NCBI GenBank assembly: GCA_007859835.1
Contig: SJPJ01000001.1
Location: forward strand, 7,579,989 to 7,643,988
DNA: 64,000 bases
Direction: 5' to 3'
Source of the DNA: Novipirellula herctigrandis
GTDB taxonomy: Bacteria > Planctomycetota > Planctomycetia > Pirellulales > Pirellulaceae
Shown here in pieces: positions 1 to 64,000 of the stretch. Position 1 is the stretch's first letter; each line of letters begins with the position of its first letter. The notes under the pieces were generated by a model. It was not told the DNA's origin. It saw nothing but the letters and a program-made list of their open reading frames with translations, and ran no database searches. Both the position numbers and the translations under genes were made by a program.

Positions 1-48
1 TCTGAGCCGCCAATTTGTCTGAGCCGCCAATTTGTCTGAGCTGAAAGA
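1..48. repeat. 17-bp tandem repeat at window edge
   Basis: The unit gtctgagccgccaattt occurs twice in tandem, followed by a third partial copy (gtctgagc). The first copy is cut by the window start, so the array may extend upstream. It lies in non-coding sequence. Confidence 0.75.
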
Positions 49-1130
49 CGCTAGCTGCGGTCTTTTTCGCATCAGCCGGCGGCTAACGTCTTGCCGCTCA
101 AATCGTACACAATCACAACAACACTAAATGTTTGATGCGTATCCAAAAGCGGCTTCATGCGTTCAGGATCTTTTCATCGTGGCGGGGTTCGGGTGGGAAA
201 TAAAGACTGGCTCGCGGCGAGAGACAAACGTGTGTGCGTTGGTCATGCTCAGTCAACGAAGCGTGTCCTTTACTTAGACTCGACGATACACACTGACGGG
301 GGAGTTGCATAGACGGACCTGCAAAAGTAGATCGATGATTTGTTCCAATGGCCTGCGTCAATTTGGCTACCCAAATAGGCATTTGCGACGTCTCACGTTT
401 GTGCCGATCGCGGTGTTCCAATCGCGGTGTTCAAATCGCGGAAACGTTGACAGCACGTCGGCGTACATTCCAGTATCGCTTTTAAATCGAAAGCTACAGG
501 TGCACTGTGACGCAACATGCCCTGTTGGCTTTGGGGCCACCGGATTTTCGATCGATTGGGAAACGCCATCGTTCGCAGCGCGACCTCTTTGGATTGAGCG
601 ATTCGTCGATCCTATTAGCAACGACGCTGAGTGGCGAACCCACATCATCCGAGGGCGTCTTGCCTTTTCTTACAGACTCGTTAGCCGCCGGCAAGTGAGC
701 CAGCTGAGCATGGCTTCAGCAAGGGGTGAATGCCGCGCGCACGAGTCGAAAACTCGATCGAAGATACCGCGGAAGACGGCACACCTCCCCAAGTGGATTC
801 ACGAGCTGCGTATTGGCCCAACGGCGTCCAGTAAAATGTATTAGCAAAAAAGTCTTGAATCGTCTTGCTGCCGTTGCGTGATCTCGAATCGATAATTCGC
901 TTTTCCGCAGCGAATAGAGGGGGGAAGCGACTTTAGGCGGTGTTTTTGTCCAGTGGGATTTATCGAGGGGCGATTATCCTTGGTTTTTTTCGCACTTCCT
1001 ATCGAAAGTAGTTATGAATGTGCGGTGATAACAAGTATTATTAATGGTTGTATTATGTGGATTGGAAAGACTAGGGCATTGAATGCCGTCTTTGTATGGA
1101 TCATTAGTTCTCAACTGGAGTGTTTTTCAA
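49..1130. other. Intergenic region, no convincing gene
   Basis: About 1.1 kb with several overlapping open frames on both strands (the longest at 305-844 on +). None has a recognisable domain, signal peptide or ribosome-binding site. A 14-bp unit, atcgcggtgttcca, is repeated about two and a half times at 407-441. The last ~130 bases hold the leader of the PEP-CTERM gene at 1131. Confidence 0.5.
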
Positions 1131-2051
1131 ATGAAGTTAATGAGGTATTTGTTTGTCGGCATCGCGTCGCTGACAATGTTTGCGTCGCAGGCGTCCGCTG
1201 CGCCTGTCGTCGTCGTATCGAAAGTGATTGAAGATGGTTGGCTGTTTAACAGCACGAACCGCGACGAGTTAATTCTAAATAACACCGGGACCAACCCAGG
1301 CCGATGGGCAGCCGCTCGTTTCGATTCCGCAATTTTGACTGGTAGCGGAACTGACTTCAGCGATTCTTCGTTGTGGACGCTGGATTCAGCAACGCTAACG
1401 TTGACAGAAGATGCCAGTCGCGACGGTAACAATGGGACTCAGTCGGGACGCGTTGGCGCCTATTTTTACAATACGGCTGAGGTTAGCGACTGGACGACTG
1501 CTGGTTTGGCGACTTACAGTTGGTTCGGAAATTCCGCTGGTCGGCCTGGTAACCTTGGTGGTGGCATTTCAGGTAACAACAATGTTGACGAGCGATCCAA
1601 TGGCGCGACTGACTTGACGTTCGGATTGTCATCGCCTGCTGTCACTGGTGACGGTAGTTCTTGGGTAAGTCACACATTTGTTGACGGCACTAGCGATGAA
1701 ACCGCGACGATCGACCTGACTCAGGGTGGTGCAACGGCATCGGACATTCAAAGCATTCTCGCAAGCTGGGTTGCTGGTGAAAACGCTGGCCTGGTCTTGG
1801 CTGGTGAATTTGGCAACCAAAGCTTCTGGGGAGCCAACGATGTTGCGCTTGGTGCGTCGGTTGGTTCGACCATTGATGGCGTGTCGGCGTTCAGTGGAAA
1901 TTCAGTTGAAGCAGGCAACGGCGAAGCAGGTCGTGGTGCGTATTTGACCCTATCGTTCACTGAGATCAGCGCCGTTCCTGAACCTAGCTCCCTTGCACTG
2001 TTGGCTTTGGTTAGTGGTGCGGTTGTAACGCGTCGTCGTCGCAAGGCGTAA
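1131..2051 (+). CDS. PEP-CTERM sorting domain-containing secreted protein
   Basis: A 306-residue exported protein of unknown specific role. The start at 1131 is chosen because GGAG lies 10 bases upstream and the product then begins with a normal signal peptide (MKLMRYLFVGIASLTMF, cleavage near ASA-AP). The middle is Ser/Thr/Gly/Asn-rich with no recognised enzyme domain. The C-terminus has the PEP-CTERM tripartite signal: VPEPSS, a hydrophobic stretch (LALLALVSGAVV) and a basic tail (TRRRRKA). In known systems exosortase recognises this signal and anchors the protein at the cell surface. No exosortase gene lies in this window. The 3' end is near-identical to that of the next PEP-CTERM gene (2782). 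Confidence 0.85.
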   Translation: MKLMRYLFVGIASLTMFASQASAAPVVVVSKVIEDGWLFNSTNRDELILNNTGTNPGRWAAARFDSAILTGSGTDFSDSSLWTLDSATLTLTEDASRDGNNGTQSGRVGAYFYNTAEVSDWTTAGLATYSWFGNSAGRPGNLGGGISGNNNVDERSNGATDLTFGLSSPAVTGDGSSWVSHTFVDGTSDETATIDLTQGGATASDIQSILASWVAGENAGLVLAGEFGNQSFWGANDVALGASVGSTIDGVSAFSGNSVEAGNGEAGRGAYLTLSFTEISAVPEPSSLALLALVSGAVVTRRRRKA

Positions 2052-2186
2052 GCGTTTAGCGTACACCGCTATTTGAAATATTGACTTCGCATCCTCCACC
2101 GGATGCGAAGTTTTTTATGCGCAGCCCGCGTGCGGATGGTGTCCGGAATCAATGTGGGCTCGTGGCAAACGAGTCACGCTAGCGAC
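2016..2186 (+). repeat. Copy 1 of 171-bp duplicated PEP-CTERM tail and terminator
   Basis: Near-identical to 3535-3705. It starts inside the codons of the hydrophobic/basic sorting tail, passes through the stop codon and the hairpin terminator, and runs about 70 bp beyond. The two copies differ at only a handful of positions. Confidence 0.9.
2084..2116 (+). terminator. Rho-independent terminator after first PEP-CTERM gene
   Basis: An 11-bp perfect stem (acttcgcatcc / ggatgcgaagt) with a 6-nt loop, followed by a run of six T. It lies 33 bases after the stop at 2051. Confidence 0.9.
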
Positions 2187-2781
2187 AGCATTAATCGATC
2201 GCTTAGAACATCACAGTGTGGTTATCGAGCCTAATGTTCCAAGCTACTGCGTGGAGAAAGCCAAGCAGGCCAAAACCAGTGGAAAAACGACTACCAAAGA
2301 CAAATTCGAGAACTGGATTTAGAAGCGAATTCCAGTGGTTGCCGAACAAAGCCCTTCGTTGCACAACTCACAAGCGTGGGAGGGGTCCATGCCAGCCATT
2401 CACCGCTAAGAATATCTTGCGCACAAATCGGTGAGCATGCTTGACTTGATCGAGAGCTGTTGCCAAAGAGCATGCAACGTATCGAATTCGACGTTGGTAT
2501 TCGATGCACCGACGTATCTATATTCAAGCTCTTACTCTTGGCGTTCCGAATAGCCAGGGCGGTGGTTTGGATTGAATTTATATTCCCACTTTCTCCTTTC
2601 CCAAATCCCCCAAACCTGTTGTTCGGACAATCGAACTAGGTATGTTAGTAACTACGAATAGCGATGACCCGATGTGTCTGTTTGCCGGCATGGGAAAAAA
2701 CTCTATGAATTGTCGGTATGGGATGGACATGATTGCTATTTGTTTGATTTCATGTTCATTACTACTACAGGAGTCACTTAG
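2187..2781. other. Intergenic region between PEP-CTERM genes
   Basis: About 600 bp without a supported gene. A 72-codon open frame at 2216-2434 has no recognisable features. The 3' part is the leader of the second PEP-CTERM gene. Confidence 0.5.
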
Positions 2782-3570
2782 ATGAATCGAATCAGTTTCC
2801 TTCTTGCCGCTGCAATTATTTGCGTTGCGGTTCCCGCCAATGGCGCAGTCCTTGTCGATTTCGATGCGGGCAACGTTGGCAACGGTAAGCTACTTAGTGC
2901 AGGCGCGGCCCTGGTCAACGAAACACTGCCGGGTAACATCTTTTTTAACGCGGACGGGCGAGCTCTGGCACAGTACGGCAATGATGGCTACAACGGCGGC
3001 GGCGTCGGCAGTGCATCAAGCATCTCCGACTTCACGAACAACGCGGGTGTCCAGTTTAGCGGTTGGACAGTTTATCGCGGACCGTATAGCGGGGGCAACA
3101 ATTCGTTCGGTCTTCTCGAGAACGGTGGTCGCATGGGCGATGCTAATGTCACTGGGGATGGCCATGCGTTCGCCAACGCCGGTGAGTTTTTCATGCTATC
3201 TGATCCGTTTAGTCAGGCGATTGCCGATGGCGATACGATTAACATCTCGTATCAGGGTGGATCAGACAATGGTACCGCTGACATCTCGACCTACTTAGTG
3301 CTCGACGGTGCGAATTCCGGTACTCTATTTGACGCCACCACGGGGCTTGGAAGCTCTGAACCCCAAATAGTGTTGACCAGCAGCGGCGCTGGCTTCACCG
3401 CTGCAAGTACCGTGCAGTTGTTGTTCGTGACATCCACCAGTGACAACTCGCGTGCCCTTATGGACGACGTTCGATTCGAGGTTGCTTCGGCTGTGCCTGA
3501 ACCGAGCTCGTTTGCTCTGTTGGCATTAGTTGGTGGTGCGGTTGTAACGCATCGTCGTCGCAAGGCGTAA
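2782..3570 (+). CDS. PEP-CTERM sorting domain-containing secreted protein
   Basis: A 262-residue exported protein of unknown role. It starts with a signal peptide (MNRISFLLAAAIICVAVPANG, cleavage after NGA). An AGGAG-type ribosome-binding site (caggagtc) precedes the ATG. The body (VDFDAGNVGNGK..., later DDVRFEV) looks like a beta-sandwich surface protein of the kind common among PEP-CTERM proteins, but I cannot assign a family. The C-terminus is VPEPSS, a hydrophobic segment, then HRRRKA, the exosortase sorting signal. Upstream protein sequence differs from the neighbour at 1131, yet the sorting tail and 3' flank are almost the same DNA, so only the tail module is shared. Confidence 0.85.
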   Translation: MNRISFLLAAAIICVAVPANGAVLVDFDAGNVGNGKLLSAGAALVNETLPGNIFFNADGRALAQYGNDGYNGGGVGSASSISDFTNNAGVQFSGWTVYRGPYSGGNNSFGLLENGGRMGDANVTGDGHAFANAGEFFMLSDPFSQAIADGDTINISYQGGSDNGTADISTYLVLDGANSGTLFDATTGLGSSEPQIVLTSSGAGFTAASTVQLLFVTSTSDNSRALMDDVRFEVASAVPEPSSFALLALVGGAVVTHRRRKA

Positions 3571-3705
3571 GCGTTTAGCGTACAACTCTATTTGAAATAT
3601 TGACTTCGCATCCTTCACCGGATGCGAAGTTTTTTATGCGCGGCCCGCGTGCGGATGGTGTCCGGAATCAATCTGGGCTCGTGGCAAACGAGTCACGCTA
3701 GCGAC
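3535..3705 (+). repeat. Copy 2 of 171-bp duplicated PEP-CTERM tail and terminator
   Basis: Direct-repeat partner of 2016-2186, covering the last sorting-signal codons, the stop, the terminator and about 70 bp of downstream sequence. Confidence 0.9.
3603..3635 (+). terminator. Rho-independent terminator after second PEP-CTERM gene
   Basis: The same 11-bp stem as at 2084 (acttcgcatcc / ggatgcgaagt) with loop ttcacc and a T tract, 32 bases after the stop at 3570. Confidence 0.9.
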
Positions 3706-4123
3706 GCCCGAATTCAATCCTACTTTTGTCGCGTTCGCAGTTTTGTATTGGGATGACTCTGTTTATGGAAATGGGTTCACCTACACTTCGTACCACTTCC
3801 GTTCCCGCTGTAATTTCTCGATGCCGTACTACCGATCGATTACTCGAAAATTGATACACGGCTTTGCCATGGAGTGGTATGGCTATCGGTAGATTAAGGT
3901 GGCACGTTTGACTATACTTTATTGCCCTCGCCCACCAATTTGCCGACTCTCGGCCGCTCCAAAGTACGGACGCATTCTGAATGAGACATGCAATGAGGAC
4001 GCTCACTTTCAGCCACTTCGCAGCGACTCTCATTTTCGATTCCAGTGGTCTCTCGCGGTCGTTTTAGTGGATGAGACAAAAATAAAGTGAGTCACCGAAT
4101 CCCAGTGTGTCACTAAGGTTAAT
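3706..4123. other. Intergenic region upstream of GH29 gene
   Basis: About 420 bp. No supported gene. A minus-strand frame at 3698-4033 begins with a hydrophobic stretch but has no other support. Presumably it carries the promoter of the gene at 4124. Confidence 0.45.
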
Positions 4124-6148
4124 TTGAGCAGCAGAACATTCAATACAAAGGTCAGTAGCGTGATTTTTCGAAACTTGGCTGTGGCCAATCTGTGCGCAAT
4201 CGCATTTGGATTGATCTTCAATTCGATTGCTATTTCGCAGGACGAAGTACGTCCGATTAGTGAAGTTGACATTTGGAATCTTCCTCCACTGCCGGTCTAT
4301 CCGGGGGCTTACGAAGCCAACTGGGATTCACTGAGCAAATACGAAGTGCCCGAGTGGTTTCGCGAAGCAAAGCTTGGTATCTGGTCACACTGGGATCCTC
4401 AATCGGTTCCCGAACAAGGCGACTGGTACGCTCGGCGGATGTATATCGAAGGGGAACGGCACTATGAGCATTGCTTGAAAACGTACGGGCATCCCTCTGA
4501 GTTTGGGTACAAGGATCTCTGTGGTTTGTGGACGTGCGATCAGTGGGACCCCGATGGGTTCGTGAACCTTGCGGTTGAAACGGGCGGAAAATATTTTACT
4601 GCGCTGGCCAATCATCATGACAACTACGATTTGTGGGATTCCAAATACCAGCCCTGGAATTCGGTGAATCTGGGCCCCAAGAAAGATGTGATCGGAATCT
4701 GGGGCGAGGCAGCGCGCAAACGTGGCCTGCCCTTTGGTGTTACCGTTCATGCGACCCCAGCTCGAACGTGGGGGCAATTCATGTCTGTGCGGTACACGAG
4801 CGACAAGAGTGGTCCCAAAAAGGGAGTGCCTTATGACGCAGTGGCAGCGACCCTGCAAGATGGAAAGGGGGCTCTTTGGGAAGGACTTGATCCTCGAGAT
4901 CTTTACGGCCCGCCACATGTGAAAGAGCAAGATGCCAATAGCTCGCCCTTTGCAAATCAGTTCATGTGGCGAGTGGATGATTTGCTGAAATACAATCCTG
5001 ACCTTCTCTATTTTGATGAGTCCGTTGGTTTGAACCAAGTCGATCTTGGTGTGAAGATGGGGTTTGGTCATCTCGCGCCACAGATCGCGGCAAACTATTA
5101 CAACAAAAGCATGGCCATGAACCAAGGAAAGCAGATTGCCGTGTTGAACATCAAGGAAGTTGGGGGCAAACGAAACAGTTTAGGGACGCAGGAAGAAGCG
5201 GAAACGGTGAGTCATTCGTTAGTGAAGGACAGCGAAAAGAAGACGGAAACCAGCATCGAAGCCTATCCCTTTCAGACTGACGATTCGATCGGTCCCTGGC
5301 ATATGGATGTCAATCGACCCTATAGCCACGACGCGAGATGGGTGATCCACAAGCTGATCGAGAATGTGAGCAAGAATGGAAACCTACTGCTTGGTATTCC
5401 GCAACGGGCACAGGGAAACGTGGATCCGGAAGCCGTCGAGATTTGCCACAATATTGGGGCATGGTTAAAAACCAACGGTGAGGGGATCTATGGAAGCCGA
5501 CCTTTTGAAGTCTATAAGTCTGAAAACGGGCCTGTCTTTTTCACACGGAAAGACGGGCACGTCTACGCATCTTGTTTGAAGTGGCCACAGACTCAGCAGC
5601 TCGTAATGCCGGAGTTGAGACTTGGTAGTGCCACAGTCGGAGTTGTCTCCGAAATTGAACTTTTAGGAAGCTCGGACAAGATTTTGTTTGAACAAACGGA
5701 GCAGTCTCTAACGGTTCAATTGCCTCCGACGCAACCGAACGCAATCGCTGCGGTTTTCAAAATCGTTCATGACAAAGACTGGGTCAACGATGATGATCCC
5801 GGTGTGCATTACTACGGCTGGACTCACCGTGTGAATCGTGACCGGGGCGAATTTAACAACGATGTCTATGATTCTCGGAATCGTGGTGATCGATGTACGT
5901 TCAAGTTCAATGGTACTGGTATCAAGATTGTTTCGAACATAAATTCTGATTCGGGTGACCTCGTTGTGTTGATCGATGGCCAGTTCGACAAAACGGTGGA
6001 CTTAGCCCGCGGTAATGCGTGTGATGTTCAACAGATTGTTTACCAGTCGAGTGACCTTTCCGATGGCGAGCATCAGATTGATGTGGTCAACGCCAGCGAC
6101 AAGTTGGTCGTCATCGATGCGTTTATCGTCCGCCGTGAAGTGGAGTAG
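4124..6148 (+). CDS. Alpha-L-fucosidase, GH29, with C-terminal accessory domain
   Basis: A 674-residue secreted glycosidase predicted to remove alpha-L-fucose from glycans. The start is a TTG with AAGG six bases upstream; the signal peptide (about residues 15-38) ends near AIAISQD. The GH29 barrel runs about residues 60-470: WFREAKLGIWSHWDP, the ANHHDNYDLWDSKY block (usual family form KHHDGF), and the nucleophile Asp in LLYFDES, about residue 298. The segment around 560-674 (GWTHRVNRDRGEFNND to VIDAFIVRR) resembles the galactose-binding/golvesin-like modules often added to planctomycete glycosidases. It is convergent with the GH29 operon that ends at 6204. It diverges from the other four GH29 proteins here, so its glycan target probably differs. 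Confidence 0.85.
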   Translation: MSSRTFNTKVSSVIFRNLAVANLCAIAFGLIFNSIAISQDEVRPISEVDIWNLPPLPVYPGAYEANWDSLSKYEVPEWFREAKLGIWSHWDPQSVPEQGDWYARRMYIEGERHYEHCLKTYGHPSEFGYKDLCGLWTCDQWDPDGFVNLAVETGGKYFTALANHHDNYDLWDSKYQPWNSVNLGPKKDVIGIWGEAARKRGLPFGVTVHATPARTWGQFMSVRYTSDKSGPKKGVPYDAVAATLQDGKGALWEGLDPRDLYGPPHVKEQDANSSPFANQFMWRVDDLLKYNPDLLYFDESVGLNQVDLGVKMGFGHLAPQIAANYYNKSMAMNQGKQIAVLNIKEVGGKRNSLGTQEEAETVSHSLVKDSEKKTETSIEAYPFQTDDSIGPWHMDVNRPYSHDARWVIHKLIENVSKNGNLLLGIPQRAQGNVDPEAVEICHNIGAWLKTNGEGIYGSRPFEVYKSENGPVFFTRKDGHVYASCLKWPQTQQLVMPELRLGSATVGVVSEIELLGSSDKILFEQTEQSLTVQLPPTQPNAIAAVFKIVHDKDWVNDDDPGVHYYGWTHRVNRDRGEFNNDVYDSRNRGDRCTFKFNGTGIKIVSNINSDSGDLVVLIDGQFDKTVDLARGNACDVQQIVYQSSDLSDGEHQIDVVNASDKLVVIDAFIVRREVE

Positions 6149-6203
6149 TCTCGTATCAGGCACGGAGAGCGGCTCACAAGCAAAGGGCTGCGTTCGGTTA
6201 GAA

Positions 6204-7703
6204 CTACTTTGCCGTCACCTGGCTTCCCTTCACAATCACCTCGGCCAACTTTAGTGAGCCGTTACTATTGAGTTGAATCTTGACGAATTGGCCCGTCTTT
6301 CGGCTGATGTTGATATTCATTGAGGGATCGGGGAAATCGTATTCAACCGAACTCCACGCGACATTGCCATCCGCATCGAGAATGGAGATGGTAAAGTCGC
6401 TCAGGACCGATTGGTCGTCGTCGGTAACATTGTAGATTGTGATCTCGTCAATTTGACACGTTCGCTGCAAATCAACTTGCCACCAAGGTTGTTCTTCTTC
6501 TTGAGTTCCTGACGTCTGTTCCATCAACCAACTTCCTTCGGTGATTCCATCGACTGCGATCTCGGCTTTTGGATAGGCACGCTTGTCACGTAGGAATTTG
6601 TGTAGCGAAGATTGTGTACAGGGGCGTTGAAACGCTAAGTTTGTGCCAACATCGTATTGGTAACCCCAATTCGCGCCGGCCTCTTGGATTGGCTCAGGCT
6701 TTTCCCACGCCGCAGCGATGTGCTTGTACATTTGCACCGAATCGTCGTCCATTCGCCCTGCGGTATTGATCGCGCTGTTGAGAATATAGACGCCGTTATG
6801 GTCGTTGTAGCTCTCGATTCGCTTCAGAAACGTTTCGACTGGTTTGTTGACAAAGAAGTTTTCATCGTCCCAAAACCACCCCTTCTGCATCACGTCGGAC
6901 CCGGCCGTTGGTCTCTTGTAATCGGGGTGGAATGGGTAAACTCGACCCGCTGCATCTGCAAAAGGAATTTCTGCATGTGCTAGGTTGGTTTCGTAGGTGT
7001 GATTCACAATCAAACACTCTGGTTGCAACGACTTGACCAAATCATGGATCTCCTTGTACTGAATTTCATCGAACGAAGGGCACGATGGCCAAGTCGCCCA
7101 TGCGTCAAGCATGATGTAATCGATCGGTCCGTAATTAGTCAGCAACTCCGTGATTTGGTTTTTTAGGTGATCGATTCCTTCACGGGTAACAATCCCAGGG
7201 CCTACTTTGTGATGGTAGTCCAACATGCAGTAGTACAGTCCGATTTGCAGTCCTTTCTCGCGGAATGTTTTAACGAAGGCTTCGACCACGTCTGTCTTTA
7301 CTGGCGAAGAGGCAACGTCATAGTCCGTGTACTTGCTGTCCCAAAGGCAAAACCCAGCGGTATGTTTCGTGGTTAGCACGGCACCGGCCATCTTGCCGTC
7401 GATGACGGTTTGTGCCCATTGTTCGACATCCATTCCAGTCGGTTTCCACAAGCTAGCAGGTTCGTCTCCCATTGCACGGCCATGGAAATTATCCGACGTT
7501 GCATTCTTAAACGTCGTTAGGTCCCAACAGATAAATGCTTGATAGCGGGTGTTCGCGAAATCAAGCTGCAATTCAGGTAATGATTTCTGAGTACCCGCCA
7601 ATGGTTTCTTGTCTATGGCATCCGATTGAGCCTGCGACATAGAGACGAAACATGACAAGCTGGTAGCCAATGCGATGGCGGTGACAAAAATGGAACGGAT
7701 CAT
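6204..7703 (-). CDS. GH29 alpha-L-fucosidase with F5/8 type C (discoidin) domain
   Basis: A 499-residue secreted protein, last gene of a minus-strand operon 14841 to 6204. A TTG codon just before could also start it, but the ATG at 7703 is preferred. The signal peptide ends near SQAQS. The catalytic domain (about 45-340) has the GH29 pattern: MDVEQWAQ, LTTKHTAGFCLWDSK, GLYYCMLDYHH, and nucleophile Asp (about 200) in YGPIDYIMLDAW. The second His of the usual KHH is Thr here. Residues about 355-495 form an F5/8 C domain (NLAFQRPCTQSS..., PWWQVDLQRTCQIDEITIYN), probably for glycan binding. It is a tandem paralogue of the gene at 7770, 66 bp upstream, with the same domain order. Confidence 0.85.
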   Translation of the reverse strand: MIRSIFVTAIALATSLSCFVSMSQAQSDAIDKKPLAGTQKSLPELQLDFANTRYQAFICWDLTTFKNATSDNFHGRAMGDEPASLWKPTGMDVEQWAQTVIDGKMAGAVLTTKHTAGFCLWDSKYTDYDVASSPVKTDVVEAFVKTFREKGLQIGLYYCMLDYHHKVGPGIVTREGIDHLKNQITELLTNYGPIDYIMLDAWATWPSCPSFDEIQYKEIHDLVKSLQPECLIVNHTYETNLAHAEIPFADAAGRVYPFHPDYKRPTAGSDVMQKGWFWDDENFFVNKPVETFLKRIESYNDHNGVYILNSAINTAGRMDDDSVQMYKHIAAAWEKPEPIQEAGANWGYQYDVGTNLAFQRPCTQSSLHKFLRDKRAYPKAEIAVDGITEGSWLMEQTSGTQEEEQPWWQVDLQRTCQIDEITIYNVTDDDQSVLSDFTISILDADGNVAWSSVEYDFPDPSMNINISRKTGQFVKIQLNSNGSLKLAEVIVKGSQVTAK

Positions 7704-7769
7704 CAAAGAGCTTTCAAAAACGTGTTAGTACTGTTGCCCGTCTGAGCTGGATTCCCAACGCAGGAACAC

Positions 7770-9248
7770 CTACTGAGGCGTTCCCTCGACAATCACTTCG
7801 GCGAGGGATAACGATCCATTGCCAAGCATGCGGATTCGTACGTTTTGTCCCAAAACACCGTCGACTTCAATCGATAGCGGACGTTGGTCCGTAACCGCAA
7901 TTTCTTGCTTCCATTGTTCCGAACCATCTGGGTCGAAGATCGATACTTCAAGACGTTGAGTTAAGTCGGTGTCGATGTCCGTTCGGTCGTAGATACTAAT
8001 CCGATTGATTGTGCAATTTCGCTGCAAATTGACTTGCCACCAGGGGGCATCTTCTTCATTGGTAATGGATGTTTGTTCCATCATTCCATCGCCTTCGGTT
8101 ACACCATCGACGGCAATCTCGGCTCTGGGGTAGGCTCGCTTGTCGCGAATGAATTTGTGTGTGCTCGACTGCGAACAAGGCCGAAGAAACGCCAGGTTTT
8201 TGCTGGCGTCGTATTGGAATCCCCAATTGTCCCCAGCCTTGGTAAGGGGGGCAGGTTTCTTCCATGCTTTCGCAACATCGGTTACTCGCCTGATCGCGTC
8301 CTGTGGAATTCGCCCATCGGGACCGGGAGAGAGGTTCAGCACGTAGACCGAATTGTGTGAATTGTAACTGTGAAGTTGTTTTAGAATGTAATCGACACTG
8401 CGACGGACTCCATAGTCTTCGTTGTTATCCCACCACCATCCGACTTGGGAGGTATCCGAGGCAGCGGTTGGACGCATGTAGTCGGGGTGATAAGGATAGG
8501 CTCGTCCCGCTGCGTCGGCAAAAGGAACGTCTGCATGCGCCAGGTTGGACTCGTAGCAGTGATTCACGATCAAGCAATCCGGCTGTATCGCCTTCACGGT
8601 ACGATAAAGCTCTCCGTAAGGAACGTCGTCAAAATTGGGAGTCGTTGGCCAAGTCGACCAGCCGTCGAAGTTCATGTAGTCGATCGGTCCATAATTGGTC
8701 AGTAGTTCAGTCAGTTGACCCTTTAGGAATTCAATTTCTTCACGAGTAACACTGCCGTTTTCGACACCATGATGGTAATCCAGAATCGAATAGTAGAGGC
8801 CGATCTTCAAACCGGCTTTGCGGAAGGTGTCAGTGAATTCTTTGACCACATCGGTTTTGACGTTCGATGAGGCGACGTCATAGTCGGTAAGCTTGCTGTC
8901 CCACAAACAAAAACCGCCGTGGTGTTTCGTGGTCAACCAACCACCGGCCATTTTGGCGTCTTTGCACACCTGTGCCCACTGCTGGCAATCGAGCCCCGTC
9001 GGGTTCCAGCGTGTCGGTGGGTCATCGCCCATGGTTCGCCCCGAACGTTCTTCCAAATCGAGGTTCTTGAACGTGCACATGTTGTAGTGAAAGTAGGCGT
9101 GATAGCGTGTGTTGACGAAATCAAGCAGCGAATCACCGGACAGTTGCTGTGCGGAAGCGGTCATGGTTCCGCTTAACAGGATGGCGACTGTCGCAAATGC
9201 AGTGAGAACGTGCATCGATGTTGATTGAGTTTTCTGCTTTCGTTGCAT
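7770..9248 (-). CDS. GH29 alpha-L-fucosidase with F5/8 type C (discoidin) domain
   Basis: A 492-residue secreted paralogue of the next gene in the operon. The signal peptide runs about 12-33 and ends ASAQQ. GH29 features: LTTKHHGGFCLWDSK (KHH intact at about 108-110), GLYYSILDYHHG, and nucleophile Asp about 195 in YGPIDYMNFDGW. The block ECLIVNH/DCLIVNH...NLAHA(E/D)(I/V)PFADAAGR is shared with its neighbour. The C-terminal F5/8 C domain (about 345-490) has NLAFLRPCSQSS and PWWQVNLQRNCTINRISIYD. The two copies probably arose by tandem duplication and may split substrates between them. It lies 65 bp downstream of the GH32-like gene. Confidence 0.87.
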   Translation of the reverse strand: MQRKQKTQSTSMHVLTAFATVAILLSGTMTASAQQLSGDSLLDFVNTRYHAYFHYNMCTFKNLDLEERSGRTMGDDPPTRWNPTGLDCQQWAQVCKDAKMAGGWLTTKHHGGFCLWDSKLTDYDVASSNVKTDVVKEFTDTFRKAGLKIGLYYSILDYHHGVENGSVTREEIEFLKGQLTELLTNYGPIDYMNFDGWSTWPTTPNFDDVPYGELYRTVKAIQPDCLIVNHCYESNLAHADVPFADAAGRAYPYHPDYMRPTAASDTSQVGWWWDNNEDYGVRRSVDYILKQLHSYNSHNSVYVLNLSPGPDGRIPQDAIRRVTDVAKAWKKPAPLTKAGDNWGFQYDASKNLAFLRPCSQSSTHKFIRDKRAYPRAEIAVDGVTEGDGMMEQTSITNEEDAPWWQVNLQRNCTINRISIYDRTDIDTDLTQRLEVSIFDPDGSEQWKQEIAVTDQRPLSIEVDGVLGQNVRIRMLGNGSLSLAEVIVEGTPQ

Positions 9249-9313
9249 CTTGGATTTCCTAGGGTTGAAGTGGTGCTATGGTGTTTGTTTTGTCTGTGTC
9301 GGGGACAGCCGGA

Positions 9314-10810
9314 TCAGTCCTGAACGCCCCTTTCCCGCGCGACAGGGGTCACTAATGAGTTGTCAATGTCATCATTCGCAATCGAAGAGCGGTTCCAACA
9401 ACTAGTGACCTCGTGCAATCGAATGTTCTCGACCACCGACGTTCCAGAAACGGACGTGAGCTCGATAGCGGTTGAGTGATTCGCAGAAAGGATTGCCAAT
9501 GTGATGGTCTTTGAGCCGTGGTTGGCAAAGATTTCGATAGACGTGATGTCGGCCAAAATTCGCAAGTGCGACAAAGGTTCGTCAGAATAGACTGTGTTTT
9601 TGAGCACCGATATGGAATTGCGCGACATTGCAATCGGTGTTCCAAGGAGCGACAGTTGCAACTCGGAACGGTCGCCGAGTTGCACTTCAAATTCGACGTC
9701 AACACTATTTGATCCGACATCAAGTTTGTGGGTTACTGATTGCGGCATCTCGAGTCGCTCCGCACTCGCCGATTTTCCGTAGAGCGTCTTGATCTCGTCG
9801 ATGGGTTGTTTGCAAAGCCGACGATGGTCGCCGATTTGACGCAGTGTCAACGAGGTGGGAAAACTCATCTGTTGGTCGAACGGCATTTTCGGGTACTTGC
9901 CCCCACGTATCCAACTGATTTGGACGATCCGTCCGTCGGGCAGATTCTTCCATGTTTGGTTTGCCGACAAGTTTTTGCCAAAGTCGAGTGGATAGGGCGT
10001 ACTGTTGGCAGTGAATTTCGATCCGTTGAAACGTCCCGTTACGTACTGAGCCCAATCCATGGCGACCCACTCGGTTTTGTCTGTCCCTTCGATTGGCAAC
10101 TCCATCACGTCGGGGCAAACATAGAACCCGGGCAAGTGTGATTGGCGGGTCCAATCGATCAGGTTAGCAGAGGTGAAGAACGAAAAACCTCCCTGACGGT
10201 CACGAGCTAGGTTGCTCAAGACTTTGTCGTTCAAATTGTCGTAGAGAATCATTGTCCAGCGATCCTTTGCGGGATCCCAAATTACCATCGGGTCACGTGC
10301 GGATAACGGAAAGGAACGCTGGGAATCCTTCGCCAACATTAGGACGGGATTCTCGTGATGCCGGGTCCAAGTTTCCCCTCGGTCATTGCTGTACGCGAGC
10401 GATTGTCCTTGGCCCCAACTCGTAAAGATCGCAACAATCGGTGGATCATCTCCTGTTTGTAAACCAGATGTGTTTTTACGGTCTACAACAGCGCATCCGG
10501 AAAAGGCAGGATGCCCATCCTTCGGTAAGATCGCGTCGTCAAGCTGGGTCCATCGCACCATGTCTTGGCTTGTCGCGTGCCCCCACCGCTTCGCTGAAAT
10601 TGGACCGGTTTGGAAAAAGAGATGGTAGACGCCATCAACGTACACAAGCCCATTGGGATCATTGATGTAATCGGATTTGGCAGTGAAATGAAAACGCGGC
10701 CTTAGCGACTCGTGGTACAAATTGGGATCAACCGCGATGACGTCTTGAGCAAGCAATGCACCATACAGCGTTACCAGCATAGAGACGGTACAAATCGAGG
10801 CATGTTTCAT
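9314..10810 (-). CDS. GH32-like protein (fructanase/invertase family) with altered acid/base motif
   Basis: A 498-residue secreted protein of glycoside hydrolase family 32. The start at 10810 gives a signal peptide (MKHASICTVSMLVTLYGALLAQDV) and sits 11 bp after the stop of the upstream gene; the longer frame would overlap that gene. Blade motifs: INDPNG at about 49-54 (nucleophile Asp51), SGCAVVD, ARDP at about 171-174 (transition-state Asp173). The third family motif, normally ECPD, reads YVCPDVMEL here (Val231-Cys232). The general acid/base Glu is therefore absent in the sequence given. A C-terminal beta-sandwich follows. It is either a diverged or inactive GH32, or it acts on another fructoside-like substrate with a replacement residue. 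Confidence 0.82.
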   Translation of the reverse strand: MKHASICTVSMLVTLYGALLAQDVIAVDPNLYHESLRPRFHFTAKSDYINDPNGLVYVDGVYHLFFQTGPISAKRWGHATSQDMVRWTQLDDAILPKDGHPAFSGCAVVDRKNTSGLQTGDDPPIVAIFTSWGQGQSLAYSNDRGETWTRHHENPVLMLAKDSQRSFPLSARDPMVIWDPAKDRWTMILYDNLNDKVLSNLARDRQGGFSFFTSANLIDWTRQSHLPGFYVCPDVMELPIEGTDKTEWVAMDWAQYVTGRFNGSKFTANSTPYPLDFGKNLSANQTWKNLPDGRIVQISWIRGGKYPKMPFDQQMSFPTSLTLRQIGDHRRLCKQPIDEIKTLYGKSASAERLEMPQSVTHKLDVGSNSVDVEFEVQLGDRSELQLSLLGTPIAMSRNSISVLKNTVYSDEPLSHLRILADITSIEIFANHGSKTITLAILSANHSTAIELTSVSGTSVVENIRLHEVTSCWNRSSIANDDIDNSLVTPVARERGVQD

Positions 10811-10821
10811 TCTTAAGCTTC

Positions 10822-12789
10822 TTATTCTGAAAATTTCGCATCGGCCCACAGGGCGTGATCGGAGTTGGCGTTGTCACCGCCGTCGGTGGTCCTCAATCGC
10901 AGTTGCTTCATTCCTTTTGGGAATGTGACCGCTATCTCGATGGGCTTGGATCCGCCTCGTAACACAGGGCTGTTGTAGAGTGCCTGCCATTTTCCATTGA
11001 CATTGCCCTCGACGATGAATTTGCATGATCCTTGGCTGCCGGTCATGTCTTCGATTCCGATGGTGGCGCTGATTCCTTTCGCCTTTGGAATCGGAGTCAT
11101 GTCAAACTCGGCAACGCCGATCCTCGTCACGCCGACCGGGCAAAGTAGAATCCCATGTTCGTACGTTTTTCCGTTGAGTTCGAGCGGCCCGCCCCGATAA
11201 TCGATGTCGCGTTTCATATTGCCGTGAGCTTCATCGAACGATGTGTTGATGCCGCTTAGGTATGGATAGGAAGCATCAAACGTGCGCGTGATTGGATCAC
11301 AATCAAAGACAGCGAGGCTGCGAATTTCAACTGGCTTAGCGATCGATTCGAGACAGCGGAATCGAACGCGGTTGGTTGTGACGGGCTTGACCCGGTCGAT
11401 TTTCTTGTGCCCAATCGTTTCGTAACCAGGATTGCCGTTGTAGGGTCTTTGCGCGACCAATCGGTTACGTGGCTGAAGCGTTTCCCAGTTACCGTCCACG
11501 AATGCTTCGAGCGTGTACTTTGCGATCTTTTGTCCGTTTGCGATGTTCTCCATCGTTACCACGGTATTGATCGCTTGGGGATCTTCCCATTTCAATTCAA
11601 CAACGTCGCCGGTTTGGACTGCGTTGGTTGTTGCGATTGGCTGAGCAAACCGATTGCGGATTTCATCGCCTAGCTTGTTGGCTGCCGCAACAAGATTATC
11701 GGGAATCAACCCGCGAGTATCAGGCGGCAAATTGATGATCGTGTTTGCACCAAGCCCAACCGTTCGATAGTACAGGTCAAGATGCTCCCAAGTATGCCGC
11801 GGGTAGGTCTTTTTGACATGATCCGGATGCCAGAACCAGCCACCATAATGAAATGCAGCATGAGTGGTGCATTCACGAACTCGCCAAAACTTTCCAAACG
11901 GATCTCCTTTGCGAACGTCACCTTCAAGCAACCCGTAGTTGTTCTTGGTTGTCCGGTCACCCGTCCCAGCGGCAGGCCGGGAATGCTCCGTACGGTCGAC
12001 GGTGTTGACGGCGTTCCACATTGGGTAGACCACGTGACCTGTTTCGTTGCCCGGCACCCAGGTATCAGGCCCCATGAATACGAGTTCAGGCTGAAGCTCT
12101 CGCGCCAAATTGGTCACTGCCCTCCAGACTCCGTTGGGGTCGGTCGCGTCCCAGTGATCTGACCACATGAAATCGATCGGGCCGTACCAAGTGAGCAACT
12201 CTCGCATTTGTTCGACTTGCTTTTTCTTAAAACGTTCTCGCAGCGTAGGGTCTTTTCGAAAAGCTTCGGAAACCGCCTTGCCCCAAGTCGAGCTCCATTG
12301 AAGCGGAAGCTCCATATCGCCTTGATACTTTCCGATCGCGGCGTTCGCGTCGAACCCGGCGGTGTGGTAAAGGCCGACGGCTAAGTCATGTTTGCGGCAG
12401 GCATCGACGAACTCCCGAACCAAGTCACCATTGCCGTTTCTAAACGGGCTATTCGCAATTGTGTAGTCAGTCGTTTTTGAGGGCCACAAGCAGAAGCCGC
12501 CTTCATGACGTGCCGTTAGCACTGCGTAGCGAGCACCCATGCTCTTGGCAGTCAAGATCCACTGCTCAACGTCCAACTGCGTTGGGTTGAACTTCGACGG
12601 AGGTTCCTGGCCATCGCCGTGTTCCTGGTCCGTAAAGGGGTTGAGCGTGTAGTGAAAGAACGCGCCGACTTCCCAGTCAGCGAAACGGATTTGTTGAGGA
12701 GAGGGTTTGGCGATTTCTTCGGCACATGTTGTGACCGACGTGATGGTCAGCAAAACAGCTACTAGGCCGATAGGTTGTTTCAAAATCAT
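10822..12789 (-). CDS. GH29 alpha-L-fucosidase with C-terminal NPCBM-like domain
   Basis: A 655-residue secreted protein. The signal peptide (MILKQPIGLVAVLLTITSVTTCAEE) is clear. The GH29 barrel contains FADWEVGAFFHYTLN, LTARHEGGFCLWPSK (the RHEGGF variant), and nucleophile Asp about 211 in WYGPIDFMWSDHWD. A linker beta domain (about 395-520) is followed by an NPCBM-type domain (about 535-655: YLSGINTSFDEAHGNMKRDIDYRGGPLELNGKTYEHGI...), a carbohydrate-binding module seen in many secreted glycosidases. It is the second gene of the operon that starts at 14841, 11 bp before the GH32-like gene. It is clearly a different GH29 subgroup from the F5/8 C pair downstream. Confidence 0.85.
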   Translation of the reverse strand: MILKQPIGLVAVLLTITSVTTCAEEIAKPSPQQIRFADWEVGAFFHYTLNPFTDQEHGDGQEPPSKFNPTQLDVEQWILTAKSMGARYAVLTARHEGGFCLWPSKTTDYTIANSPFRNGNGDLVREFVDACRKHDLAVGLYHTAGFDANAAIGKYQGDMELPLQWSSTWGKAVSEAFRKDPTLRERFKKKQVEQMRELLTWYGPIDFMWSDHWDATDPNGVWRAVTNLARELQPELVFMGPDTWVPGNETGHVVYPMWNAVNTVDRTEHSRPAAGTGDRTTKNNYGLLEGDVRKGDPFGKFWRVRECTTHAAFHYGGWFWHPDHVKKTYPRHTWEHLDLYYRTVGLGANTIINLPPDTRGLIPDNLVAAANKLGDEIRNRFAQPIATTNAVQTGDVVELKWEDPQAINTVVTMENIANGQKIAKYTLEAFVDGNWETLQPRNRLVAQRPYNGNPGYETIGHKKIDRVKPVTTNRVRFRCLESIAKPVEIRSLAVFDCDPITRTFDASYPYLSGINTSFDEAHGNMKRDIDYRGGPLELNGKTYEHGILLCPVGVTRIGVAEFDMTPIPKAKGISATIGIEDMTGSQGSCKFIVEGNVNGKWQALYNSPVLRGGSKPIEIAVTFPKGMKQLRLRTTDGGDNANSDHALWADAKFSE

Positions 12790-13002
12790 GTTGATATTCC
12801 TTCAAGAGGCAACGCTGAATCGAAAGTAACGCGGTGGCTTCCGCAGGGACCGTCTTTTTCTTGGTGCAGACCCAACGAGTTACATAAAATTGTCGTATGA
12901 AAACAAAGTTCACCCGACAATTGGCCTTGCACGGGCAAAACGCCTCGACCATGCGCGAGGCCAGAGCGTTCGGAGACCACACGGTGATCGGATGAGTCAC
13001 TT

Positions 13003-14841
13003 TTACAGTAGTGACTCAATATCGCGAATCATTCGGTCTTTTTCCTCTGCTGGCAATTGATTCAACCCGGTGTACTCGATCCAGCCATTGGATACACCAA
13101 CTCCCGAGCCGACTTGACGTGCCAAAGCCATTTGAGGTTTCCACATGTGGCGGAAATGCCATGCACAAGGACGCCACGCTTTGTCACCGAGGGCAGCCAA
13201 GTAACGTACCGGCTCTTGTCGGTACAACGGGTTGCCTAGTGAGCTACCGTAGGCGTGATCTCCAACATCGCCATCCGCCCATAGGCAGAACGGGGACCTC
13301 GAACAATCGCTTGTAAAGATTGCCTTGTCGTCGCCGAAGGAACGGACCAACGCGTGCAACTCCTTAAAGAAATCGATTGCGTGTGGCGAGATGGGGCCCG
13401 CGCGATCGGGTGCTTCGTCGTATCCAATCCCTGCGAAGGTCTCGTCCATACAAATCGCGTCGGGGCCGAGGATCTCCATGATCCATCGAGCTTGTTCAAG
13501 TAAGTGATCTCGCCACTGCTCCGATGCGATCGACATCCACCAACATTGCCCTTTTACATCTGGGCCATTCCATGGGAATGTCATCGGTTTGCCATTGGAA
13601 TCGACACGTCGGCAATCCGCCAATTTTGAAAACAACGGTGACGCATCATCGAACAATGTCAAGTGCATGTAGATCGCGGCCTTTGCGCCCGCAGCCCGCG
13701 TGTCCTTGATTCGTCTAGCCATCGTGGCGAGCGACATTTCAGCGGGCCCCTTTTCGTCCCCCTGCATCGCATACCAAGTTTTGCGATCGGGATGGATGAA
13801 GTCACCCAAATAGGGATAAAATCCGTGCTGCGTTCCCATGCCAACATGAAACTCGCGGAACCGTTTTACATCCGCATCGTAACCGTCGCCGCGCACGCCG
13901 TCTTTTCCGGCTGCGGAGGAGAGGAAATCATAGTAATGGACTTTGAATTCATGTGTCCAATCGATCCGAGGATAAGGATCATCGTGAGCGAATTCGTGAA
14001 AGGCTTTCCATGCGACCGAGGCATCGCCACGATGCACCATCATCCAACAAGCTTCTTCAATCGTTTCACCAGCGGGAATGGTTATCACACGACCGATGTG
14101 CCAAACCCGTTTTCCTTCAGGCGTCACTTCCGATCGAAAACGCATTGGCTCGTCCGATTTCGTGAACAAGCCGATTCGCCAAGGCTGTGACGCAGACGAG
14201 ATATCGACCACGGGAACCAACATGAGGGCGGTCGTCGTTCGTTCGCTAGGATAACTGGCCATCGGTTCGAGATAGTGACAACGCAGTTCGTTTCTTTCGA
14301 GTTGAACATTGCAATCACTCAGAAAGTTCTCCATGCCGAGCGAGGCAAAACGCTTGTCTCTCGTGAATCCCGCCACGTTCAGCGGAATGTATAGACTTTG
14401 GTCGACGCTAGTGGGATCCGGACAGGCCTCAGAAACAAACGTTACCTCGACCTGCTGATCTTGGTCCGAAGTGTTACGAACGCGAACGGTCGCGTTGAGC
14501 AGATCCTCGCCAAATTGCGAACCACTGCGTTGAAGTCGGTGCTTCAATTCAATGTCCAGCGGTCCGTGGGGCGTATCTGGTTGGTGAGTTTCAAGTGTTG
14601 ACGAGGAGGCGTCCGGTGATTTCCACACGCGACAGATCGCTCTGATCAGCGGTGTTTCATTCGACGCTGATAACGGTTTGCCTTCACAGGCGACCGATGT
14701 GAATAGACCAGAATTGCCATCTTTCAACCACCGAACAGAGACATCAGTCTGCTGCGCGAACAAAGAGGCACTATTCAGGAAAGGAGATGCAAGTGCGCTA
14801 GAGGCAGCTCCAGCCGTAAGCAGAAAATTGCGACGTTTCAT
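13003..14841 (-). CDS. Secreted TIM-barrel-like protein, probable glycosidase of unassigned family
   Basis: A 612-residue protein, first gene of the minus-strand glycosidase operon. The N-terminus MKRRNFLLTAGAASSALASPFLNSASLFAQQ is a Tat-like signal (KRRNFLL). Residues about 35-280 look like an N-terminal beta-sandwich. Residues about 285-600 look like a TIM barrel: HEFKVHYYDFLSS, YPYLGDFIHPDRKTWY, AAIYMHLTLF, GPDAICMDETFAG (a candidate catalytic Asp/Glu on a strand end), AIFTSDCSRS. The arrangement recalls alpha-galactosidase-like barrels, but I cannot place it in a named family. A perfect 7-bp inverted repeat (gagtcac / gtgactc, 12994-13017) spans its stop codon. A 213-bp gap separates it from the GH29 gene downstream. 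Confidence 0.7.
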   Translation of the reverse strand: MKRRNFLLTAGAASSALASPFLNSASLFAQQTDVSVRWLKDGNSGLFTSVACEGKPLSASNETPLIRAICRVWKSPDASSSTLETHQPDTPHGPLDIELKHRLQRSGSQFGEDLLNATVRVRNTSDQDQQVEVTFVSEACPDPTSVDQSLYIPLNVAGFTRDKRFASLGMENFLSDCNVQLERNELRCHYLEPMASYPSERTTTALMLVPVVDISSASQPWRIGLFTKSDEPMRFRSEVTPEGKRVWHIGRVITIPAGETIEEACWMMVHRGDASVAWKAFHEFAHDDPYPRIDWTHEFKVHYYDFLSSAAGKDGVRGDGYDADVKRFREFHVGMGTQHGFYPYLGDFIHPDRKTWYAMQGDEKGPAEMSLATMARRIKDTRAAGAKAAIYMHLTLFDDASPLFSKLADCRRVDSNGKPMTFPWNGPDVKGQCWWMSIASEQWRDHLLEQARWIMEILGPDAICMDETFAGIGYDEAPDRAGPISPHAIDFFKELHALVRSFGDDKAIFTSDCSRSPFCLWADGDVGDHAYGSSLGNPLYRQEPVRYLAALGDKAWRPCAWHFRHMWKPQMALARQVGSGVGVSNGWIEYTGLNQLPAEEKDRMIRDIESLL

Positions 14842-15244
14842 AATGAGTGGGGTGAGTGGTAGGAATTGACCGTAGTGCGGTGCGACCGCAAGCGAAGCGA
14901 GCTACCGATTGGGTTGCGTTCGTTCGCTCCCGTTGGACGCTAGAATTGTGTCACAATGACATCGATTTCAGCGATAAACGAAGTAGGTTCAATTGGAAAT
15001 TGGCAGGGAGATTGGGATCGCGGACGAGTGACATTCGTTGTCGCATCCGTCGATAGGGGGCACGCGAATTTGTCAACTCCTTTTGAAACATTCTGTTTTT
15101 GCCGAGCACGGCCAGGGGGAGAGTTTCGATGCCCGCAATTGTTCGTTGTCAATTGATTCGTGGAAAAAAGAAGGGCGACCTTGCAGAGGCATGCTCAACA
15201 AAGGTCGCCCAACTTAAACTCGCATGGACAAGTCAATCGATAGA
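14842..15244. other. Intergenic region with a minus-strand terminator
   Basis: About 400 bp between two minus-strand genes. It holds the promoter region of the glycosidase operon (next to 14841) and the terminator of the DUF1559 gene at 15163-15210. Nothing else was recognised. Confidence 0.5.
15163..15210 (-). terminator. Rho-independent terminator after DUF1559 gene
   Basis: On the minus strand a 10-bp perfect stem (gggcgacctt / aaggtcgccc) with an 18-nt loop is followed by a T-rich tract (read as aaaaaag on the plus strand). It lies about 35 bases beyond the stop at 15245. Confidence 0.88.
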
Positions 15245-16507
15245 CTAGAAGTCTTCGTCGATAACCTCAGCAGCAGACCGAGTACCAAGACTGCCCCACA
15301 ATCCATAGGGGCTTTCCGTACCGGTTGGCGAAAATACGGACAAGTTGGTGTCAACGCTTCGACCTACTGTGTTACCGTCGTTGTCACCCGTATCGATACT
15401 GTCGGTAATGAACTTGACTGCCCCATCTGCCATCAAAACGTGGCATCCACCGTTGTGGTAACTACCAGCCGAGAAGACACCGTTGGAGCTATTGCCAGAG
15501 TTAGGCCATGGGTTGCCACGTGGGTTGCCACGGTGGCCGCTACAGCTAGCACTATTGGGAGGGGCAATTGTCTGGAAAGCACTTGAGCCAACTGCACCAC
15601 TACCCCAGTTGTTACCACGCCGGAACAAGTACTTGTTTACGTCGCTACCATCCCAGTAGTTTTGGGTCTTATGGTAGTAGGCTGGTCGCTCAGCATCGAT
15701 CACGCTTGAGAAATTCTTGAAACAAGCTGATCCAGGGTTTGCATACATATCACCAGAGTTCATGCCGGCCCGAATCGTGCCCTGTAAACGTCGATCGTCG
15801 AGGCTTGTTGCGATTTCACCACCCGCAATAGTATTGGACAAGCCATCTAAAATGTCACGAAACCCGAGACCAAGGAATGGCTTGAAAACACCACGATGAG
15901 CTGTCCTATGAATACCATTGGGATAGGCCCAGTTCGGGATAATGACTGCATCCCCAATGCAGGCTGCGTAGTTGATGCGGCCAAATCCTGATCTGCTTTT
16001 GCCCGAATCGGAAGGACAACGCAGAGTCGGTACTTCGGTTCGATAAGCGGGATACGCAGTACTACGCTCGGGAGATGGTCCCATCGCCGGCCAGCGCTCA
16101 CTTCCTACTTGAAGTGGGTTCGAGATCGTTTCCCAGAGTGACTGTTGCTCGAAGAACGGCAGCAAGCCAACAATGTATCCAAGTTGTGCATTGTTTTGGT
16201 CGTGGTCCGATCCCACGGGCTTGCCACTGGAACCAGATGGGCCATCGTCGTGCCGTGTAACGCCCGACCAGCCATTGGTTCCACCGGTGGACGGCGGAAG
16301 TTGGTTGAAAGCAGCGTGGTAGTTGTGCATGGACAAGCCAACTTGCTTGAAATTGTTACTGCACGACATCCGTCGAGCAGCCTCTCGGGCAGCTTGAACC
16401 GCAGGAAGCAGGAGTCCCACAAGCACTCCGATAATTGCGATCACTACCAACAACTCCACCAAAGTGAAGCCGGAGCGAAAACGTTCTTTTTGTACATTCA
16501 TAATCAT
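15245..16507 (-). CDS. DUF1559 domain-containing protein (H-X9-DG type)
   Basis: About 420 residues. The N-terminus carries a type IV pilin-like methylation/transmembrane motif ([38 protein letters not shown] begins near residue 12), so it is probably processed by a prepilin-type peptidase or held in the membrane. The C-terminal part has the H-X9-DG motif (H-NGGCHVLMA-DG), followed by [10 protein letters not shown]. Such proteins are hugely expanded in planctomycetes and their role is not settled. The start at 16507 is chosen because AAGG lies 6 bases upstream; an ATG at 16501 is possible. It pairs with a small lipoprotein gene (16706) upstream on the same strand. Confidence 0.88.
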   Translation of the reverse strand: MIMNVQKERFRSGFTLVELLVVIAIIGVLVGLLLPAVQAAREAARRMSCSNNFKQVGLSMHNYHAAFNQLPPSTGGTNGWSGVTRHDDGPSGSSGKPVGSDHDQNNAQLGYIVGLLPFFEQQSLWETISNPLQVGSERWPAMGPSPERSTAYPAYRTEVPTLRCPSDSGKSRSGFGRINYAACIGDAVIIPNWAYPNGIHRTAHRGVFKPFLGLGFRDILDGLSNTIAGGEIATSLDDRRLQGTIRAGMNSGDMYANPGSACFKNFSSVIDAERPAYYHKTQNYWDGSDVNKYLFRRGNNWGSGAVGSSAFQTIAPPNSASCSGHRGNPRGNPWPNSGNSSNGVFSAGSYHNGGCHVLMADGAVKFITDSIDTGDNDGNTVGRSVDTNLSVFSPTGTESPYGLWGSLGTRSAAEVIDEDF

Positions 16508-16705
16508 TTCCAACCTTTCAAGTTTGTATAACGAACACGGTCACCGCGGATTCAATCCTGATCCCGCCTGTAGAACAGACAAAAGCAAACTAATTGGCGA
16601 CCATAGGACACTGTTCTTTCTGTCCTACCCATTGCAAACCAGCGACAACCATTACTTCAACCTTGCCGCCTTCGTTGTCGCCGACTCCCTACGACTAGGA
16701 GCCAG

Positions 16706-16903
16706 CTATTTAACTCCCATGATTTCCTCATCCGTGAACGTTTCGGGTACGAAATTGATCACTTCGTCGGACTCGATCAAGCGAGGGTCGTTTGGATCCA
16801 AGTCGACCTCTGCTTCGGTCGAACCCGAGCAACCCGTAAGGCAAACAGACAACAATAAGGCAGCGAAACCAAACGAGAGTCGAGACAATTGTTTTACTGG
16901 CAC
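16706..16903 (-). CDS. Small lipoprotein
   Basis: A 65-residue predicted lipoprotein. A basic N-terminus (MPVKQLSR), a hydrophobic core (LSFGFAALLLSVC) and a lipobox LTGC put the lipidated Cys at about residue 24. The mature part is short and acidic (STEAEVDLDPNDPRLIESDEVINF). No domain is recognised. It lies just upstream of a DUF1559 gene, the same arrangement as the 17290/17602 pair in mirror order, which suggests that DUF1559 proteins and these mini-lipoproteins work together. Confidence 0.7.
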   Translation of the reverse strand: MPVKQLSRLSFGFAALLLSVCLTGCSGSTEAEVDLDPNDPRLIESDEVINFVPETFTDEEIMGVK

Positions 16904-17289
16904 TGGATTTGGTATCCCAAAATTGGATAGAAGTTGCGGTTAAAGTGAAATTCACCCTCTCTGTACTTCTTTACTGCCATGGAAAAACTTTTTGGCTAGT
17001 AAAAAAGTCTTTTTTCTGAATTTAGTCAGTTCCTGGTAAGAACTAGGGTTGAGATCCTGAGTTGGAAATCGAGATTACATTCGCTAGCCGCTTGAGTGAT
17101 CCCGCACACCGCCTTTCGGAACCTTTACGGATCGGCCTCGTGGCAGTCAAAGCAAGCCACTCCCGAAAAAAAATCGGAGAGTGGGAGAAAGCGAGCAGTG
17201 AGACAAAGCGAGCAGTGGGAGAAAGCGAGCAGTGGGAGGATGTGTCATGGTGGTGAACGGCAGCATCCGATCCACGTACGCATCACTAA
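16904..17289. other. Intergenic region with short tandem repeats
   Basis: About 390 bp between two small lipoprotein genes. It contains the 17-bp array at 17180-17239. No gene was recognised. Confidence 0.5.
17180..17239. repeat. 17-bp tandem repeat array (agtgggagaaagcgagc)
   Basis: Three full units of 17 bp (the middle one with two changes) and a 9-bp partial fourth unit. The word aagcgagca formed at each junction also appears in the 15-bp array at 49897-50045. Confidence 0.85.
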
Positions 17290-17472
17290 CTATTTCGCGT
17301 CTTCCTTCATGGCAGCGTTCTGCATTGTTTCGACCCTTTCTCCGGCCGTGTCATAGAGCGATTTCCCCTCTTCCGTGATTTCAATTTCCTTTGGTTTTCC
17401 GCTGCATCCTGGCAGGAAAACAGCGACTGGGGCAAGCAGAGTGAACAGCAACATCAAACGGATAGGTTTCAT
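17290..17472 (-). CDS. Small lipoprotein
   Basis: A 60-residue predicted lipoprotein. The start at 17472 is chosen because it gives a proper signal (MKPIRLMLLFTLLAPVAVFLPGC, lipobox LPGC, Cys about 23) with GAGG upstream; the longer frame starting at 17595 adds an unlikely leader. The mature part (SGKPKEIEITEEGKSLYDTAGERVETMQNAAMKEDAK) is charged and probably helical. It follows the DUF1559 gene that ends at 17602, with a 129-bp gap. Confidence 0.7.
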   Translation of the reverse strand: MKPIRLMLLFTLLAPVAVFLPGCSGKPKEIEITEEGKSLYDTAGERVETMQNAAMKEDAK

Positions 17473-17601
17473 CTGAACTTCGCCTCTTTGGCTAAATAGC
17501 GGAACAGGAACGTGGGTCGAGAAAAGCCGGCTTCCCCACAGCAAACCAGGGGGCGCCGGCGACAAAACGATGGTTAGAGAACAGGCAAGTCTCAAGCAGG
17601 A

Positions 17602-18837
17602 TTAGAACTCTACGTCGATCACTTCGTTTGAAGCGCGAGTCCCAAGCGCACCCCACAGGCCGTACGGGCTCTCAATGCCTTCCTCACGCCTAGCGCGAGA
17701 CACAGGTAAAGCGTTCTGGTCACCCGATTCAATTGAGTCGGTAATAAACTTCACAGCACCATCCGCCATTAATACATGAGCACCACCTTGGTGACGACTA
17801 CTGACAGAGTAATTGCCTTCATCCTCGATGATGATACGAATGCAGTTGGCTGAGTTCGGTGGGATGTTGCACGTAACCATCGTGTACTTCGGTGACATTG
17901 AAGCCCATCGCAACCCGCGACGCTCATTCGCCAGTGCAACAAACTCGTTGTCGCCTGATCCTTGCGGCAGCGATGTATTCCAAAATTGTGGACGGTCGGG
18001 GTCCAAGTGCACATCGCATGCATGGATGCGGTTGTCTGTCATTCGAACGAAATCCGTCGTCCGGTGGCGGTCACCCAGGTCGGTATTGATTTCAGCCATC
18101 GCGATCGTGTTGGACAGGCCATCGAGAACATCTCTGAATTCAGACCGCATATGTGGAACAAGAAAACCACGGCACAAAGGAACCTGCTCCCGTTCGACTC
18201 TTATGGCATTATCGCGACTCATACTACCGGGAGCGGTAACATCGGTAACGCACCAACGGGCAAAAGGACCACGCCCCAGTTCATGGGGGCCATCCCCACC
18301 GTTGAGGGCATAGTTTGTGCGAGCCATCGCGGGCAAGCCAACGCCAGGATCGCTCGGGCAGCGAAACGTGGGAACCTCCGTGACAAAGGGCTTGTATTCG
18401 AGCAACTGGCTATTATTGCCGGTCGGATTCGGTCCCATCGCATTGAAATTAACACCATTGTAGATCGCTGGATTCGAAATTTGTTCCCAAAGCGCTTGTT
18501 GCTCACAGAAAGGCAGAAGACCTACGTGAATACTCAACTGACCACCATTGCTTGCTCGGTCATAGCTTGCTGAACTCAGGCTACATACTCCCCATCTCTG
18601 CGTTGCGGCATGACTAGGCTGCCATGTGCCAGAGCCATGAATCGGCAACTGACTGTAAGAGCTGTGGTAATTATGAATCGCCAGTCCGATCTGCTTGAAG
18701 TTATTGCTGCACGACATACGCCGCGCAGCTTCACGTGCAGCTTGGACCGCCGGCAACAATAAGCCAACGAGAACGCCAATAATGGCGATCACAACGAGAA
18801 GCTCCACCAAGGTAAAACCGTATCGGGATTTCTTCAT
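17602..18837 (-). CDS. DUF1559 domain-containing protein (H-X9-DG type)
   Basis: A 411-residue paralogue of the gene at 15245. The start at 18837 ([14 protein letters not shown]) is the usual one for the family and has GGAG about 10 bases upstream. The upstream extension of the open frame lacks any feature. The pilin-like N-terminus [19 protein letters not shown] is at residues 7-25, then [14 protein letters not shown]. The C-terminal H-X9-DG motif is [12 protein letters not shown], followed by [13 protein letters not shown]. The last residues ([19 protein letters not shown]) match the end of the other copy (GLWGSLGTRSAAEVIDEDF), so the two are tandem duplicates with diverged centres. Confidence 0.88.
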
Positions 18838-19413
18838 TTCAAAAATGCTCCGGGCAAAAAGAGGTGTTTTAAAAATTCTGGGACGAGTGCGAGTGAAACT
18901 GCAGCCTTTTCCGATGCACAACGGGCGAGGCGTTGCTAGCAGACGCTGACTATCAGTGGATCTTCCGTACATATTACTGCCGGCGGGACAGATATCGGCC
19001 TCCTGAATTTGACGGGTTTTTCGAAATGCCAGCTATTGGCACATTTTTCTGGTGCATGGTGAACTGGCTGGTGCATGATGAACTGGAATTCGTCTAGCAA
19101 TTCGATCCCAAGCGAGTGGCCGCAAAATCGGCTTCGAGCCCCCCCTCCCCTTCCAGGGAGGGAACAACGGACCTTGCATTCTCCGCCAGAGGGGCTAGGA
19201 ACTATCGTGTAGCCTTCTTCATGCAAAATAAGGACGCTCGTAAGTGCCGCCTGCTATATTTGTTTCGCGATTTTGTCGGGCCATTTTCTGAGTGGCCGGC
19301 AGTAAACTTGCAACGCGGCCCCGGCGGGTGCCTTCGGTGAATACGGCAGGCAAGTAAATCGCACTGCACTAAGGTACATGTTTTATGCTGGTCTGCAATT
19401 GGGAACCGAAAGC
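18838..19413. other. Divergent promoter region between DUF1559 and ECF sigma genes
   Basis: About 575 bp. It should carry the promoters of the minus-strand DUF1559 operon and of the plus-strand sigma factor gene. I could not pick out a convincing -35/-10 pair or operator. Confidence 0.4.
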
Positions 19414-19953
19414 ATGCAAGAGTCAGGCAGCTCATCAAATGAAGACGTCACTCGGTTTGTCAAATTGTTGACAGCCAACGAAGGGCGACTGCGCGCATTT
19501 CTGTTTAGCCTTGTCGTGAATCGCGATACAGTCGACGAACTAATGCAAGAGATTTCCATTGTGTTGTGGAAGAAGTTCGCCCAATTGGAGGACGACGAGG
19601 GGTTCCTTAAATGGGCGTACGTTGTGGCCCGTTTTGAAGTGCTCATGTTCCGTCGCCAACAGGCACGCGATCGGTTGGTATTCGATGAGAACGTGCTAAG
19701 TCAGTTGGCGGATGAGTACAGTAAGCACTTACCAGATCAGGATGGCGATGAGAGACGACAATGTTTGATTGGATGCCTTAAGTCACTGGACGAATCGGAG
19801 CATCATTTGCTGATGACCGCATACGGTCATGGGACTCACATCAAGGCTTTGGCAGAGCGACTCGAATTGTCTGCAAATAGTCTGTACAAGACGCTCGGTC
19901 GGCTCAGGCGACGCCTCAAATATTGCGTCGATTCAAAACTTTCAACGAGTTAG
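19414..19953 (+). CDS. ECF-type RNA polymerase sigma factor (Rhodopirellula/Verrucomicrobium family)
   Basis: A 179-residue sigma-70 family regulator. Region 2 is at about 8-80 (DVTRFVKLLTANEGRLRAFLFSLV, VDELMQEISIVLWKKFAQLE, FLKWAYVVARFEVLMFRRQ). Region 4 is at about 115-175, with the helix-turn-helix THIKALAERLELSANSLYKTLGRLRRRL. The start is uncertain: ATG 19414 has GGGA nine bases upstream, while ATG 19378 has AAGG only three bases away and adds 12 unusual residues. It lies about 100 bp before a FecR-LamG membrane protein, the usual partner in planctomycetes, and next to GH29, ThuA and Gfo/Idh/MocA genes. A role in switching on this glycan locus is inferred. Confidence 0.85.
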   Translation: MQESGSSSNEDVTRFVKLLTANEGRLRAFLFSLVVNRDTVDELMQEISIVLWKKFAQLEDDEGFLKWAYVVARFEVLMFRRQQARDRLVFDENVLSQLADEYSKHLPDQDGDERRQCLIGCLKSLDESEHHLLMTAYGHGTHIKALAERLELSANSLYKTLGRLRRRLKYCVDSKLSTS

Positions 19954-20054
19954 CCTTTTTAAGAGACAATCATGTTTACTTAGTGTTGGCGGGGCTGAGA
20001 GTAAATTAAGCAAGAACACCGTTCAGAATCAATCAACTTAGACGACGAACTGTC

Positions 20055-21806
20055 ATGTTTCAACGAACCCATATGACTGCAAAATTAGATAATCTGATCG
20101 ATCGCTATTGCGCTGGACTGATTGAGCGGTCCGAGTTGGAAGAGCTGCAATCAATGTTGCTCGATAACCCAGAGTTTCGGAGTCGCTATTTTGAGGTGAT
20201 CCGTCTGCATGCTGAGTTGCACGAATTGGCGGATGTCGACGCAGGCATCATTCATGATACCGCGGAAGATCTTCTCGTGTCGCTACCAGAACCCGAGTCC
20301 GTTTCTCGCCTCGAAACGAGTTCCGAGACTTCTTCGAGATACGGGTATGTCTGGATGGCGATGGCCGCGATCGCGAGTACCTCCGCATTGCTTTTGGCAG
20401 GCGTGGTTTGGAGACAAGCCGATTCGATTGTTTCGCGAAAGATTCAGCGTCCGATTGTAATTTCAACCACCGAAGTGGTCGCTTCAAAGCAATCCGACGA
20501 CGACAACTACGTTGAAACGCCCACGGTATTGTCGACTCGGCGACTCGACTCGATTGCACTGCTACGTGACTCCGTCGATGCCGTCTGGGCTGCCGACCAA
20601 ATGCCTATCCGTGTCGGTGATGAAGTGTTTGCTCACACGCTTCACCTGGAAAGTGGACTGGTCGAATTGGCTCTCTTGAATGGCGCCACCGTGATTGTCG
20701 ATGGTCCTGCTAAGTTGGAATTGGTGTCAAGGCTTCGTGGGGTTCTGCATCATGGGAAAGTACGTTGTTTTGTGCCCCCAGCGGCACAAGGTTTTACCCT
20801 GGAAACCACGGAAACACGGTATGTGGACCTGGGAACGGAATTCGGAGTGGAGGTCACACTCGATGGACGCGAGGAGTTGCACGTATTTGACGGTGAAGTG
20901 GAAGTGCACCCTCGTGGAGTGGATGGGCCTCCCAAGTTGATTGAGTCGGGCTATGGTTTGAATCGACCTAACCAAGATGGAAACTGGGAAACTATCTCAT
21001 CGGACGCTGACAAATTTGCCGGTGGCGTTGAAATGCTTGATCGCAGTTTGCAGCACGATGAAAAACAGTACCAAGCTTGGCGAAAGCATATGGAACGCCT
21101 GCGTCATGATCCCGAGTTGGTTGTGCTTTACGATTTTGAGCCCACCGAGGGAAGACGTAGCCAGCTAGCGAACCTAAAGCAAGATAAGTTGCACGGTTCG
21201 GTATTTGGCTGCGAGTGGTCCACCGGTCGTTGGAAGTCAAAGGGAGCTTTAGACTTTAAGCGCCCAAGTAATCGTGTGCGTCTGAATTTGCCTGGTACGT
21301 ACGAGAATATAACGCTGATGGCGTGGTTACGAATCGATGGGTTTGACCGCAAATTCAATTCGATTTTGTTAAGCGATGAATTTGAACCAGGAAATATTCA
21401 TTGGCAAATTCTTTCATCGGGCAAACTCAACATTGGGCTTAAGCCGCCTGAGGGCGATCGCCGGCTGTATCAGTCGTCTTCGGTATTGGGATACGATGAC
21501 CTTGGTAGTTGGATAAACCTTGCAGCCGTAGTCGATCAAAAGTCGGGCTTTGTTTCACACTATCTTGACGGAAAACTAGTTAGCCGACATGAAATTCACC
21601 CTGGGCTGAGTCGTAGCCAAGTGGTTTCGCTTGATCCCATTGCCCTTCGTTTTGGGCCTTCGGATTTGGGGAATTGGAGTCCAGCGCGAGAGTACGACCA
21701 GTGGCTGATTCGAAACTTCAATGGACGTATTGACGAGTTCGCAATGTTCCAACGAGCACTGAGCCACCAAGAGATCGCGGACTTGTTCGCTGCAGGTTGC
21801 CCCTAA
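20055..21806 (+). CDS. FecR domain and LamG-like domain membrane protein (probable anti-sigma/sensor)
   Basis: A 583-residue protein in three parts. The N-terminal cytoplasmic segment (about 1-95, helical, LDNLIDRYCAGLIERSELEELQSMLL) resembles the anti-sigma portion of FecR-type regulators. A single transmembrane helix is at about 98-119 (VWMAMAAIASTSALLLAGVVW). A periplasmic FecR domain follows at about 190-310 (LLNGATVIVDGPAKLELVS, GFTLETTETRYVDLGTEFGVEV, LHVFDGEVEV). The C-terminal about 360-580 is a concanavalin-like LamG domain (NITLMAWLRID, RIDEFAMFQRALSHQEIADLF), a plausible glycan sensor. It follows the sigma factor by about 100 bp, so the pair could sense extracellular polysaccharide and release the sigma factor. 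Confidence 0.82.
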   Translation: MFQRTHMTAKLDNLIDRYCAGLIERSELEELQSMLLDNPEFRSRYFEVIRLHAELHELADVDAGIIHDTAEDLLVSLPEPESVSRLETSSETSSRYGYVWMAMAAIASTSALLLAGVVWRQADSIVSRKIQRPIVISTTEVVASKQSDDDNYVETPTVLSTRRLDSIALLRDSVDAVWAADQMPIRVGDEVFAHTLHLESGLVELALLNGATVIVDGPAKLELVSRLRGVLHHGKVRCFVPPAAQGFTLETTETRYVDLGTEFGVEVTLDGREELHVFDGEVEVHPRGVDGPPKLIESGYGLNRPNQDGNWETISSDADKFAGGVEMLDRSLQHDEKQYQAWRKHMERLRHDPELVVLYDFEPTEGRRSQLANLKQDKLHGSVFGCEWSTGRWKSKGALDFKRPSNRVRLNLPGTYENITLMAWLRIDGFDRKFNSILLSDEFEPGNIHWQILSSGKLNIGLKPPEGDRRLYQSSSVLGYDDLGSWINLAAVVDQKSGFVSHYLDGKLVSRHEIHPGLSRSQVVSLDPIALRFGPSDLGNWSPAREYDQWLIRNFNGRIDEFAMFQRALSHQEIADLFAAGCP

Positions 21807-21869
21807 ATCTTAATCGTTGATCCTCCTTCCCCATTTACCTCACTCCCGCCTTCTTGCTTGACTCAACTA

Positions 21870-23378
21870 ATGAATAGTCGTTTACAAACACGGATATCGA
21901 TCGTTTTTCTGATGGGCCTGTTTTGCTGGACCACACAAGTGACCGCACAGCAAACTGCCTCGGTTGCCACACGGCAAACGCCAGCCAGCGAAGAGGAGCA
22001 ATGGCAAAAAATTGATAGTCGGCCCACTCCTCAATGGTGGCGAGACGCTAAGTTTGGGATTTTCATTCATTGGGGACCCTATAGCGTTCCATCGTTCTCC
22101 AAGGTGGGCACTTATTCGGAGTGGTATTGGTGCGATCTCGTTAACTCGAAAAGAAGCTCCCACTGTGAAGTAAAAGAATTTCACGATCGTGTGTACGGCG
22201 AAGATTTTGCTTACAGCGATTTCGTTCCACAGTTTCGTTGTGAACTATTTAATCCCGACCAATGGGCCAAATCATTTGAAGAATCAGGGGCCAAGTATGT
22301 GGTCCTGACTTCCAAACACCACGATGGGTACTGCCTATGGCCAAGCAAGCAATCGGATCAGTCATGGGGACGCCCTTGGTGCAGTACGAACTCCGGTCCG
22401 GGCCGAGACCTAGTTGGGGAGCTTACCAACGCCGTTCGTAAAACCGATGTGAAAATGGGGCTCTATTACTCTCTGTACGAGTGGTACAACCCGTCGTATC
22501 TTTCCGGGGTTGACCGATTCGTCGATGAGCATTTGGTCCCTCAATTTAAGGACATGGTAAATCGATATGAGCCAGCAATCATTTTTACCGATGGTGAATG
22601 GGATTACCCCGCCGCTACTTGGAAGTCAGCTGAGATGTTGACTTGGCTGTTCGATGAATCGCCCTGCAAAGATCAAGTCGTCATCAATGACCGTTGGGGC
22701 AAGGGGGATCGGCACAAGCACGGTGGTTACTACACGACCGAGTATGGTGCCGGATTGCCCAATGGTGAGAACCCTTGGGAAGAGAATCGTGGAATGGCCC
22801 ATTCGTTCGGCTATAGTCGCACCGAACGGTTCGAGGACTACAACTCGTCGGAAACCCTCGTCTTGATGTTGGTCGATATCGTTTCACGCGGGGGAAATTT
22901 TTTGCTTGACATCGGACCGACCGCGGATGGGCGAATTCCACCTTTGATGGAAGAACGGTTGTCCGATATCGGCGATTGGCTTGATGTCAATGGCGAAGCG
23001 ATTTACGGCACGATCACGCATCACACGACATGTCAATGGAGCGAAGGCAAGCAAGTTGAGCTAGGCAAAGGAAACTACCGAGTCAAATACGATGTCGTGA
23101 ATTTAATGAAGGGCAATCGGAGTGGCCTGGCAAGAAAGGAAGTGGTCTTTACTCGCAAAGAGAACACGCTTTACGCCATCTGCGCGCTGCTTCCTGAAGA
23201 TGAATTGGTATTGAAAGGTGTCAAAGCCAGCAATGACGCAACGGTATCGATGCTTGGTGTGGGAGAATTGCAATGGAAGCAATTTGGTGATGATGTTGTC
23301 ATTACTATGCCAAAGCTCAATCCGTCAAAAATGCCTTGCCAACATGCATGGACGTTTAAGATCAGTGAAATTGAGTAG
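21870..23378 (+). CDS. Alpha-L-fucosidase, GH29, classical type
   Basis: A 502-residue secreted GH29 enzyme and the most canonical of the five in the window. The ATG at 21870 is preferred to the TTG at 21858; the signal peptide ends TTQVTAQQ. Signature blocks: WWRDAKFGIFIHWGPYSVPSF, LTSKHHDGYCLWPSK (KHH at about 149-151), GLYYSLYEWYNP, and nucleophile Asp about 241 in PAIIFTDGEWDYP. Further on are NDRWGKGDRHKHGGYYTTEYG and RGGNFLLDIGPTADGRIP. A C-terminal beta-sandwich (about 390-502) completes the fold. It lies directly downstream of the sigma/FecR pair, so it is a probable member of that regulon. Confidence 0.9.
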   Translation: MNSRLQTRISIVFLMGLFCWTTQVTAQQTASVATRQTPASEEEQWQKIDSRPTPQWWRDAKFGIFIHWGPYSVPSFSKVGTYSEWYWCDLVNSKRSSHCEVKEFHDRVYGEDFAYSDFVPQFRCELFNPDQWAKSFEESGAKYVVLTSKHHDGYCLWPSKQSDQSWGRPWCSTNSGPGRDLVGELTNAVRKTDVKMGLYYSLYEWYNPSYLSGVDRFVDEHLVPQFKDMVNRYEPAIIFTDGEWDYPAATWKSAEMLTWLFDESPCKDQVVINDRWGKGDRHKHGGYYTTEYGAGLPNGENPWEENRGMAHSFGYSRTERFEDYNSSETLVLMLVDIVSRGGNFLLDIGPTADGRIPPLMEERLSDIGDWLDVNGEAIYGTITHHTTCQWSEGKQVELGKGNYRVKYDVVNLMKGNRSGLARKEVVFTRKENTLYAICALLPEDELVLKGVKASNDATVSMLGVGELQWKQFGDDVVITMPKLNPSKMPCQHAWTFKISEIE

Positions 23379-23463
23379 TAAGCTGCGTGGTGGAGGTGTT
23401 GGGCGATAGTCGTTGAACCGATCCGTTACATGCGGATGCGATAAACGCAATCTCGTTCGATTT

Positions 23464-23507
23464 GCATGAGCACAGATAGTTGCATGCATGAGCACAGCTA
23501 GTTGCCT
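23464..23507. repeat. Two-copy 22-bp direct repeat
   Basis: gcatgagcacagatagttgcat is followed directly by gcatgagcacagctagttgcct (two differences), in the gap between the GH29 and ThuA genes. Confidence 0.75.
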
Positions 23508-23557
23508 CCACTGCTAGTCCCTCCCCTGAATTCCCTCCCCAAAAACATCGTGATGTT

Positions 23558-24712
23558 ATGGCATCAGCCATCTTTGGATCGTTGACTTTCCGACTCTCCA
23601 CCGTCGCCATTTCTTTTTTGATATCGATTGGAGATGTGAGCGGGGCGAACCCGGTTGCGTCCGGAACCGAGTCGAAAGCAAACACCCATTCATCTTCTCA
23701 GGGAGTAAAACACTCGGTGAATTCCGAGCTGGTATCCGATTTGGATACCGCTGCATTAGACAAGTTGCGAGCGGAAGGGACCCCACGCGGGCGAGCGCCC
23801 AGCGGTTGGCCAGCATTTAATTGGCCCGAAAAACGAGATGTGCTTTTTGGCTTTTATGGGCCAAGCGAGCAAGAAAAACAATTCATCGTCGAAGCGGTTC
23901 CGCAATCTCCAATTGTGAAGCCTGAACATAAACGCAAACTATTGGTGTTCTATCGTTGTCAGTATCCTCATGCGTCGATTGCGACGGCGAATTTTGCCTA
24001 TCAGCAATTGGCAAAGGCGACTGATGCGTTCGATATCATGTTGACTGACGATCCGGCATTGATACGGACAAGCAATCTATCGCAATACGATGCGCTGCTA
24101 CTGAATAATACAACCGACTTTGATGTCACGGTTGGCGCAGACGGTAGAGCGGCGATTTTGAATTTCGTTCGCAGCGGAAAAGGGCTGATCGGAATTCATG
24201 CAGCAGCGGATAGTTGCAAGGGTTGGCGAGACGGAGCTCGGTTGATCAACGGGATATTCTCGTGCCATCCCTGGCTGCCTACTGGAACTTGGGCGTTTCA
24301 ATTGCAATCGCCTGAGCATCCCATCAATCAAGCGATTGAGGGAAAAGGATTCTGGCTTCGAGATGAAGTCTATGCCTATCGTGATGGTTCACACTCACCC
24401 GACCAATCGCGAGAACTCGTGTCGTTAGACCTCACCAAGTCAGAAAATCATGATTCGCCTTCACTGCGAGAATCGCTGCGTGATCGGACCAACGCGAAAC
24501 CGCATCGTCCGGTTGCCTGGATTCATCGCTTTGGTGAGGGTCGCGTGTTCTATTCGAATCTCGGGCATAACAACACAACGTATTGGCATCCGATGGTGCT
24601 AACACATTATCTCGCCGGCATTCAATACGCCTTGGGCGACTTACATGCCGATGACACGGCAACGACGGAGCTCGCGATCGTGAATACGTCACCGGCTCCG
24701 ATCGACCACTAA
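23558..24712 (+). CDS. ThuA-like domain-containing secreted protein
   Basis: A 384-residue protein with a ThuA (trehalose utilisation, class I glutamine amidotransferase-like) fold. The signal peptide is about residues 1-30 (MASAIFGSLTFRLSTVAISFLISIG). The ThuA domain spans about 125-375: KRKLLVFYRCQYPHASI, YDALLLNNTTDF, GKGLIGIHAAADSCKGW, INGIFSCHPW, GRVFYSNLGHNNTTYWHPMVLTHYLAGIQYALG. ThuA proteins take part in sugar metabolism with Gfo/Idh/MocA dehydrogenases but their chemistry is poorly defined. The next gene, 20 bp away, is a Gfo/Idh/MocA protein, so the two are probably co-transcribed. Confidence 0.85.
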   Translation: MASAIFGSLTFRLSTVAISFLISIGDVSGANPVASGTESKANTHSSSQGVKHSVNSELVSDLDTAALDKLRAEGTPRGRAPSGWPAFNWPEKRDVLFGFYGPSEQEKQFIVEAVPQSPIVKPEHKRKLLVFYRCQYPHASIATANFAYQQLAKATDAFDIMLTDDPALIRTSNLSQYDALLLNNTTDFDVTVGADGRAAILNFVRSGKGLIGIHAAADSCKGWRDGARLINGIFSCHPWLPTGTWAFQLQSPEHPINQAIEGKGFWLRDEVYAYRDGSHSPDQSRELVSLDLTKSENHDSPSLRESLRDRTNAKPHRPVAWIHRFGEGRVFYSNLGHNNTTYWHPMVLTHYLAGIQYALGDLHADDTATTELAIVNTSPAPIDH

Positions 24713-24732
24713 CGCTAACCACTTTAATCTCA

Positions 24733-26109
24733 ATGAAGAAGCCTGCCCCCTCCCGCCGTCGTTTTCTTGCCCAATCCGCTGCCATCGCATCGGCTGCCTT
24801 GATTCCAACGCATCTGCGAAGTTCCATTGCTGCAACACCTGAATCGGCAAACGATCGGCCCGGTTTAGGTTTGGTTGGTGCCGGACGGATGGGGCACAAT
24901 CACATGCGATTTGCGAAAGGCATGTGTGATGTGGTCGCTGTTTGTGACGTCGACACGAACCATCGTGAAAAGGCACAACAAAACTTGAGCGACGGCAAAG
25001 CGAAAGCCTATAACGACTATCGGCATATTTTGGAAATGGATAGTGTTGATGTCGTCTACATTGCCACGCCCGATCATTGGCATGCAAAGATTCTGATTGA
25101 AGCGATGCTAGCCGGAAAGGATGTCTATTGCGAAAAGCCTTTGACGTTGACGGTGGACGAAGGAAAAGTGATTCGCAAAGTGCAAAAGAAAACGGGCCGT
25201 GTTGTTCAGGTCGGCACCATGCAGCGGAGCTATTTGGATTTGTTTGTGAAGGCGGTTGCGATCGCAGGCGAAGGACGTTTAGGACGGATTACGCGGGCGA
25301 CCGCATCAATCGGCGGTAGCAGCGGTTCGGGCCCGATTCCTGAGCATGCGGTGCCGCAGTGGCTCGATTGGAATCAATGGCTGGGACCGGCCCCCAAGTC
25401 ACCGTTCCGTTGGATTCAAGATCCAAACTTGAAAGATGAGTGGCAGATTGGAAAAACTAATGGCCATCAACAATTCCGATGGTGGTATGACTATTCCGGT
25501 GGGAAGATGACCGATTGGGGCGCACACCATGTGGACATCGCCTGTTGGGCGCTTCGTGCAGCAGGCCAATCGGACACATTGGTTTCGATCGGTGGTGAAG
25601 CTAAGCTACCGGTTCCGTACAAAAACGGTTATCCAACGCTTCGGGATCAGTACAACACTGCGAGCTCGTTTTCGTTGAAGGCGATGATGAGTGATGGCAC
25701 GGAACTACTTATCACTAGCGAAGGTCGCAACGGTGTATTGTTGGAAGGGACCAAAGGTCGCATTTTCGTTAGTCGCGGTGATTTGACGGGCGCCCCCGTT
25801 GAGCAATTGAAGGATCTTCCGCTGCCTGAGGATGCGATATCGAAAACGTATCGAGGTATGCCGACCCCTTTCAACCAGCACCCGAATCACTGGGCCAATT
25901 TCTTTCACTGTACTCGAGAGCGGATGGAACCGATTTCGGATGTGACAAGTCATTTAAGAGCGATTGACATCTGTCATTTAGCGAATTTGTCAGCTCGTTT
26001 CGACCGTCCCATCAGGTGGGATGCGCAAAACGAGCAGATCATTGGAGACGAGGCTGCGAACGCATTGTTGTCACGCGAGTATCGAAACGAATTTGCGATT
26101 GAGATGTAG
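24733..26109 (+). CDS. Gfo/Idh/MocA family oxidoreductase, Tat-exported
   Basis: A 458-residue NAD(P)-dependent sugar or sugar-derivative dehydrogenase family member. The N-terminus has a twin-arginine signal (SRRRFLAQSAAIASAALIP). The Rossmann fold starts with GLGLVGAGRMGHNHM (about 48-62), with CDVDT after strand 2, YIATPDHWHAKI, and the family EKP motif in VYCEKPLTLTV (about 136-139). The C-terminal alpha/beta domain holds TDWGAHHVDIACWAL with the usual catalytic-region His. Export by Tat with cofactor bound fits many planctomycete members. The context (ThuA, GH29, sigma/FecR) suggests oxidation or epimerisation of a released sugar, which is inference. Confidence 0.87.
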   Translation: MKKPAPSRRRFLAQSAAIASAALIPTHLRSSIAATPESANDRPGLGLVGAGRMGHNHMRFAKGMCDVVAVCDVDTNHREKAQQNLSDGKAKAYNDYRHILEMDSVDVVYIATPDHWHAKILIEAMLAGKDVYCEKPLTLTVDEGKVIRKVQKKTGRVVQVGTMQRSYLDLFVKAVAIAGEGRLGRITRATASIGGSSGSGPIPEHAVPQWLDWNQWLGPAPKSPFRWIQDPNLKDEWQIGKTNGHQQFRWWYDYSGGKMTDWGAHHVDIACWALRAAGQSDTLVSIGGEAKLPVPYKNGYPTLRDQYNTASSFSLKAMMSDGTELLITSEGRNGVLLEGTKGRIFVSRGDLTGAPVEQLKDLPLPEDAISKTYRGMPTPFNQHPNHWANFFHCTRERMEPISDVTSHLRAIDICHLANLSARFDRPIRWDAQNEQIIGDEAANALLSREYRNEFAIEM

Positions 26110-26202
26110 TGGTAATGTGCAAAACGTGACTTTTCGGGCTATTTTATTCGGCCAAGCTTGCTCACGATCCTCCGTGAACGCATTTAGCCGTGAGGAAATG
26201 GC

Positions 26203-28794
26203 TTATCGTTGCCAGCAGATTAGACCAAGTTCCAATGGCACCGCGACACCGACATGCGTGGGCACGATGCGCGGCGTGAAATCCGTCGTGGGGCGTGTCG
26301 CATTAACCGATCCGCGGTAGCTTGCCCAGCCAGTCGCCTGCGAAGGCGATCCATCATCAAGCGATCCATCATTAGGCGATTCGACTCGCGTCATTGCTTG
26401 ACGAAACGCGGTGTCGGGATTGACCTCGTCGGCATTGCTCGCATCAGCGTACAGTTCCACTCGCACGAAACTTGGGTCGAGGCCGTCTAGATCGACTTGG
26501 ACTTCAAAGAGATGTTCCGACTCGGTGGATTGAACGCTCAGATTTCCAAATTTCAGCGATCCCCACTTTTCACGCAGTGAGTGTTTCCAGTTGACGATGC
26601 TCGTCCCCATGGCACCATTGTAGGCGACTCGCTCGTGGTAGGCCGCCGCCGCTCTCAGGTAGTGTTGTTCGGTGTATTCTCGCACGGTCCGAACGGCTGA
26701 AAAACGAGGCGTCAATTGTGACATGCTTGCCCGCATTCTGGAAAGCCACTTACTCGGAATCTCATGGTCGTCACGTTCATAGAACTCGGGAATCACTTCT
26801 TGTTCAAGCAAGTCGTAAAGTTGGTCCGCTTCGACCTTATCCCACGTTGATTCGTCATCATGTTCTTGGCCGTCACCGATTGCCCATCCGACTTCGGGCG
26901 TGTAAGCCTCGGCCCACCAACCGTCTAGTTCGGAAAGATTGATGCCGCCGTTGACTAGTATTTTCATGCCACTGGTTCCGCTTGCTTCCCATGGTCGTCG
27001 CGGCGTATTGATCCACACATCCACACCTTGTACCAACTGTTCCGTGAGTAACATGTCGTAGTCGCTCAGAAAGATCACATGATGTCGTGCGATGGGATCG
27101 CGCGTGAAATCGATCCATTGACGAATCAAGTCCTGTCCAGCCTTATCGGCAGGGTGAGCCTTGCCAGCGATGATAAGTTGCACGGGGCGTTCCGGATTCG
27201 TCAGCAGTTGAATCAGCCGAGCCGGGTCGTGTAACAATAAATTTGGTCGCTTATAAGTTGCAAAGCGACGGGCAAAGCCCAACGTCAATGAGTTGGGATC
27301 AAACAAGTGTTTTGCGGCTTCGACTTCGTTGGGCGAAGAACCGGAAGCCGCCAGTTGGCGTGATAGTCGTTTGCGTGCGTAATCGACGAGAGTATGAGTC
27401 GCATCGATGCGAAGTCGCCAAAGTTGTTCATCGGACACGCCGCGAATTTCGCTGGCAAGCGTTTCGTTCGTGCCGAGCCAACGATTTTTTCCGCACGCTT
27501 GCGTCCAAAGTTCATCGGCGGATGCGGAATCCCAGCTCGGCATGTGGACTCCGTTGGTCACATGTCCGATTGGCACATCGTCCTCGGGCCAATTCGGAAA
27601 CAGCGGTTCGAAGATTCGTCGACTGACTTTGCCGTGTAAACGACTGACGCCGTTGACGGCACCGCTTCCGTGGATTGCCAGATAGGCCATATTGAAGCTC
27701 TCTGACGCATCGCGTGGGTTTTTCCGCCCTAAAGCCAGCAACTCATCCGCGGAGATCCCAAGGCCTTTTTGAGCATATCCACTTAGATATTGGACGATTA
27801 GGTTGGGAGCGAATCGGTCAAAGCCAGCGGCCACAGCCGTGTGAGTGGTGAACAGGTTGCCGGCTTGGGTAACTGCGAGTGCAATTTCAAAGGGCTGTCC
27901 CGTTTCTTGCATAAAACAGCGAGCACGCTCCAGCACAGCGAAGGCCGCATGACCTTCGTTCAAGTGGCAAACCTCCGGTTGGATGCCTAGTGCGGTGAGT
28001 AAACGCCAGCCACCAATGCCTAGAATTAGCTCTTGCTTGAGACGCAATTCGGGGCCGCCGCCATACAGTTCGCTTGTGATCCCCCGATGCTCGGGGAAGT
28101 TTGCAGCGTCGTTGCTGTCCAACAGATAGAGTTTGACGCGGCCAACTTGGGCCTGCCATGCTCGCAACCATACCGAGTAGCCTGGCAAGTCAATGTTCAG
28201 ACGCAACCACTCTCCGCCGGCTTCACGTAGTGGAGTGATTGGTAATTGTCCAGGGTCGTTATAGGGATACAACGCTTGTTGAGTACCATTCTTGTCGATC
28301 GTTTGGCGAAAGTAGCCTTGTTGGTAAAGCAGACCTACGGCGACCATGGGCACACCTAAATCGCTGGCTGCTTTCAGTTGGTCACCCGCAACGTTGCCTA
28401 AACCACCAGAGTAAATCGGCAGCGCCTCGCTTAACATAAACTCCATGCTAAAGTAGGCCGCGCAGGTCAACGGCGACGATGGATAGCTTTGTTGAAACCA
28501 CGCGGGTTGTTCCGCTGTTTGACGGCGCACGCTAATCAACGCATCAATTGTTTTGCGAAACTCAGCATCGTCAAGTACATGTTCGATTTGTTCGCGAGAT
28601 ACCGTCTGTAACACAACCCAAGGATTTTGTGTCATTTCCCACAGTTCAGAATCCAACCGCCGCCATACTTCGTCGGTTGCATGATTCCACGAAGAACGAA
28701 GGTCGAGCGCTAATTCCGCGAGGGAATCAAACCCGTCGATTTCGGTAGGGAGGAAATTGTATACCGGGTGAATCGCACGTACTTGTTTACTCAT
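26203..28794 (-). CDS. glgP: Alpha-glucan (glycogen) phosphorylase, GT35
   Basis: An 863-residue cytoplasmic enzyme that releases glucose-1-phosphate from glycogen or maltodextrin using phosphate and pyridoxal phosphate. The start at 28794 (MSKQVRAIHPVYNFLP) is chosen because the upstream part of the frame is featureless. Domains: N-terminal DUF3417-like helical segment (about 10-105), then the phosphorylase core with AAYFSMEFMLSEALPIYSGGLGNVAGDQLKAASDLGVP, CHLNEGHAAF, and the PLP site RRPWEASGTSGMKILVNGGINLSELDGWWAEAY (PLP Lys in TSGMK). This is the short bacterial/archaeal form rather than the long GlgP form. The C-terminal ~100 residues extend beyond the core. It is a single gene with no glycogen-pathway neighbours in the window. 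Confidence 0.92.
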   Translation of the reverse strand: MSKQVRAIHPVYNFLPTEIDGFDSLAELALDLRSSWNHATDEVWRRLDSELWEMTQNPWVVLQTVSREQIEHVLDDAEFRKTIDALISVRRQTAEQPAWFQQSYPSSPLTCAAYFSMEFMLSEALPIYSGGLGNVAGDQLKAASDLGVPMVAVGLLYQQGYFRQTIDKNGTQQALYPYNDPGQLPITPLREAGGEWLRLNIDLPGYSVWLRAWQAQVGRVKLYLLDSNDAANFPEHRGITSELYGGGPELRLKQELILGIGGWRLLTALGIQPEVCHLNEGHAAFAVLERARCFMQETGQPFEIALAVTQAGNLFTTHTAVAAGFDRFAPNLIVQYLSGYAQKGLGISADELLALGRKNPRDASESFNMAYLAIHGSGAVNGVSRLHGKVSRRIFEPLFPNWPEDDVPIGHVTNGVHMPSWDSASADELWTQACGKNRWLGTNETLASEIRGVSDEQLWRLRIDATHTLVDYARKRLSRQLAASGSSPNEVEAAKHLFDPNSLTLGFARRFATYKRPNLLLHDPARLIQLLTNPERPVQLIIAGKAHPADKAGQDLIRQWIDFTRDPIARHHVIFLSDYDMLLTEQLVQGVDVWINTPRRPWEASGTSGMKILVNGGINLSELDGWWAEAYTPEVGWAIGDGQEHDDESTWDKVEADQLYDLLEQEVIPEFYERDDHEIPSKWLSRMRASMSQLTPRFSAVRTVREYTEQHYLRAAAAYHERVAYNGAMGTSIVNWKHSLREKWGSLKFGNLSVQSTESEHLFEVQVDLDGLDPSFVRVELYADASNADEVNPDTAFRQAMTRVESPNDGSLDDGSPSQATGWASYRGSVNATRPTTDFTPRIVPTHVGVAVPLELGLICWQR

Positions 28795-28962
28795 GACCGG
28801 GTTTTCAATGCAACCAGTATGCCAAGTCGAATTTATGCAAGTTTTGCAATCGAAGCGTGCGGATTCGGACAAATTATGTGCGGCTCGTTTACCTTCTATC
28901 ACCGATCAATGTGGTAGACGGCTAGCTGCAAGCATCCACGATGCCCTATTTGAGTTGGGGGC

Positions 28963-29412
28963 TTATTTGAGTTGGGGATTCAGTGATCGCATATAGTCCG
29001 GCGATGGTCCCACGTAACAATGACAGTGCTTGCATACCGACGATGCGTCCGGCACACCACGTGAACAAACCGGGCACCTTCGCATGGTTGGCATTTCCTC
29101 CGTGAAGACCGGCTGCTGCGAAGTTTTGTAGTCTCCCAAAATGCGCATCACGCCCGTGTCAGATAACTCATCACGCTTGGTGGATGCCGGGCTCGGCTGT
29201 TGTCTCAAGTCGATTGGCATGATTTGATTTCCCAGAATTCGCATCACACCCGTATCGGAGAGTGGGTCTTGGGGACGCGTCACAGTAACCGGTTGTTGGC
29301 ACACCGGACAGGGAAGCGTTCGGCCGATCGCTCGCTCCGGAGCACGTAGCAAGTGCCCCGAGGGGCAAGTGACTTCGACAGTATGGCTATGGTCCATTCC
29401 TTCAAGCTCCAT
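28963..29412 (-). CDS. Zinc-ribbon protein with duplicated SDTGVMRILG motif
   Basis: A 149-residue protein of unknown function. The start at 29412 (MELEGMDHSHTVEVTCPSGH) is chosen because the longer frame runs into the divergent gene at 29668; ATG 29397 is an alternative. An N-terminal zinc-ribbon-like knuckle (CPSGHLLRAPERAIGRTLPCPVC) is followed by two copies of LSDTGVMRILG (after QDP and KRDE), then a C-terminal four-Cys knuckle (CPVCSRGVPDASSVCKHCHCYVG). The repeated motif suggests a recurring binding peptide. No signal peptide was found, so it is probably cytoplasmic. Confidence 0.6.
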   Translation of the reverse strand: MELEGMDHSHTVEVTCPSGHLLRAPERAIGRTLPCPVCQQPVTVTRPQDPLSDTGVMRILGNQIMPIDLRQQPSPASTKRDELSDTGVMRILGDYKTSQQPVFTEEMPTMRRCPVCSRGVPDASSVCKHCHCYVGPSPDYMRSLNPQLK

Positions 29413-29667
29413 GCGGTTTGACAGCCCCCGTAAAGTTAGGTGACGGGTGACCAATGCGAATTGAACCCCTGTCGCAGCGGAGGGTATCGGCTGGGAACGG
29501 GAATTCACGACTCTTTTCTCTGCCGAATCTCTGGCGAAACTTATTCGTATGTTCGGGGTTTCAGTGGAGGCACGTATCGACACAGTCGTGGCTATGCTCT
29601 GTTTTTCACGTTGGAATGTGAATTTGCCCCCACAAGAAACGCAACCACAAAAACAAGGTGAAATGCT

Positions 29668-30570
29668 GTGAATCGCAAGCCCACATCCGATTTCGACCAA
29701 GAAGTCCTCGACCTTTACGACGACTACGCTCATGGGCGACTCGATCGTCGTGAATATGTCAAACGGCTCGCTGCGTTCGCGGTTGGTGGTATGACGGTCG
29801 AAACTCTCGTATCAAGCCTCAGTCCCAACTATGCCTGGGCCCAACAAGTCGCACCGGACGATCCACGCATTAAGACCGAAACGATTGCTTTTGAATCGCC
29901 GCTCGGCGCGGGACAGCAGGACGGAAAAGAAATGAGTGGTCTGCTCGCTCGTCCGGTCGAAGGCACGAAGTTTCCTGCAGTGTTGGTGATCCACGAGAAT
30001 CGCGGCTTAAACCCGTATATAGAAGACGTCGCCCGTCGCTTGGCCACCCAAGGCTTCTTGGCACTTGCTCCCGATGCGCTTGCGCCGCTTGGCGGATATC
30101 CAGGCAACGATGACGATGGTCGAGCCATGCAGGGTCGCCGCGACCGCGAAGAAATGGCGCAAGATTTCATTGCTGCAGCAAAGCTGATCGACACCCATCC
30201 CTATTCGACCGGCAAAGTTGGAACGGTTGGGTTTTGCTATGGGGGCGGAATGGTCAACCAGCTCGCAGTTCGTATTCCAGACATCATTGACGCCGGCGTG
30301 CCGTTCTATGGAAGCCAACCCGAGGCGAGTGACGTTGGGAAAATCAAAGCACCGCTGTTGATTCATAATGCTGAATTCGACCGTCGCATCCTCGCCGGGG
30401 CGCCCGCCTTCGAGCAAGCACTTACAGAAAACAACATCGTCTTCGAGTCGCACGTGTACCCCGGCGTCAATCACGGTTTTCATAACGACACAACACCGCG
30501 CTACGACAAAGCCGCCGCCGAATTAGCGTGGGAACGCACCATCGCTTTCTTCAGGAAATATCTTGCTTGA
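29668..30570 (+). CDS. Dienelactone hydrolase family protein
   Basis: A 300-residue alpha/beta hydrolase. The start is GTG with AAGG nine bases upstream. Residues about 1-60 form a helical leader ([34 protein letters not shown]...) resembling a Tat-like anchor seen in YghX-type proteins. The hydrolase domain has [31 protein letters not shown] (nucleophile Cys in G-x-C-x-G), AEFDRR (Asp) and GVNHGFHND (His), which gives the Cys-Asp-His triad of dienelactone hydrolases. The substrate is unknown. It is divergent from the zinc-ribbon gene. Confidence 0.85.
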
Positions 30571-30786
30571 CAAGACCACCTGCGGCTAATGCATTGCCAC
30601 TCCTTTATAAACTCTCTCTGTTAGTGCGGAGCGATTGCGTTTTGAAGCACTCACGCAGCCGGACTCAGCAAAGGTTTACGGGGAAAAAACGATGCCTTTC
30701 CCGGATATGCGTTGAGCCAATGGAGTCATTCGCTGCCACCGCGGAAATTGGATGACAAACATTAGGTGGCTTGACCCTTGAGCAAC

Positions 30787-31110
30787 TCAATTTGCGGCCG
30801 ACAGCTTAAGTCCGGCGAGTGAGATGACCAAGAGAACCAGAAACGTCAGTCGCCATACCGACGTTGACTCACCCAAGAAAACGATTCCGAAGATCGCTGT
30901 CCCTAACGCTCCAATGCCCATCCACACGGGATAGGCTGTTCCAATCGGTATATGTCGAACTGCAATCGAGAGCAGTCCGATGCTGGCGATATACGCAATG
31001 ATGGTCCAAACGCTTGGCCACAGCCTTGTAAAGGCGTCACTGTACTTCAAACCGATCGCCCAGCCGATTTCGAGTAATCCGGCGAACAAAAGAATGATCC
31101 AAACCTTCAC
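30787..31110 (-). CDS. gdx: SMR family transporter, guanidinium exporter type
   Basis: A 107-residue four-helix membrane protein of the small multidrug resistance family. The sequence matches the SugE/Gdx branch rather than Emr[31 protein letters not shown], with the essential Glu at about residue 14, then [17 protein letters not shown] and FLGES. The start is GTG. This branch exports guanidinium in exchange for protons. A guanidine-III riboswitch lies 33 nt upstream (31144-31184) on the same strand, which independently supports the Gdx assignment. The gene follows an ABC exporter operon with a 153-bp gap holding the riboswitch. Confidence 0.9.
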
Positions 31111-31115
31111 GACAA

Positions 31116-31122
31116 CGTACCC
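31116..31122 (-). promoter_or_regulatory. Likely SD region / anti-aptamer element of gdx
   Basis: In the mRNA, GGGUACG at 31122-31116 lies 5-6 nt before the GTG start and overlaps the only SD-like sequence (CUGGGU). It is perfectly complementary to CGUACCC at 31169-31163 inside the aptamer. Pairing of the two would hide the ribosome site and break the aptamer, which suggests translational control. The complementarity is seen; the mechanism is inferred. Confidence 0.55.
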
Positions 31123-31143
31123 AGGGTTCTTGGAAATGGAATA

Positions 31144-31184
31144 GCGTCGTCTTGTCTTAACCGGGTACGGCGCGTCTCGTCCGG
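31144..31184 (-). promoter_or_regulatory. Guanidine-III (ykkC-III) riboswitch aptamer
   Basis: Read on the minus strand from 31184 to 31144, the 41 nt carry the hallmark blocks of the ykkC-III class in order: CCGGACGAG, GCGCCGUACCCGG, AAGACAAGACG and CGC. The P1 helix forms between the first CCGG and the CCGG of ACCCGG. The pseudoknot-like helix GCGCCGU / ACGACGC forms with one A-C mismatch. It is directly upstream of an SMR exporter gene of the Gdx type, the classical target of guanidine riboswitches. It should turn the exporter on when guanidinium accumulates. Confidence 0.88.
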
Positions 31185-31263
31185 ATTGTCAGACGGACTA
31201 TAGATACTTTGTCTTTTCCCCTCAACACCGCTGCTCGCGTACGCCCTCTCAGCTTGCGATGCT

Positions 31264-32382
31264 CTACATCTGTCCGATTGCGATACGGAAACGCGCGTGG
31301 GAGACACCGAAGAAGATTGTTCCGATCAATGCGAGTGCTGCGAATTGTGGCCATACGATTGATAAGTTCGCTCCTCGGTAAAGGATTCCTTGGGCCAGCA
31401 TGACAAAGTGGGTGGTCGGCGCCGTTAGCATGATATGCTGGATTGCTTCCGGCATGCTTTCTCGCGGAGTCAAACCTCCGGATAACATTTGCAGCGGTAT
31501 CAACACTAACATGATCAATAAGCCGAATTGCTGCATCGAGCGCGCGAATGTTCCCATGAAGATGCCCATCGATGTGGTAGCAAACAAATGCATCGCAGCA
31601 CCGCCAAGAAATAGTAATAGCGAGCCTTCGATCGGGACCGCCATCAAGCCCTGTACGACGAAGACTAGCGAAAGTGTGCTTGCGAGCAAAACGACCAACC
31701 CCATGGACCAAACCTTGCTGGACATGATCTCTAAAGGAGTCACCGGCATGGCTAATAGATGCTCGATCGTTCCGCGTTCTCGTTCCCGGATCAACGCAGC
31801 TCCTGTCAGTACGATCGACAACATCGTGATTTGGTCGATCACCTGGATTACAGCGCCGAAATACGTCTTGTTGAGTGTTGGGTTAAATCGTACTCGGTCC
31901 ACTAACTCGACTGGCATCGTGGTCGATTCGCGATACCGCTGAACGAATGTTTGAACCTCATCCGATACAATGGTTTGCACGTAGCTACTACCGGTGAACG
32001 CTTGGCTAACACGAGTCGCGTCGACGTTCAACTGGATCGTCGGTCCGCGACCAGCCAACACGTCTCGTTGAAAATCGGGCGGGATGTCCAGCGCGAACGT
32101 GTCTAGGCCAGAGTCCATCCGCCGGTCCATTTCCGCTCTCGTGATTTGCTTTGGTGGTAGGAAATAGGGTTGCTGGAATGCGTCGATGATTCGCTGAGAC
32201 AACGGTGATTGGTCTTCGTCCACAATCGCGATGGGGGCTTCATTTAGCGTGTCTGGCATCGCAGTAGCCGCTGTGTAAACAGACACTGTGAATGCAAATG
32301 CAATGAGGAATAGCAGAATCGGATCGCGAACCAGACTCCACAGTTCCTTTTTCCCAAGTCGGTAGATGTTTTTCAACCGCAT
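31264..32382 (-). CDS. ABC transporter permease, YhhJ-type
   Basis: A 372-residue ABC-2 type permease, last gene of an exporter operon. The ATG at 32382 has AGGAGG just upstream and directly follows the upstream stop (32386), so translation is coupled. One N-terminal transmembrane helix (about 23-43, LLFLIAFAFTVSVYTAATAMP) is followed by a periplasmic domain of about 130 residues (PIAIVDEDQSPLSQRIIDAF...). Then come five membrane helices (ITMLSIVLTGAALIRERERGTIEHLLAMPVTPLEIM, VVLLASTLSLVFVVQ, LLLFLGGAAMHLFATTSMGIF, LLIMLVLIPLQMLSGG and a C-terminal helix). The ERERGTIEHLL coupling helix is typical of the family. Confidence 0.88.
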   Translation of the reverse strand: MRLKNIYRLGKKELWSLVRDPILLFLIAFAFTVSVYTAATAMPDTLNEAPIAIVDEDQSPLSQRIIDAFQQPYFLPPKQITRAEMDRRMDSGLDTFALDIPPDFQRDVLAGRGPTIQLNVDATRVSQAFTGSSYVQTIVSDEVQTFVQRYRESTTMPVELVDRVRFNPTLNKTYFGAVIQVIDQITMLSIVLTGAALIRERERGTIEHLLAMPVTPLEIMSSKVWSMGLVVLLASTLSLVFVVQGLMAVPIEGSLLLFLGGAAMHLFATTSMGIFMGTFARSMQQFGLLIMLVLIPLQMLSGGLTPRESMPEAIQHIMLTAPTTHFVMLAQGILYRGANLSIVWPQFAALALIGTIFFGVSHARFRIAIGQM

Positions 32383-32385
32383 CAA

Positions 32386-35145
32386 CTATGCCTCCTGCTT
32401 TTTCAGTAGCGTTATACTTAAACTGATCAACACGAGGCCGGCAATCACGAGGGGCACGAAGGCATGGTAGAGATCCGCAAATCCAAGTGCCTTGGAGAAC
32501 GTGCCACGAGAGATGGTCAAGAAGTGTGTGGTAGGGAATACCTGTGAGACGAGTGCCCCAGCGCCTTTGAGGGACGAAACGGGATCGATCATTCCTGAGA
32601 AGGTGGTGGCTGGCAAAATCGTGAGAACTGCAGTGCCGAAGATCGCTGCGATCTGACTGCGCATAAACGTCGAGATCAACAGGCCCATTGCCGTCGCACA
32701 GAAAACGTAGACCAAAGCGGCAACCGCTTCCGTTGCGAAACTGCCTTTCATCGGGACACCAAAGAACCATATTGCCAACATTGTAAGTAACAGAAAATTG
32801 AACATTCCCAATACGATGTACGGAATCTGTTTGCCAAGTAGGAACTCCAAGCGAGTGACGGGCGTTGCGTAAAAATTGATGATCGAACCGAGTTCCTTCT
32901 CGCGTACCACGGCCAATGCCGCCAGCATTGCTGGGATCAACATTAGCAACAGTGGAATCACTGCGGGGACCATTGCCATAATGCTTTTGACGTCAGGGTT
33001 GTATCGATATCGGGTCTCGATCGTCGCGGCAGATGTCGATAAATCCCGTCCGTAGCAGTATTTTGCCTGTGTCGCAAGCCATTTGACGTGCATCCCTTGG
33101 ACGTAACCGCGGATGGTTTCGGCTCGCATCGGCATCGATCCATCGATCCAAACTCCAATTTGAACCTCGTCGCCGCGAGCAACGTTACGAGCCAAGCCGG
33201 GCGGAATCTCGAGTGCCATGCTGATTCTGCCGGCTCGCATTTGTTGGTCGAGTTGGTCGTAGTTGTAGATCGGCGGTTGCTCGATGAAGTATCGTGATCC
33301 CGATAGGTTCAGGGCGTAGTCACGGCTGAGGGTAGTTTGGTCACGATCCAGTACGGCAAACTTCAGATTTTCAACATCCATGGTGATGCCGAAACCCATA
33401 ATGATCAGAAGCAAAACGCTGCCGAGTCCAGCCAAAGTCAGCCGAATCGGATCACGGCTGAGTTCAAGTGATTCGCGGATCACGTAACTCATCATCCTGC
33501 GGAGGCTGAACGAGTGAGATATGCTTCCCATGTGCGTGTCTGCAGGCTGCATCTGCTGTTGAACACTTTCAGGAACACGACGATGCGGTTTCTCGAGCCC
33601 AAGCTGCGAGTTTACTCCACTTTCTAAATAGCCGATGAAGGCGTCCTCCAACGTTTCACTGCCACTCTTCTCAACCAGTGCGGCAGGTGTATCGCTCACC
33701 AATACTCGTCCTGCATGCATCAATGAAATACGATCACAACGCTCTGCTTCGTTCACAAAGTGACTTGAGATGAAAATTGTCACTTTGTCTCGACGTGAAA
33801 GTTCCACCAAGTGTTTCCAAAACGAGTCTCGGGCGACGGGATCGACGCCGGAGGTTGGCTCATCCAAAATGAGAAGTTCCGGTTTGTGAATCAACGCGAC
33901 GGCTAAAGACAATCGCTGGCGTTGCCCGAGTGGCAGCGAGTCCGGCAGTGCGCAAATAATCTCGGTTAGTCCGAATCGGTTTTCCATTTCCTTTACCCGG
34001 TCCGGTATCTCAGACTCAGGAACTTGAAACAGCCGTGCGTGAAGGACTAGGTTTTGGTGAACGCTCAATTCCGAATACAACGAGAACGCTTGTGACATAT
34101 ATCCCACGCGGCGTCGGACATTCAAATCGTTCGCATCAATACTCTGGCCAAATAATGACGCATGGCCGTCACTGACTGGCAATAGCCCAGTCAACATTTT
34201 CATCGTGGTCGTTTTTCCGCAGCCATTCGAACCGAGAAAACCAAAAATTTCCCCTCTCTCAATTCGGAAAGTCACTCCGTCCACTGCGACAAAATCGCCA
34301 AAACGTGTGGTTAGATTCTCTGCCTCAATGGCCACTTCATGATCGTCTCGATCGCGTGGTGGAATTCGCACGTCGACATGACCTCGCCTCTTTTCGTCAG
34401 GTAACAATGCAATGAACGCTTTTTCCAACGATTGCGTGTCAGTTCGTTCAAGTAGTTCTCTCGGCGTTCCCATCGCCAGCACTCGTCCGTCATCCATCGC
34501 GATGAGCGAATCGAATCGAGATGCCTCGTCCATGTAGGCAGTCGCTACGAGGACACTCATGCCGGGACAGTGAGAGCGAATGTCGTCAATCAGTTCCCAG
34601 AACTGGCGCCGGGAAAGTGGATCGACACCTGTTGTCGGTTCGTCCAGAATCAATAAATCGGGATCATGAATCAACGAGCAGCAGAGACTGAGTTTTTGTT
34701 TCATGCCTCCCGAGAGTTTGCCGGCAGACCGATCTGCGAACGCTGTCAAACCAGTGCTATCGAGAAGTCTCGCTATCCGATTTTTTCGTTCCCAGCGACT
34801 CAGGCCAAATAGACGTCCAAAGAATTCGGCATTCTCGGTTACGGATAGCGTTGGGTATAGATTCTTGCCAAGTCCTTGAGGCATGTATGCGATGCGGGGA
34901 CATACTTTACTTCGATGAGCGTGATCCGCTATGTCACCACCGAGCACTTCGATCCGCCCACTTTGGACGCGACGCGTTCCAGCAATAAGTGACAATAGGC
35001 TTGATTTTCCGACACCGTCTGGGCCAATCAGTCCAATCATGCAACTCGCGGGCAATGCAACAGATACCGCATCGAGTGCAAGTGTCTTGCCATAAACTAA
35101 GCTGGCATCTTGGATCTGAACCACATTGTTTTTTGCCTTATTCAT
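32386..35145 (-). CDS. rbbA: Fused double-ATPase ABC transporter / permease, RbbA-like
   Basis: A 919-residue protein with two ABC ATPase domains followed by an ABC-2 permease, the architecture of RbbA (YhiH). ATPase 1 (about 8-235): Walker [10 protein letters not shown], signature LSGGMKQK, Walker [13 protein letters not shown]. ATPase 2 (about 270-505): Walker [10 protein letters not shown], a variant signature [10 protein letters not shown], Walker [13 protein letters not shown]. The permease (about 545-919) has one N-terminal and five C-terminal helices, with the motif [26 protein letters not shown]. It overlaps the HlyD gene by 4 bp (ATGA). With the HlyD protein and YhhJ-type permease it should form an export pump; the substrate is unknown. 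Confidence 0.9.
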
Positions 35146-36206
35146 TTTGGCAACTTGACCTTCAAGTCATCTGGCCATGGGTACTGTTCGCCCAAGCGTA
35201 CGTAAGCCATACCAGGCAGTCCGGTTTTCACTTTTCGGATATGATCATTCAATAAATCGGGATCGATTCTTGCCTTGATTCGGAACATCAACTTTTGGCG
35301 TTCGACCTCCGTTTCCACTGTCTTTGGCGTGAATTGAGCCACATCGGCAACAAATGTGGCTTGTGCTGGGATAACAAATTGTGGGACTGCATCGAGAACC
35401 AAACGGACGTCCGCGCCTAGTGTGACTCGTCCCGCTTGTTCGGTCGGCAGGAAAAATGTCATGTAAACGTCCGACAAATCGACCATGTTCAGAACCGTCC
35501 CGCCAGCACCAAGAACTTCACCTGGTTGTGCAACGCGATACTGGACCCGTCCATCTCGCGGCGACACCAATGTGCTGTCATCGATGTCAGCTTGAATTCG
35601 CTGGATTGTGGATTCTGCCGCCGCGACCGACGCCTCTGCTTCAATCACTTGTGACTTTGCCGCCGTGATCCCCGCTTTTGCGGTTGCTACGTTCGCTTCG
35701 GCGCTACTGACGCCTGCTTTTGCGCTGAACAACGCTGCCATCTTCGTATCAAAATCTTCGACCGACACCGCATTCTCTTGCGAGAGTTCTTCGGCACGTT
35801 TGAAATTCTTCGTAGCGAGTGATAGCTCCGCTTTTCGTTGTGAGACCAGTGCCTCTGCGGCAGTCTCTTGGCACTGCTGTTGCTTTACAATACTGTTGGC
35901 TACGTCAACGGAGTTTTTGGCACGAAGCAGGTTCGCCTTGGCTTCACCGAGTTGAGCGTCGAGGACACGGGTGTCCATGTGTGCGATTTCTTGCCCGGCG
36001 GTTAGGAAGTCACCTTCGTCCACTAACACGTCCACAAGGCGTCCCGGTGTTTTGGTGGCAATATCGATCTCGACCGCCTCGATACGGCCATTGCTACTAG
36101 CGATTCCTTCGGGCATATCCTCTGGTTCAATGTAATGCCACGCATAGTAGCCCAGTGCCGCAATCACGCACAGAATAATCAAAGTCAGCGAATGTCGAGT
36201 GTTCAT
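35142..36206 (-). CDS. HlyD family secretion periplasmic adaptor, YhiI-type
   Basis: A 354-residue membrane fusion protein, first gene of the exporter operon. The N-terminal anchor helix is about 7-27 ([21 protein letters not shown]). A lipoyl-like half ([40 protein letters not shown]) comes next. A long coiled coil spans about 75-215, very rich in Ala/Glu/Lys ([19 protein letters not shown]...). The second lipoyl half is [27 protein letters not shown], then a beta-barrel domain. It would link the inner-membrane ABC parts to an outer-membrane channel not found in this window. Confidence 0.9.
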
Positions 36207-36657
36207 TTTTCCGTTTAGGAGAAGTTAAGTGTCGTATGAATTCAGCTCGTGTTTTTGTACCGCTTGAAAACAGGAACTTCTGGGCCTTTGACCTGCGCGG
36301 TCTTGATGCCTGTTGCGAAGTGGCAACGCAATGTGTGTGCCAATGGGCAATCGGGAATTGAGAGGGGGCCGAAATGCGTCGCAAGCGATGTTCACGGGAA
36401 GACTAGTGCTTGGCGAAAACACCATCGTTGCAGGCTGAGGAATGGCTCGTTTGAAACTACCTACGAGTTTCGCCAACCTGCGAAGTTGCGGCATCACGTC
36501 CCATGCAAGCTCTTTTGACAACCACGCTCAGTCAGTGTGCGTTAGTGCACAACGGAGTGCCGATTTGGCCTTAACGTGAGTCGGTACCTAAGTTGCAGTG
36601 CAATGCAAGTTGTTCGTTTTCAATTCACTTTTCCTCGTAAACAACTGAAAGTAGGTT
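36207..36657. other. Divergent intergenic region upstream of exporter operon
   Basis: About 450 bp. It should hold the promoter of the HlyD operon (minus) and of the small gene at 36658 (plus). Open frames here have no recognisable features, and no regulator gene of TetR type is present. Confidence 0.45.
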
Positions 36658-36957
36658 ATGAAGATGAAAGATCCATTTATCGAAAGGGAGTGGGCAACGT
36701 TATGCGACCACTTAACAGAGTGTGCGTCGGCGATCGCTGAGAATAAAACGGAGCAATCCGACTACTTGCTACAAGCTCGACAATTCTCGGACCAGACCGT
36801 TCCAGCAGTGTATCGCGAATTGTTGAACAGGACTGCTGCCGCAGCACAACTTGCGATCCGATGGCAGAACTGCGAACAAGAAGCAATGATCGACGAAACG
36901 CTTGACGAGAGCTTCCCGGCAAGTGATCCGCCCGCGTTTAGCCATGCGCATGCGTAG
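36658..36957 (+). CDS. Small hypothetical protein with C-terminal SFPASDPP motif
   Basis: A 99-residue protein. It is mostly helical and acidic with no signal peptide. The C-terminus DETLDESFPASDPPAFSHAHA is a motif I recognise from many small proteins of unknown function (form DE.L.ESFPASDPP), which supports a real gene. The ATG at 36658 or at 36664 could be used. It is followed by a convergent sulfatase gene. Confidence 0.6.
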   Translation: MKMKDPFIEREWATLCDHLTECASAIAENKTEQSDYLLQARQFSDQTVPAVYRELLNRTAAAAQLAIRWQNCEQEAMIDETLDESFPASDPPAFSHAHA

Positions 36958-37073
36958 AAGCACGGATATCGTAGAACCAACGAAAACACTCACTCTTGCA
37001 ACCAGTATTTGCAGACAGCATTTGCAAATACCGGGATAGACGTCCGAAGGGTTGGTCGTGTGTGCCTTGGTGC

Positions 37074-38669
37074 CTACAGCGGGAAGTGGCCGGGCAGAGT
37101 CTCGATTATTTCGCTGAGTTCATGCCGCATCTCTTCGAGCTTCATTCGATGTTCCGGGGCATCGGCGAGATTGTTCTGCTCGTTGGGATCTTTCATCAAA
37201 TCATACAGTTGATCTCGATCAAAGTAGGCTGGATAGGAACCGGTCGACTTGCTCTCGGCATGGCCGCCGCCAGGGATCGCCGTTAGATGGCTGAACGGGG
37301 CTGTGGGGTCTGCGGTTACGATTTCTAAATGTTTGCGATGTCTCTCGGCGTTCCATTTTGCGAGCACTTTTTCTCGTTCCTCCATCGACATGTTTTCGAG
37401 ATGCTCCGGATAGCGGATTGCCATGTACTTCCAATTGCCCTTGCGAATACTGCGAGCATATCCAAGTTCAAAGTAAAGCACCCGTTCAGCCTCTTGTTCT
37501 TGGCCGTTGAGCGAAGGAAGAAAGCTTTTTCCGTCAAAGGGAACGGAGGAGTAATCCACTCCAGCGATATCGAGTATCGTCGGCGCAAAGTCAACGATGG
37601 ATAGCAACGAATCACATTCCTCGCCGGCTGGGAATCCGCCCTTTTTCCAGACGATGCTGGGGTCGTGCACACCTCCTTGATAAAGTGTTCCTTTGGCGCG
37701 TTGGCCATGGTCACTGAAGAAAAAGAAAACCGTATTGTCAAGTTGGCCGGTCTCTTCGAGCTTGTCGATCAGCGCCCCCACCGCATCATCGAGCCAAAGC
37801 ATGTTAGCCGTGTCGTTATTAACGGGAAATCCCGCCGCTGCCAATCGTTGAGGGATCGTATCCCGCGCAGGCTGGACAACGGGCGGGTTGTCTAAATATC
37901 CAATGGCCGTGATCTTTGGATCTGCGTTCCAAGAGCGATTCTTTTGCGTTGGGCCGTGGGGAACGGTGGTCGCGAAATAGAGAAAGAACGGATTCTCATG
38001 CGGTTGGCCAATAAACTCAACTCCACCCTCGGTAATCCAATCCATGTTCTGGACGGCAACTTCGTGGAGCCCTAGAAAGTCTGGATTGTTGTGGTAGACA
38101 CGGTCAACAAAATCAAATCCGCTTCGCCGAATCGCTTGACAAACATGATCGTGATTTGCTTTTAGCTGGGCTTGGTTGTGCAAGCTTTTTGCACTCGCAT
38201 CAAAATCGGGAAATCGGCTCAATCCCTTTGCTTCGACCACATGATTTTTGCCGACCATGCCAGTGGCGTATCCGGCCTTCTTCATCAATCCCTGCAGCGT
38301 GGTGTCGCCTTTGATGATGTGCGTGTTGAATTCGACAATCGTTTGGCCTTCCCGCTTGGTGATTGCTTTGAATGATGCATTGTTGGCGCGACTTGCGTAC
38401 AAACCGGTCAACACGTTGTAACGGCTTGGGGTGCAAATCGGGGAACAGACATGCTGCTGAGTCAACACGGTGCCCTCGCGGGCAAGCCGGTCAATGTTTG
38501 GCGTTAGGTTCTTCCCTTTGCCGTGGGGCAGACAGTTGAAGTGCTTCGGTAGCATGTCGTCTGCGATGAAAAACACAACATTCGGACGCGAGGCATTGTT
38601 GGCCACTACCGAGCCAATCGTCCACAGGGCGAGCCCCAATGCGGAAATAAGACGGTGATTGGATTTCAA
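37074..38669 (-). CDS. Sulfatase (type I, formylglycine-dependent)
   Basis: A 531-residue secreted sulfatase. The chosen start is a TTG at 38669 with AGAGAAG just upstream, which gives a normal signal peptide (KSNHRLISALGLALWTIGSVVANN). The longer open frame has an unlikely basic leader. Metal-binding IADDM is at about 35-39. The active-site motif C-T-P-S-R (Cys about 79, in CSPICTPSRYNVLTGLY) would be converted to formylglycine by a separate maturase. Later blocks include FFFFSDHGQRAKGTLYQGGVHDPSIVW and LLSIVDFAPTILDIAG. It probably desulfates a marine polysaccharide. It is divergent from the FAD oxidoreductase gene. Confidence 0.88.
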   Translation of the reverse strand: MKSNHRLISALGLALWTIGSVVANNASRPNVVFFIADDMLPKHFNCLPHGKGKNLTPNIDRLAREGTVLTQQHVCSPICTPSRYNVLTGLYASRANNASFKAITKREGQTIVEFNTHIIKGDTTLQGLMKKAGYATGMVGKNHVVEAKGLSRFPDFDASAKSLHNQAQLKANHDHVCQAIRRSGFDFVDRVYHNNPDFLGLHEVAVQNMDWITEGGVEFIGQPHENPFFLYFATTVPHGPTQKNRSWNADPKITAIGYLDNPPVVQPARDTIPQRLAAAGFPVNNDTANMLWLDDAVGALIDKLEETGQLDNTVFFFFSDHGQRAKGTLYQGGVHDPSIVWKKGGFPAGEECDSLLSIVDFAPTILDIAGVDYSSVPFDGKSFLPSLNGQEQEAERVLYFELGYARSIRKGNWKYMAIRYPEHLENMSMEEREKVLAKWNAERHRKHLEIVTADPTAPFSHLTAIPGGGHAESKSTGSYPAYFDRDQLYDLMKDPNEQNNLADAPEHRMKLEEMRHELSEIIETLPGHFPL

Positions 38670-38869
38670 AATTCTTCTCTTTTTCGATAGGTTGTTCAAA
38701 ATTGCACAATGAGTTGTCCGGGCTGGCGAGGCCCGAGGGCTTCGTCGGCATACCTTTGTTGACAATGGTGTCGACATCATCTTCAAGTTTCACATCCGAC
38801 GTGCTCACAAACGGATTCGAGATGGTTATACTCTGGGCCCCTACCCATCACACCACTAGGAACCCGCCA

Positions 38870-40972
38870 ATGCTACTTTCTTCCAGTGTAGCGAGACACG
38901 CATCCGTCATGTTGACCGCTTGCCTGACTGCTTGTTTTACCTTTGCATTGACACTTCCAACTGTCTTAGCCAGCACACATCAGTACGATGTTGTCGTCTA
39001 CGGTGGCACCAGCGCAGGAGTCATCAGCGCGGTGGAAGCGAAAAAGTTGGGCAAGTCCGTTGTGATTGTTTGCCCCGATCAGCATTTGGGTGGTTTGAGT
39101 GCTGGCGGACTTGGCTTTACTGACACGGGAAACAAAGCGACGATTGGTGGTTTGTCCCGAGAATTCTATCATCGGGTATTCCTGGAGTACCAAAAGCCGG
39201 AAACATGGAAGTGGCAAAAGCAAGACGAGTACGGAAACCGCGGGCAGGGGACTGCGGCTATTGATGGGGAACAACGAACCATGTGGATTTTTGAACCACA
39301 CGTTGCAGAAAAAGTCTTTGCAGATTTTGTGGCCGAATTTCAAATCCCGGTCAATCGCGACCGTTGGCTCGATCGAGAAAACGGCGTTGAAATGGAAGCC
39401 CAGAAAATCCTTTCCATCACGATGACTAACGGAGAAAACTATATCGGCAAAGTTTTCATCGACGCCACCTACGAGGGCGATCTGATGGCGGCAGCCGGAG
39501 TTGACTATCACGTTGGACGCGAAGCAAATTCGACGTACAACGAAGCGTGGAATGGTAGCCAAGTCGGCGTTTTGCACCACGGACATCACTTTAAAGATCC
39601 CATTAGCCCCTACAAAATCCCCGATGATCCCAGCAGCGGTCTGCTATTTGGCATCAGCGACCAAAAGCCAGCCGCTTATGGCGAAGAAGATCATCGCGTT
39701 CAGGCTTACTGTTATCGAATGTGTTTGACCGACCAGCCCGCCAACCGCTTGCCGTTCCCCAAACCTGAAAACTACAACCGCAAAGATTATCAGTTGCTTT
39801 TACGCGTTCTGAAGTCCGGTTGGCGTGATGTGTTTCGCAAGTTTGATCCCATTCCTAATCATAAAACGGACACAAATAATCACGGACCATTCAGCACCGA
39901 TTTCATTGGTGAAAACTACGACTATCCCGATGCATCATACGACCAACGCAAGCGAATACTTCAACGTCATGTCAATTATCAACAGGGCCTGATGTACTTC
40001 TTGGCCAATGATCCTGAAGTTCCTGACGACGTGCGAGAAGAATTCAACGAGTGGGGATTGGCTGATGACGAGTTCATCGACAATGGCGGTTGGCCTCATC
40101 AAATCTACGTTCGCGAAGCCAGACGCATGGTCGGCAAGTATGTGATGACCGAAGCGGATTGTTTTCGAAATCGAAAAACTCCTGAGCCGATCGGGATGGG
40201 ATCCTACACGTTGGATTCACACAATGTTCAGCGATATGTCAAAGACGATGGCTTTATTCAAAATGAAGGCGATATCGGAGTTCGTATCAATCGGCCCTAT
40301 CAAATTGCTTACGGGGCGCTGGTTCCTAGACAAGGCCAATGCGAAAACTTGTTGGTGCCAATCTGCGCTTCGTCCAGTCATATCGCGTTCGGTTCCATTC
40401 GAATGGAGCCGGTTTTCATGATCCTTGGTCACTCGGCTGCAGCTGCCGCGGGAATAGCGATTGATCAAAATATCGCGGTGCAAGAAGTCTCGTATGAGCA
40501 ATTGAAAGCTCAACTAGAAAGGGAAGGACAAATCCTCGATCTCGCATCTGACCTGCCGGAGGACTTGCCGGGCTTCGTTGTCGATGACTCGGAAGCAGAA
40601 TTGACGGGCGATTGGCAGCACTCTTCGTCGACGCGGCCGTACATAGGTGTTGGCTATGCTCACGATGGACACAGTCATCAAAACATGACTGCGGCGTTTA
40701 AAGCCAAGTTACCGAAGACGGGCAGATACGAAATTCGGGTTGCCTATTCAGTGCATGAGAATCGAGCGACCAATGTTTCGGTGTCGATCGAATCGACAGC
40801 GGGTCTGGTTACCAAAAGCATAAACCAGCGAAAATCACCACCGATCCAAAATCAATGGATAAGCCTGGGGAAATTCGAATGTTCCCAACAAAGCTTTGTC
40901 ATCATCAGTAATACAGACGCAGACGGTCACGTCATTGTTGATGCGGTGCAATGGCTGTCGGTCGAGGAATAG
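38870..40972 (+). CDS. FAD-dependent oxidoreductase with C-terminal golvesin/xanthan-lyase-like domain
   Basis: A 700-residue secreted flavoprotein. ATG 38870 has AGGA nine bases upstream and starts a signal peptide (SVMLTACLTACFTFALTLPTVLAS). The FAD-binding region begins DVVVYGGTSAGVISAVEAKKLGKSVVIV, with the dinucleotide-binding fold, and continues LGGLSAGGLGFTDTGNKATIGGLSREFY and FIDATYEGDLMAAAGVDY. This is the FAD-dependent oxidoreductase family common in planctomycetes and Verrucomicrobia. The last ~130 residues (DWQHSSSTRPYIGVGYAHDG... to HVIVDAVQWL) match the beta-sandwich module called golvesin or xanthan-lyase C-terminal-like. The substrate is unknown; it shares a divergent promoter region with the sulfatase. 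Confidence 0.85.
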   Translation: MLLSSSVARHASVMLTACLTACFTFALTLPTVLASTHQYDVVVYGGTSAGVISAVEAKKLGKSVVIVCPDQHLGGLSAGGLGFTDTGNKATIGGLSREFYHRVFLEYQKPETWKWQKQDEYGNRGQGTAAIDGEQRTMWIFEPHVAEKVFADFVAEFQIPVNRDRWLDRENGVEMEAQKILSITMTNGENYIGKVFIDATYEGDLMAAAGVDYHVGREANSTYNEAWNGSQVGVLHHGHHFKDPISPYKIPDDPSSGLLFGISDQKPAAYGEEDHRVQAYCYRMCLTDQPANRLPFPKPENYNRKDYQLLLRVLKSGWRDVFRKFDPIPNHKTDTNNHGPFSTDFIGENYDYPDASYDQRKRILQRHVNYQQGLMYFLANDPEVPDDVREEFNEWGLADDEFIDNGGWPHQIYVREARRMVGKYVMTEADCFRNRKTPEPIGMGSYTLDSHNVQRYVKDDGFIQNEGDIGVRINRPYQIAYGALVPRQGQCENLLVPICASSSHIAFGSIRMEPVFMILGHSAAAAAGIAIDQNIAVQEVSYEQLKAQLEREGQILDLASDLPEDLPGFVVDDSEAELTGDWQHSSSTRPYIGVGYAHDGHSHQNMTAAFKAKLPKTGRYEIRVAYSVHENRATNVSVSIESTAGLVTKSINQRKSPPIQNQWISLGKFECSQQSFVIISNTDADGHVIVDAVQWLSVEE

Positions 40973-41147
40973 GTCCAACCTTGGCTGCGTCGCGAGTCGT
41001 AGTGAAGATACACTGGCCCTGAGCTGCGACTGCGCCCCCAAGATGCTGAGGGGGCGGAAAATTCCTATCATGCACACTCAAAAACGTGCCTAGAAGAATT
41101 TGGCAAGTATCGAATCGATACTGCAAATTAGGAAAGACGAAAGAAAG

Positions 41148-41221
41148 CGACGCGGACGGGACTCGAACCCGCAACCTCCGGATCGACAGTCCGGGGCTCT
41201 AACCAATTGAGCTACCGCGCC
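41148..41221 (-). tRNA. tRNA-Asp (anticodon GTC)
   Basis: A 74-nt cloverleaf on the minus strand. The acceptor GGCGCGG pairs with CCGCGTC with one G-U pair. The D arm is GTAGCTCAATTGGTTAGAGC. The anticodon stem CCGGA / TCCGG encloses loop CTGTCGA with anticodon GTC. The T arm contains GGTTCGAGTCC. The discriminator base is G, as expected for Asp. CCA is not encoded. Confidence 0.95.
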
Positions 41222-41630
41222 ATTTGATTGTCATTTTTCCTATCCGTGGGGCTGTCGGATGTACCGTCAGCAACTTGGGGAAAAAGAAGATGGCTTGGAG
41301 CACTTTCTTTTCTAACTGTGATGCCATTTCGATGGCGATCACTGTTGTTGTGAGGCAGATTATATCGGTCACGGTTATCGCTGCAAGTCACCTTTGCAAA
41401 GAACTTTTTTGAACTTGGTGACTTGGGGTGCGATTGTGCCGGTTGCAAGGGAAAAGGGCGGGTTTTAGTACATTTTCGTGTTGCGAATGACAATTTCTTG
41501 GTCTTTCTTTCGTCGATCAAACCTAGGCTTTGATGGAACCTGGTCGAGATTTTTTTCATCGTGCGTCGTATTGATCGACCATAGGTAGCCACAGCCCGAT
41601 ACCGCCCCTCATCCGTTCGACAGGTTCATC
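41222..41630. other. Intergenic region upstream of tRNA-Asp and small membrane ORF
   Basis: About 410 bp. The part next to 41221 should contain the tRNA promoter on the minus strand. Open frames on both strands have no recognisable features. Confidence 0.45.
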
Positions 41631-41801
41631 ATGTTCCAAGAATCACTCTTCGCGTTCTCGATCACCGAATGGTTTCGTGATGGCATCCATGAAATCGTAC
41701 ATGGGTTCAACCATATGAACGTGACCCAATGGGGAATTCTGTCTGCATGTGCCGTGGCATTTGGCTTTCTGTGTCTCAAGGGACACGCGATCCGTCGATA
41801 G
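41631..41801 (+). CDS. Possible small membrane protein
   Basis: A 56-codon open frame starting MFQESLFAFSITEWFRDGIHE. The C-terminal half has a plausible single transmembrane helix (WGILSACAVAFGFLCL) and a basic end (KGHAIRR). A weak AGG lies upstream of the ATG. I do not recognise a family. Support comes from the sensible amphipathic-then-hydrophobic layout, so it remains tentative. Confidence 0.4.
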   Translation: MFQESLFAFSITEWFRDGIHEIVHGFNHMNVTQWGILSACAVAFGFLCLKGHAIRR

Positions 41802-42047
41802 ACGCGAGCTCGCCACACGCAGCGGTGGAAACGATCTTTGGATACAACAATCTTGAGACCCCCCCCCGGCAAAAACAACCAAAACCGTGCCTTCCCATTG
41901 AGCAGGCAGAAAACTGGGTAAGAATCTGTCGTTACTGGACTCCTAAACTTTGCATCGGGCTGTAATAGCGGTATCATTAAGTTGTCTCAGTGTGGTGGAT
42001 TCACTACCACATCACCGAATTGCCGACTCTGCTTAAGGAGCTTTCCG

Positions 42048-42374
42048 ATGCCACTGTTCGAGGTTGAAACCGATTCACACATTTTGATCACGTGGGCCGA
42101 AGACGAGGACGCAGCCCGTGCGGTCGTCGCCGAGGCATACCCAAGCGATGAGATCGCCCGGTTAACCAAACGCCCACGTGATACATGGGTTATCAGTAAG
42201 GGAGCACTTGGGTTGACGAATACCGCATCCGACCCATGTGCAATCGCTCGCGAATGCCTGAGCCGATCTTCTGGCGATAAAGTCAATGCCATCCGCCTCT
42301 ATCGCATGGAAACCGGCAGCGATTTGGAACACGCGCGAAAAGCGATCGAATCGAACATGGTGATGGGCTGGTAG
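42048..42374 (+). CDS. Small hypothetical protein with L7/L12 C-terminal-like segment
   Basis: A 108-residue cytoplasmic protein. The start at 42048 has a strong AAGGAG seven bases upstream. Residues 1-45 (MPLFEVETDSHILITWAEDEDAARAVVAEAYPSDEI) look like a small alpha/beta fold. The end KVNAIRLYRMETGSDLEHARKAIES resembles the ribosomal protein L7/L12 C-terminal helix-turn-helix (form K..AIK.VRE.TGLGLKEAK). Such domains also occur in stand-alone small proteins. No function can be given. A 12-bp hairpin follows the stop. Confidence 0.65.
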   Translation: MPLFEVETDSHILITWAEDEDAARAVVAEAYPSDEIARLTKRPRDTWVISKGALGLTNTASDPCAIARECLSRSSGDKVNAIRLYRMETGSDLEHARKAIESNMVMGW

Positions 42375-42397
42375 AAATACTGTCAGATATTGGATGT

Positions 42398-42426
42398 CAG
42401 CTATCAGCTCATTTAGCTGATAGCTG
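42398..42426 (+). terminator. Hairpin downstream of small protein gene
   Basis: A perfect 12-bp stem (cagctatcagct / agctgatagctg) with a 5-nt loop, 23 bases after the stop at 42374. No T run follows, so it may be an mRNA-end hairpin rather than a classical terminator. Confidence 0.55.
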
Positions 42427-42483
42427 GTCGTGTTTGGACTGCTAACAGGGTTTCGCTGAACGCTCCCCCGTCACCGCTTTTCT

Positions 42484-44883
42484 ATGCGTTTCACTCTCCT
42501 GCTTGCTCTGCTCTGTGTTCCGCTGATCGTTGGTTGCCAAGGTTGCCGCGATGAGTCGGCTGATGCAGAAAAAGAGAAGAACAAAATACCGATACAGGAT
42601 TTTTCGTCGGCGCCTGCACAAACGTTTCCCGACGATCAAGGTGTGATCGGTGGCGCAATCAAACCAGGCCACTGGTTCACGGCATCTCAGTCGCTCAAGA
42701 GCAACAAGGAAGATCGCCGCGGCGAATTGGAAAGTCATATCGATGTGGTGACGGGTCTATCGTTCGGCAGACCGATCAATGACTCGTCGGACGGGGCAAA
42801 CGTTGAGAGTGATGATACGAACAAGTCGATCCAAGGTCGCGTCGCCAACCTTCGACCTGTCACCTTGCCCAAAGGGCAAGGTCGCCGATTTGACTATCGC
42901 ATCTTGGCTCCTCGGGTAGGCACGACCAATGCTCGATCACGACTGCGAAGTTCATTTGTCGCTTCGGATCGATCAAGCACCTATGAAACCCTTTCCCAGC
43001 CTTTCGATACGTTGTCCTACGAAGAATACTTCTTCGTGATTTTGACCACGCGGCCCGAGCGGTTCGCAAAATTGCAGGTCGCTGATTGGCGGAAACCATT
43101 TCGCTCGGAATTGGAGTTTGATAACCAGTCGGCCAACTATCGAATCGTGATCCCTCAAAGCGGGGAATTATTGCCACTCTCCGAAACGATGCTTGATTGG
43201 ACTAGCACGGCGGTGGTTCTGTGGGATGACATTTCCTCCGATGCGTTAACTCCCGGACAATTTCAAGCAATCAACGATTGGGTTCGATTTGGTGGCCAAT
43301 TGCTCGTTAATGGATCGGATGCATCAGAGGCGATCGCCAATTCGACTTTGCACGATGTCTTGCCTTTGGATCCTAAAGGCAACGTCGAGTTGGATTCCGA
43401 CGCGGGCAGCGAGTTGCTCTCAAATTGGTCGGTTGCCTCGGATCGATCAACGCAGAAACAAATTGCGCTGCTTCGAAGCCAATCAGGTCGCATTGCGATC
43501 GACGGATCCCTTGCAAGAGATGCGAAGCCAATCGAGAGTACCGGCGGGTTAATTCTGAGCCGACAACTTGGCCGAGGTCGAGTCGTCCAGTCGCGGTTCG
43601 ATTTGACGAGTGATTGGTTCACCAATTGGCAATCATTCGATAGTTTCTTCAATGCGGTGATGCTCGATCGGCCTCGCCGGAAGCTGATCGCTACATCCGA
43701 AATGGAGATGCCGACCCACCAATATCCGGATTTAGGGATCGCCGATGCGGTGCCGACGATCAATTCGAAGTTTCGCTTGTTCAGTCGTGATAGCCTTATT
43801 TACTCGCCGGATGCGGATGCGGATGCGGATGCGACGAAGCGTGATGAGACGAAGCGTGATGCAACTACGACGGTGCGTTCCAACCTGGACCCATTCACAC
43901 GCTCCGACCCGGTGACCGGTACGAGTGGCTGGGGGGGCTATAGTGATGCAAGTGAGATTTTCAAACGAATTCTTCGCAGCGAATCGGGGATTGAAATCCC
44001 CCGTTCTCGATTGGTGATTTGGTCGCTTGGTTACTATTTAATTGCTTTAGTGCCGCTGAACTATCTGTTGTTCCGTTTGATCGGACGGTTGGAGTACGCG
44101 TGGATGGCGGTTCCGGTGATTTCGATCGTTGGCGCCGTATGGGTTGCGCACACGGCAAGGCTTGACATTGGGTTCGCGCGAAGTCAAACCGAGATTGCGA
44201 TTCTTGAAACGCAAGCGGACTATCCTCGTGCACATTTGTCGCGAATGGTTGCGATCTATAATTCATTATCGAGTACGTACGAATTTCAATTCAAGACGGT
44301 CGATGCTGTGGCGGACGTGATTCCCGACAAAGCGAAAGCGAATGATGCGCCGACCATGGTCTTTCGCACTGACTTTGAGGAAGGGCCTTCGCTTAGTGGG
44401 GTTGCCGTGGGCAGTAATCAAACGCAGTTAGTCCGCACCGAACAAGTGGTCGACCTTGGTGGAGGAATTTACCGCAGTGGTGATGACTTGATCAACGAGA
44501 GCGATTACGAGTTTCTCGAGGCGATTGTGGTCGAACGTGATGCTGCATCCAAATCGTCCGTCGCAGTAGTCGGTACCGTATCCGCAGGATCCAAGACGAA
44601 GATGCGTTTTTCGAGTGATCGGAGAGTGAAGGTACCGAGTGATTTGCCGTTGCAGACAACGGAATTGATGAGCCGTCTGTTGCGTGCCGAATCGATGCCG
44701 CCATCCTCGTCCCGTATGGTGGCCAGGATCGATGCATCGGTGCCAGGGATGACGGTTGTTCCAAGTGCGAATCAAGTGAACGCTCAAACGGTTGTGATTT
44801 CGCATTTGCAGCATCCTCCGTTTCAAAAACGTCAAGCCGACGTCAATCTGATTACTGACTTCCGCTCAGAAGATCGTCTTTGA
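42484..44883 (+). CDS. Large membrane-anchored lipoprotein of unknown function
   Basis: A 799-residue predicted lipoprotein. The N-terminal signal has a lipobox ending VGC (MRFTLLLALLCVPLIVGC, Cys about 18). A large extracytoplasmic part includes a Rossmann-like stretch (WDDISSDALTPGQFQAINDWVRFGGQLLVNG) of the kind found in glutamine-amidotransferase-like domains of bacterial membrane proteins. Two or three helices lie at about 510-560 (LVIWSLGYYLIALVPLNYLLFRLIGRLEYAWMAVPVISIVGAVWVAH). A Gly/Ser-poor beta domain ends the chain. Around residue 443-460 a DNA microsatellite encodes DADADADATKRDETKRD. I cannot name the family; planctomycetes carry similar proteins next to MoxR/ABC genes, but none are here. 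Confidence 0.7.
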   Translation: MRFTLLLALLCVPLIVGCQGCRDESADAEKEKNKIPIQDFSSAPAQTFPDDQGVIGGAIKPGHWFTASQSLKSNKEDRRGELESHIDVVTGLSFGRPINDSSDGANVESDDTNKSIQGRVANLRPVTLPKGQGRRFDYRILAPRVGTTNARSRLRSSFVASDRSSTYETLSQPFDTLSYEEYFFVILTTRPERFAKLQVADWRKPFRSELEFDNQSANYRIVIPQSGELLPLSETMLDWTSTAVVLWDDISSDALTPGQFQAINDWVRFGGQLLVNGSDASEAIANSTLHDVLPLDPKGNVELDSDAGSELLSNWSVASDRSTQKQIALLRSQSGRIAIDGSLARDAKPIESTGGLILSRQLGRGRVVQSRFDLTSDWFTNWQSFDSFFNAVMLDRPRRKLIATSEMEMPTHQYPDLGIADAVPTINSKFRLFSRDSLIYSPDADADADATKRDETKRDATTTVRSNLDPFTRSDPVTGTSGWGGYSDASEIFKRILRSESGIEIPRSRLVIWSLGYYLIALVPLNYLLFRLIGRLEYAWMAVPVISIVGAVWVAHTARLDIGFARSQTEIAILETQADYPRAHLSRMVAIYNSLSSTYEFQFKTVDAVADVIPDKAKANDAPTMVFRTDFEEGPSLSGVAVGSNQTQLVRTEQVVDLGGGIYRSGDDLINESDYEFLEAIVVERDAASKSSVAVVGTVSAGSKTKMRFSSDRRVKVPSDLPLQTTELMSRLLRAESMPPSSSRMVARIDASVPGMTVVPSANQVNAQTVVISHLQHPPFQKRQADVNLITDFRSEDRL
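43810..43860. repeat. In-frame microsatellite in lipoprotein gene
   Basis: Four gatgcg hexamers are followed by two copies of a 15-bp unit (gcgacgaagcgtgat, gagacgaagcgtgat). All unit lengths are multiples of three, so copy-number change would alter only the Asp-Ala / Thr-Lys-Arg-Asp linker. Confidence 0.7.
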
Positions 44884-44905
44884 TCGCCGACGCAACCGGC
44901 ATCGT

Positions 44906-45934
44906 TTACGATGGAATATCGATTTCGTCCCAATCGGCGTTTTGGAATTGTACTAACCAATTGAGTGCATGTTGCCGCTCGCTCAAGACTCCGCCATCGA
45001 TCGATGCCGGGGCTTCACGCTTTTGCTGCTGTGCTTCACGTGCGGCCCAGAGCAACCGGTAATTCAAATCGAGTGCGTCGAGTATCTCGCCCGCTGGGCG
45101 AAGTTTCGCATTCGAGATTCGTTCTCGATTGGGTTGGGCAATTTGCAATTGAGCGACCAGCGGTACATCGCAAATTGCGTCTGCAAACGGCATGTCGTTG
45201 TGCAACCCCAGCGCCCACTGCAAGGTAAACAACGCCTCGTAGCGCCAAACAAAGTTAAATACCGTTTGGGGATTAGGCGACTCGGTGCCAAGAAATGCAG
45301 CTTCGGCAGGACTCAGAGCTTCAAAGGCCATCGGTGATTTTGCGCGGAGCTTTTCAACAGGAATTGGGTTTTCCGAAGCGAGCGATTCGGCTCGTACCGC
45401 TGCCATGAACAACGCCAAGGTACGCCACGCTACTTCGTCGGCGTCGCGTAGCTCAAGTTCCGATGCCCCGACGACCGGTGGCAAAGTATCCGGCGTATCG
45501 ATCAGACGATTGCGGAGCATCACTTCACTCCGCAGTTTGCGCTCTCGAGAATCTGGGGGATACGGGATTTGTGCCTCTTCGTCTGGCTCGCCTGTGGTTG
45601 GATCGACAAGGACGTTGCCTGCCGGATCACGTACCGAAGAATCGGGATAGAACAGGATTGCGTTGTTTTCCCATGCCCAACCCGCTACCTGTTCCAATTG
45701 AGATTCGCTGACAACGAACGAAAAATGATGTTTCACTCGTTCGATATGCCGCATCACCGCGTAAAGCGATTGCGTCATCTCTCGCTTGCCCCCCTCCATG
45801 ATAAAACCAATGAATCCATCTAAGTGATCCCCCACTTCAGGATCGGATCGGTCACGATAACTCAGCGATTCGGTGTCAAAGGTTAGGGCGATGGGATCTC
45901 GAACCGTGCAGTAGGCATTCATCAAAATCGACAT
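44906..45934 (-). CDS. DUF4272 domain-containing protein
   Basis: A 342-residue cytoplasmic protein. The C-terminal part (about 130-330) has the DUF4272 pattern: SEVMLRNRLIDTPDTLPPV, ELRDADEVAWRTLALFMAAVRAE, LSPAEAAFLGTESPNPQTVFNFVWRYEALFTLQWALGLHNDMPFADAICDV, and ALDLNYRLLWAAREAQ. The N-terminal ~120 residues (YAVMRHIERVKHHFSFVV, GWAWENNAILFYPDSSV) form a separate domain typical of the longer members. The function of DUF4272 is unknown. The next gene upstream on the same strand is a sensor kinase; the 70-bp gap permits co-transcription. Confidence 0.78.
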   Translation of the reverse strand: MSILMNAYCTVRDPIALTFDTESLSYRDRSDPEVGDHLDGFIGFIMEGGKREMTQSLYAVMRHIERVKHHFSFVVSESQLEQVAGWAWENNAILFYPDSSVRDPAGNVLVDPTTGEPDEEAQIPYPPDSRERKLRSEVMLRNRLIDTPDTLPPVVGASELELRDADEVAWRTLALFMAAVRAESLASENPIPVEKLRAKSPMAFEALSPAEAAFLGTESPNPQTVFNFVWRYEALFTLQWALGLHNDMPFADAICDVPLVAQLQIAQPNRERISNAKLRPAGEILDALDLNYRLLWAAREAQQQKREAPASIDGGVLSERQHALNWLVQFQNADWDEIDIPS

Positions 45935-46004
45935 GATGTTCGTTTCCCCAAAATGGCCATGAATGGAATGAGGCGTTTTCGTTTTAGCCGTCGGACTGGC
46001 AAGA

Positions 46005-47804
46005 CTAGCGGGACATGGTTTCGCCCGTGTCGGTGCTCATCGTCGGGAGTCTCAGGCGGAAGCAACTGCCGCGGCCACATTGGGGTGTTAGAACTTGGAT
46101 GCTGCCGCCGTGTTCGTCCATGATCTTTGCGCTTACGGGCAAACCCAAGCCAGTCCCGCGAGCTCCTTTGCGCGATTCGAACAGTGAGAAAATCTTTTGT
46201 CGATCTTCCTCGGGTACGCCCGGGCCATTGTCAATCACATCGACGATCCAACCCTCGACTGAATCGAATTGAGTAAGCACCTCAATCGTTGCTTCATAGC
46301 GGTCTTCGCCGACAGACTCATCTGGTTGCTGTTCCAACGCGATCGCTTTGGCATATTCACTGGTGGCATCGATTGCGTTGGTCACTAAATTCAATACCGC
46401 TCGATGAAAAGCATCGGGATCAAACGACGCTTCGGGCATCGTTTCCGCGAGCTTCCAGCAAAGCTTCACTTCCATCTCTTCCGCCCGCGGGTGCATCAGC
46501 TCCACCACGTCGCGGACGGTATCGTTTAGATCCCCGTCAACCCGTTGGGGCGTGCGTTCTTTTGAGAAGGTCAACATGTCAAGGACTAAGTTCGAAATCC
46601 GATCTTGGTTGCGATCGACAATTCTCCAACCACGACGAACCGCGTCCGTGTCATCTCGTTTTAACCCGGCTTCAATCAAGTAACTACCACCGCGGATTCC
46701 CTGCAAAATGTTCTTGATGTGATGCGATAGTGTCGCAATCGTTTGGCCCATTGCGGCTAAACGTTCGCCTTGCAGAAGCGCCGAATAATAGAACGTGTCT
46801 TCGATCGCCAACGCCGCTTGATGTCCGATTGCAGTGATTAAACGCAAGTGGTCGTCGGTAAACCGGGATGCGTAATCGCGAGCGATCATTTGGCTGGGGT
46901 TGGTGTAAGTATCGACGTATAGGGCACCGACGATATCGTAGCGTCCTTGCAGTGGAACGCAGATCGCCTCGCGGACGCCCGCGGTGACGATCGACGCGGC
47001 CGAAGCAAAGCGTGCATCGTCACCCGCGTCACTCGTACGGACCCCTTCTTTTTGTTCAAGGACATAGTCCAAGATGGTACGGCTGATTGAAATGCGTTTG
47101 TCATCTTCATTTTTTCGCGACGAAGAATCTTGGTTCGTGTTCTCCGCCCGATCACTCTCTTCGCGGTCACACCGCGCTGCGGGTTGAAATTGGCCTGATT
47201 CGTTATCGCGAAGCATCACGCAACCACGGTCGGCTTCTACCCAATCGAATACGAGCCACAAAATTCGATTAAGTAATTGGCCAATGTCGTCGGTCCGTCC
47301 AACTGCAATCGCGGTTCGGTACATCACTTCGAGGGACCGGTCAGCGTCCGACTGTGTCGGGGCAGCCTTATTGGTACTGTCACCGCCGAAGTTAGGGCCG
47401 CTCCGAAAGGTTCCCGATTGTGGCGCGATCGACGAGACGATTCGGCTGCCGTCGGTTTGGTGGCTCTGGTAAACAATGTCGACCCCGTGCGCGGCGGCAA
47501 TCGCACTCGGTTTTCCTGTATTGGTGAAAATCAGAAGCGTACCCCCAATCTCGATTCTGTCGCCACTCGCCAAACGATGGCGATCGATACGGGAGCCATT
47601 GACAAGCGTCCCGTTGCTGCTCTTCATGTCGACCAATTCGCACCGTCCAGCACGGTCGATATGGATTTCGGCGTGTGACCGCGAAGCTTCGGTGTCGAGC
47701 AATTGTATGGTGCTAGAATGATCACGTCCGATACGGACACATTCGCCACTCAGTGGGAAGTGTTTTCCTTGGTCACGTCCTCGAACGACAAACAGAGAAG
47801 CCAT
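46005..47804 (-). CDS. FHA-GAF sensor histidine kinase
   Basis: A 599-residue soluble sensor kinase. The N-terminal FHA domain (about 5-95) carries the phosphothreonine-binding residues in VRIGRDHSSTIQLLD, SRSHAEIH and SSNGTLVNG. A GAF domain follows (about 165-345: VMYRTAIAVGRTDDIGQLLNRIL, REAICVPLQGRYDIVGALYVDT). The dimerisation region has the phospho-acceptor His in ATLSHHIKNILQGIRGG. The HATPase domain has LNLVTNAIDAT (N box), DVIDNGPGVPEEDRQKIF (G1), and GARGTGLGLPVSAKIMDEHGG (G2). No transmembrane helix was found, so it senses an internal signal. No response regulator lies nearby, so it is an orphan. FHA at the N-terminus suggests cross-talk with Ser/Thr kinases. Confidence 0.9.
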   Translation of the reverse strand: MASLFVVRGRDQGKHFPLSGECVRIGRDHSSTIQLLDTEASRSHAEIHIDRAGRCELVDMKSSNGTLVNGSRIDRHRLASGDRIEIGGTLLIFTNTGKPSAIAAAHGVDIVYQSHQTDGSRIVSSIAPQSGTFRSGPNFGGDSTNKAAPTQSDADRSLEVMYRTAIAVGRTDDIGQLLNRILWLVFDWVEADRGCVMLRDNESGQFQPAARCDREESDRAENTNQDSSSRKNEDDKRISISRTILDYVLEQKEGVRTSDAGDDARFASAASIVTAGVREAICVPLQGRYDIVGALYVDTYTNPSQMIARDYASRFTDDHLRLITAIGHQAALAIEDTFYYSALLQGERLAAMGQTIATLSHHIKNILQGIRGGSYLIEAGLKRDDTDAVRRGWRIVDRNQDRISNLVLDMLTFSKERTPQRVDGDLNDTVRDVVELMHPRAEEMEVKLCWKLAETMPEASFDPDAFHRAVLNLVTNAIDATSEYAKAIALEQQPDESVGEDRYEATIEVLTQFDSVEGWIVDVIDNGPGVPEEDRQKIFSLFESRKGARGTGLGLPVSAKIMDEHGGSIQVLTPQCGRGSCFRLRLPTMSTDTGETMSR

Positions 47805-48431
47805 AACTCATCGCGTTTAGATGAAAAAAATTGTGGGGGCCGAATGATAAAGCATAGTGCTACTGTGGAACAGGCAGTGGAAGAACCAATGTGGCCGCCT
47901 TGCAGTTGGAAATGGCCCATGAAGAAAAATGCAATTCAAAGAATTTAAGAGCTTGGTTGTCGGGGGTGAGACTTCACTGTTTGCGCGCTCAATAAAAACA
48001 CGTGACTGGTTTGGGGCGTGTGGGCATCATCAAGTCACGGCTGGGCGAACGGTGGCGAACGGTGGCGAACGGTGGCGAACGGTGGCGAACGGTGGCGAAC
48101 GGTGGCGAACGGTGGCGAACGGTGGGGGGGGGAGCCTCACGCATGTTGATCGTTGTGAATCGGTGTTGGCATCAGCCGCTAGTGGTTTACCGGTGGCTTA
48201 GTGGAGTGGTGGCTTCAAGGGTACGAAACAACCGCTCAGTGATTGACCTGAATACCGCATTCTGTTTTTCTTGCATTTCTTGCGCAGTGCGCCCATTTAG
48301 ACATTTGCTTATGGCGGAGCCGCCATTTAGGCTGCTTACGCGTGTTGATGAATGGCTTTGGTTGTGACTGGTACCCCTGTTTTTCCCACCTAGATTTAGC
48401 GTTTTGCTATTCTCAGGAGACGATTCTTATC
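47805..48431. other. Intergenic region with a 10-bp tandem array
   Basis: About 630 bp. It contains the array at 48044-48125. Two plus-strand open frames (47929-48201 and 48002-48367) exist only because the repeat keeps frames open. No gene is supported. Confidence 0.5.
48044..48125. repeat. 10-bp tandem repeat array (ggtggcgaac)
   Basis: Seven perfect copies of ggtggcgaac (48051-48120) flanked by a 7-bp partial copy before and a 5-bp partial copy after, ending in a run of G. Perfect identity suggests recent expansion. Confidence 0.92.
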
Positions 48432-48983
48432 ATGGAAAGAGTTGCTATTTTTCAAATTCACTCAGCGAAGTGGATTTCGGTGTCCCCCGTGGTCGTCACC
48501 GCGTTTTTGGTGTGTATTTTTAGTTGTCTTTTCGATGCGGATATTGCCCAAGGCGAGACCTCGGTGTTTGCTGGAGTCCACAATGTGACATCGCGTGCCT
48601 CAGCTACAAATTCGCCAAATGGAGAGACGGCAAAAGTCTCGTGGTTTCGGGATTTTCGAGCTGGATGGCGTGAGTCGGTTCGTCGAAATGTGCCCATGGT
48701 GATCTATATTTCGAGTGACAATTGTTCTTATTGCGAGGCGATGCAGCGGGATACTTGGTGCGATTCGTCGATCCGGCAACGACTTGGCCGCGATTTTGTC
48801 GCGATTCATTTGACACCGGAGCAAAATGAAGCCACGCTAAGACGCATTAAAGTAGATACTTATCCGACCACGCTGATTGGAGCACCCGAAGGCAAGGTGG
48901 TTGGGCATCGACGTGGTTATCAACCTGTCGTTGCTCTGCATCAACTCTTGAGTGAGTCATTCCGTGGCGGGCCAACCAAATGA
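48432..48983 (+). CDS. Thioredoxin-fold membrane-anchored or secreted protein
   Basis: A 183-residue protein. The start at 48432 has AGGAGA about 11 bases upstream. An N-terminal hydrophobic helix (about 18-36, VVVTAFLVCIFSCLF) exports or anchors it. The thioredoxin-like domain (about 75-175) has VPMVIYISSDNCSYCEAMQRDTW, with active-site C-S-Y-C, and the cis-Pro in VDTYPTTLIGAPEGKVVGHRRGY. The family (thioredoxin_7 / DsbD-gamma-like) performs thiol-disulfide exchange. It lies 4 bp before the DapA-family gene. Confidence 0.8.
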   Translation: MERVAIFQIHSAKWISVSPVVVTAFLVCIFSCLFDADIAQGETSVFAGVHNVTSRASATNSPNGETAKVSWFRDFRAGWRESVRRNVPMVIYISSDNCSYCEAMQRDTWCDSSIRQRLGRDFVAIHLTPEQNEATLRRIKVDTYPTTLIGAPEGKVVGHRRGYQPVVALHQLLSESFRGGPTK

Positions 48984-48987
48984 TAAT

Positions 48988-49908
48988 ATGAATCGCATCA
49001 CCGGAATTCTGACGCCCCATTTAACGCCCGTTGACTCCAATGACCGTGTAGATGAAGACCGGTTGCGAGAGTATATCGATTGGCTGATCGAGCGCGGCGT
49101 CGACGGGCTCTATCCCAACGGCAGTACGGGTGAGTTCGTTCGATTCAATCCCGAGGAACGCCGCCGCATCGTAAGGATCGTCGTGGATCAGACAGCTGGC
49201 CGCGTTCCCGTTTTGGCGGGAGCCGCGGAAGAGAACGTAAAGGAGACGATCGCTGCGTGTGATGCTTACGGTGAAATGGGAGTTCGCGCGGTGGCCATCG
49301 TTGCGCCATTCTATTACCGGCTCAGCAGCGAAGGGGTTTACGCGTATTATCGCGAGATTGCCGATTCGGTCTCCGTTGACGTGACACTTTACAACATTCC
49401 GCTATTTGCTTCGCCAATCGATTTGCCGACCGTTATCCGGCTTGCGTCGGAGTGTCCGCGAGTGATTGGCATCAAAGACAGCACCGGCGACATTGCTTGG
49501 ATGATGCGAATGATGTCAGCGATCCGCCCGATACGAGACGACTTTTCCTTTTTGACGGGATGGGATTCATCGTTGGCCTTGATGCTTATCGCCGGTGTTG
49601 ACGGAGGGACCAACGCGTCGAGTGGCGTGGTGCCAGAATTGACCCGCGCCATCCATCGGGCAGTGAAAGCAGGCGATATTGAATACGCGATACGGTTGCA
49701 GTACCGGCTTCTTCCGCTGTTTGACACCATGCTCGGTGTCGGCGAATTTCCCGAAGGGTTTCGTGGCGGTGCGCGATCACGCGGTTGGGATCTGGGAAGC
49801 GGACGCGTGCCTGTGTCTCCTGCACAGAAGGAAGCGATCCAACAGGCTCAGGATGAAATCGATTCGCTTGTCACCGCTGGAATCGCTTCGTTAACGGAGG
49901 GCCCGTAA
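48988..49908 (+). CDS. Dihydrodipicolinate synthase (DapA) family aldolase
   Basis: A 306-residue class I aldolase of the DHDPS/N-acetylneuraminate lyase family. The start at 48988 (MNRITGILTPHLTPV) lies 4 bp after the upstream stop. Key features: PNGSTGEFVRFNPEER (the GxxGE pyruvate-carboxylate site), TLYNIPLFASP with the YNxP Tyr, and the Schiff-base Lys in RVIGIKDSTGD. The C-terminal part (RGGARSRGWDLGSGRVPVS) is unlike canonical DapA, so another 2-keto-acid substrate is likely. The stop codon lies inside the first unit of a 15-bp tandem array. Confidence 0.87.
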   Translation: MNRITGILTPHLTPVDSNDRVDEDRLREYIDWLIERGVDGLYPNGSTGEFVRFNPEERRRIVRIVVDQTAGRVPVLAGAAEENVKETIAACDAYGEMGVRAVAIVAPFYYRLSSEGVYAYYREIADSVSVDVTLYNIPLFASPIDLPTVIRLASECPRVIGIKDSTGDIAWMMRMMSAIRPIRDDFSFLTGWDSSLALMLIAGVDGGTNASSGVVPELTRAIHRAVKAGDIEYAIRLQYRLLPLFDTMLGVGEFPEGFRGGARSRGWDLGSGRVPVSPAQKEAIQQAQDEIDSLVTAGIASLTEGP

Positions 49909-50045
49909 AGCGAGGGCCCGTTAAGCGAGCATCCGTTAAGCGAGCATCCGTTAAGCGAGCATCCGTTAAGCGAGCATCCGTTAAGCGAGCATCCGTTAAG
50001 CGAGCATCCGTCAAGCGAGCATCCGTCAAGCAAGGGCCATAAAGC
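49897..50045. repeat. 15-bp tandem repeat array overlapping a stop codon
   Basis: Nine full 15-bp units (main form gagcatccgttaagc; the first two gagggcccgtaaagc and gagggcccgttaagc; the last two with tcaagc), then a degenerate unit. The first unit includes the last codons and TAA of the DapA-family gene. On the minus strand the array translates as ARLTD or NGCSL repeats. Confidence 0.92.
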
Positions 50046-50066
50046 AAGGCCACGCGGATTAACGGG

Positions 50067-50855
50067 TTACAAATCAATCGCTTCGGCTTCTGCTGTGAGT
50101 TCCTCGCTGGATTCCGCGTTGGTTTCCTCGCTCGGCTGTTCCGGATCATCAGACGTTTTCGGGGCATGTGGCGTCAGGATGATTTTGTCCTCTTCGATGC
50201 GAAGGCTTTCAAACCGGCTGATCCATTTCGCCGCTTTGGGATCATTGTAGAGATCTTTGGCCAAGTTCTCCTCTGACATTGCCTCAATGATATGATTCGG
50301 CACAGGTTTGTCTTGAACTGTGGCTGCAGCCAATGTGACGATCAGTACTCCGTTTTCAAACGACACATCAAACGACGCTTTGGCGTTAAAGAAACGCCCT
50401 TTGCCGCCGGGGATCGCGTCGGTCGGGACACTGACATCCCCGCTGATGTTGCCATCGGCGATTTCGACGTGAACTTTGCCTCGCAGATCTTTGTTCCGGC
50501 TGATTAACGCATTGATGTCGTCCGCCGAAAGCACAAGACTCTTCGGGGTGGGGGCTTCATTTTCAATCGATTCGGTAAACGATTCGATTTCGGTCTCGAG
50601 TTTCGTAATTTCCTCGGGGGCATACACAACCGTTGGCAACTTTGAAGGCTTGTTGGCCGTGTACTTTTCGACTTGGCTAGAAAGAAACCAAAACGTTCCT
50701 ACACCTCCACAAACCACCGTACCGATGCAGAAGAGTACTACGCCAAGGCATCCATAAAGGCAGCACCCCTTTGAGCTATTTTCGACTGGCGGGGGACCTA
50801 GTGTTTCGGGGGAATTTGTCCTCTCGGAACCGTTGTTGGTGGGCATGTCATTCAT
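50067..50855 (-). CDS. Hypothetical membrane protein
   Basis: A 262-residue protein. A cytoplasmic leader of about 28 residues is followed by a Cys/Gly-rich transmembrane helix (about 31-59, CCLYGCLGVVLFCIGTVVCGGVGTFWFL). The outside domain contains LVLSADDINALISRNKDLRGKVHVEIADGNISGDVSVPTD, a conserved-looking beta block (ADDIN...G). It ends in an acidic tail (PEQPSEETNAESSEELTAEAEAIDL). I recognise the general layout from planctomycete hypothetical proteins but no function. Confidence 0.65.
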   Translation of the reverse strand: MNDMPTNNGSERTNSPETLGPPPVENSSKGCCLYGCLGVVLFCIGTVVCGGVGTFWFLSSQVEKYTANKPSKLPTVVYAPEEITKLETEIESFTESIENEAPTPKSLVLSADDINALISRNKDLRGKVHVEIADGNISGDVSVPTDAIPGGKGRFFNAKASFDVSFENGVLIVTLAAATVQDKPVPNHIIEAMSEENLAKDLYNDPKAAKWISRFESLRIEEDKIILTPHAPKTSDDPEQPSEETNAESSEELTAEAEAIDL

Positions 50856-50914
50856 TTTGCATTAGCACCGACTTGTGCCAACTTGCTCCGGTTCACGAAA
50901 CCAATTTCTGGTCC

Positions 50915-51388
50915 TTAGCCCACGCACCACATTTGTTGGAACCACTCTACTCGAGCGTTTCGCGTAGCGGTGTACTTTGCGGTCGTCGGAACAAACTTTT
51001 GGTTGGTCAAAAACGATCGGAATGGCTCGTAAGGCACCTCGGCATGCTGCGCAACCACGTCAACCAACTCACTTCCAGGTTTCCAGTCGTACAAGATCTT
51101 TGTATCGCGTTCGAACCACTCGTCGAGGTACTGAGCATTCGTGCTGCTAGTGACAACGAAATCGCAGTTCTTCTTGCAAAGAAAGCAAAGCAGCTTCGAC
51201 GCCAATTCACGAGCTTGAACGATGTCTTGGTCACAAGTATGAGACGCAATATTCCAAAGGCTAACAAAGCCGTCTTCGTCCATATCCTCGGGGGATGCCT
51301 TGATATCCGCAAGCGTCAGTGGCTGTACCGCTTCCTCGGGTGTTTGCTCAGCCTCGTTCGCTTTGTTTTCCGTTTCCGAATCCGCCAT
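50915..51388 (-). CDS. Hypothetical protein
   Basis: A 157-residue cytoplasmic protein. ATG 51388 has GAGGA about six bases upstream. The N-terminus is acidic (ADSETENKANEAEQTPEEA). The rest contains CFLCKKNCDFVVTSSTN with a C-x2-C and a nearby Cys, then DEWFERDTKILYDWKPG. No family was recognised. It lies about 60 bp upstream of the membrane protein at 50067 on the same strand, so the two may be co-transcribed. Confidence 0.6.
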   Translation of the reverse strand: MADSETENKANEAEQTPEEAVQPLTLADIKASPEDMDEDGFVSLWNIASHTCDQDIVQARELASKLLCFLCKKNCDFVVTSSTNAQYLDEWFERDTKILYDWKPGSELVDVVAQHAEVPYEPFRSFLTNQKFVPTTAKYTATRNARVEWFQQMWCVG

Positions 51389-51585
51389 CAATTTTCCTCG
51401 TAAGTCGTGGATACAAAACAGGGCGGGTCGCTCGGTTTGGAGTTTACCATTGTGTTTCCCTCTGCCCTAATCTTGAAATTGTATCATAAAAGCCGTGATC
51501 TACCGATTGGGTGCAAACCAATCGATCGAGAATAGGTGTTTTCACGCCGTTGTGCACGTAATAGTGTGCGAATCACCAAACGATG

Positions 51586-52485
51586 TTAGGTCTGCGAATC
51601 GTTCGCTGCCTGGTCCAACTGGCGTTGCCGCTCGGCAAATCGCTTTTTCTGATCATCGCTGATCGTATCGACGCAATGCGGGCAATGAATCCCCGCGACA
51701 TAGTCTGGATGCTGTCGAGCCTCTTGGTCGACTGGCCAACCGCAAGCAAAGCACATCAAATGGTCCGCAACCTGCAATCCATGCGAAACCGCGACCCGTT
51801 GGTCAAAGACGAAGCAATCACCGTTCCACTTTGATTGTTCGCTGGGAACGGTTTCGAGGTATTTCAAAATGCCGCCGCGAAGGTGGTATACCTCTTTAAA
51901 GCCTCGCTTCTTTAACAGAGCCGTCGACTTTTCGCAACGAATCCCTCCGGTGCAAAACATTGCGACTTTGGGGTGTTTTTTCGGGTCCAAGTTTTCATCG
52001 ACGAATTTCGGGAATTCGCGAAATGTGTCCGTTTCCGGGTTGGTCGCCCCTTGGAAGGTTCCGATCGCTACTTCGTACTTATTGCGTGTGTCGATCACGA
52101 CCACGTCGGGATCCGAAATCAAGTCGTTCCAATTCTCTGGGGCTACATAAGTTCCTACCGAATCGTTCGGGTCAATCCCCTCGACTCCAAGCGTGACAAT
52201 CTCTTTTTTGAGTCGAACGCGAGACCGCTTAAAGGGTGTGGTGTCACACAATGATTCTTTCACTTCAAGGTCAGCAAAACGAGCGTCTTGTTTCAGATAA
52301 GCAATCACCGCGTCGACGCCTTGGCGAGTTCCCGCGATGGTGCCGTTGATCCCCTCACTTGCTAGTAGTAGCGTGCCACGCACCTGCGCAGCAATCATGG
52401 TTTCGAGTATCGGCGATTTGAGGTTTTCAAAGTCCGGTAATCGAATAAATCGGTAGAGCGCAGCGACGACGATGGAATTTTTCAT
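51586..52485 (-). CDS. trhO: tRNA uridine-34 hydroxylase, rhodanese family
   Basis: A 299-residue enzyme of the TrhO (YceA, UPF0176) family, which hydroxylates U34 of certain tRNAs to ho5U. The start at 52485 ([19 protein letters not shown]) fits the family. Features: [16 protein letters not shown] in the N-terminal ferredoxin-like domain, [30 protein letters not shown] in the rhodanese domain, and the active-site Cys in [21 protein letters not shown] followed by [15 protein letters not shown]-terminal zinc-like block (CFACGWPVD...HCPHC) is also present. A single-gene unit, or first before an unrelated neighbour. Confidence 0.92.
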
Positions 52486-52522
52486 AGCGAACGAATTATG
52501 GATTACTTGGCGATGATTGTCA

Positions 52523-53221
52523 CTACACAAAGAACCATAATGACAACGGCTCCCCGCTGCCGCTATTGAACGTGTTGCTTAAGAAAATTGCGGAGAGAAG
52601 GATTGCCGCGTTTGTTGCCGCGTGGACGAGGATGACCGCGAGCAGATCTTTGCGGTAATAGAACCATAGTGTTGTTATCACTGCCCAAGGAAGCATGACC
52701 GGGGCTTCCCATAGTGTGTGCGTTGCTAGGAAAACAGCGACGACGACCAGAAAGCTTTGCCACGAAAAAGTTCCGATCTTGATACTGCGGAAATCGTCTC
52801 CTGTATCGAACACATCAACAAAGCGAATCAGGAAACTACGCATAAACAACTCTTCCATGACTGGTGTCACAAACGCATAGCCAATCATTCGTAGCGAGCA
52901 AACCAAAGGAATCGCCGACACGCCTGCCAGCGCAGGATCAAAAGCAATGCCCTCGCCGGTGGGCCGCATGGAAGGGAAAATAACAAAAGGCGCGATCCAC
53001 GTCGCGGCAAGCACAATCCCAAGCAATGCGTCCACCAGCAACATGCGTGAAAAACGGAAATGCAATTCCCCGTATTCGCCACGCCGATAGAAATAGACGA
53101 TTAATGCCAACGGTACGAAAACCCGAAGCAACAGCATCGGCAAGCCGAACGAGCCGTTAAGTCGCGCAGTAATTTCCGACAAAAGCAAAAAGGCAAACAT
53201 GGGGCAGCAGCGAGCAAGCAT
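52523..53221 (-). CDS. CPBP-family membrane protease, CAAX prenyl protease-related
   Basis: A 232-residue membrane protein with six to seven helices. Motifs of the CPBP/Abi protease family: [14 protein letters not shown] (motif EExxxR), [10 protein letters not shown] (motif 2 His) and [10 protein letters not shown] (motif 3 HxxxN). The arrangement with [10 protein letters not shown] between motifs 1 and 2 resembles the CAAX prenyl protease-related proteins that occur in exosortase/PEP-CTERM bacteria. The start is ATG 53221; ATG 53200 is possible. It is 14 bp downstream of the phosphoesterase gene, so part of the same operon. Confidence 0.8.
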
Positions 53222-53235
53222 TGAATACGCAAACG

Positions 53236-54027
53236 TTAAGAGTGTGATTTCTTGATCCGTTTTTCGAATCGTTCGATCGAGATTGCTTGACCCTCGCTGT
53301 CGATATCAACGATTGCGCCACACAACCGAACATCTCTTGTCGCGACATTGAAATGGGTCGGCTCGGCTGTTCGCGTTGTCAAAGTCACTCGTTCGATATC
53401 GCGTCCAATGATACTCTCGTACGCTCCCGACATTCCGACGTCACATTGGAACGCTGTTCCACCAGGAAAAATACATCCGTCGGCAGTCGGCACATGCGTG
53501 TGCGTTCCGATGACTGCGGAAACGCGACCATCAAGATAGCGGCCGATCACTTGTTTATCGCTTGTTGCTTCGGCATGAATGTCAACCAAAATATGTTGGG
53601 TTTGATCGCCGATCTCGTCAAGCGCTCGATCGATCGCTTGGAACGGACAGTCGACGGGCCGCATAAAGACGCGTCCAAGTAGCGAGACCACTGCTAGCGA
53701 TCCGCCGTCGCTGGTCGGTACGATCGTCCAACATCGCCCAGGCGAATCGGCAGGGAAATTCGCAGGTTTCACGATCTTGTCGCTACTGCGAAGGGTTTTG
53801 GCCAATTCCCACTGACGATAAATGTGGTCGCCCATCGTGATCGCGTCGATGCCTGAATCGATAAGTCGCCGAAATTGGCGATTGGTCAATCCCGATCCGT
53901 CGGCCGCGTTCTCGGCGTTAACAACTAATGCATCAAGAGATAATTCTTTGCGCAAAATTTGGGCTTGCTGGTGCATCGCTGTGTAACCAGGCTTGCCAAC
54001 GAGGTCGCCCAAAAAAAGGATTCGCAT
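53236..54027 (-). CDS. YmdB-family metallophosphoesterase
   Basis: A 263-residue protein of the TIGR00282 family (YmdB of Bacillus), which hydrolyses 2',3'-cyclic nucleotides. Metal-binding motifs: MRILFLGDLVGKPG (GDxxG), VVNAENAADGSGLT (the NAEN motif), ITMGDHIYRQWE (GDH in place of the usual GNH), LVDIHAEATSDK (DxHAE), and GTHTHVPTAD (HTH). It begins 6 bp after the LMW phosphatase stop. The pairing with a CAAX-like protease and a protein phosphatase suggests an operon, but no common pathway is known. Confidence 0.9.
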   Translation of the reverse strand: MRILFLGDLVGKPGYTAMHQQAQILRKELSLDALVVNAENAADGSGLTNRQFRRLIDSGIDAITMGDHIYRQWELAKTLRSSDKIVKPANFPADSPGRCWTIVPTSDGGSLAVVSLLGRVFMRPVDCPFQAIDRALDEIGDQTQHILVDIHAEATSDKQVIGRYLDGRVSAVIGTHTHVPTADGCIFPGGTAFQCDVGMSGAYESIIGRDIERVTLTTRTAEPTHFNVATRDVRLCGAIVDIDSEGQAISIERFEKRIKKSHS

Positions 54028-54033
54028 AGTCTC

Positions 54034-54543
54034 TCAATCATCAAAATCGTCCTGGAAAATATCCTCGCCCGCCAGCGTTTGTAGGATCAAAGGGCAACCT
54101 TCTTCGAGCATGTCGAGCACGTCCGAGAAGCCCTCTTCGCCACCATAGTATGGGTCGGGTACATCCTTGGGCCAGTTATCGTCAAGATAGTCCCCAAACA
54201 TGCGGATGTGCAATTTCGAACTTTTCGCCAATCGATGCAGATCCGCGTGGTTGTCCGCATCCATCGCTAAAACCAAATCGAATTGCCCAGGTTCCAAATC
54301 TTGTGCAGTGACCTGCCTCGCTCGGCTGGTTAATTCATAGCCACGGGACTCGGCCGCATCGCACATCCGCGAATCCGGCGCTTTGCCAATATGGTAGCCG
54401 TGCGTGCCCGCCGAATCGACTTCGACGTCAATTTCATACTCTTGAGCAAAGCGTTTCATTACCGCTTCGCCCGCAGGCGATCGGCAGATGTTTCCCATAC
54501 AAACAAACAAGACGCGTTTGGACATTGAATTAAGGGACGCCAT
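54034..54543 (-). CDS. Low molecular weight protein-tyrosine phosphatase
   Basis: A 169-residue enzyme. The P-loop C-x5-R-S is present as CMGNICRS just after RVLFVCMG, and the catalytic acid in DVPDPYYGGEEGF. These are the two hallmarks of LMW-PTP. The C-terminus is acidic (LAGEDIFQDDFDD). The start could be ATG 54543 or ATG 54525 (MSKRVLFVCMG); neither has a clear ribosome-binding site. First gene of the three-gene minus-strand cluster ending at 52523. In bacteria such enzymes often act on exopolysaccharide tyrosine kinases, and an export gene lies at 55615. Confidence 0.9.
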   Translation of the reverse strand: MASLNSMSKRVLFVCMGNICRSPAGEAVMKRFAQEYEIDVEVDSAGTHGYHIGKAPDSRMCDAAESRGYELTSRARQVTAQDLEPGQFDLVLAMDADNHADLHRLAKSSKLHIRMFGDYLDDNWPKDVPDPYYGGEEGFSDVLDMLEEGCPLILQTLAGEDIFQDDFDD

Positions 54544-55240
54544 GATCCGGCGACCGATTCCTAAGAGGCCGATTCGAAACAGGTTATCACAGTGCTAAAG
54601 ATGTTAAGGGCTTTGGCCACTTCGCGAAACCAGTCCGACGAAATCGGGTATGGATGAAACCAGGAATGTCCTTGGCAAGGCTTTCTCTGCGAATCCGCTT
54701 TTTCTGTAAATCCATCAAGAAATCCATCGAGTTCCTTCTGAGCTCGCGTGTCTGAGTGGTTGCACAGCGGAGCCCTCAGGATCAACCAGGAGTTGCAAGT
54801 CAAAACAGCCTGACCGTGCGGGCAAGAGCTTCTAAATCGGCGGCTGCGGCAATACGCCACACAAGGCTCGGTTGGGGCCTAATCGCAGCCCCAGGCAGCC
54901 TGCGATGCAGCCAGCAAGGACGCTTGCCATCACTTGGCTCGGATGGGCGACCCGTAGTGGACGTTTGCACCTAAAAAGGCGATTTTTACTGGGATAATAG
55001 CATGCAACTTTTCAGAAAATTCACAATTTTTAACCTTGGAACTTTGCAAGTTCGGATACACTAGCTGTACCCCTATGGAGTGGTGCGAGGGTGGCTGTGT
55101 GGTTTCCGTGTTTGCAATTTGGATGCGGCGAATGGCACCAGCTGGATTACCCCTTGAGGGTTTTTCCTTGCCTTAAATGCCCTCAAGGGTTAAAATCACG
55201 ACTTCGGCAATGGACTACGTCAGCTACAAGGATTTTGACA
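54544..55240. other. Intergenic region with an inverted repeat
   Basis: About 700 bp between divergent genes. It contains the hairpin at 55151-55189. A minus-strand open frame at 54561-54860 has no supporting feature. Confidence 0.5.
55151..55189 (+). promoter_or_regulatory. Perfect 10-bp inverted repeat upstream of zinc-ribbon gene
   Basis: cccttgaggg and ccctcaaggg are separated by 19 nt, about 50 bp before the ATG at 55241. It could be an operator or a leader hairpin. The second arm is followed by ttaaaa rather than a T run, so a terminator is less likely. Confidence 0.45.
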
Positions 55241-55498
55241 ATGACATCTTCTCATCGCGTTCGCTTCACCCAGTCCTGTCCCGTCTGTGGACGTCGTGTG
55301 GAAATTCGGGCTTCGCTTTTGGGTTGTACCGTGGCGTGCCAACACTGTAACGCGGAATTTGTTGCATCGGCTCAAAGCGATGGCTGTCAACATATCGATC
55401 GCTCGAATGATTTGCTCGCACGCGTTGAGACCGCGCTTCGACGGGCCGAAGAACAAGCTGCGGTTGCCCAAGGTTCCGAAAAGCAAACGATCGCTTAA
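55241..55498 (+). CDS. Small zinc-ribbon protein
   Basis: An 85-residue protein. The start at 55241 has AAGGA eight bases upstream. The N-terminal half is a four-Cys zinc ribbon (SCPVCGRRVEIRASLLGCTVACQHCNAEFVAS). The C-terminal half is a predicted helix (NDLLARVETALRRAEEQAAVAQ). This ribbon resembles the one in the protein at 28963. Such proteins may be response-regulator-like or FHA-linked adaptors in planctomycetes, but no function is known. Confidence 0.65.
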   Translation: MTSSHRVRFTQSCPVCGRRVEIRASLLGCTVACQHCNAEFVASAQSDGCQHIDRSNDLLARVETALRRAEEQAAVAQGSEKQTIA

Positions 55499-55614
55499 AC
55501 GCCGATCGCATTAAGATTGGCTCGGATCGGTTGTGGGGCGCCGCCGTCGTTTGGTGGTGTCGAGTTCATCCTGAAAAACCGACGCTCAATTGAGCTCGCT
55601 AGTCTACTTTCGGT

Positions 55615-56946
55615 TTAGGGATTTATGTCAAACTGAGCCCCCGGTGGGACCAATCCATAGATTCCGCTGGTGAAGACTTGATCCACCCAATTGTCGAATC
55701 GTACGATTGGACGTTCGGGAACAATGATCACGTCTCCGTCACGTACCCAGATCTCATCCGCGGGCGTAGGGCGTTTGCCAAAGACGGCACCTTGTAAGTC
55801 AAGCATTGTCGAGATCAGTCGCCAATCTTCTGCACGGCGGAAGATCACCACCTGCCTCATGTTTGCAGTTGGCAAATGGCCACCGGCCGCCGCGATGGCT
55901 CCGAGCACGGTTGTCGGGCCATCGAGTTCGATTCGCGAGGGCGATCCAACGCGTCCAAGCACGTTGACAAAGTGAGGTGCCTGGGCCGCCAAAATGGGCT
56001 CCGTTTCTAACCCGACGACGATCTCGCCATACTTTAGATTAATCTCTCGTTTCATTTCGTTGAGAGAAAATCCTTGCACGCATACTTCGCCGATGCCAGG
56101 TAAACGCACTTTTCCATCGGGCATTATGCGAACGGTGATCGCTTGCTGGGTGAATCCACTTTGACCACCAACGGCGGCACGGATGTCTTCTGCTAACGTA
56201 TTCGTTTTGACCGGTGTTACGTCCACATCGGGTTTGTCGTAGTACTTCTTGTAGGTCTCGTTGAGCGTTTCTTTCAACTGACTGACCGACATGCCCGCCG
56301 CACGGATTTGGCCAAGTATCCGAACTGATATTGTTCCATCGGGTTGGATCACAAGTCCATTTTCGAGTGTCCCACGCGTTAACTCTTCGTTGGTCAACGA
56401 TTCAATCAACACTGAGTCGCCGGGGGTCAAGCGATACACGCCCTTGGCCTGAGCGCGAGTGATCAAGTAGAAGACCAATATCTCGTCACCGGGGCGCAAT
56501 CGGTATTGGCTCAAGTGAGCCAATCGCGAAGGGCCCGCGTAGCCCCCGGGGCCATAGGCGTCGAACGTCATTGGGCGGAAATCTTCCCAGCGCAGTTCGC
56601 CTCCGCAACCGTCGGCGCAATCCACTCCCATCATGCAACGATTGCATGTCGTTGTGCATGGGTACCCACCGGGGACGTTTCGGCATGCACATGATTCGTT
56701 CTGCATGTGTGGACCACTTGAGTATTGCCCGGCCATAGGCTCTGCCGCAAGGAACGGGGCCGCAGCAAAGGAGTGGTTTGCAGTTACAGGTTGTGTTTGG
56801 CCGCTCGCTTGTGTAACCCATAGGCTGGTTAAGCCAAGTGTCATCCAAAGCAACCAGGCCATTCGACTTGTCATGATCGTGTTGTCCATCGTCGCCGAAA
56901 TCGGTGTGGGGAAACGTCTGTCGACTTCGTAGTTGGGTTGTTGCAT
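55615..56946 (-). CDS. Polysaccharide biosynthesis/export (Wza-like) protein with Cys-rich insert
   Basis: A 443-residue exported protein. A signal peptide follows a basic leader (about 26-49, MTSRMAWLLWMTLGLTSLWVTQASGQ). Residues about 83-115 are Cys-rich (ESCACRNVPGGYPCTTTCNRCMM...DCADGCGG). The Poly_export domain starts at about 148 (YRLRPGDEILVFYLI). SLBB-type domains follow: GVYRLTPGDSVLIESLTNEELTR, NGLVIQPDGTISVRILGQIRAAGMSVSQLKETL, VRIMPDGKVRLPGIGEVCVQGFSLNEMKREI, and HFVNVLGRVGSPSRIELDGPTTVLGAIAAAGG. It forms the outer-membrane channel of capsule or exopolysaccharide export in other bacteria. It is 7 bp downstream of the TPR-like gene. Confidence 0.85.
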   Translation of the reverse strand: MQQPNYEVDRRFPTPISATMDNTIMTSRMAWLLWMTLGLTSLWVTQASGQTQPVTANHSFAAAPFLAAEPMAGQYSSGPHMQNESCACRNVPGGYPCTTTCNRCMMGVDCADGCGGELRWEDFRPMTFDAYGPGGYAGPSRLAHLSQYRLRPGDEILVFYLITRAQAKGVYRLTPGDSVLIESLTNEELTRGTLENGLVIQPDGTISVRILGQIRAAGMSVSQLKETLNETYKKYYDKPDVDVTPVKTNTLAEDIRAAVGGQSGFTQQAITVRIMPDGKVRLPGIGEVCVQGFSLNEMKREINLKYGEIVVGLETEPILAAQAPHFVNVLGRVGSPSRIELDGPTTVLGAIAAAGGHLPTANMRQVVIFRRAEDWRLISTMLDLQGAVFGKRPTPADEIWVRDGDVIIVPERPIVRFDNWVDQVFTSGIYGLVPPGAQFDINP

Positions 56947-56953
56947 GAGTTTG

Positions 56954-58522
56954 TTACCACCAATTCCGCATGGTTTGCAGGGTTCGGCGAATCGGTGATT
57001 CCGTTGTCGCTTCGTCCGTAGCAGATTGTTGTGGTAGTTTGACCGAATCGTCTGCGGGTGTCGCCATGCGGTATGACACTGCTTTGGCTTGAATAGGCCG
57101 CGTGGCGTTTGCGGTTTCTTGTGTCGGGGCTACTGTGTTCTGCATCGTGGGAGACTGATTCATGGGAATCGCTCCCTGTGGAATGATGGATGGCGAAACA
57201 GCAGCGAAGGCTTCCGGCGAAAGCTGAATGACTTCGGGAACGGGAAGCTTTCGAGGTATCTTATCGAACGATTGCCGATGCTCGGCTTGTTGGGCGGCTG
57301 CTAATTGGGGTTGTCCCGAAGTTCGCATCACATGGGCCAACGCCAATTGAGTATCACGGTCGTACCGCATGGATAGCGAATGCTCCAGCACTCGTCGTGA
57401 TTCGCCAAGTAGTCCGATTTTCGCAAGTTGAACACCCAAACGCGAAGCCAAGTTGGCATTGGTCGGTTGTCCTTGAAGTGCCGCGCGACGCAGGCATAGT
57501 GAAGTGCTTGTTGGCATTGTCGCCGGGTCGTTCCGACCGAGATAAATTGCGGCAAGCAAGTCCATTGCTTCAGCGGCTTGAACATTTTGGTTTGCCAAGA
57601 CAGCGAACATTTCTCGGGCATGTTCCAAGTAGATTCCCATTGCTTGTGTTGGCGTTGTCTTTTCAAGCATGTTTTCGGCAATTAGTTTCATGCGGTGTGA
57701 TCGCACGATCGTTTCGAGGCTCACTTGCGTCTCGGCGCTTAACTGTTGAGCAAAATCGCGTGCTTCGATGAGAGCGGCGCGGGCCAGTTGCAAGTCGGAG
57801 ACGGGATCTGTTTGGGAGCCGTCCGAATTCGAACCATGATCATCCGTTATCTCAATTGCATCGACAGCGATTGCCAGTGCATGCCATGCGGATGCCTCGG
57901 CTGATAACCAAGCGCCTACGCGGTATTCATGAGCGGCTTCATCGAGCGTCTGGCGACAACGGGTTTGTGATTCTGCTGCTGATTTGTAGGGCAACGCCGA
58001 TCGGAATGCCGGTAATTGAGGCGTATACGTTTTCGCTAAATCCGCGAGTGGTTTGTCGATCGCAGTGGTCTCGCCTGTCGGCTTGTCGAGCGACAGTTCA
58101 TTATTTTGCGGGTTCGAAATCAACGTTGGGTTTGACAGATGACTTGCAAGACGGCTTGGCACTTTCGGAAACGCTGCGGTCGGTTCAGTATTCAACTCGT
58201 CCTGTTTGTCCGCGATTGGTTTGCCTGGCAGGATCGCGATTGCGTCAGACATGTTTGTCGTGGTTCGTTCGACGGACCTCGATTCACCCGATTCTTCTGC
58301 TTGATGGATCGCTTCGGGCAGCCGGGGACGCTCGGGAAGTGCGCATGCAGCCGTGTTTCGATCGAGTTCCTGCGAGGCTGTTTTTTTAACCTTGTACGAA
58401 ATTGCGACATCAACAGCCACCAGCCCGATCAAAACGACGGTCAATAAGATAGACACAACTTTGGTGAGTGTTGATCCGGAATGTTTCGGAGTTTTTGAAG
58501 TCGTTTGCCGGTTCGAGATCAC
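56954..58522 (-). CDS. Membrane-anchored TPR-like protein next to polysaccharide export gene
   Basis: A 522-residue protein. The start is GTG 58522; the preceding short open frame ends with TGA overlapping it (GTGA). One N-terminal transmembrane helix (about 22-44, VVSILLTVVLIGLVAVDVAISY) is followed by an extended polar stretch and, at about 190-410, a helical repeat region (AAHEYRVGAWLSAEASAWHALAIAVDA, AMGIYLEHAREMFAVLANQNVQAAEAMDLLAAIYLGRND, NLASRLGVQLAKIGLLGESRRVLEHSLSMRYD). That region resembles tetratricopeptide repeats. The rest is low-complexity. The 7-bp spacing to the Wza-like gene suggests that the two act together in export. Confidence 0.7.
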   Translation of the reverse strand: MISNRQTTSKTPKHSGSTLTKVVSILLTVVLIGLVAVDVAISYKVKKTASQELDRNTAACALPERPRLPEAIHQAEESGESRSVERTTTNMSDAIAILPGKPIADKQDELNTEPTAAFPKVPSRLASHLSNPTLISNPQNNELSLDKPTGETTAIDKPLADLAKTYTPQLPAFRSALPYKSAAESQTRCRQTLDEAAHEYRVGAWLSAEASAWHALAIAVDAIEITDDHGSNSDGSQTDPVSDLQLARAALIEARDFAQQLSAETQVSLETIVRSHRMKLIAENMLEKTTPTQAMGIYLEHAREMFAVLANQNVQAAEAMDLLAAIYLGRNDPATMPTSTSLCLRRAALQGQPTNANLASRLGVQLAKIGLLGESRRVLEHSLSMRYDRDTQLALAHVMRTSGQPQLAAAQQAEHRQSFDKIPRKLPVPEVIQLSPEAFAAVSPSIIPQGAIPMNQSPTMQNTVAPTQETANATRPIQAKAVSYRMATPADDSVKLPQQSATDEATTESPIRRTLQTMRNWW

Positions 58523-58668
58523 GATGCGAGTCCCTGTTCTTGGAGTCGTTCAGCCCGGAAATCGTCTTGATACAAACAATCCGTGCAGTCCCTGTCTTCT
58601 GACATGCGGTTATAGATCGGATAATCGGTACGCCGACTGCCTGTGAAAGTCCGGTTGTGGCCACTCAT
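58519..58668 (-). CDS. Possible small protein overlapping the TPR-like gene start
   Basis: A 49-codon frame (MSGHNRTFTGSRRTDYPIY...) with a C-x2-C (RDCTDCLYQDD). Its TGA overlaps the GTG start of the next gene, as seen in coupled genes. There is no clear ribosome-binding site and no family. ATG 58605 could be the start instead. Confidence 0.3.
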   Translation of the reverse strand: MSGHNRTFTGSRRTDYPIYNRMSEDRDCTDCLYQDDFRAERLQEQGLAS

Positions 58669-59432
58669 GTATCGGGGATGCGCCCCAAGACCCGTACAAC
58701 CGGCACAGCTTATCAGGGGTGAAGGAACGAACAAAAACGGACAGATTTTTCGATGCAAGTATGAAAATGCGGTCCGCTGCGGCAAAACACTATTGACAGT
58801 GGAGTGGATTGGCGTATATTTCAAGAAGGAATGAAGCTTGTCACCAACGATGGCGAGCAACTTCTCTCTGTTTACGGTTTCGACCGCATCCTCTCTTTTT
58901 GCAGACCGCTTCGGAAAAGCAGTTGCACTCGCCGGACGAAAAATGGCTTGAGATAAAGAGAGAAAGAAAAGTCGGCCACAGCAGAGTCATCGCGGCTAGG
59001 TAATGCGGTACCAAGCGACGCATCCAATTCGATAAAGATCGATAGATAGGAAGAAATCGATACAGCGAGGATCGACGAAAAGCGCGTTCAGCAACAGGGT
59101 TCTGGAACGCCATCAAGCATCTGATTCCAAACAATCATTATTCAGGTTTTCGCGGTATTTGATCCGCAAGCCGTTGTGTTGTGTCGCACGTTTCAGGACG
59201 GAATAACTGAACGAGATCATATTGGCAGTTAACTCCATGTGGCGTTTCCGTCAGCCCTGATCAAACACTCTCACCGTTTACCCCTTCGGACACGCAACCG
59301 CCGTGGCCCCTTAGAGGTTTCCATTTCCCTTTCAACTTATTGCGGTCTTTCTTCGATTTCCCGCTGAAGCCGGCTACAAAGCGTTTCTTCGATTCGCTTG
59401 GAACAAGCCCATTTGGCGCATCTGGATCAAAC
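58669..59432. other. Long leader region upstream of rho
   Basis: About 760 bp without a supported gene. It includes the promoter at 58793-58820 and, after it, about 610 bp before the rho start. Rho genes in other bacteria have long, autoregulated leaders, so an mRNA leader is plausible here. Confidence 0.5.
58793..58820 (+). promoter_or_regulatory. Near-consensus sigma-70 promoter
   Basis: TTGACA at 58793-58798 and TATATT at 58815-58820, spaced by 16 bp, match the housekeeping consensus closely. Transcription would run toward rho. Confidence 0.65.
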
Positions 59433-60785
59433 ATGGCAAAAAAACAGCGCAGCAATCGCGGCCGAGGTGGCTCGGGCAGTAACTCGTCCGGTGGCTCTTA
59501 CGGCAACAATTCCAATAGTGGTGGCAACGGAAAACCCCGTGTTCGCCGACGTCGTCGTGGTGGCGGTGGAGGCCAAGGTGGTCAAGGCGGCGGTCAAGGC
59601 GGCGGTCAAGGGAATTCGAGTGGAGAGCCAGCCGATTTCGCCAGCGACGCGCCGCTGGAAGAAAATGTCGGCATCTTGGAGCTGCATCCCAATGGGTATG
59701 GCTTCATGCGTAGTCCCGAGAATAATTACTCGCGAGAACGTAGTGACGCGTTTGTACCGGGAACGATGATCGAGAAATTCGGTCTTCGCCAAGGTGTGAT
59801 GCTTAAGGCGATGGTCCAACAAGCTCGCCGCCAACAGGGGCCCCGCGTTCGTGAAATCATCGACGTCGATGGCATGGAGCCCGAAAAGTTCCTTGAGGTA
59901 AAGGACTTCGATTCACTCACTGCGATCAATCCTGAGCAATGGTTGAAGATGGAATGCGGTCGCCAACCGCTCACCAATCGAGTGATTGATTTGCTGTCGC
60001 CTCTCGGTCGCGGTCAACGAGCCTTGATTGTTGCACCGCCACGGAGCGGTAAAACGGTCATGCTACAAAACCTTGCCCAGGGAGTTTACGAGAATCATCC
60101 AGACGTGAAATTAATCGTGCTGTTGATCGACGAGCGACCAGAAGAAGTCACCGATATGCGGCGCAGCGTCCACGGAGGCGAAGTCGTCGCTAGCAGCCTT
60201 GATATGGACGTGGAAAGCCATGTTCGGTTGAGCCAATTGGTGATAGACCGTGCTCGACGGCTCGCCGAAATGGGGCAAGACGTTTTCTTGATGCTCGATT
60301 CGATCACACGACTCGCTCGTGCGTTCAATAAATGGGTTGGACGCGGCGGGCGTGGTGGTGCGACCATGAGCGGAGGTTTGGATATCAAGGCGATGGACAT
60401 TCCTAAGAAACTTTTCGCAACTGCTCGTGCGTTTGACGAAGGTGGCTCGCTAACGATTGTCGGTACCGCGCTTGTGGACACGAATAGTCGCATGGACGAA
60501 GCGATTTTCCAAGAGTTCAAAGGTACCGGGAACATGGAGTTGGTCCTCGACCGACGTTTAGCCGACCGGCGCGTTTGGCCTTCGATTGACATCAGTCAAA
60601 GTGGAACTCGTCGCGAGGAGTTGCTGCATGATCCGGAAACCTACGAAGCGGTCACGATGCTCCGACGGACGCTTAGTAGCATGCACCCGGTCGATGCGAT
60701 GGAACAATTGACCAAACAACTTGGTCGGTTTGATTCCAATGATGAGTTCATTAAATTGATCAGCGGTGCAAAAACGTCGCTCTAG
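59433..60785 (+). CDS. rho: Transcription termination factor Rho
   Basis: A 450-residue RNA-dependent ATPase that ends transcription. The start at 59433 (MAKKQRSNRGRGG) is chosen because the longer frame has a featureless leader. Residues 5-65 are a Gly/Ser/Asn/Arg-rich low-complexity insert (GGGGQGGQGGGQGGGQG). The RNA-binding domain follows (VGILELHPNGYGFMRSPENNYS, DAFVPGTMIEKFGLRQGVML). The motor has Walker A APPRSGKTVM, LLIDERPEEVTDM (Walker B region), MLDSITRLARAFNKW and GGLDIKAM. SGKT with Arg-Ser in place of the usual Lys-Ala/Gly is a small variation. Gly/Asn-rich inserts occur in Rho of several phyla. Confidence 0.95.
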   Translation: MAKKQRSNRGRGGSGSNSSGGSYGNNSNSGGNGKPRVRRRRRGGGGGQGGQGGGQGGGQGNSSGEPADFASDAPLEENVGILELHPNGYGFMRSPENNYSRERSDAFVPGTMIEKFGLRQGVMLKAMVQQARRQQGPRVREIIDVDGMEPEKFLEVKDFDSLTAINPEQWLKMECGRQPLTNRVIDLLSPLGRGQRALIVAPPRSGKTVMLQNLAQGVYENHPDVKLIVLLIDERPEEVTDMRRSVHGGEVVASSLDMDVESHVRLSQLVIDRARRLAEMGQDVFLMLDSITRLARAFNKWVGRGGRGGATMSGGLDIKAMDIPKKLFATARAFDEGGSLTIVGTALVDTNSRMDEAIFQEFKGTGNMELVLDRRLADRRVWPSIDISQSGTRREELLHDPETYEAVTMLRRTLSSMHPVDAMEQLTKQLGRFDSNDEFIKLISGAKTSL

Positions 60786-60827
60786 CGGTCCGTGCATCGT
60801 TGCCGGTTGCGCTAGCGAAAAGCGATA

Positions 60828-61811
60828 TTGAAAGATGAAGACCGTGTCGTGATCAAGCGATTTTGTGTTGAACCATTGCCTGGCCGGATTCCGTACGAGA
60901 ACCGGCGGACGATTCATGTCAAATCAAAATTTGCGGGGATGGCGTTCATCGACTTTCTTTGTCTTTACCATCCCCCCACCCCGCGCGAAGCTTGGCTCTC
61001 TTGGATCGAAGCAGGGGATATCTCGATCGATTCGTTTCCCGCACGCGCTGCGCGGATCGTTCGTGAAGGCGAACGCTTCACCCATGTGATGCGTGGTGTG
61101 ACCGAACCCGATGTGAATGCATCCATTGGGATTCTTTTCGAGGACGATGCTGTCATCGTCGTCGACAAACCCGCGCCGTTGCCGATTCATCCATGCGGAA
61201 GGTTCAATCGCAATACACTTTTGTCGATGCTCGAAAATGTTTACGGCGGGGCAAAACTTCGCATCGCCCATCGGCTCGACGCGAACACGACCGGCGTCGT
61301 TCTGCTTTGTCGAACCGCCAAGGCAGCCGGGTTTATTCAACCTCAATTCGAACGCCGCGAGGTACAAAAACTCTATTTTGCTCGTGTTGAGGGCACTGTG
61401 CCGTGGGACGAGCATTGCTGCGAGCTTCCGATCGCTAATTCCGCTGGGCGGAAACAGATGCGGCGAAACGTTGGAGCCCGATGTGCCGATGAAAACGGAC
61501 AACCTGCACGGACCGATTTTCAGGTCGCTGGTCGGCTCGGTGATGGTACAACGCTTGTCTATGCCAAACCGGTCACCGGCCGCACAAACCAGATTCGTGT
61601 CCATCTTTGGACGCTTGGGTATCCTATAATGGGTGACCTGTTATACCGAGCCGACGGGGAACTCGGCGACCAGCAAACGTTGTCGATCGACGATCCGCCG
61701 CTATGCCTGCATGCGAAACAACTCAGCCTTGTTGACCCGACGACGCTGCGGCGAACCGCATTCAAAAGTGATGACCCATCATGGTGGGCCGTCCCGACCG
61801 ACACCGAATAA
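60828..61811 (+). CDS. RluA family pseudouridine synthase
   Basis: A 327-residue RNA-modifying enzyme. An S4-like RNA-binding domain (about 30-85, AGMAFIDFLCLYHPPTPREAWLSWIEAGDISI) is followed by the catalytic domain: ILFEDDAVIVVDKPAPLPIHPCG, then HRLDANTTGVVLLCRTAKAA with the catalytic Asp in HRLD, and PVTGRTNQIRVHLWTLGYPIMGDLLY. It modifies uridines in rRNA or tRNA; the exact target is not determinable. The start is a TTG at 60828 without a clear ribosome-binding site. GTG 60849 is an alternative. Confidence 0.9.
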   Translation: MKDEDRVVIKRFCVEPLPGRIPYENRRTIHVKSKFAGMAFIDFLCLYHPPTPREAWLSWIEAGDISIDSFPARAARIVREGERFTHVMRGVTEPDVNASIGILFEDDAVIVVDKPAPLPIHPCGRFNRNTLLSMLENVYGGAKLRIAHRLDANTTGVVLLCRTAKAAGFIQPQFERREVQKLYFARVEGTVPWDEHCCELPIANSAGRKQMRRNVGARCADENGQPARTDFQVAGRLGDGTTLVYAKPVTGRTNQIRVHLWTLGYPIMGDLLYRADGELGDQQTLSIDDPPLCLHAKQLSLVDPTTLRRTAFKSDDPSWWAVPTDTE

Positions 61812-61831
61812 CTCAACATTCTGGTAAGACG

Positions 61832-64000
61832 ATGCCTGATAAGGATTCTTTCGATTTCAGTCAACTGAATGATTCAAGCGGCAATCACGCTGGTGACGCC
61901 TCGCGCCGAAAGGCGTCGAAAAAAATCACGCGTTCCAAAGGCAAGCATGGAAAAAGGAAACGGCCGATTGGTTTGTTGGTGTTTATGGCACTGATGATGA
62001 TCGGCACTTTTTCGGGCCTGATGGTACTATTGCAGCAGTTGTCCTCGAAAGAGCCACTCGAAGTTGCTAACTCGACACAGCCAGCGGTGGCAAATGAAGA
62101 AGTCCGAAACGGCTCGGTTGGGTTACCAATACCGTTGGTTGAGCCTTCCAGCCAAAGCCAAGAAAGTGTTGCGGAAGTCGAAGAGATTCCATCGGAATCA
62201 GCTCCAAAAGACCTGTCGTTGGCCAGTGGTTTGAAAGAGATGCCGTTTGCGGATAGCAGTGATAATACCTCCGCTATATCGCCTGTAACTCCGGAGGAAC
62301 CGTCGGTGGGGAGATCGTTGGGTGGCGATATTATCAAACACGATGACCCAGACGAAATTGGCAAGGATACGATCCTTGAACTGTATCGCGATCGTTCGCT
62401 GTTCAAAGAGGCGCAGTACACCCTCCTGCGGTCGATCTTCGCGGATCGATTTGCCAAGCAAAATGCAAAAGACATTGGCGAGGCGCTCGGTGATGACAAC
62501 GAAGCTGCCAAAAAGTGGTTCGATGAACACGCCGAAATTCGCGACGAGCTTTTTACTGCTATTGATCCCGAGCTTGACAATGTGATCGAAGCGATTCGGA
62601 TTTTCGATTCGCTGCGAAAAAAATACCCTGAGCAAATCGTTTCCTATTTGCCTCTCGCGATTGCTACGTCCGTCGTCTGGGACAACAAGAAAGGAGTCTA
62701 TCGCTACGAGGGCCATTCTCGGCGGACGCATTCACAAATGCCCGATGGATTGATGGAAGCGGCTGACAACTTCGAGTATTTCTTGATTGCAGAAAATGTC
62801 ATGCAAGGTCGCGGTCAATTTCTGCCGTGGGAATTTCTCGTTCATGTAGTCAACCATCCGACACCGATGGAAGAGCGGAAATGGGCCGTCCTGCAGTACT
62901 TGCCCAAACGAATCATGTTTGGCAAATGTTACGGAGAGGTACCCTACGACGGAGTGATGCTGGAAACGGGAGGCCAAGTGTGTCGATTAGAAGGGAAACC
63001 GTACACCCTTGCAAATTTGCGCAGCTTCGGCGGCGTTTGTTCGATGCAAGCTGACTTTGCCACACGCGTCGGCAAGAGTCTAGGCGTCCCGGCGGCACAC
63101 GTCAGTGGCGGCGGACGTTTTGGAGGCAGCGGGCACGCATGGGTGATGTGGGTGGAAATCAAATCGGCGAGCTTGCAGGGAATCCAATTTGTTCTTGAGT
63201 CCCACGGACGTTATCGGGGTGACCACTATTACGTCGGCAACTTAATCGAACCGCAATCAGGCCAACGAATCACAGACCGCCAATTAGAGCTTCGGCTTCA
63301 ATCGGTTGGGATGAACCCTTGGGCAAAGCGTCGGGCGGATTGGCTGATGGATTTGTTCTCGATGATCCGCGAATCCGAAGAGCTTGATGTGCTCGATCAA
63401 ATCCGTTATCTGAGCCAAGTCTTGAAGGTATCGCCGCTGAACGAAGGGGCTTGGCGAACCTTGGCCAAGATGTCTCGCGACGGTGTGATTGAACCGCGTC
63501 ACGAGAAGTTGATGCTCGCGACCATGAACGGTCTCTTCTCAAGCTTCGCAAGCTTTCCTGACTTCACTTGGGAAATCTTTGATGACTTGATTCATTTCCA
63601 ACAGCTTGCTGCGAAGCGGGACGCCCTCTATTCACAACTCGTGGCCCTTTACGAACACGCTGGTCGTCCCGATTTATCTTGCAAAGCGAGGCTTCGTTAT
63701 TCAGATTACTTGGTTGGACAGGAAAAAGTGCCTGCGGCGATTACCGGTTTGGCCTTCACGATTTTGAAATTCCCGCAGGAAGGTCGCTATGTGCCATCGA
63801 TGCTCGATCGCATGGAGCAATTGGCTGGCGACGTCGAAGGGGCCAATCAAGAGGTTTTGTCGTTCTATCGACGATTCTTGCCTTTGATCGATCAAAAGCG
63901 AGGTAACGCGGCGAGTGACTATTGTATGGAAATGTACAAACGCGGAATTGATCGATTTGAACAAGCGGGCGATGCGGGCACCGCAATGATGCTGAAGAAT
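61832..64000 (+). CDS. Transglutaminase-like membrane protein (3' end outside window)
   Basis: Open from ATG 61832 to the window end (at least 723 residues); no stop is seen. A basic cytoplasmic leader (about 1-45) is followed by one transmembrane helix (about 46-68, IGLLVFMALMMIGTFSGLMVLL) and a polar linker of about 110 residues. A transglutaminase-like core follows, with Cys about 403 in SFGGVCSMQADFATRVGKSLGVPAAHV, His about 435 in SGHAWVMW, and a later Asp in RYRGDHYY. These give a plausible Cys-His-Asp triad. The rest (about 490 onward) is helical and TPR-like. The start lies 20 bp after the pseudouridine synthase stop. The function is unknown, perhaps protease or crosslinking activity outside the membrane. 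Confidence 0.75.
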   Translation, partial: MPDKDSFDFSQLNDSSGNHAGDASRRKASKKITRSKGKHGKRKRPIGLLVFMALMMIGTFSGLMVLLQQLSSKEPLEVANSTQPAVANEEVRNGSVGLPIPLVEPSSQSQESVAEVEEIPSESAPKDLSLASGLKEMPFADSSDNTSAISPVTPEEPSVGRSLGGDIIKHDDPDEIGKDTILELYRDRSLFKEAQYTLLRSIFADRFAKQNAKDIGEALGDDNEAAKKWFDEHAEIRDELFTAIDPELDNVIEAIRIFDSLRKKYPEQIVSYLPLAIATSVVWDNKKGVYRYEGHSRRTHSQMPDGLMEAADNFEYFLIAENVMQGRGQFLPWEFLVHVVNHPTPMEERKWAVLQYLPKRIMFGKCYGEVPYDGVMLETGGQVCRLEGKPYTLANLRSFGGVCSMQADFATRVGKSLGVPAAHVSGGGRFGGSGHAWVMWVEIKSASLQGIQFVLESHGRYRGDHYYVGNLIEPQSGQRITDRQLELRLQSVGMNPWAKRRADWLMDLFSMIRESEELDVLDQIRYLSQVLKVSPLNEGAWRTLAKMSRDGVIEPRHEKLMLATMNGLFSSFASFPDFTWEIFDDLIHFQQLAAKRDALYSQLVALYEHAGRPDLSCKARLRYSDYLVGQEKVPAAITGLAFTILKFPQEGRYVPSMLDRMEQLAGDVEGANQEVLSFYRRFLPLIDQKRGNAASDYCMEMYKRGIDRFEQAGDAGTAMMLKN

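Follow-up and report, generated by a model that had tools for sequence, protein, structure and literature searches.

Organization of the locus

The window (the whole stretch of 64 kb analysed here, from Novipirellula herctigrandis) carries a guanidine-III riboswitch on its minus strand, and the gene that follows in the same direction, starting 33 nt past the aptamer core, encodes an SMR exporter of the Gdx/SugE type. Papers marked (p) are cited from partial text. The features of the locus are:

31264..32385 (-), ABC-2 permease upstream, in the same orientation as the switch, ending 60 bases before the Rfam match
31197..31225 (-), weak sigma-70-like site TTGAGG-17-TATAGT, 9/12 matches
31188..31198 (-), short 5' hairpin GUC-CGUCU-GAC, which the Rfam model includes and the crystallised core lacks
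31144..31184 (-), 41-nt guanidine-III aptamer core, an H-type pseudoknot; in Thermobifida fusca numbering 1 = 31184 and 41 = 31144
31181..31184 (-), P1 5' strand CCGG (1-4), pairing with 31164..31161; assigned after Huang 2017 (PMC5696562, p)
31174..31179 (-), third strand C6 G7 A8 G9 A10 C11, with C6 = 31179, G7 = 31178 and A10 = 31175
31167..31173 (-), P2 5' strand GCGCCGU (12-18), from the Rfam alignment; C15 at 31170, ligand-binding G17 at 31168
31161..31164 (-), P1 3' strand CCGG (21-24), from the sequence and PMC5696562 (p)
31144..31150 (-), P2 3' strand ACGACGC (35-41), from the Rfam alignment; A38 at 31147 opposite C15
30787..31110 (-), SMR exporter of Gdx/SugE type, 107 aa, GUG start, with Pfam, NCBIfam and PDB matches

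A search of the whole window with Rfam cmscan matched RF01763 (Guanidine-III) at 31203..31141 (-) over model positions 1-67 of 67, scoring 58.3 bits where the gathering score is 36; the E-value of 1.8e-9 takes in all 64 kb and the 4227 families searched. The blocks CCGGACGAG, GCGCCGU, ACCCGG and AAGACGACGC stand in order on the minus strand, and 31184..31144 (-) is exactly the 41-nt pseudoknot core crystallised from T. fusca. The T. fusca sequence is itself among the scan matches (L116) and fits the numbering of PMC5696562 (p). The two cores have five differences in 41 nt, at positions 10, 11, 26, 28 and 38, while C6, G7, G17 and the ACGA core are identical. In the T. fusca crystal, the ligand is contacted by C6 and G7 (Huang 2017, PMC5696562, p), and the linker bases U25, A27 and G29, named in the same source, are kept in the window. 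The P1 pseudoknot helix (1-4/21-24) is formed by CCGG/CCGG with four standard pairs, and the P2 helix (12-18/35-41) has six out of seven standard pairs, the seventh being C15.A38. The short 5' hairpin may not be transcribed, because it overlaps with the promoter-like site; one such site was found in the region, compared to a mean of 0.4 (sd 0.8) in shuffles. The host genome (9.5 Mb) yielded a single guanidine-III match, and searches of it for guanidine-I and guanidine-II found neither. No other Rfam match above the gathering score was present in the 64 kb except one tRNA gene, at 41148-41221 (-).

The SMR protein matches Pfam PF00893 with 95.7 bits (cut-off 23.7). The NCBIfam SugE model scores best among 21 matching SMR models, yet its 118.8 bits stay below the cut-off of 126, and the protein is therefore filed as Gdx type rather than as SugE equivalog. 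It aligns with Gdx-Clo (PDB 6wk5, E 1.1e-26), PDB 8vxu being matched as well, and its E14, W17, S43, Y60 and W63 are the equivalents of E13, W16, S42, Y59 and W62 in Gdx-Clo. W16 is conserved in Gdx proteins, and the Qac subtype has Gly or Ala instead (PMC7695847, p). No Shine-Dalgarno-like word was found in a search before the GUG start; a copy of the same genus (L010) carries GGGAG and an AUG at the same place, so the start at 31110 is supported. The same genus also holds a second SMR copy that is split over two frames (L190, G037:C5:308213-309123; matches 2-62 and 62-105). This copy keeps the leader GGAGCGAUGUC-GUG, and its locus gave no match to a riboswitch family. Elsewhere, 30 of the 98 SMR-matched guanidine-III loci (among the matches listed, L036-L153) have a Met at the position of the Gdx tryptophan W16 with the other site residues intact, and a 31st locus combines this Met with another change. 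Such SMRs may represent another subtype.

Directly upstream of the switch, a row of genes at 31264-36206 (-) encodes an HlyD-like protein, an RbbA-like double ABC ATPase (NF033858, 1531 bits) and the ABC-2 permease. A conserved operon with these ABC genes was considered and rejected: among the loci L002-L153 listed (with flanks of 1.5 kb for L002-L035), neither the permease nor the HlyD-like protein gave a match, and the RbbA-like protein gave three weak ones.

The first-pass annotation had read ykkC-III blocks in the right order on the minus strand, had placed an SMR gene of SugE/Gdx type behind them and had suggested the Rfam covariance model as a check. The blocks are borne out by the strong match to this model, and the guanidine-III class is confirmed by this match along with the ligand-contact residues, the gene context and the relatives described below. 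The exporter family likewise holds by its Pfam score and Gdx residues, with the score below the SugE equivalog cut-off. As judged from sequence, it is well supported that the element is a genuine, ordinary guanidine-III riboswitch before a Gdx-type exporter, for which guanidine binding is predicted. It is a member of an already known class.

The C15.A38 mismatch and the base triple

The single non-standard pair of the second helix lies between C(31170) and A(31147), i.e., C15.A38, where the T. fusca crystal has the triple C15-G38.G10 at positions 15/38/10 (PMC5696562, p). To place it among relatives, contigs were scanned with a pattern in which all P2 bases but 15 and 38 were set; only positions 9, 10, 11, 15 and 38 can therefore be read as free, and the counts are those among the matches listed. 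We counted 150 of 153 loci, leaving out L012, L030 and L035, which the search expression did not match. A few records appear under two loci (e.g., L033 and L040), which makes the distinct aptamers (n = 96) and leaders (n = 134 or 144) the safer counts.

Among the 150 loci listed, the pair 15/38 is CA in 99, CG in 21, UG in 13, AA in 10, UA in 6 and AG in 1. C15.A38 spans at least eight phyla among these matches; the G38 loci listed (n = 35) all belong to Actinomycetota. The A-C mismatch that had been pointed out as worth noting is thus present as described, but it is no oddity, being the commonest state (99 of the 150 loci listed). A mutation or defect of the window copy was considered and rejected, because the same loci, which include three from Legionella, share it.

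The mismatch is linked to position 10. Among the matches listed, A10 occurs only together with C15.A38 (77 of 77 loci; 42 of 42 distinct aptamers), and this combination is found in Planctomycetota, Actinomycetota, Myxococcota, Pseudomonadota, Verrucomicrobiota, Bdellovibrionota, Acidobacteriota and Thermomicrobiota. It also holds within the 61 distinct actinomycete aptamers listed, where A10 goes with C15.A38 in 20 of 20. Across the 96 distinct aptamers listed, the counts of A10 versus A38 are one-sided (Fisher 4e-9, uncorrected for descent). Mapped onto a tree of 131 SMR rows among the matches listed, the states at position 38 require 5 changes and those at position 10 require 11. Independent A10/A38 pairs number 3-4 on well-supported branches and 5-10 on all branches, with none contrary; these are too few for the correlated evolution to be significant. 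The tie of A10 to C15.A38 points to a base-triple variant, and a coordinated change of the triple 10/15/38 is likely judging from the aptamer comparison. Aptamers with U9, in turn, always carry A15.A38 among the matches listed (9 of 9 loci, 6 distinct; L020, L023, L025, L027, L028, L038, L047, L062 and L093), a pattern that reads as another coordinated change within the triplex.

Tentatively, A10.A38.C15 may be the usual aptamer triple in most lineages, a conserved non-Watson-Crick arrangement (perhaps a protonated A+.C), with the G10.G38-C15 of T. fusca as an Actinomycetota derivative. If true, the mismatch would be a functional part that sets the stability of the aptamer, possibly with pH, against that of the leader. 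The solved structure carries the minority state at one base triple, which is of interest to structure workers.

Leader complementarity and the mode of regulation

According to Huang 2017 (PMC5696562, p), guanidine binding probably exposes the ribosome site, and a 2025 review (PMC12186494, p) describes the same exposure, together with an effect on RNA stability. In the window, two leader segments could take part in such a switch:

31111..31117 (-), proposed sequestor CGUUGUC, abutting the start codon; complements aptamer GACGACG at 31151..31145 with one G-U pair
31116..31128 (-), second competitor AACC(CU)GGGUACG; 11 pairs with aptamer CGUACCCGGUU at 31169..31159

A translational ON switch is the most likely mechanism. 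In the absence of guanidine, CGUUGUC (31117..31111) beside the start codon would pair with aptamer bases, as would AACC..GGGUACG (31128..31116) in the window genome, and this pairing would mask the start region. Binding of guanidinium by G7 and G17 would lock the pseudoknot and the triplex, in which C15.A38 with A10 would stand as a common family variant of the crystal triple C15-G38.G10. The locked fold would then release the leader so that the exporter is made. We consider it quite probable that the riboswitch turns on translation of the Gdx-type guanidinium exporter in this manner, the release of the start region being the inferred step.

The sequestor of the window forms 7 pairs with aptamer positions 34-40 (p 0.035 by energy, 0.075 by length). 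Over the loci listed, and with no account taken of shared descent in any of the leader statistics, 17 of the 32 planctomycete leaders and 32 of all 144 hold a complement of the P2 3' strand that reaches p<0.05 by energy. As controls, the P2 5' strand has such a complement in 2 planctomycete leaders and 6 overall, and the reversed strand in 1 and 7, respectively. By helix length the P2 3' strand gives 9 of 32 and 26 of 144 (controls by energy only). The other 112 of the 144 leaders listed have no significant complement by energy. When 11-nt segments of the aptamer are compared over 135 leaders listed, segment 31-41 has a complement in 32, 3-13 in 21, 9-19 in 13 and 16-26 in 6, versus 8 and 2 for the reversed segments 31-41 and 3-13, respectively. 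As GACGA occurs in both, the leader could target either 4-8 or 34-38, and pairing with either is incompatible with the bound fold. In the genus g19 (L019, L021, L022 and L024), GCGUCU before the start complements the aptamer from position 6 on, and not the P2 3' strand alone (p 0.003-0.033). When the aptamer is taken as a whole, only 4 of 31 planctomycete leaders pair with it beyond the level of shuffles.

Of the 134 distinct leaders among the matches listed, 52 have the trinucleotide GUC immediately ahead of the start, versus 27 of 907 long ORFs from the same loci, for which the first ATG was taken, not always the true start. Start codons were chosen by rule in 147 of 150 loci, and those of L026 and L133 seem too far upstream. 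The T. fusca leader has no GUC before its start. When P2 is forced to form, the region from -12 to +3 is freed in 24 of 32 planctomycete leaders and hidden in 2; this fold comparison leans to the OFF form because the energies of the pseudoknot and the ligand are ignored. In published in-line probing of a relative, carried out by others and reported in Huang 2017, P1 and P2 were paired without guanidine and the third strand alone was mobile (PMC5696562, p), so displacement of P2 is disfavoured, at least in that construct.

For the window itself, the ensemble prediction pairs the P2 3' strand downstream with a probability of only 0.21, and the helix between CGUACCCGGUU and AACC..GGGUACG dominates the predicted minimum-energy fold. 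This second competitor has p 0.08 (5000 shuffles) or 0.11 (300 shuffles) for the whole aptamer and 0.01 for that segment, and it was not seen in the same-genus copy L010; its predicted helix is only suggestive. An excess stability of the whole window leader was considered and rejected (z -0.14; 84 of 200 shuffles at least as stable). The same holds for the idea that the mismatch is kept for pairing of A38 with the sequestor. Of the 147 leaders listed, 61 carry [CU]GU[CU] no more than one base away from the start; opposite A38 these have U in 27, C in 12, G in 7 and A in 6, and opposite G38 they have U in 6, C in 2 and G in 1, with no sign of covariation with A or G at 38.

Other modes of action have to be weighed against this translational reading. 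Were the switch to act mainly on mRNA stability, the ligand-folded pseudoknot would block RNase E as it scans from the 5' end. Such an effect is reported for guanidine-III in the review PMC12186494 (p), citing Richards and Belasco 2021, and an RNA initiated at the weak promoter-like site would begin close to the aptamer. The aptamer complement at the start codon in many leaders is left unexplained by it, however, and we regard it as unlikely to be the main mode, noting that the mRNA-stability and translational mechanisms are compatible. Attenuation of transcription by a leader terminator, described for guanidine-I and guanidine-IV (PMC12186494, p), is highly improbable here, as no terminator-like site was found at 31050..31450 and the leader past the core, of just 33 nt, ends at the start codon.

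It is likewise improbable, though less so than attenuation, that the switch is decaying and its regulation lost. The mismatch, the GUG start and the want of a Shine-Dalgarno-like word (L010 carries GGGAG and AUG in these positions) could be read in that way, as could the broken second SMR copy L190 of this genus, at which no aptamer was found. Nonetheless, the ligand-contact residues are intact, the score of 58.3 ranks about 7th of 30 in the family (range 46.6 to 66), most of the loci listed share the mismatch, and the SMR reading frame is uninterrupted and keeps every key residue. A chance resemblance to the motif has a negligible probability given the E-value of 1.8e-9 over the whole window and 4227 families, plus the gene context. 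Translational activation of the exporter thus remains our preferred reading.

Distribution in planctomycetes and comparison with known systems

Guanidine-III is found in 30 of 199 genomes of the host's family, and a comparison of coordinates places an SMR relative directly downstream in all 30. A phylum-wide sample gave 13 of 392 genomes, eight of which are already in the family count; both searches used stricter filters, so weak switches may be missed. JAHCJI010000013.1, of Phycisphaeraceae, carries the switch as well, and L033 and L040 share the aptamer and the downstream sequence. SMR relatives at E 1e-10 occur in 89 of the 199 family genomes. Out of 40 SMR loci examined that have no guanidine-III, 11 carry guanidine-II instead (L156, L157, L163, L164, L167, L171, L173, L175, L177, L180 and L186). 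A guanidine-II search of all 199 genomes returned the same 11, each directly before an SMR relative (11 of 11), and none of the 199 genomes gave matches to both classes. Different cassettes can occur within a genus: in g37, g45 and g46, some members carry guanidine-II and others guanidine-III. In a tree of 74 SMR segments, the class III loci form one branch (35 with class III and 2 with no switch; support 99/96), and class II and the remaining copies with no switch lie on the far side (few columns, many open forks). As class III falls in one SMR branch, switch and gene have mostly travelled together. None of the papers searched names Planctomycetota for a guanidine riboswitch; a well-studied riboswitch is now placed in a phylum for which they do not name it.

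Compared to guanidine-II (mini-ykkC) in sibling planctomycetes, the window element serves the same gene family in the same place and, by the literature, for the same ligand, but it is another RNA class tied to other SMR branches. Its exporter shares all five site residues with Gdx-Clo/SugE (6wk5), from which guanidinium export is predicted on sequence grounds, and scores just below the cut-off of the SugE equivalog (118.8 versus 126). With the T. fusca aptamer (5NWQ, RF01763), the window shares the 41-nt core, C6/G7/G17, P1 CCGG/CCGG, U25/A27/G29 and the place before an SMR gene. The two differ in that the window has C15.A38 with A10 and C11 where the crystal has C15-G38 with G10 and U11, and in that its leader of 33 nt has no recognised Shine-Dalgarno word and a GUG start. 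The guanidine-III aptamers of Legionella (L046, L066 and L127) are identical in 40 of 41 core bases, A10 and C15.A38 included; they carry U11 where the window has C11, and their leaders differ.
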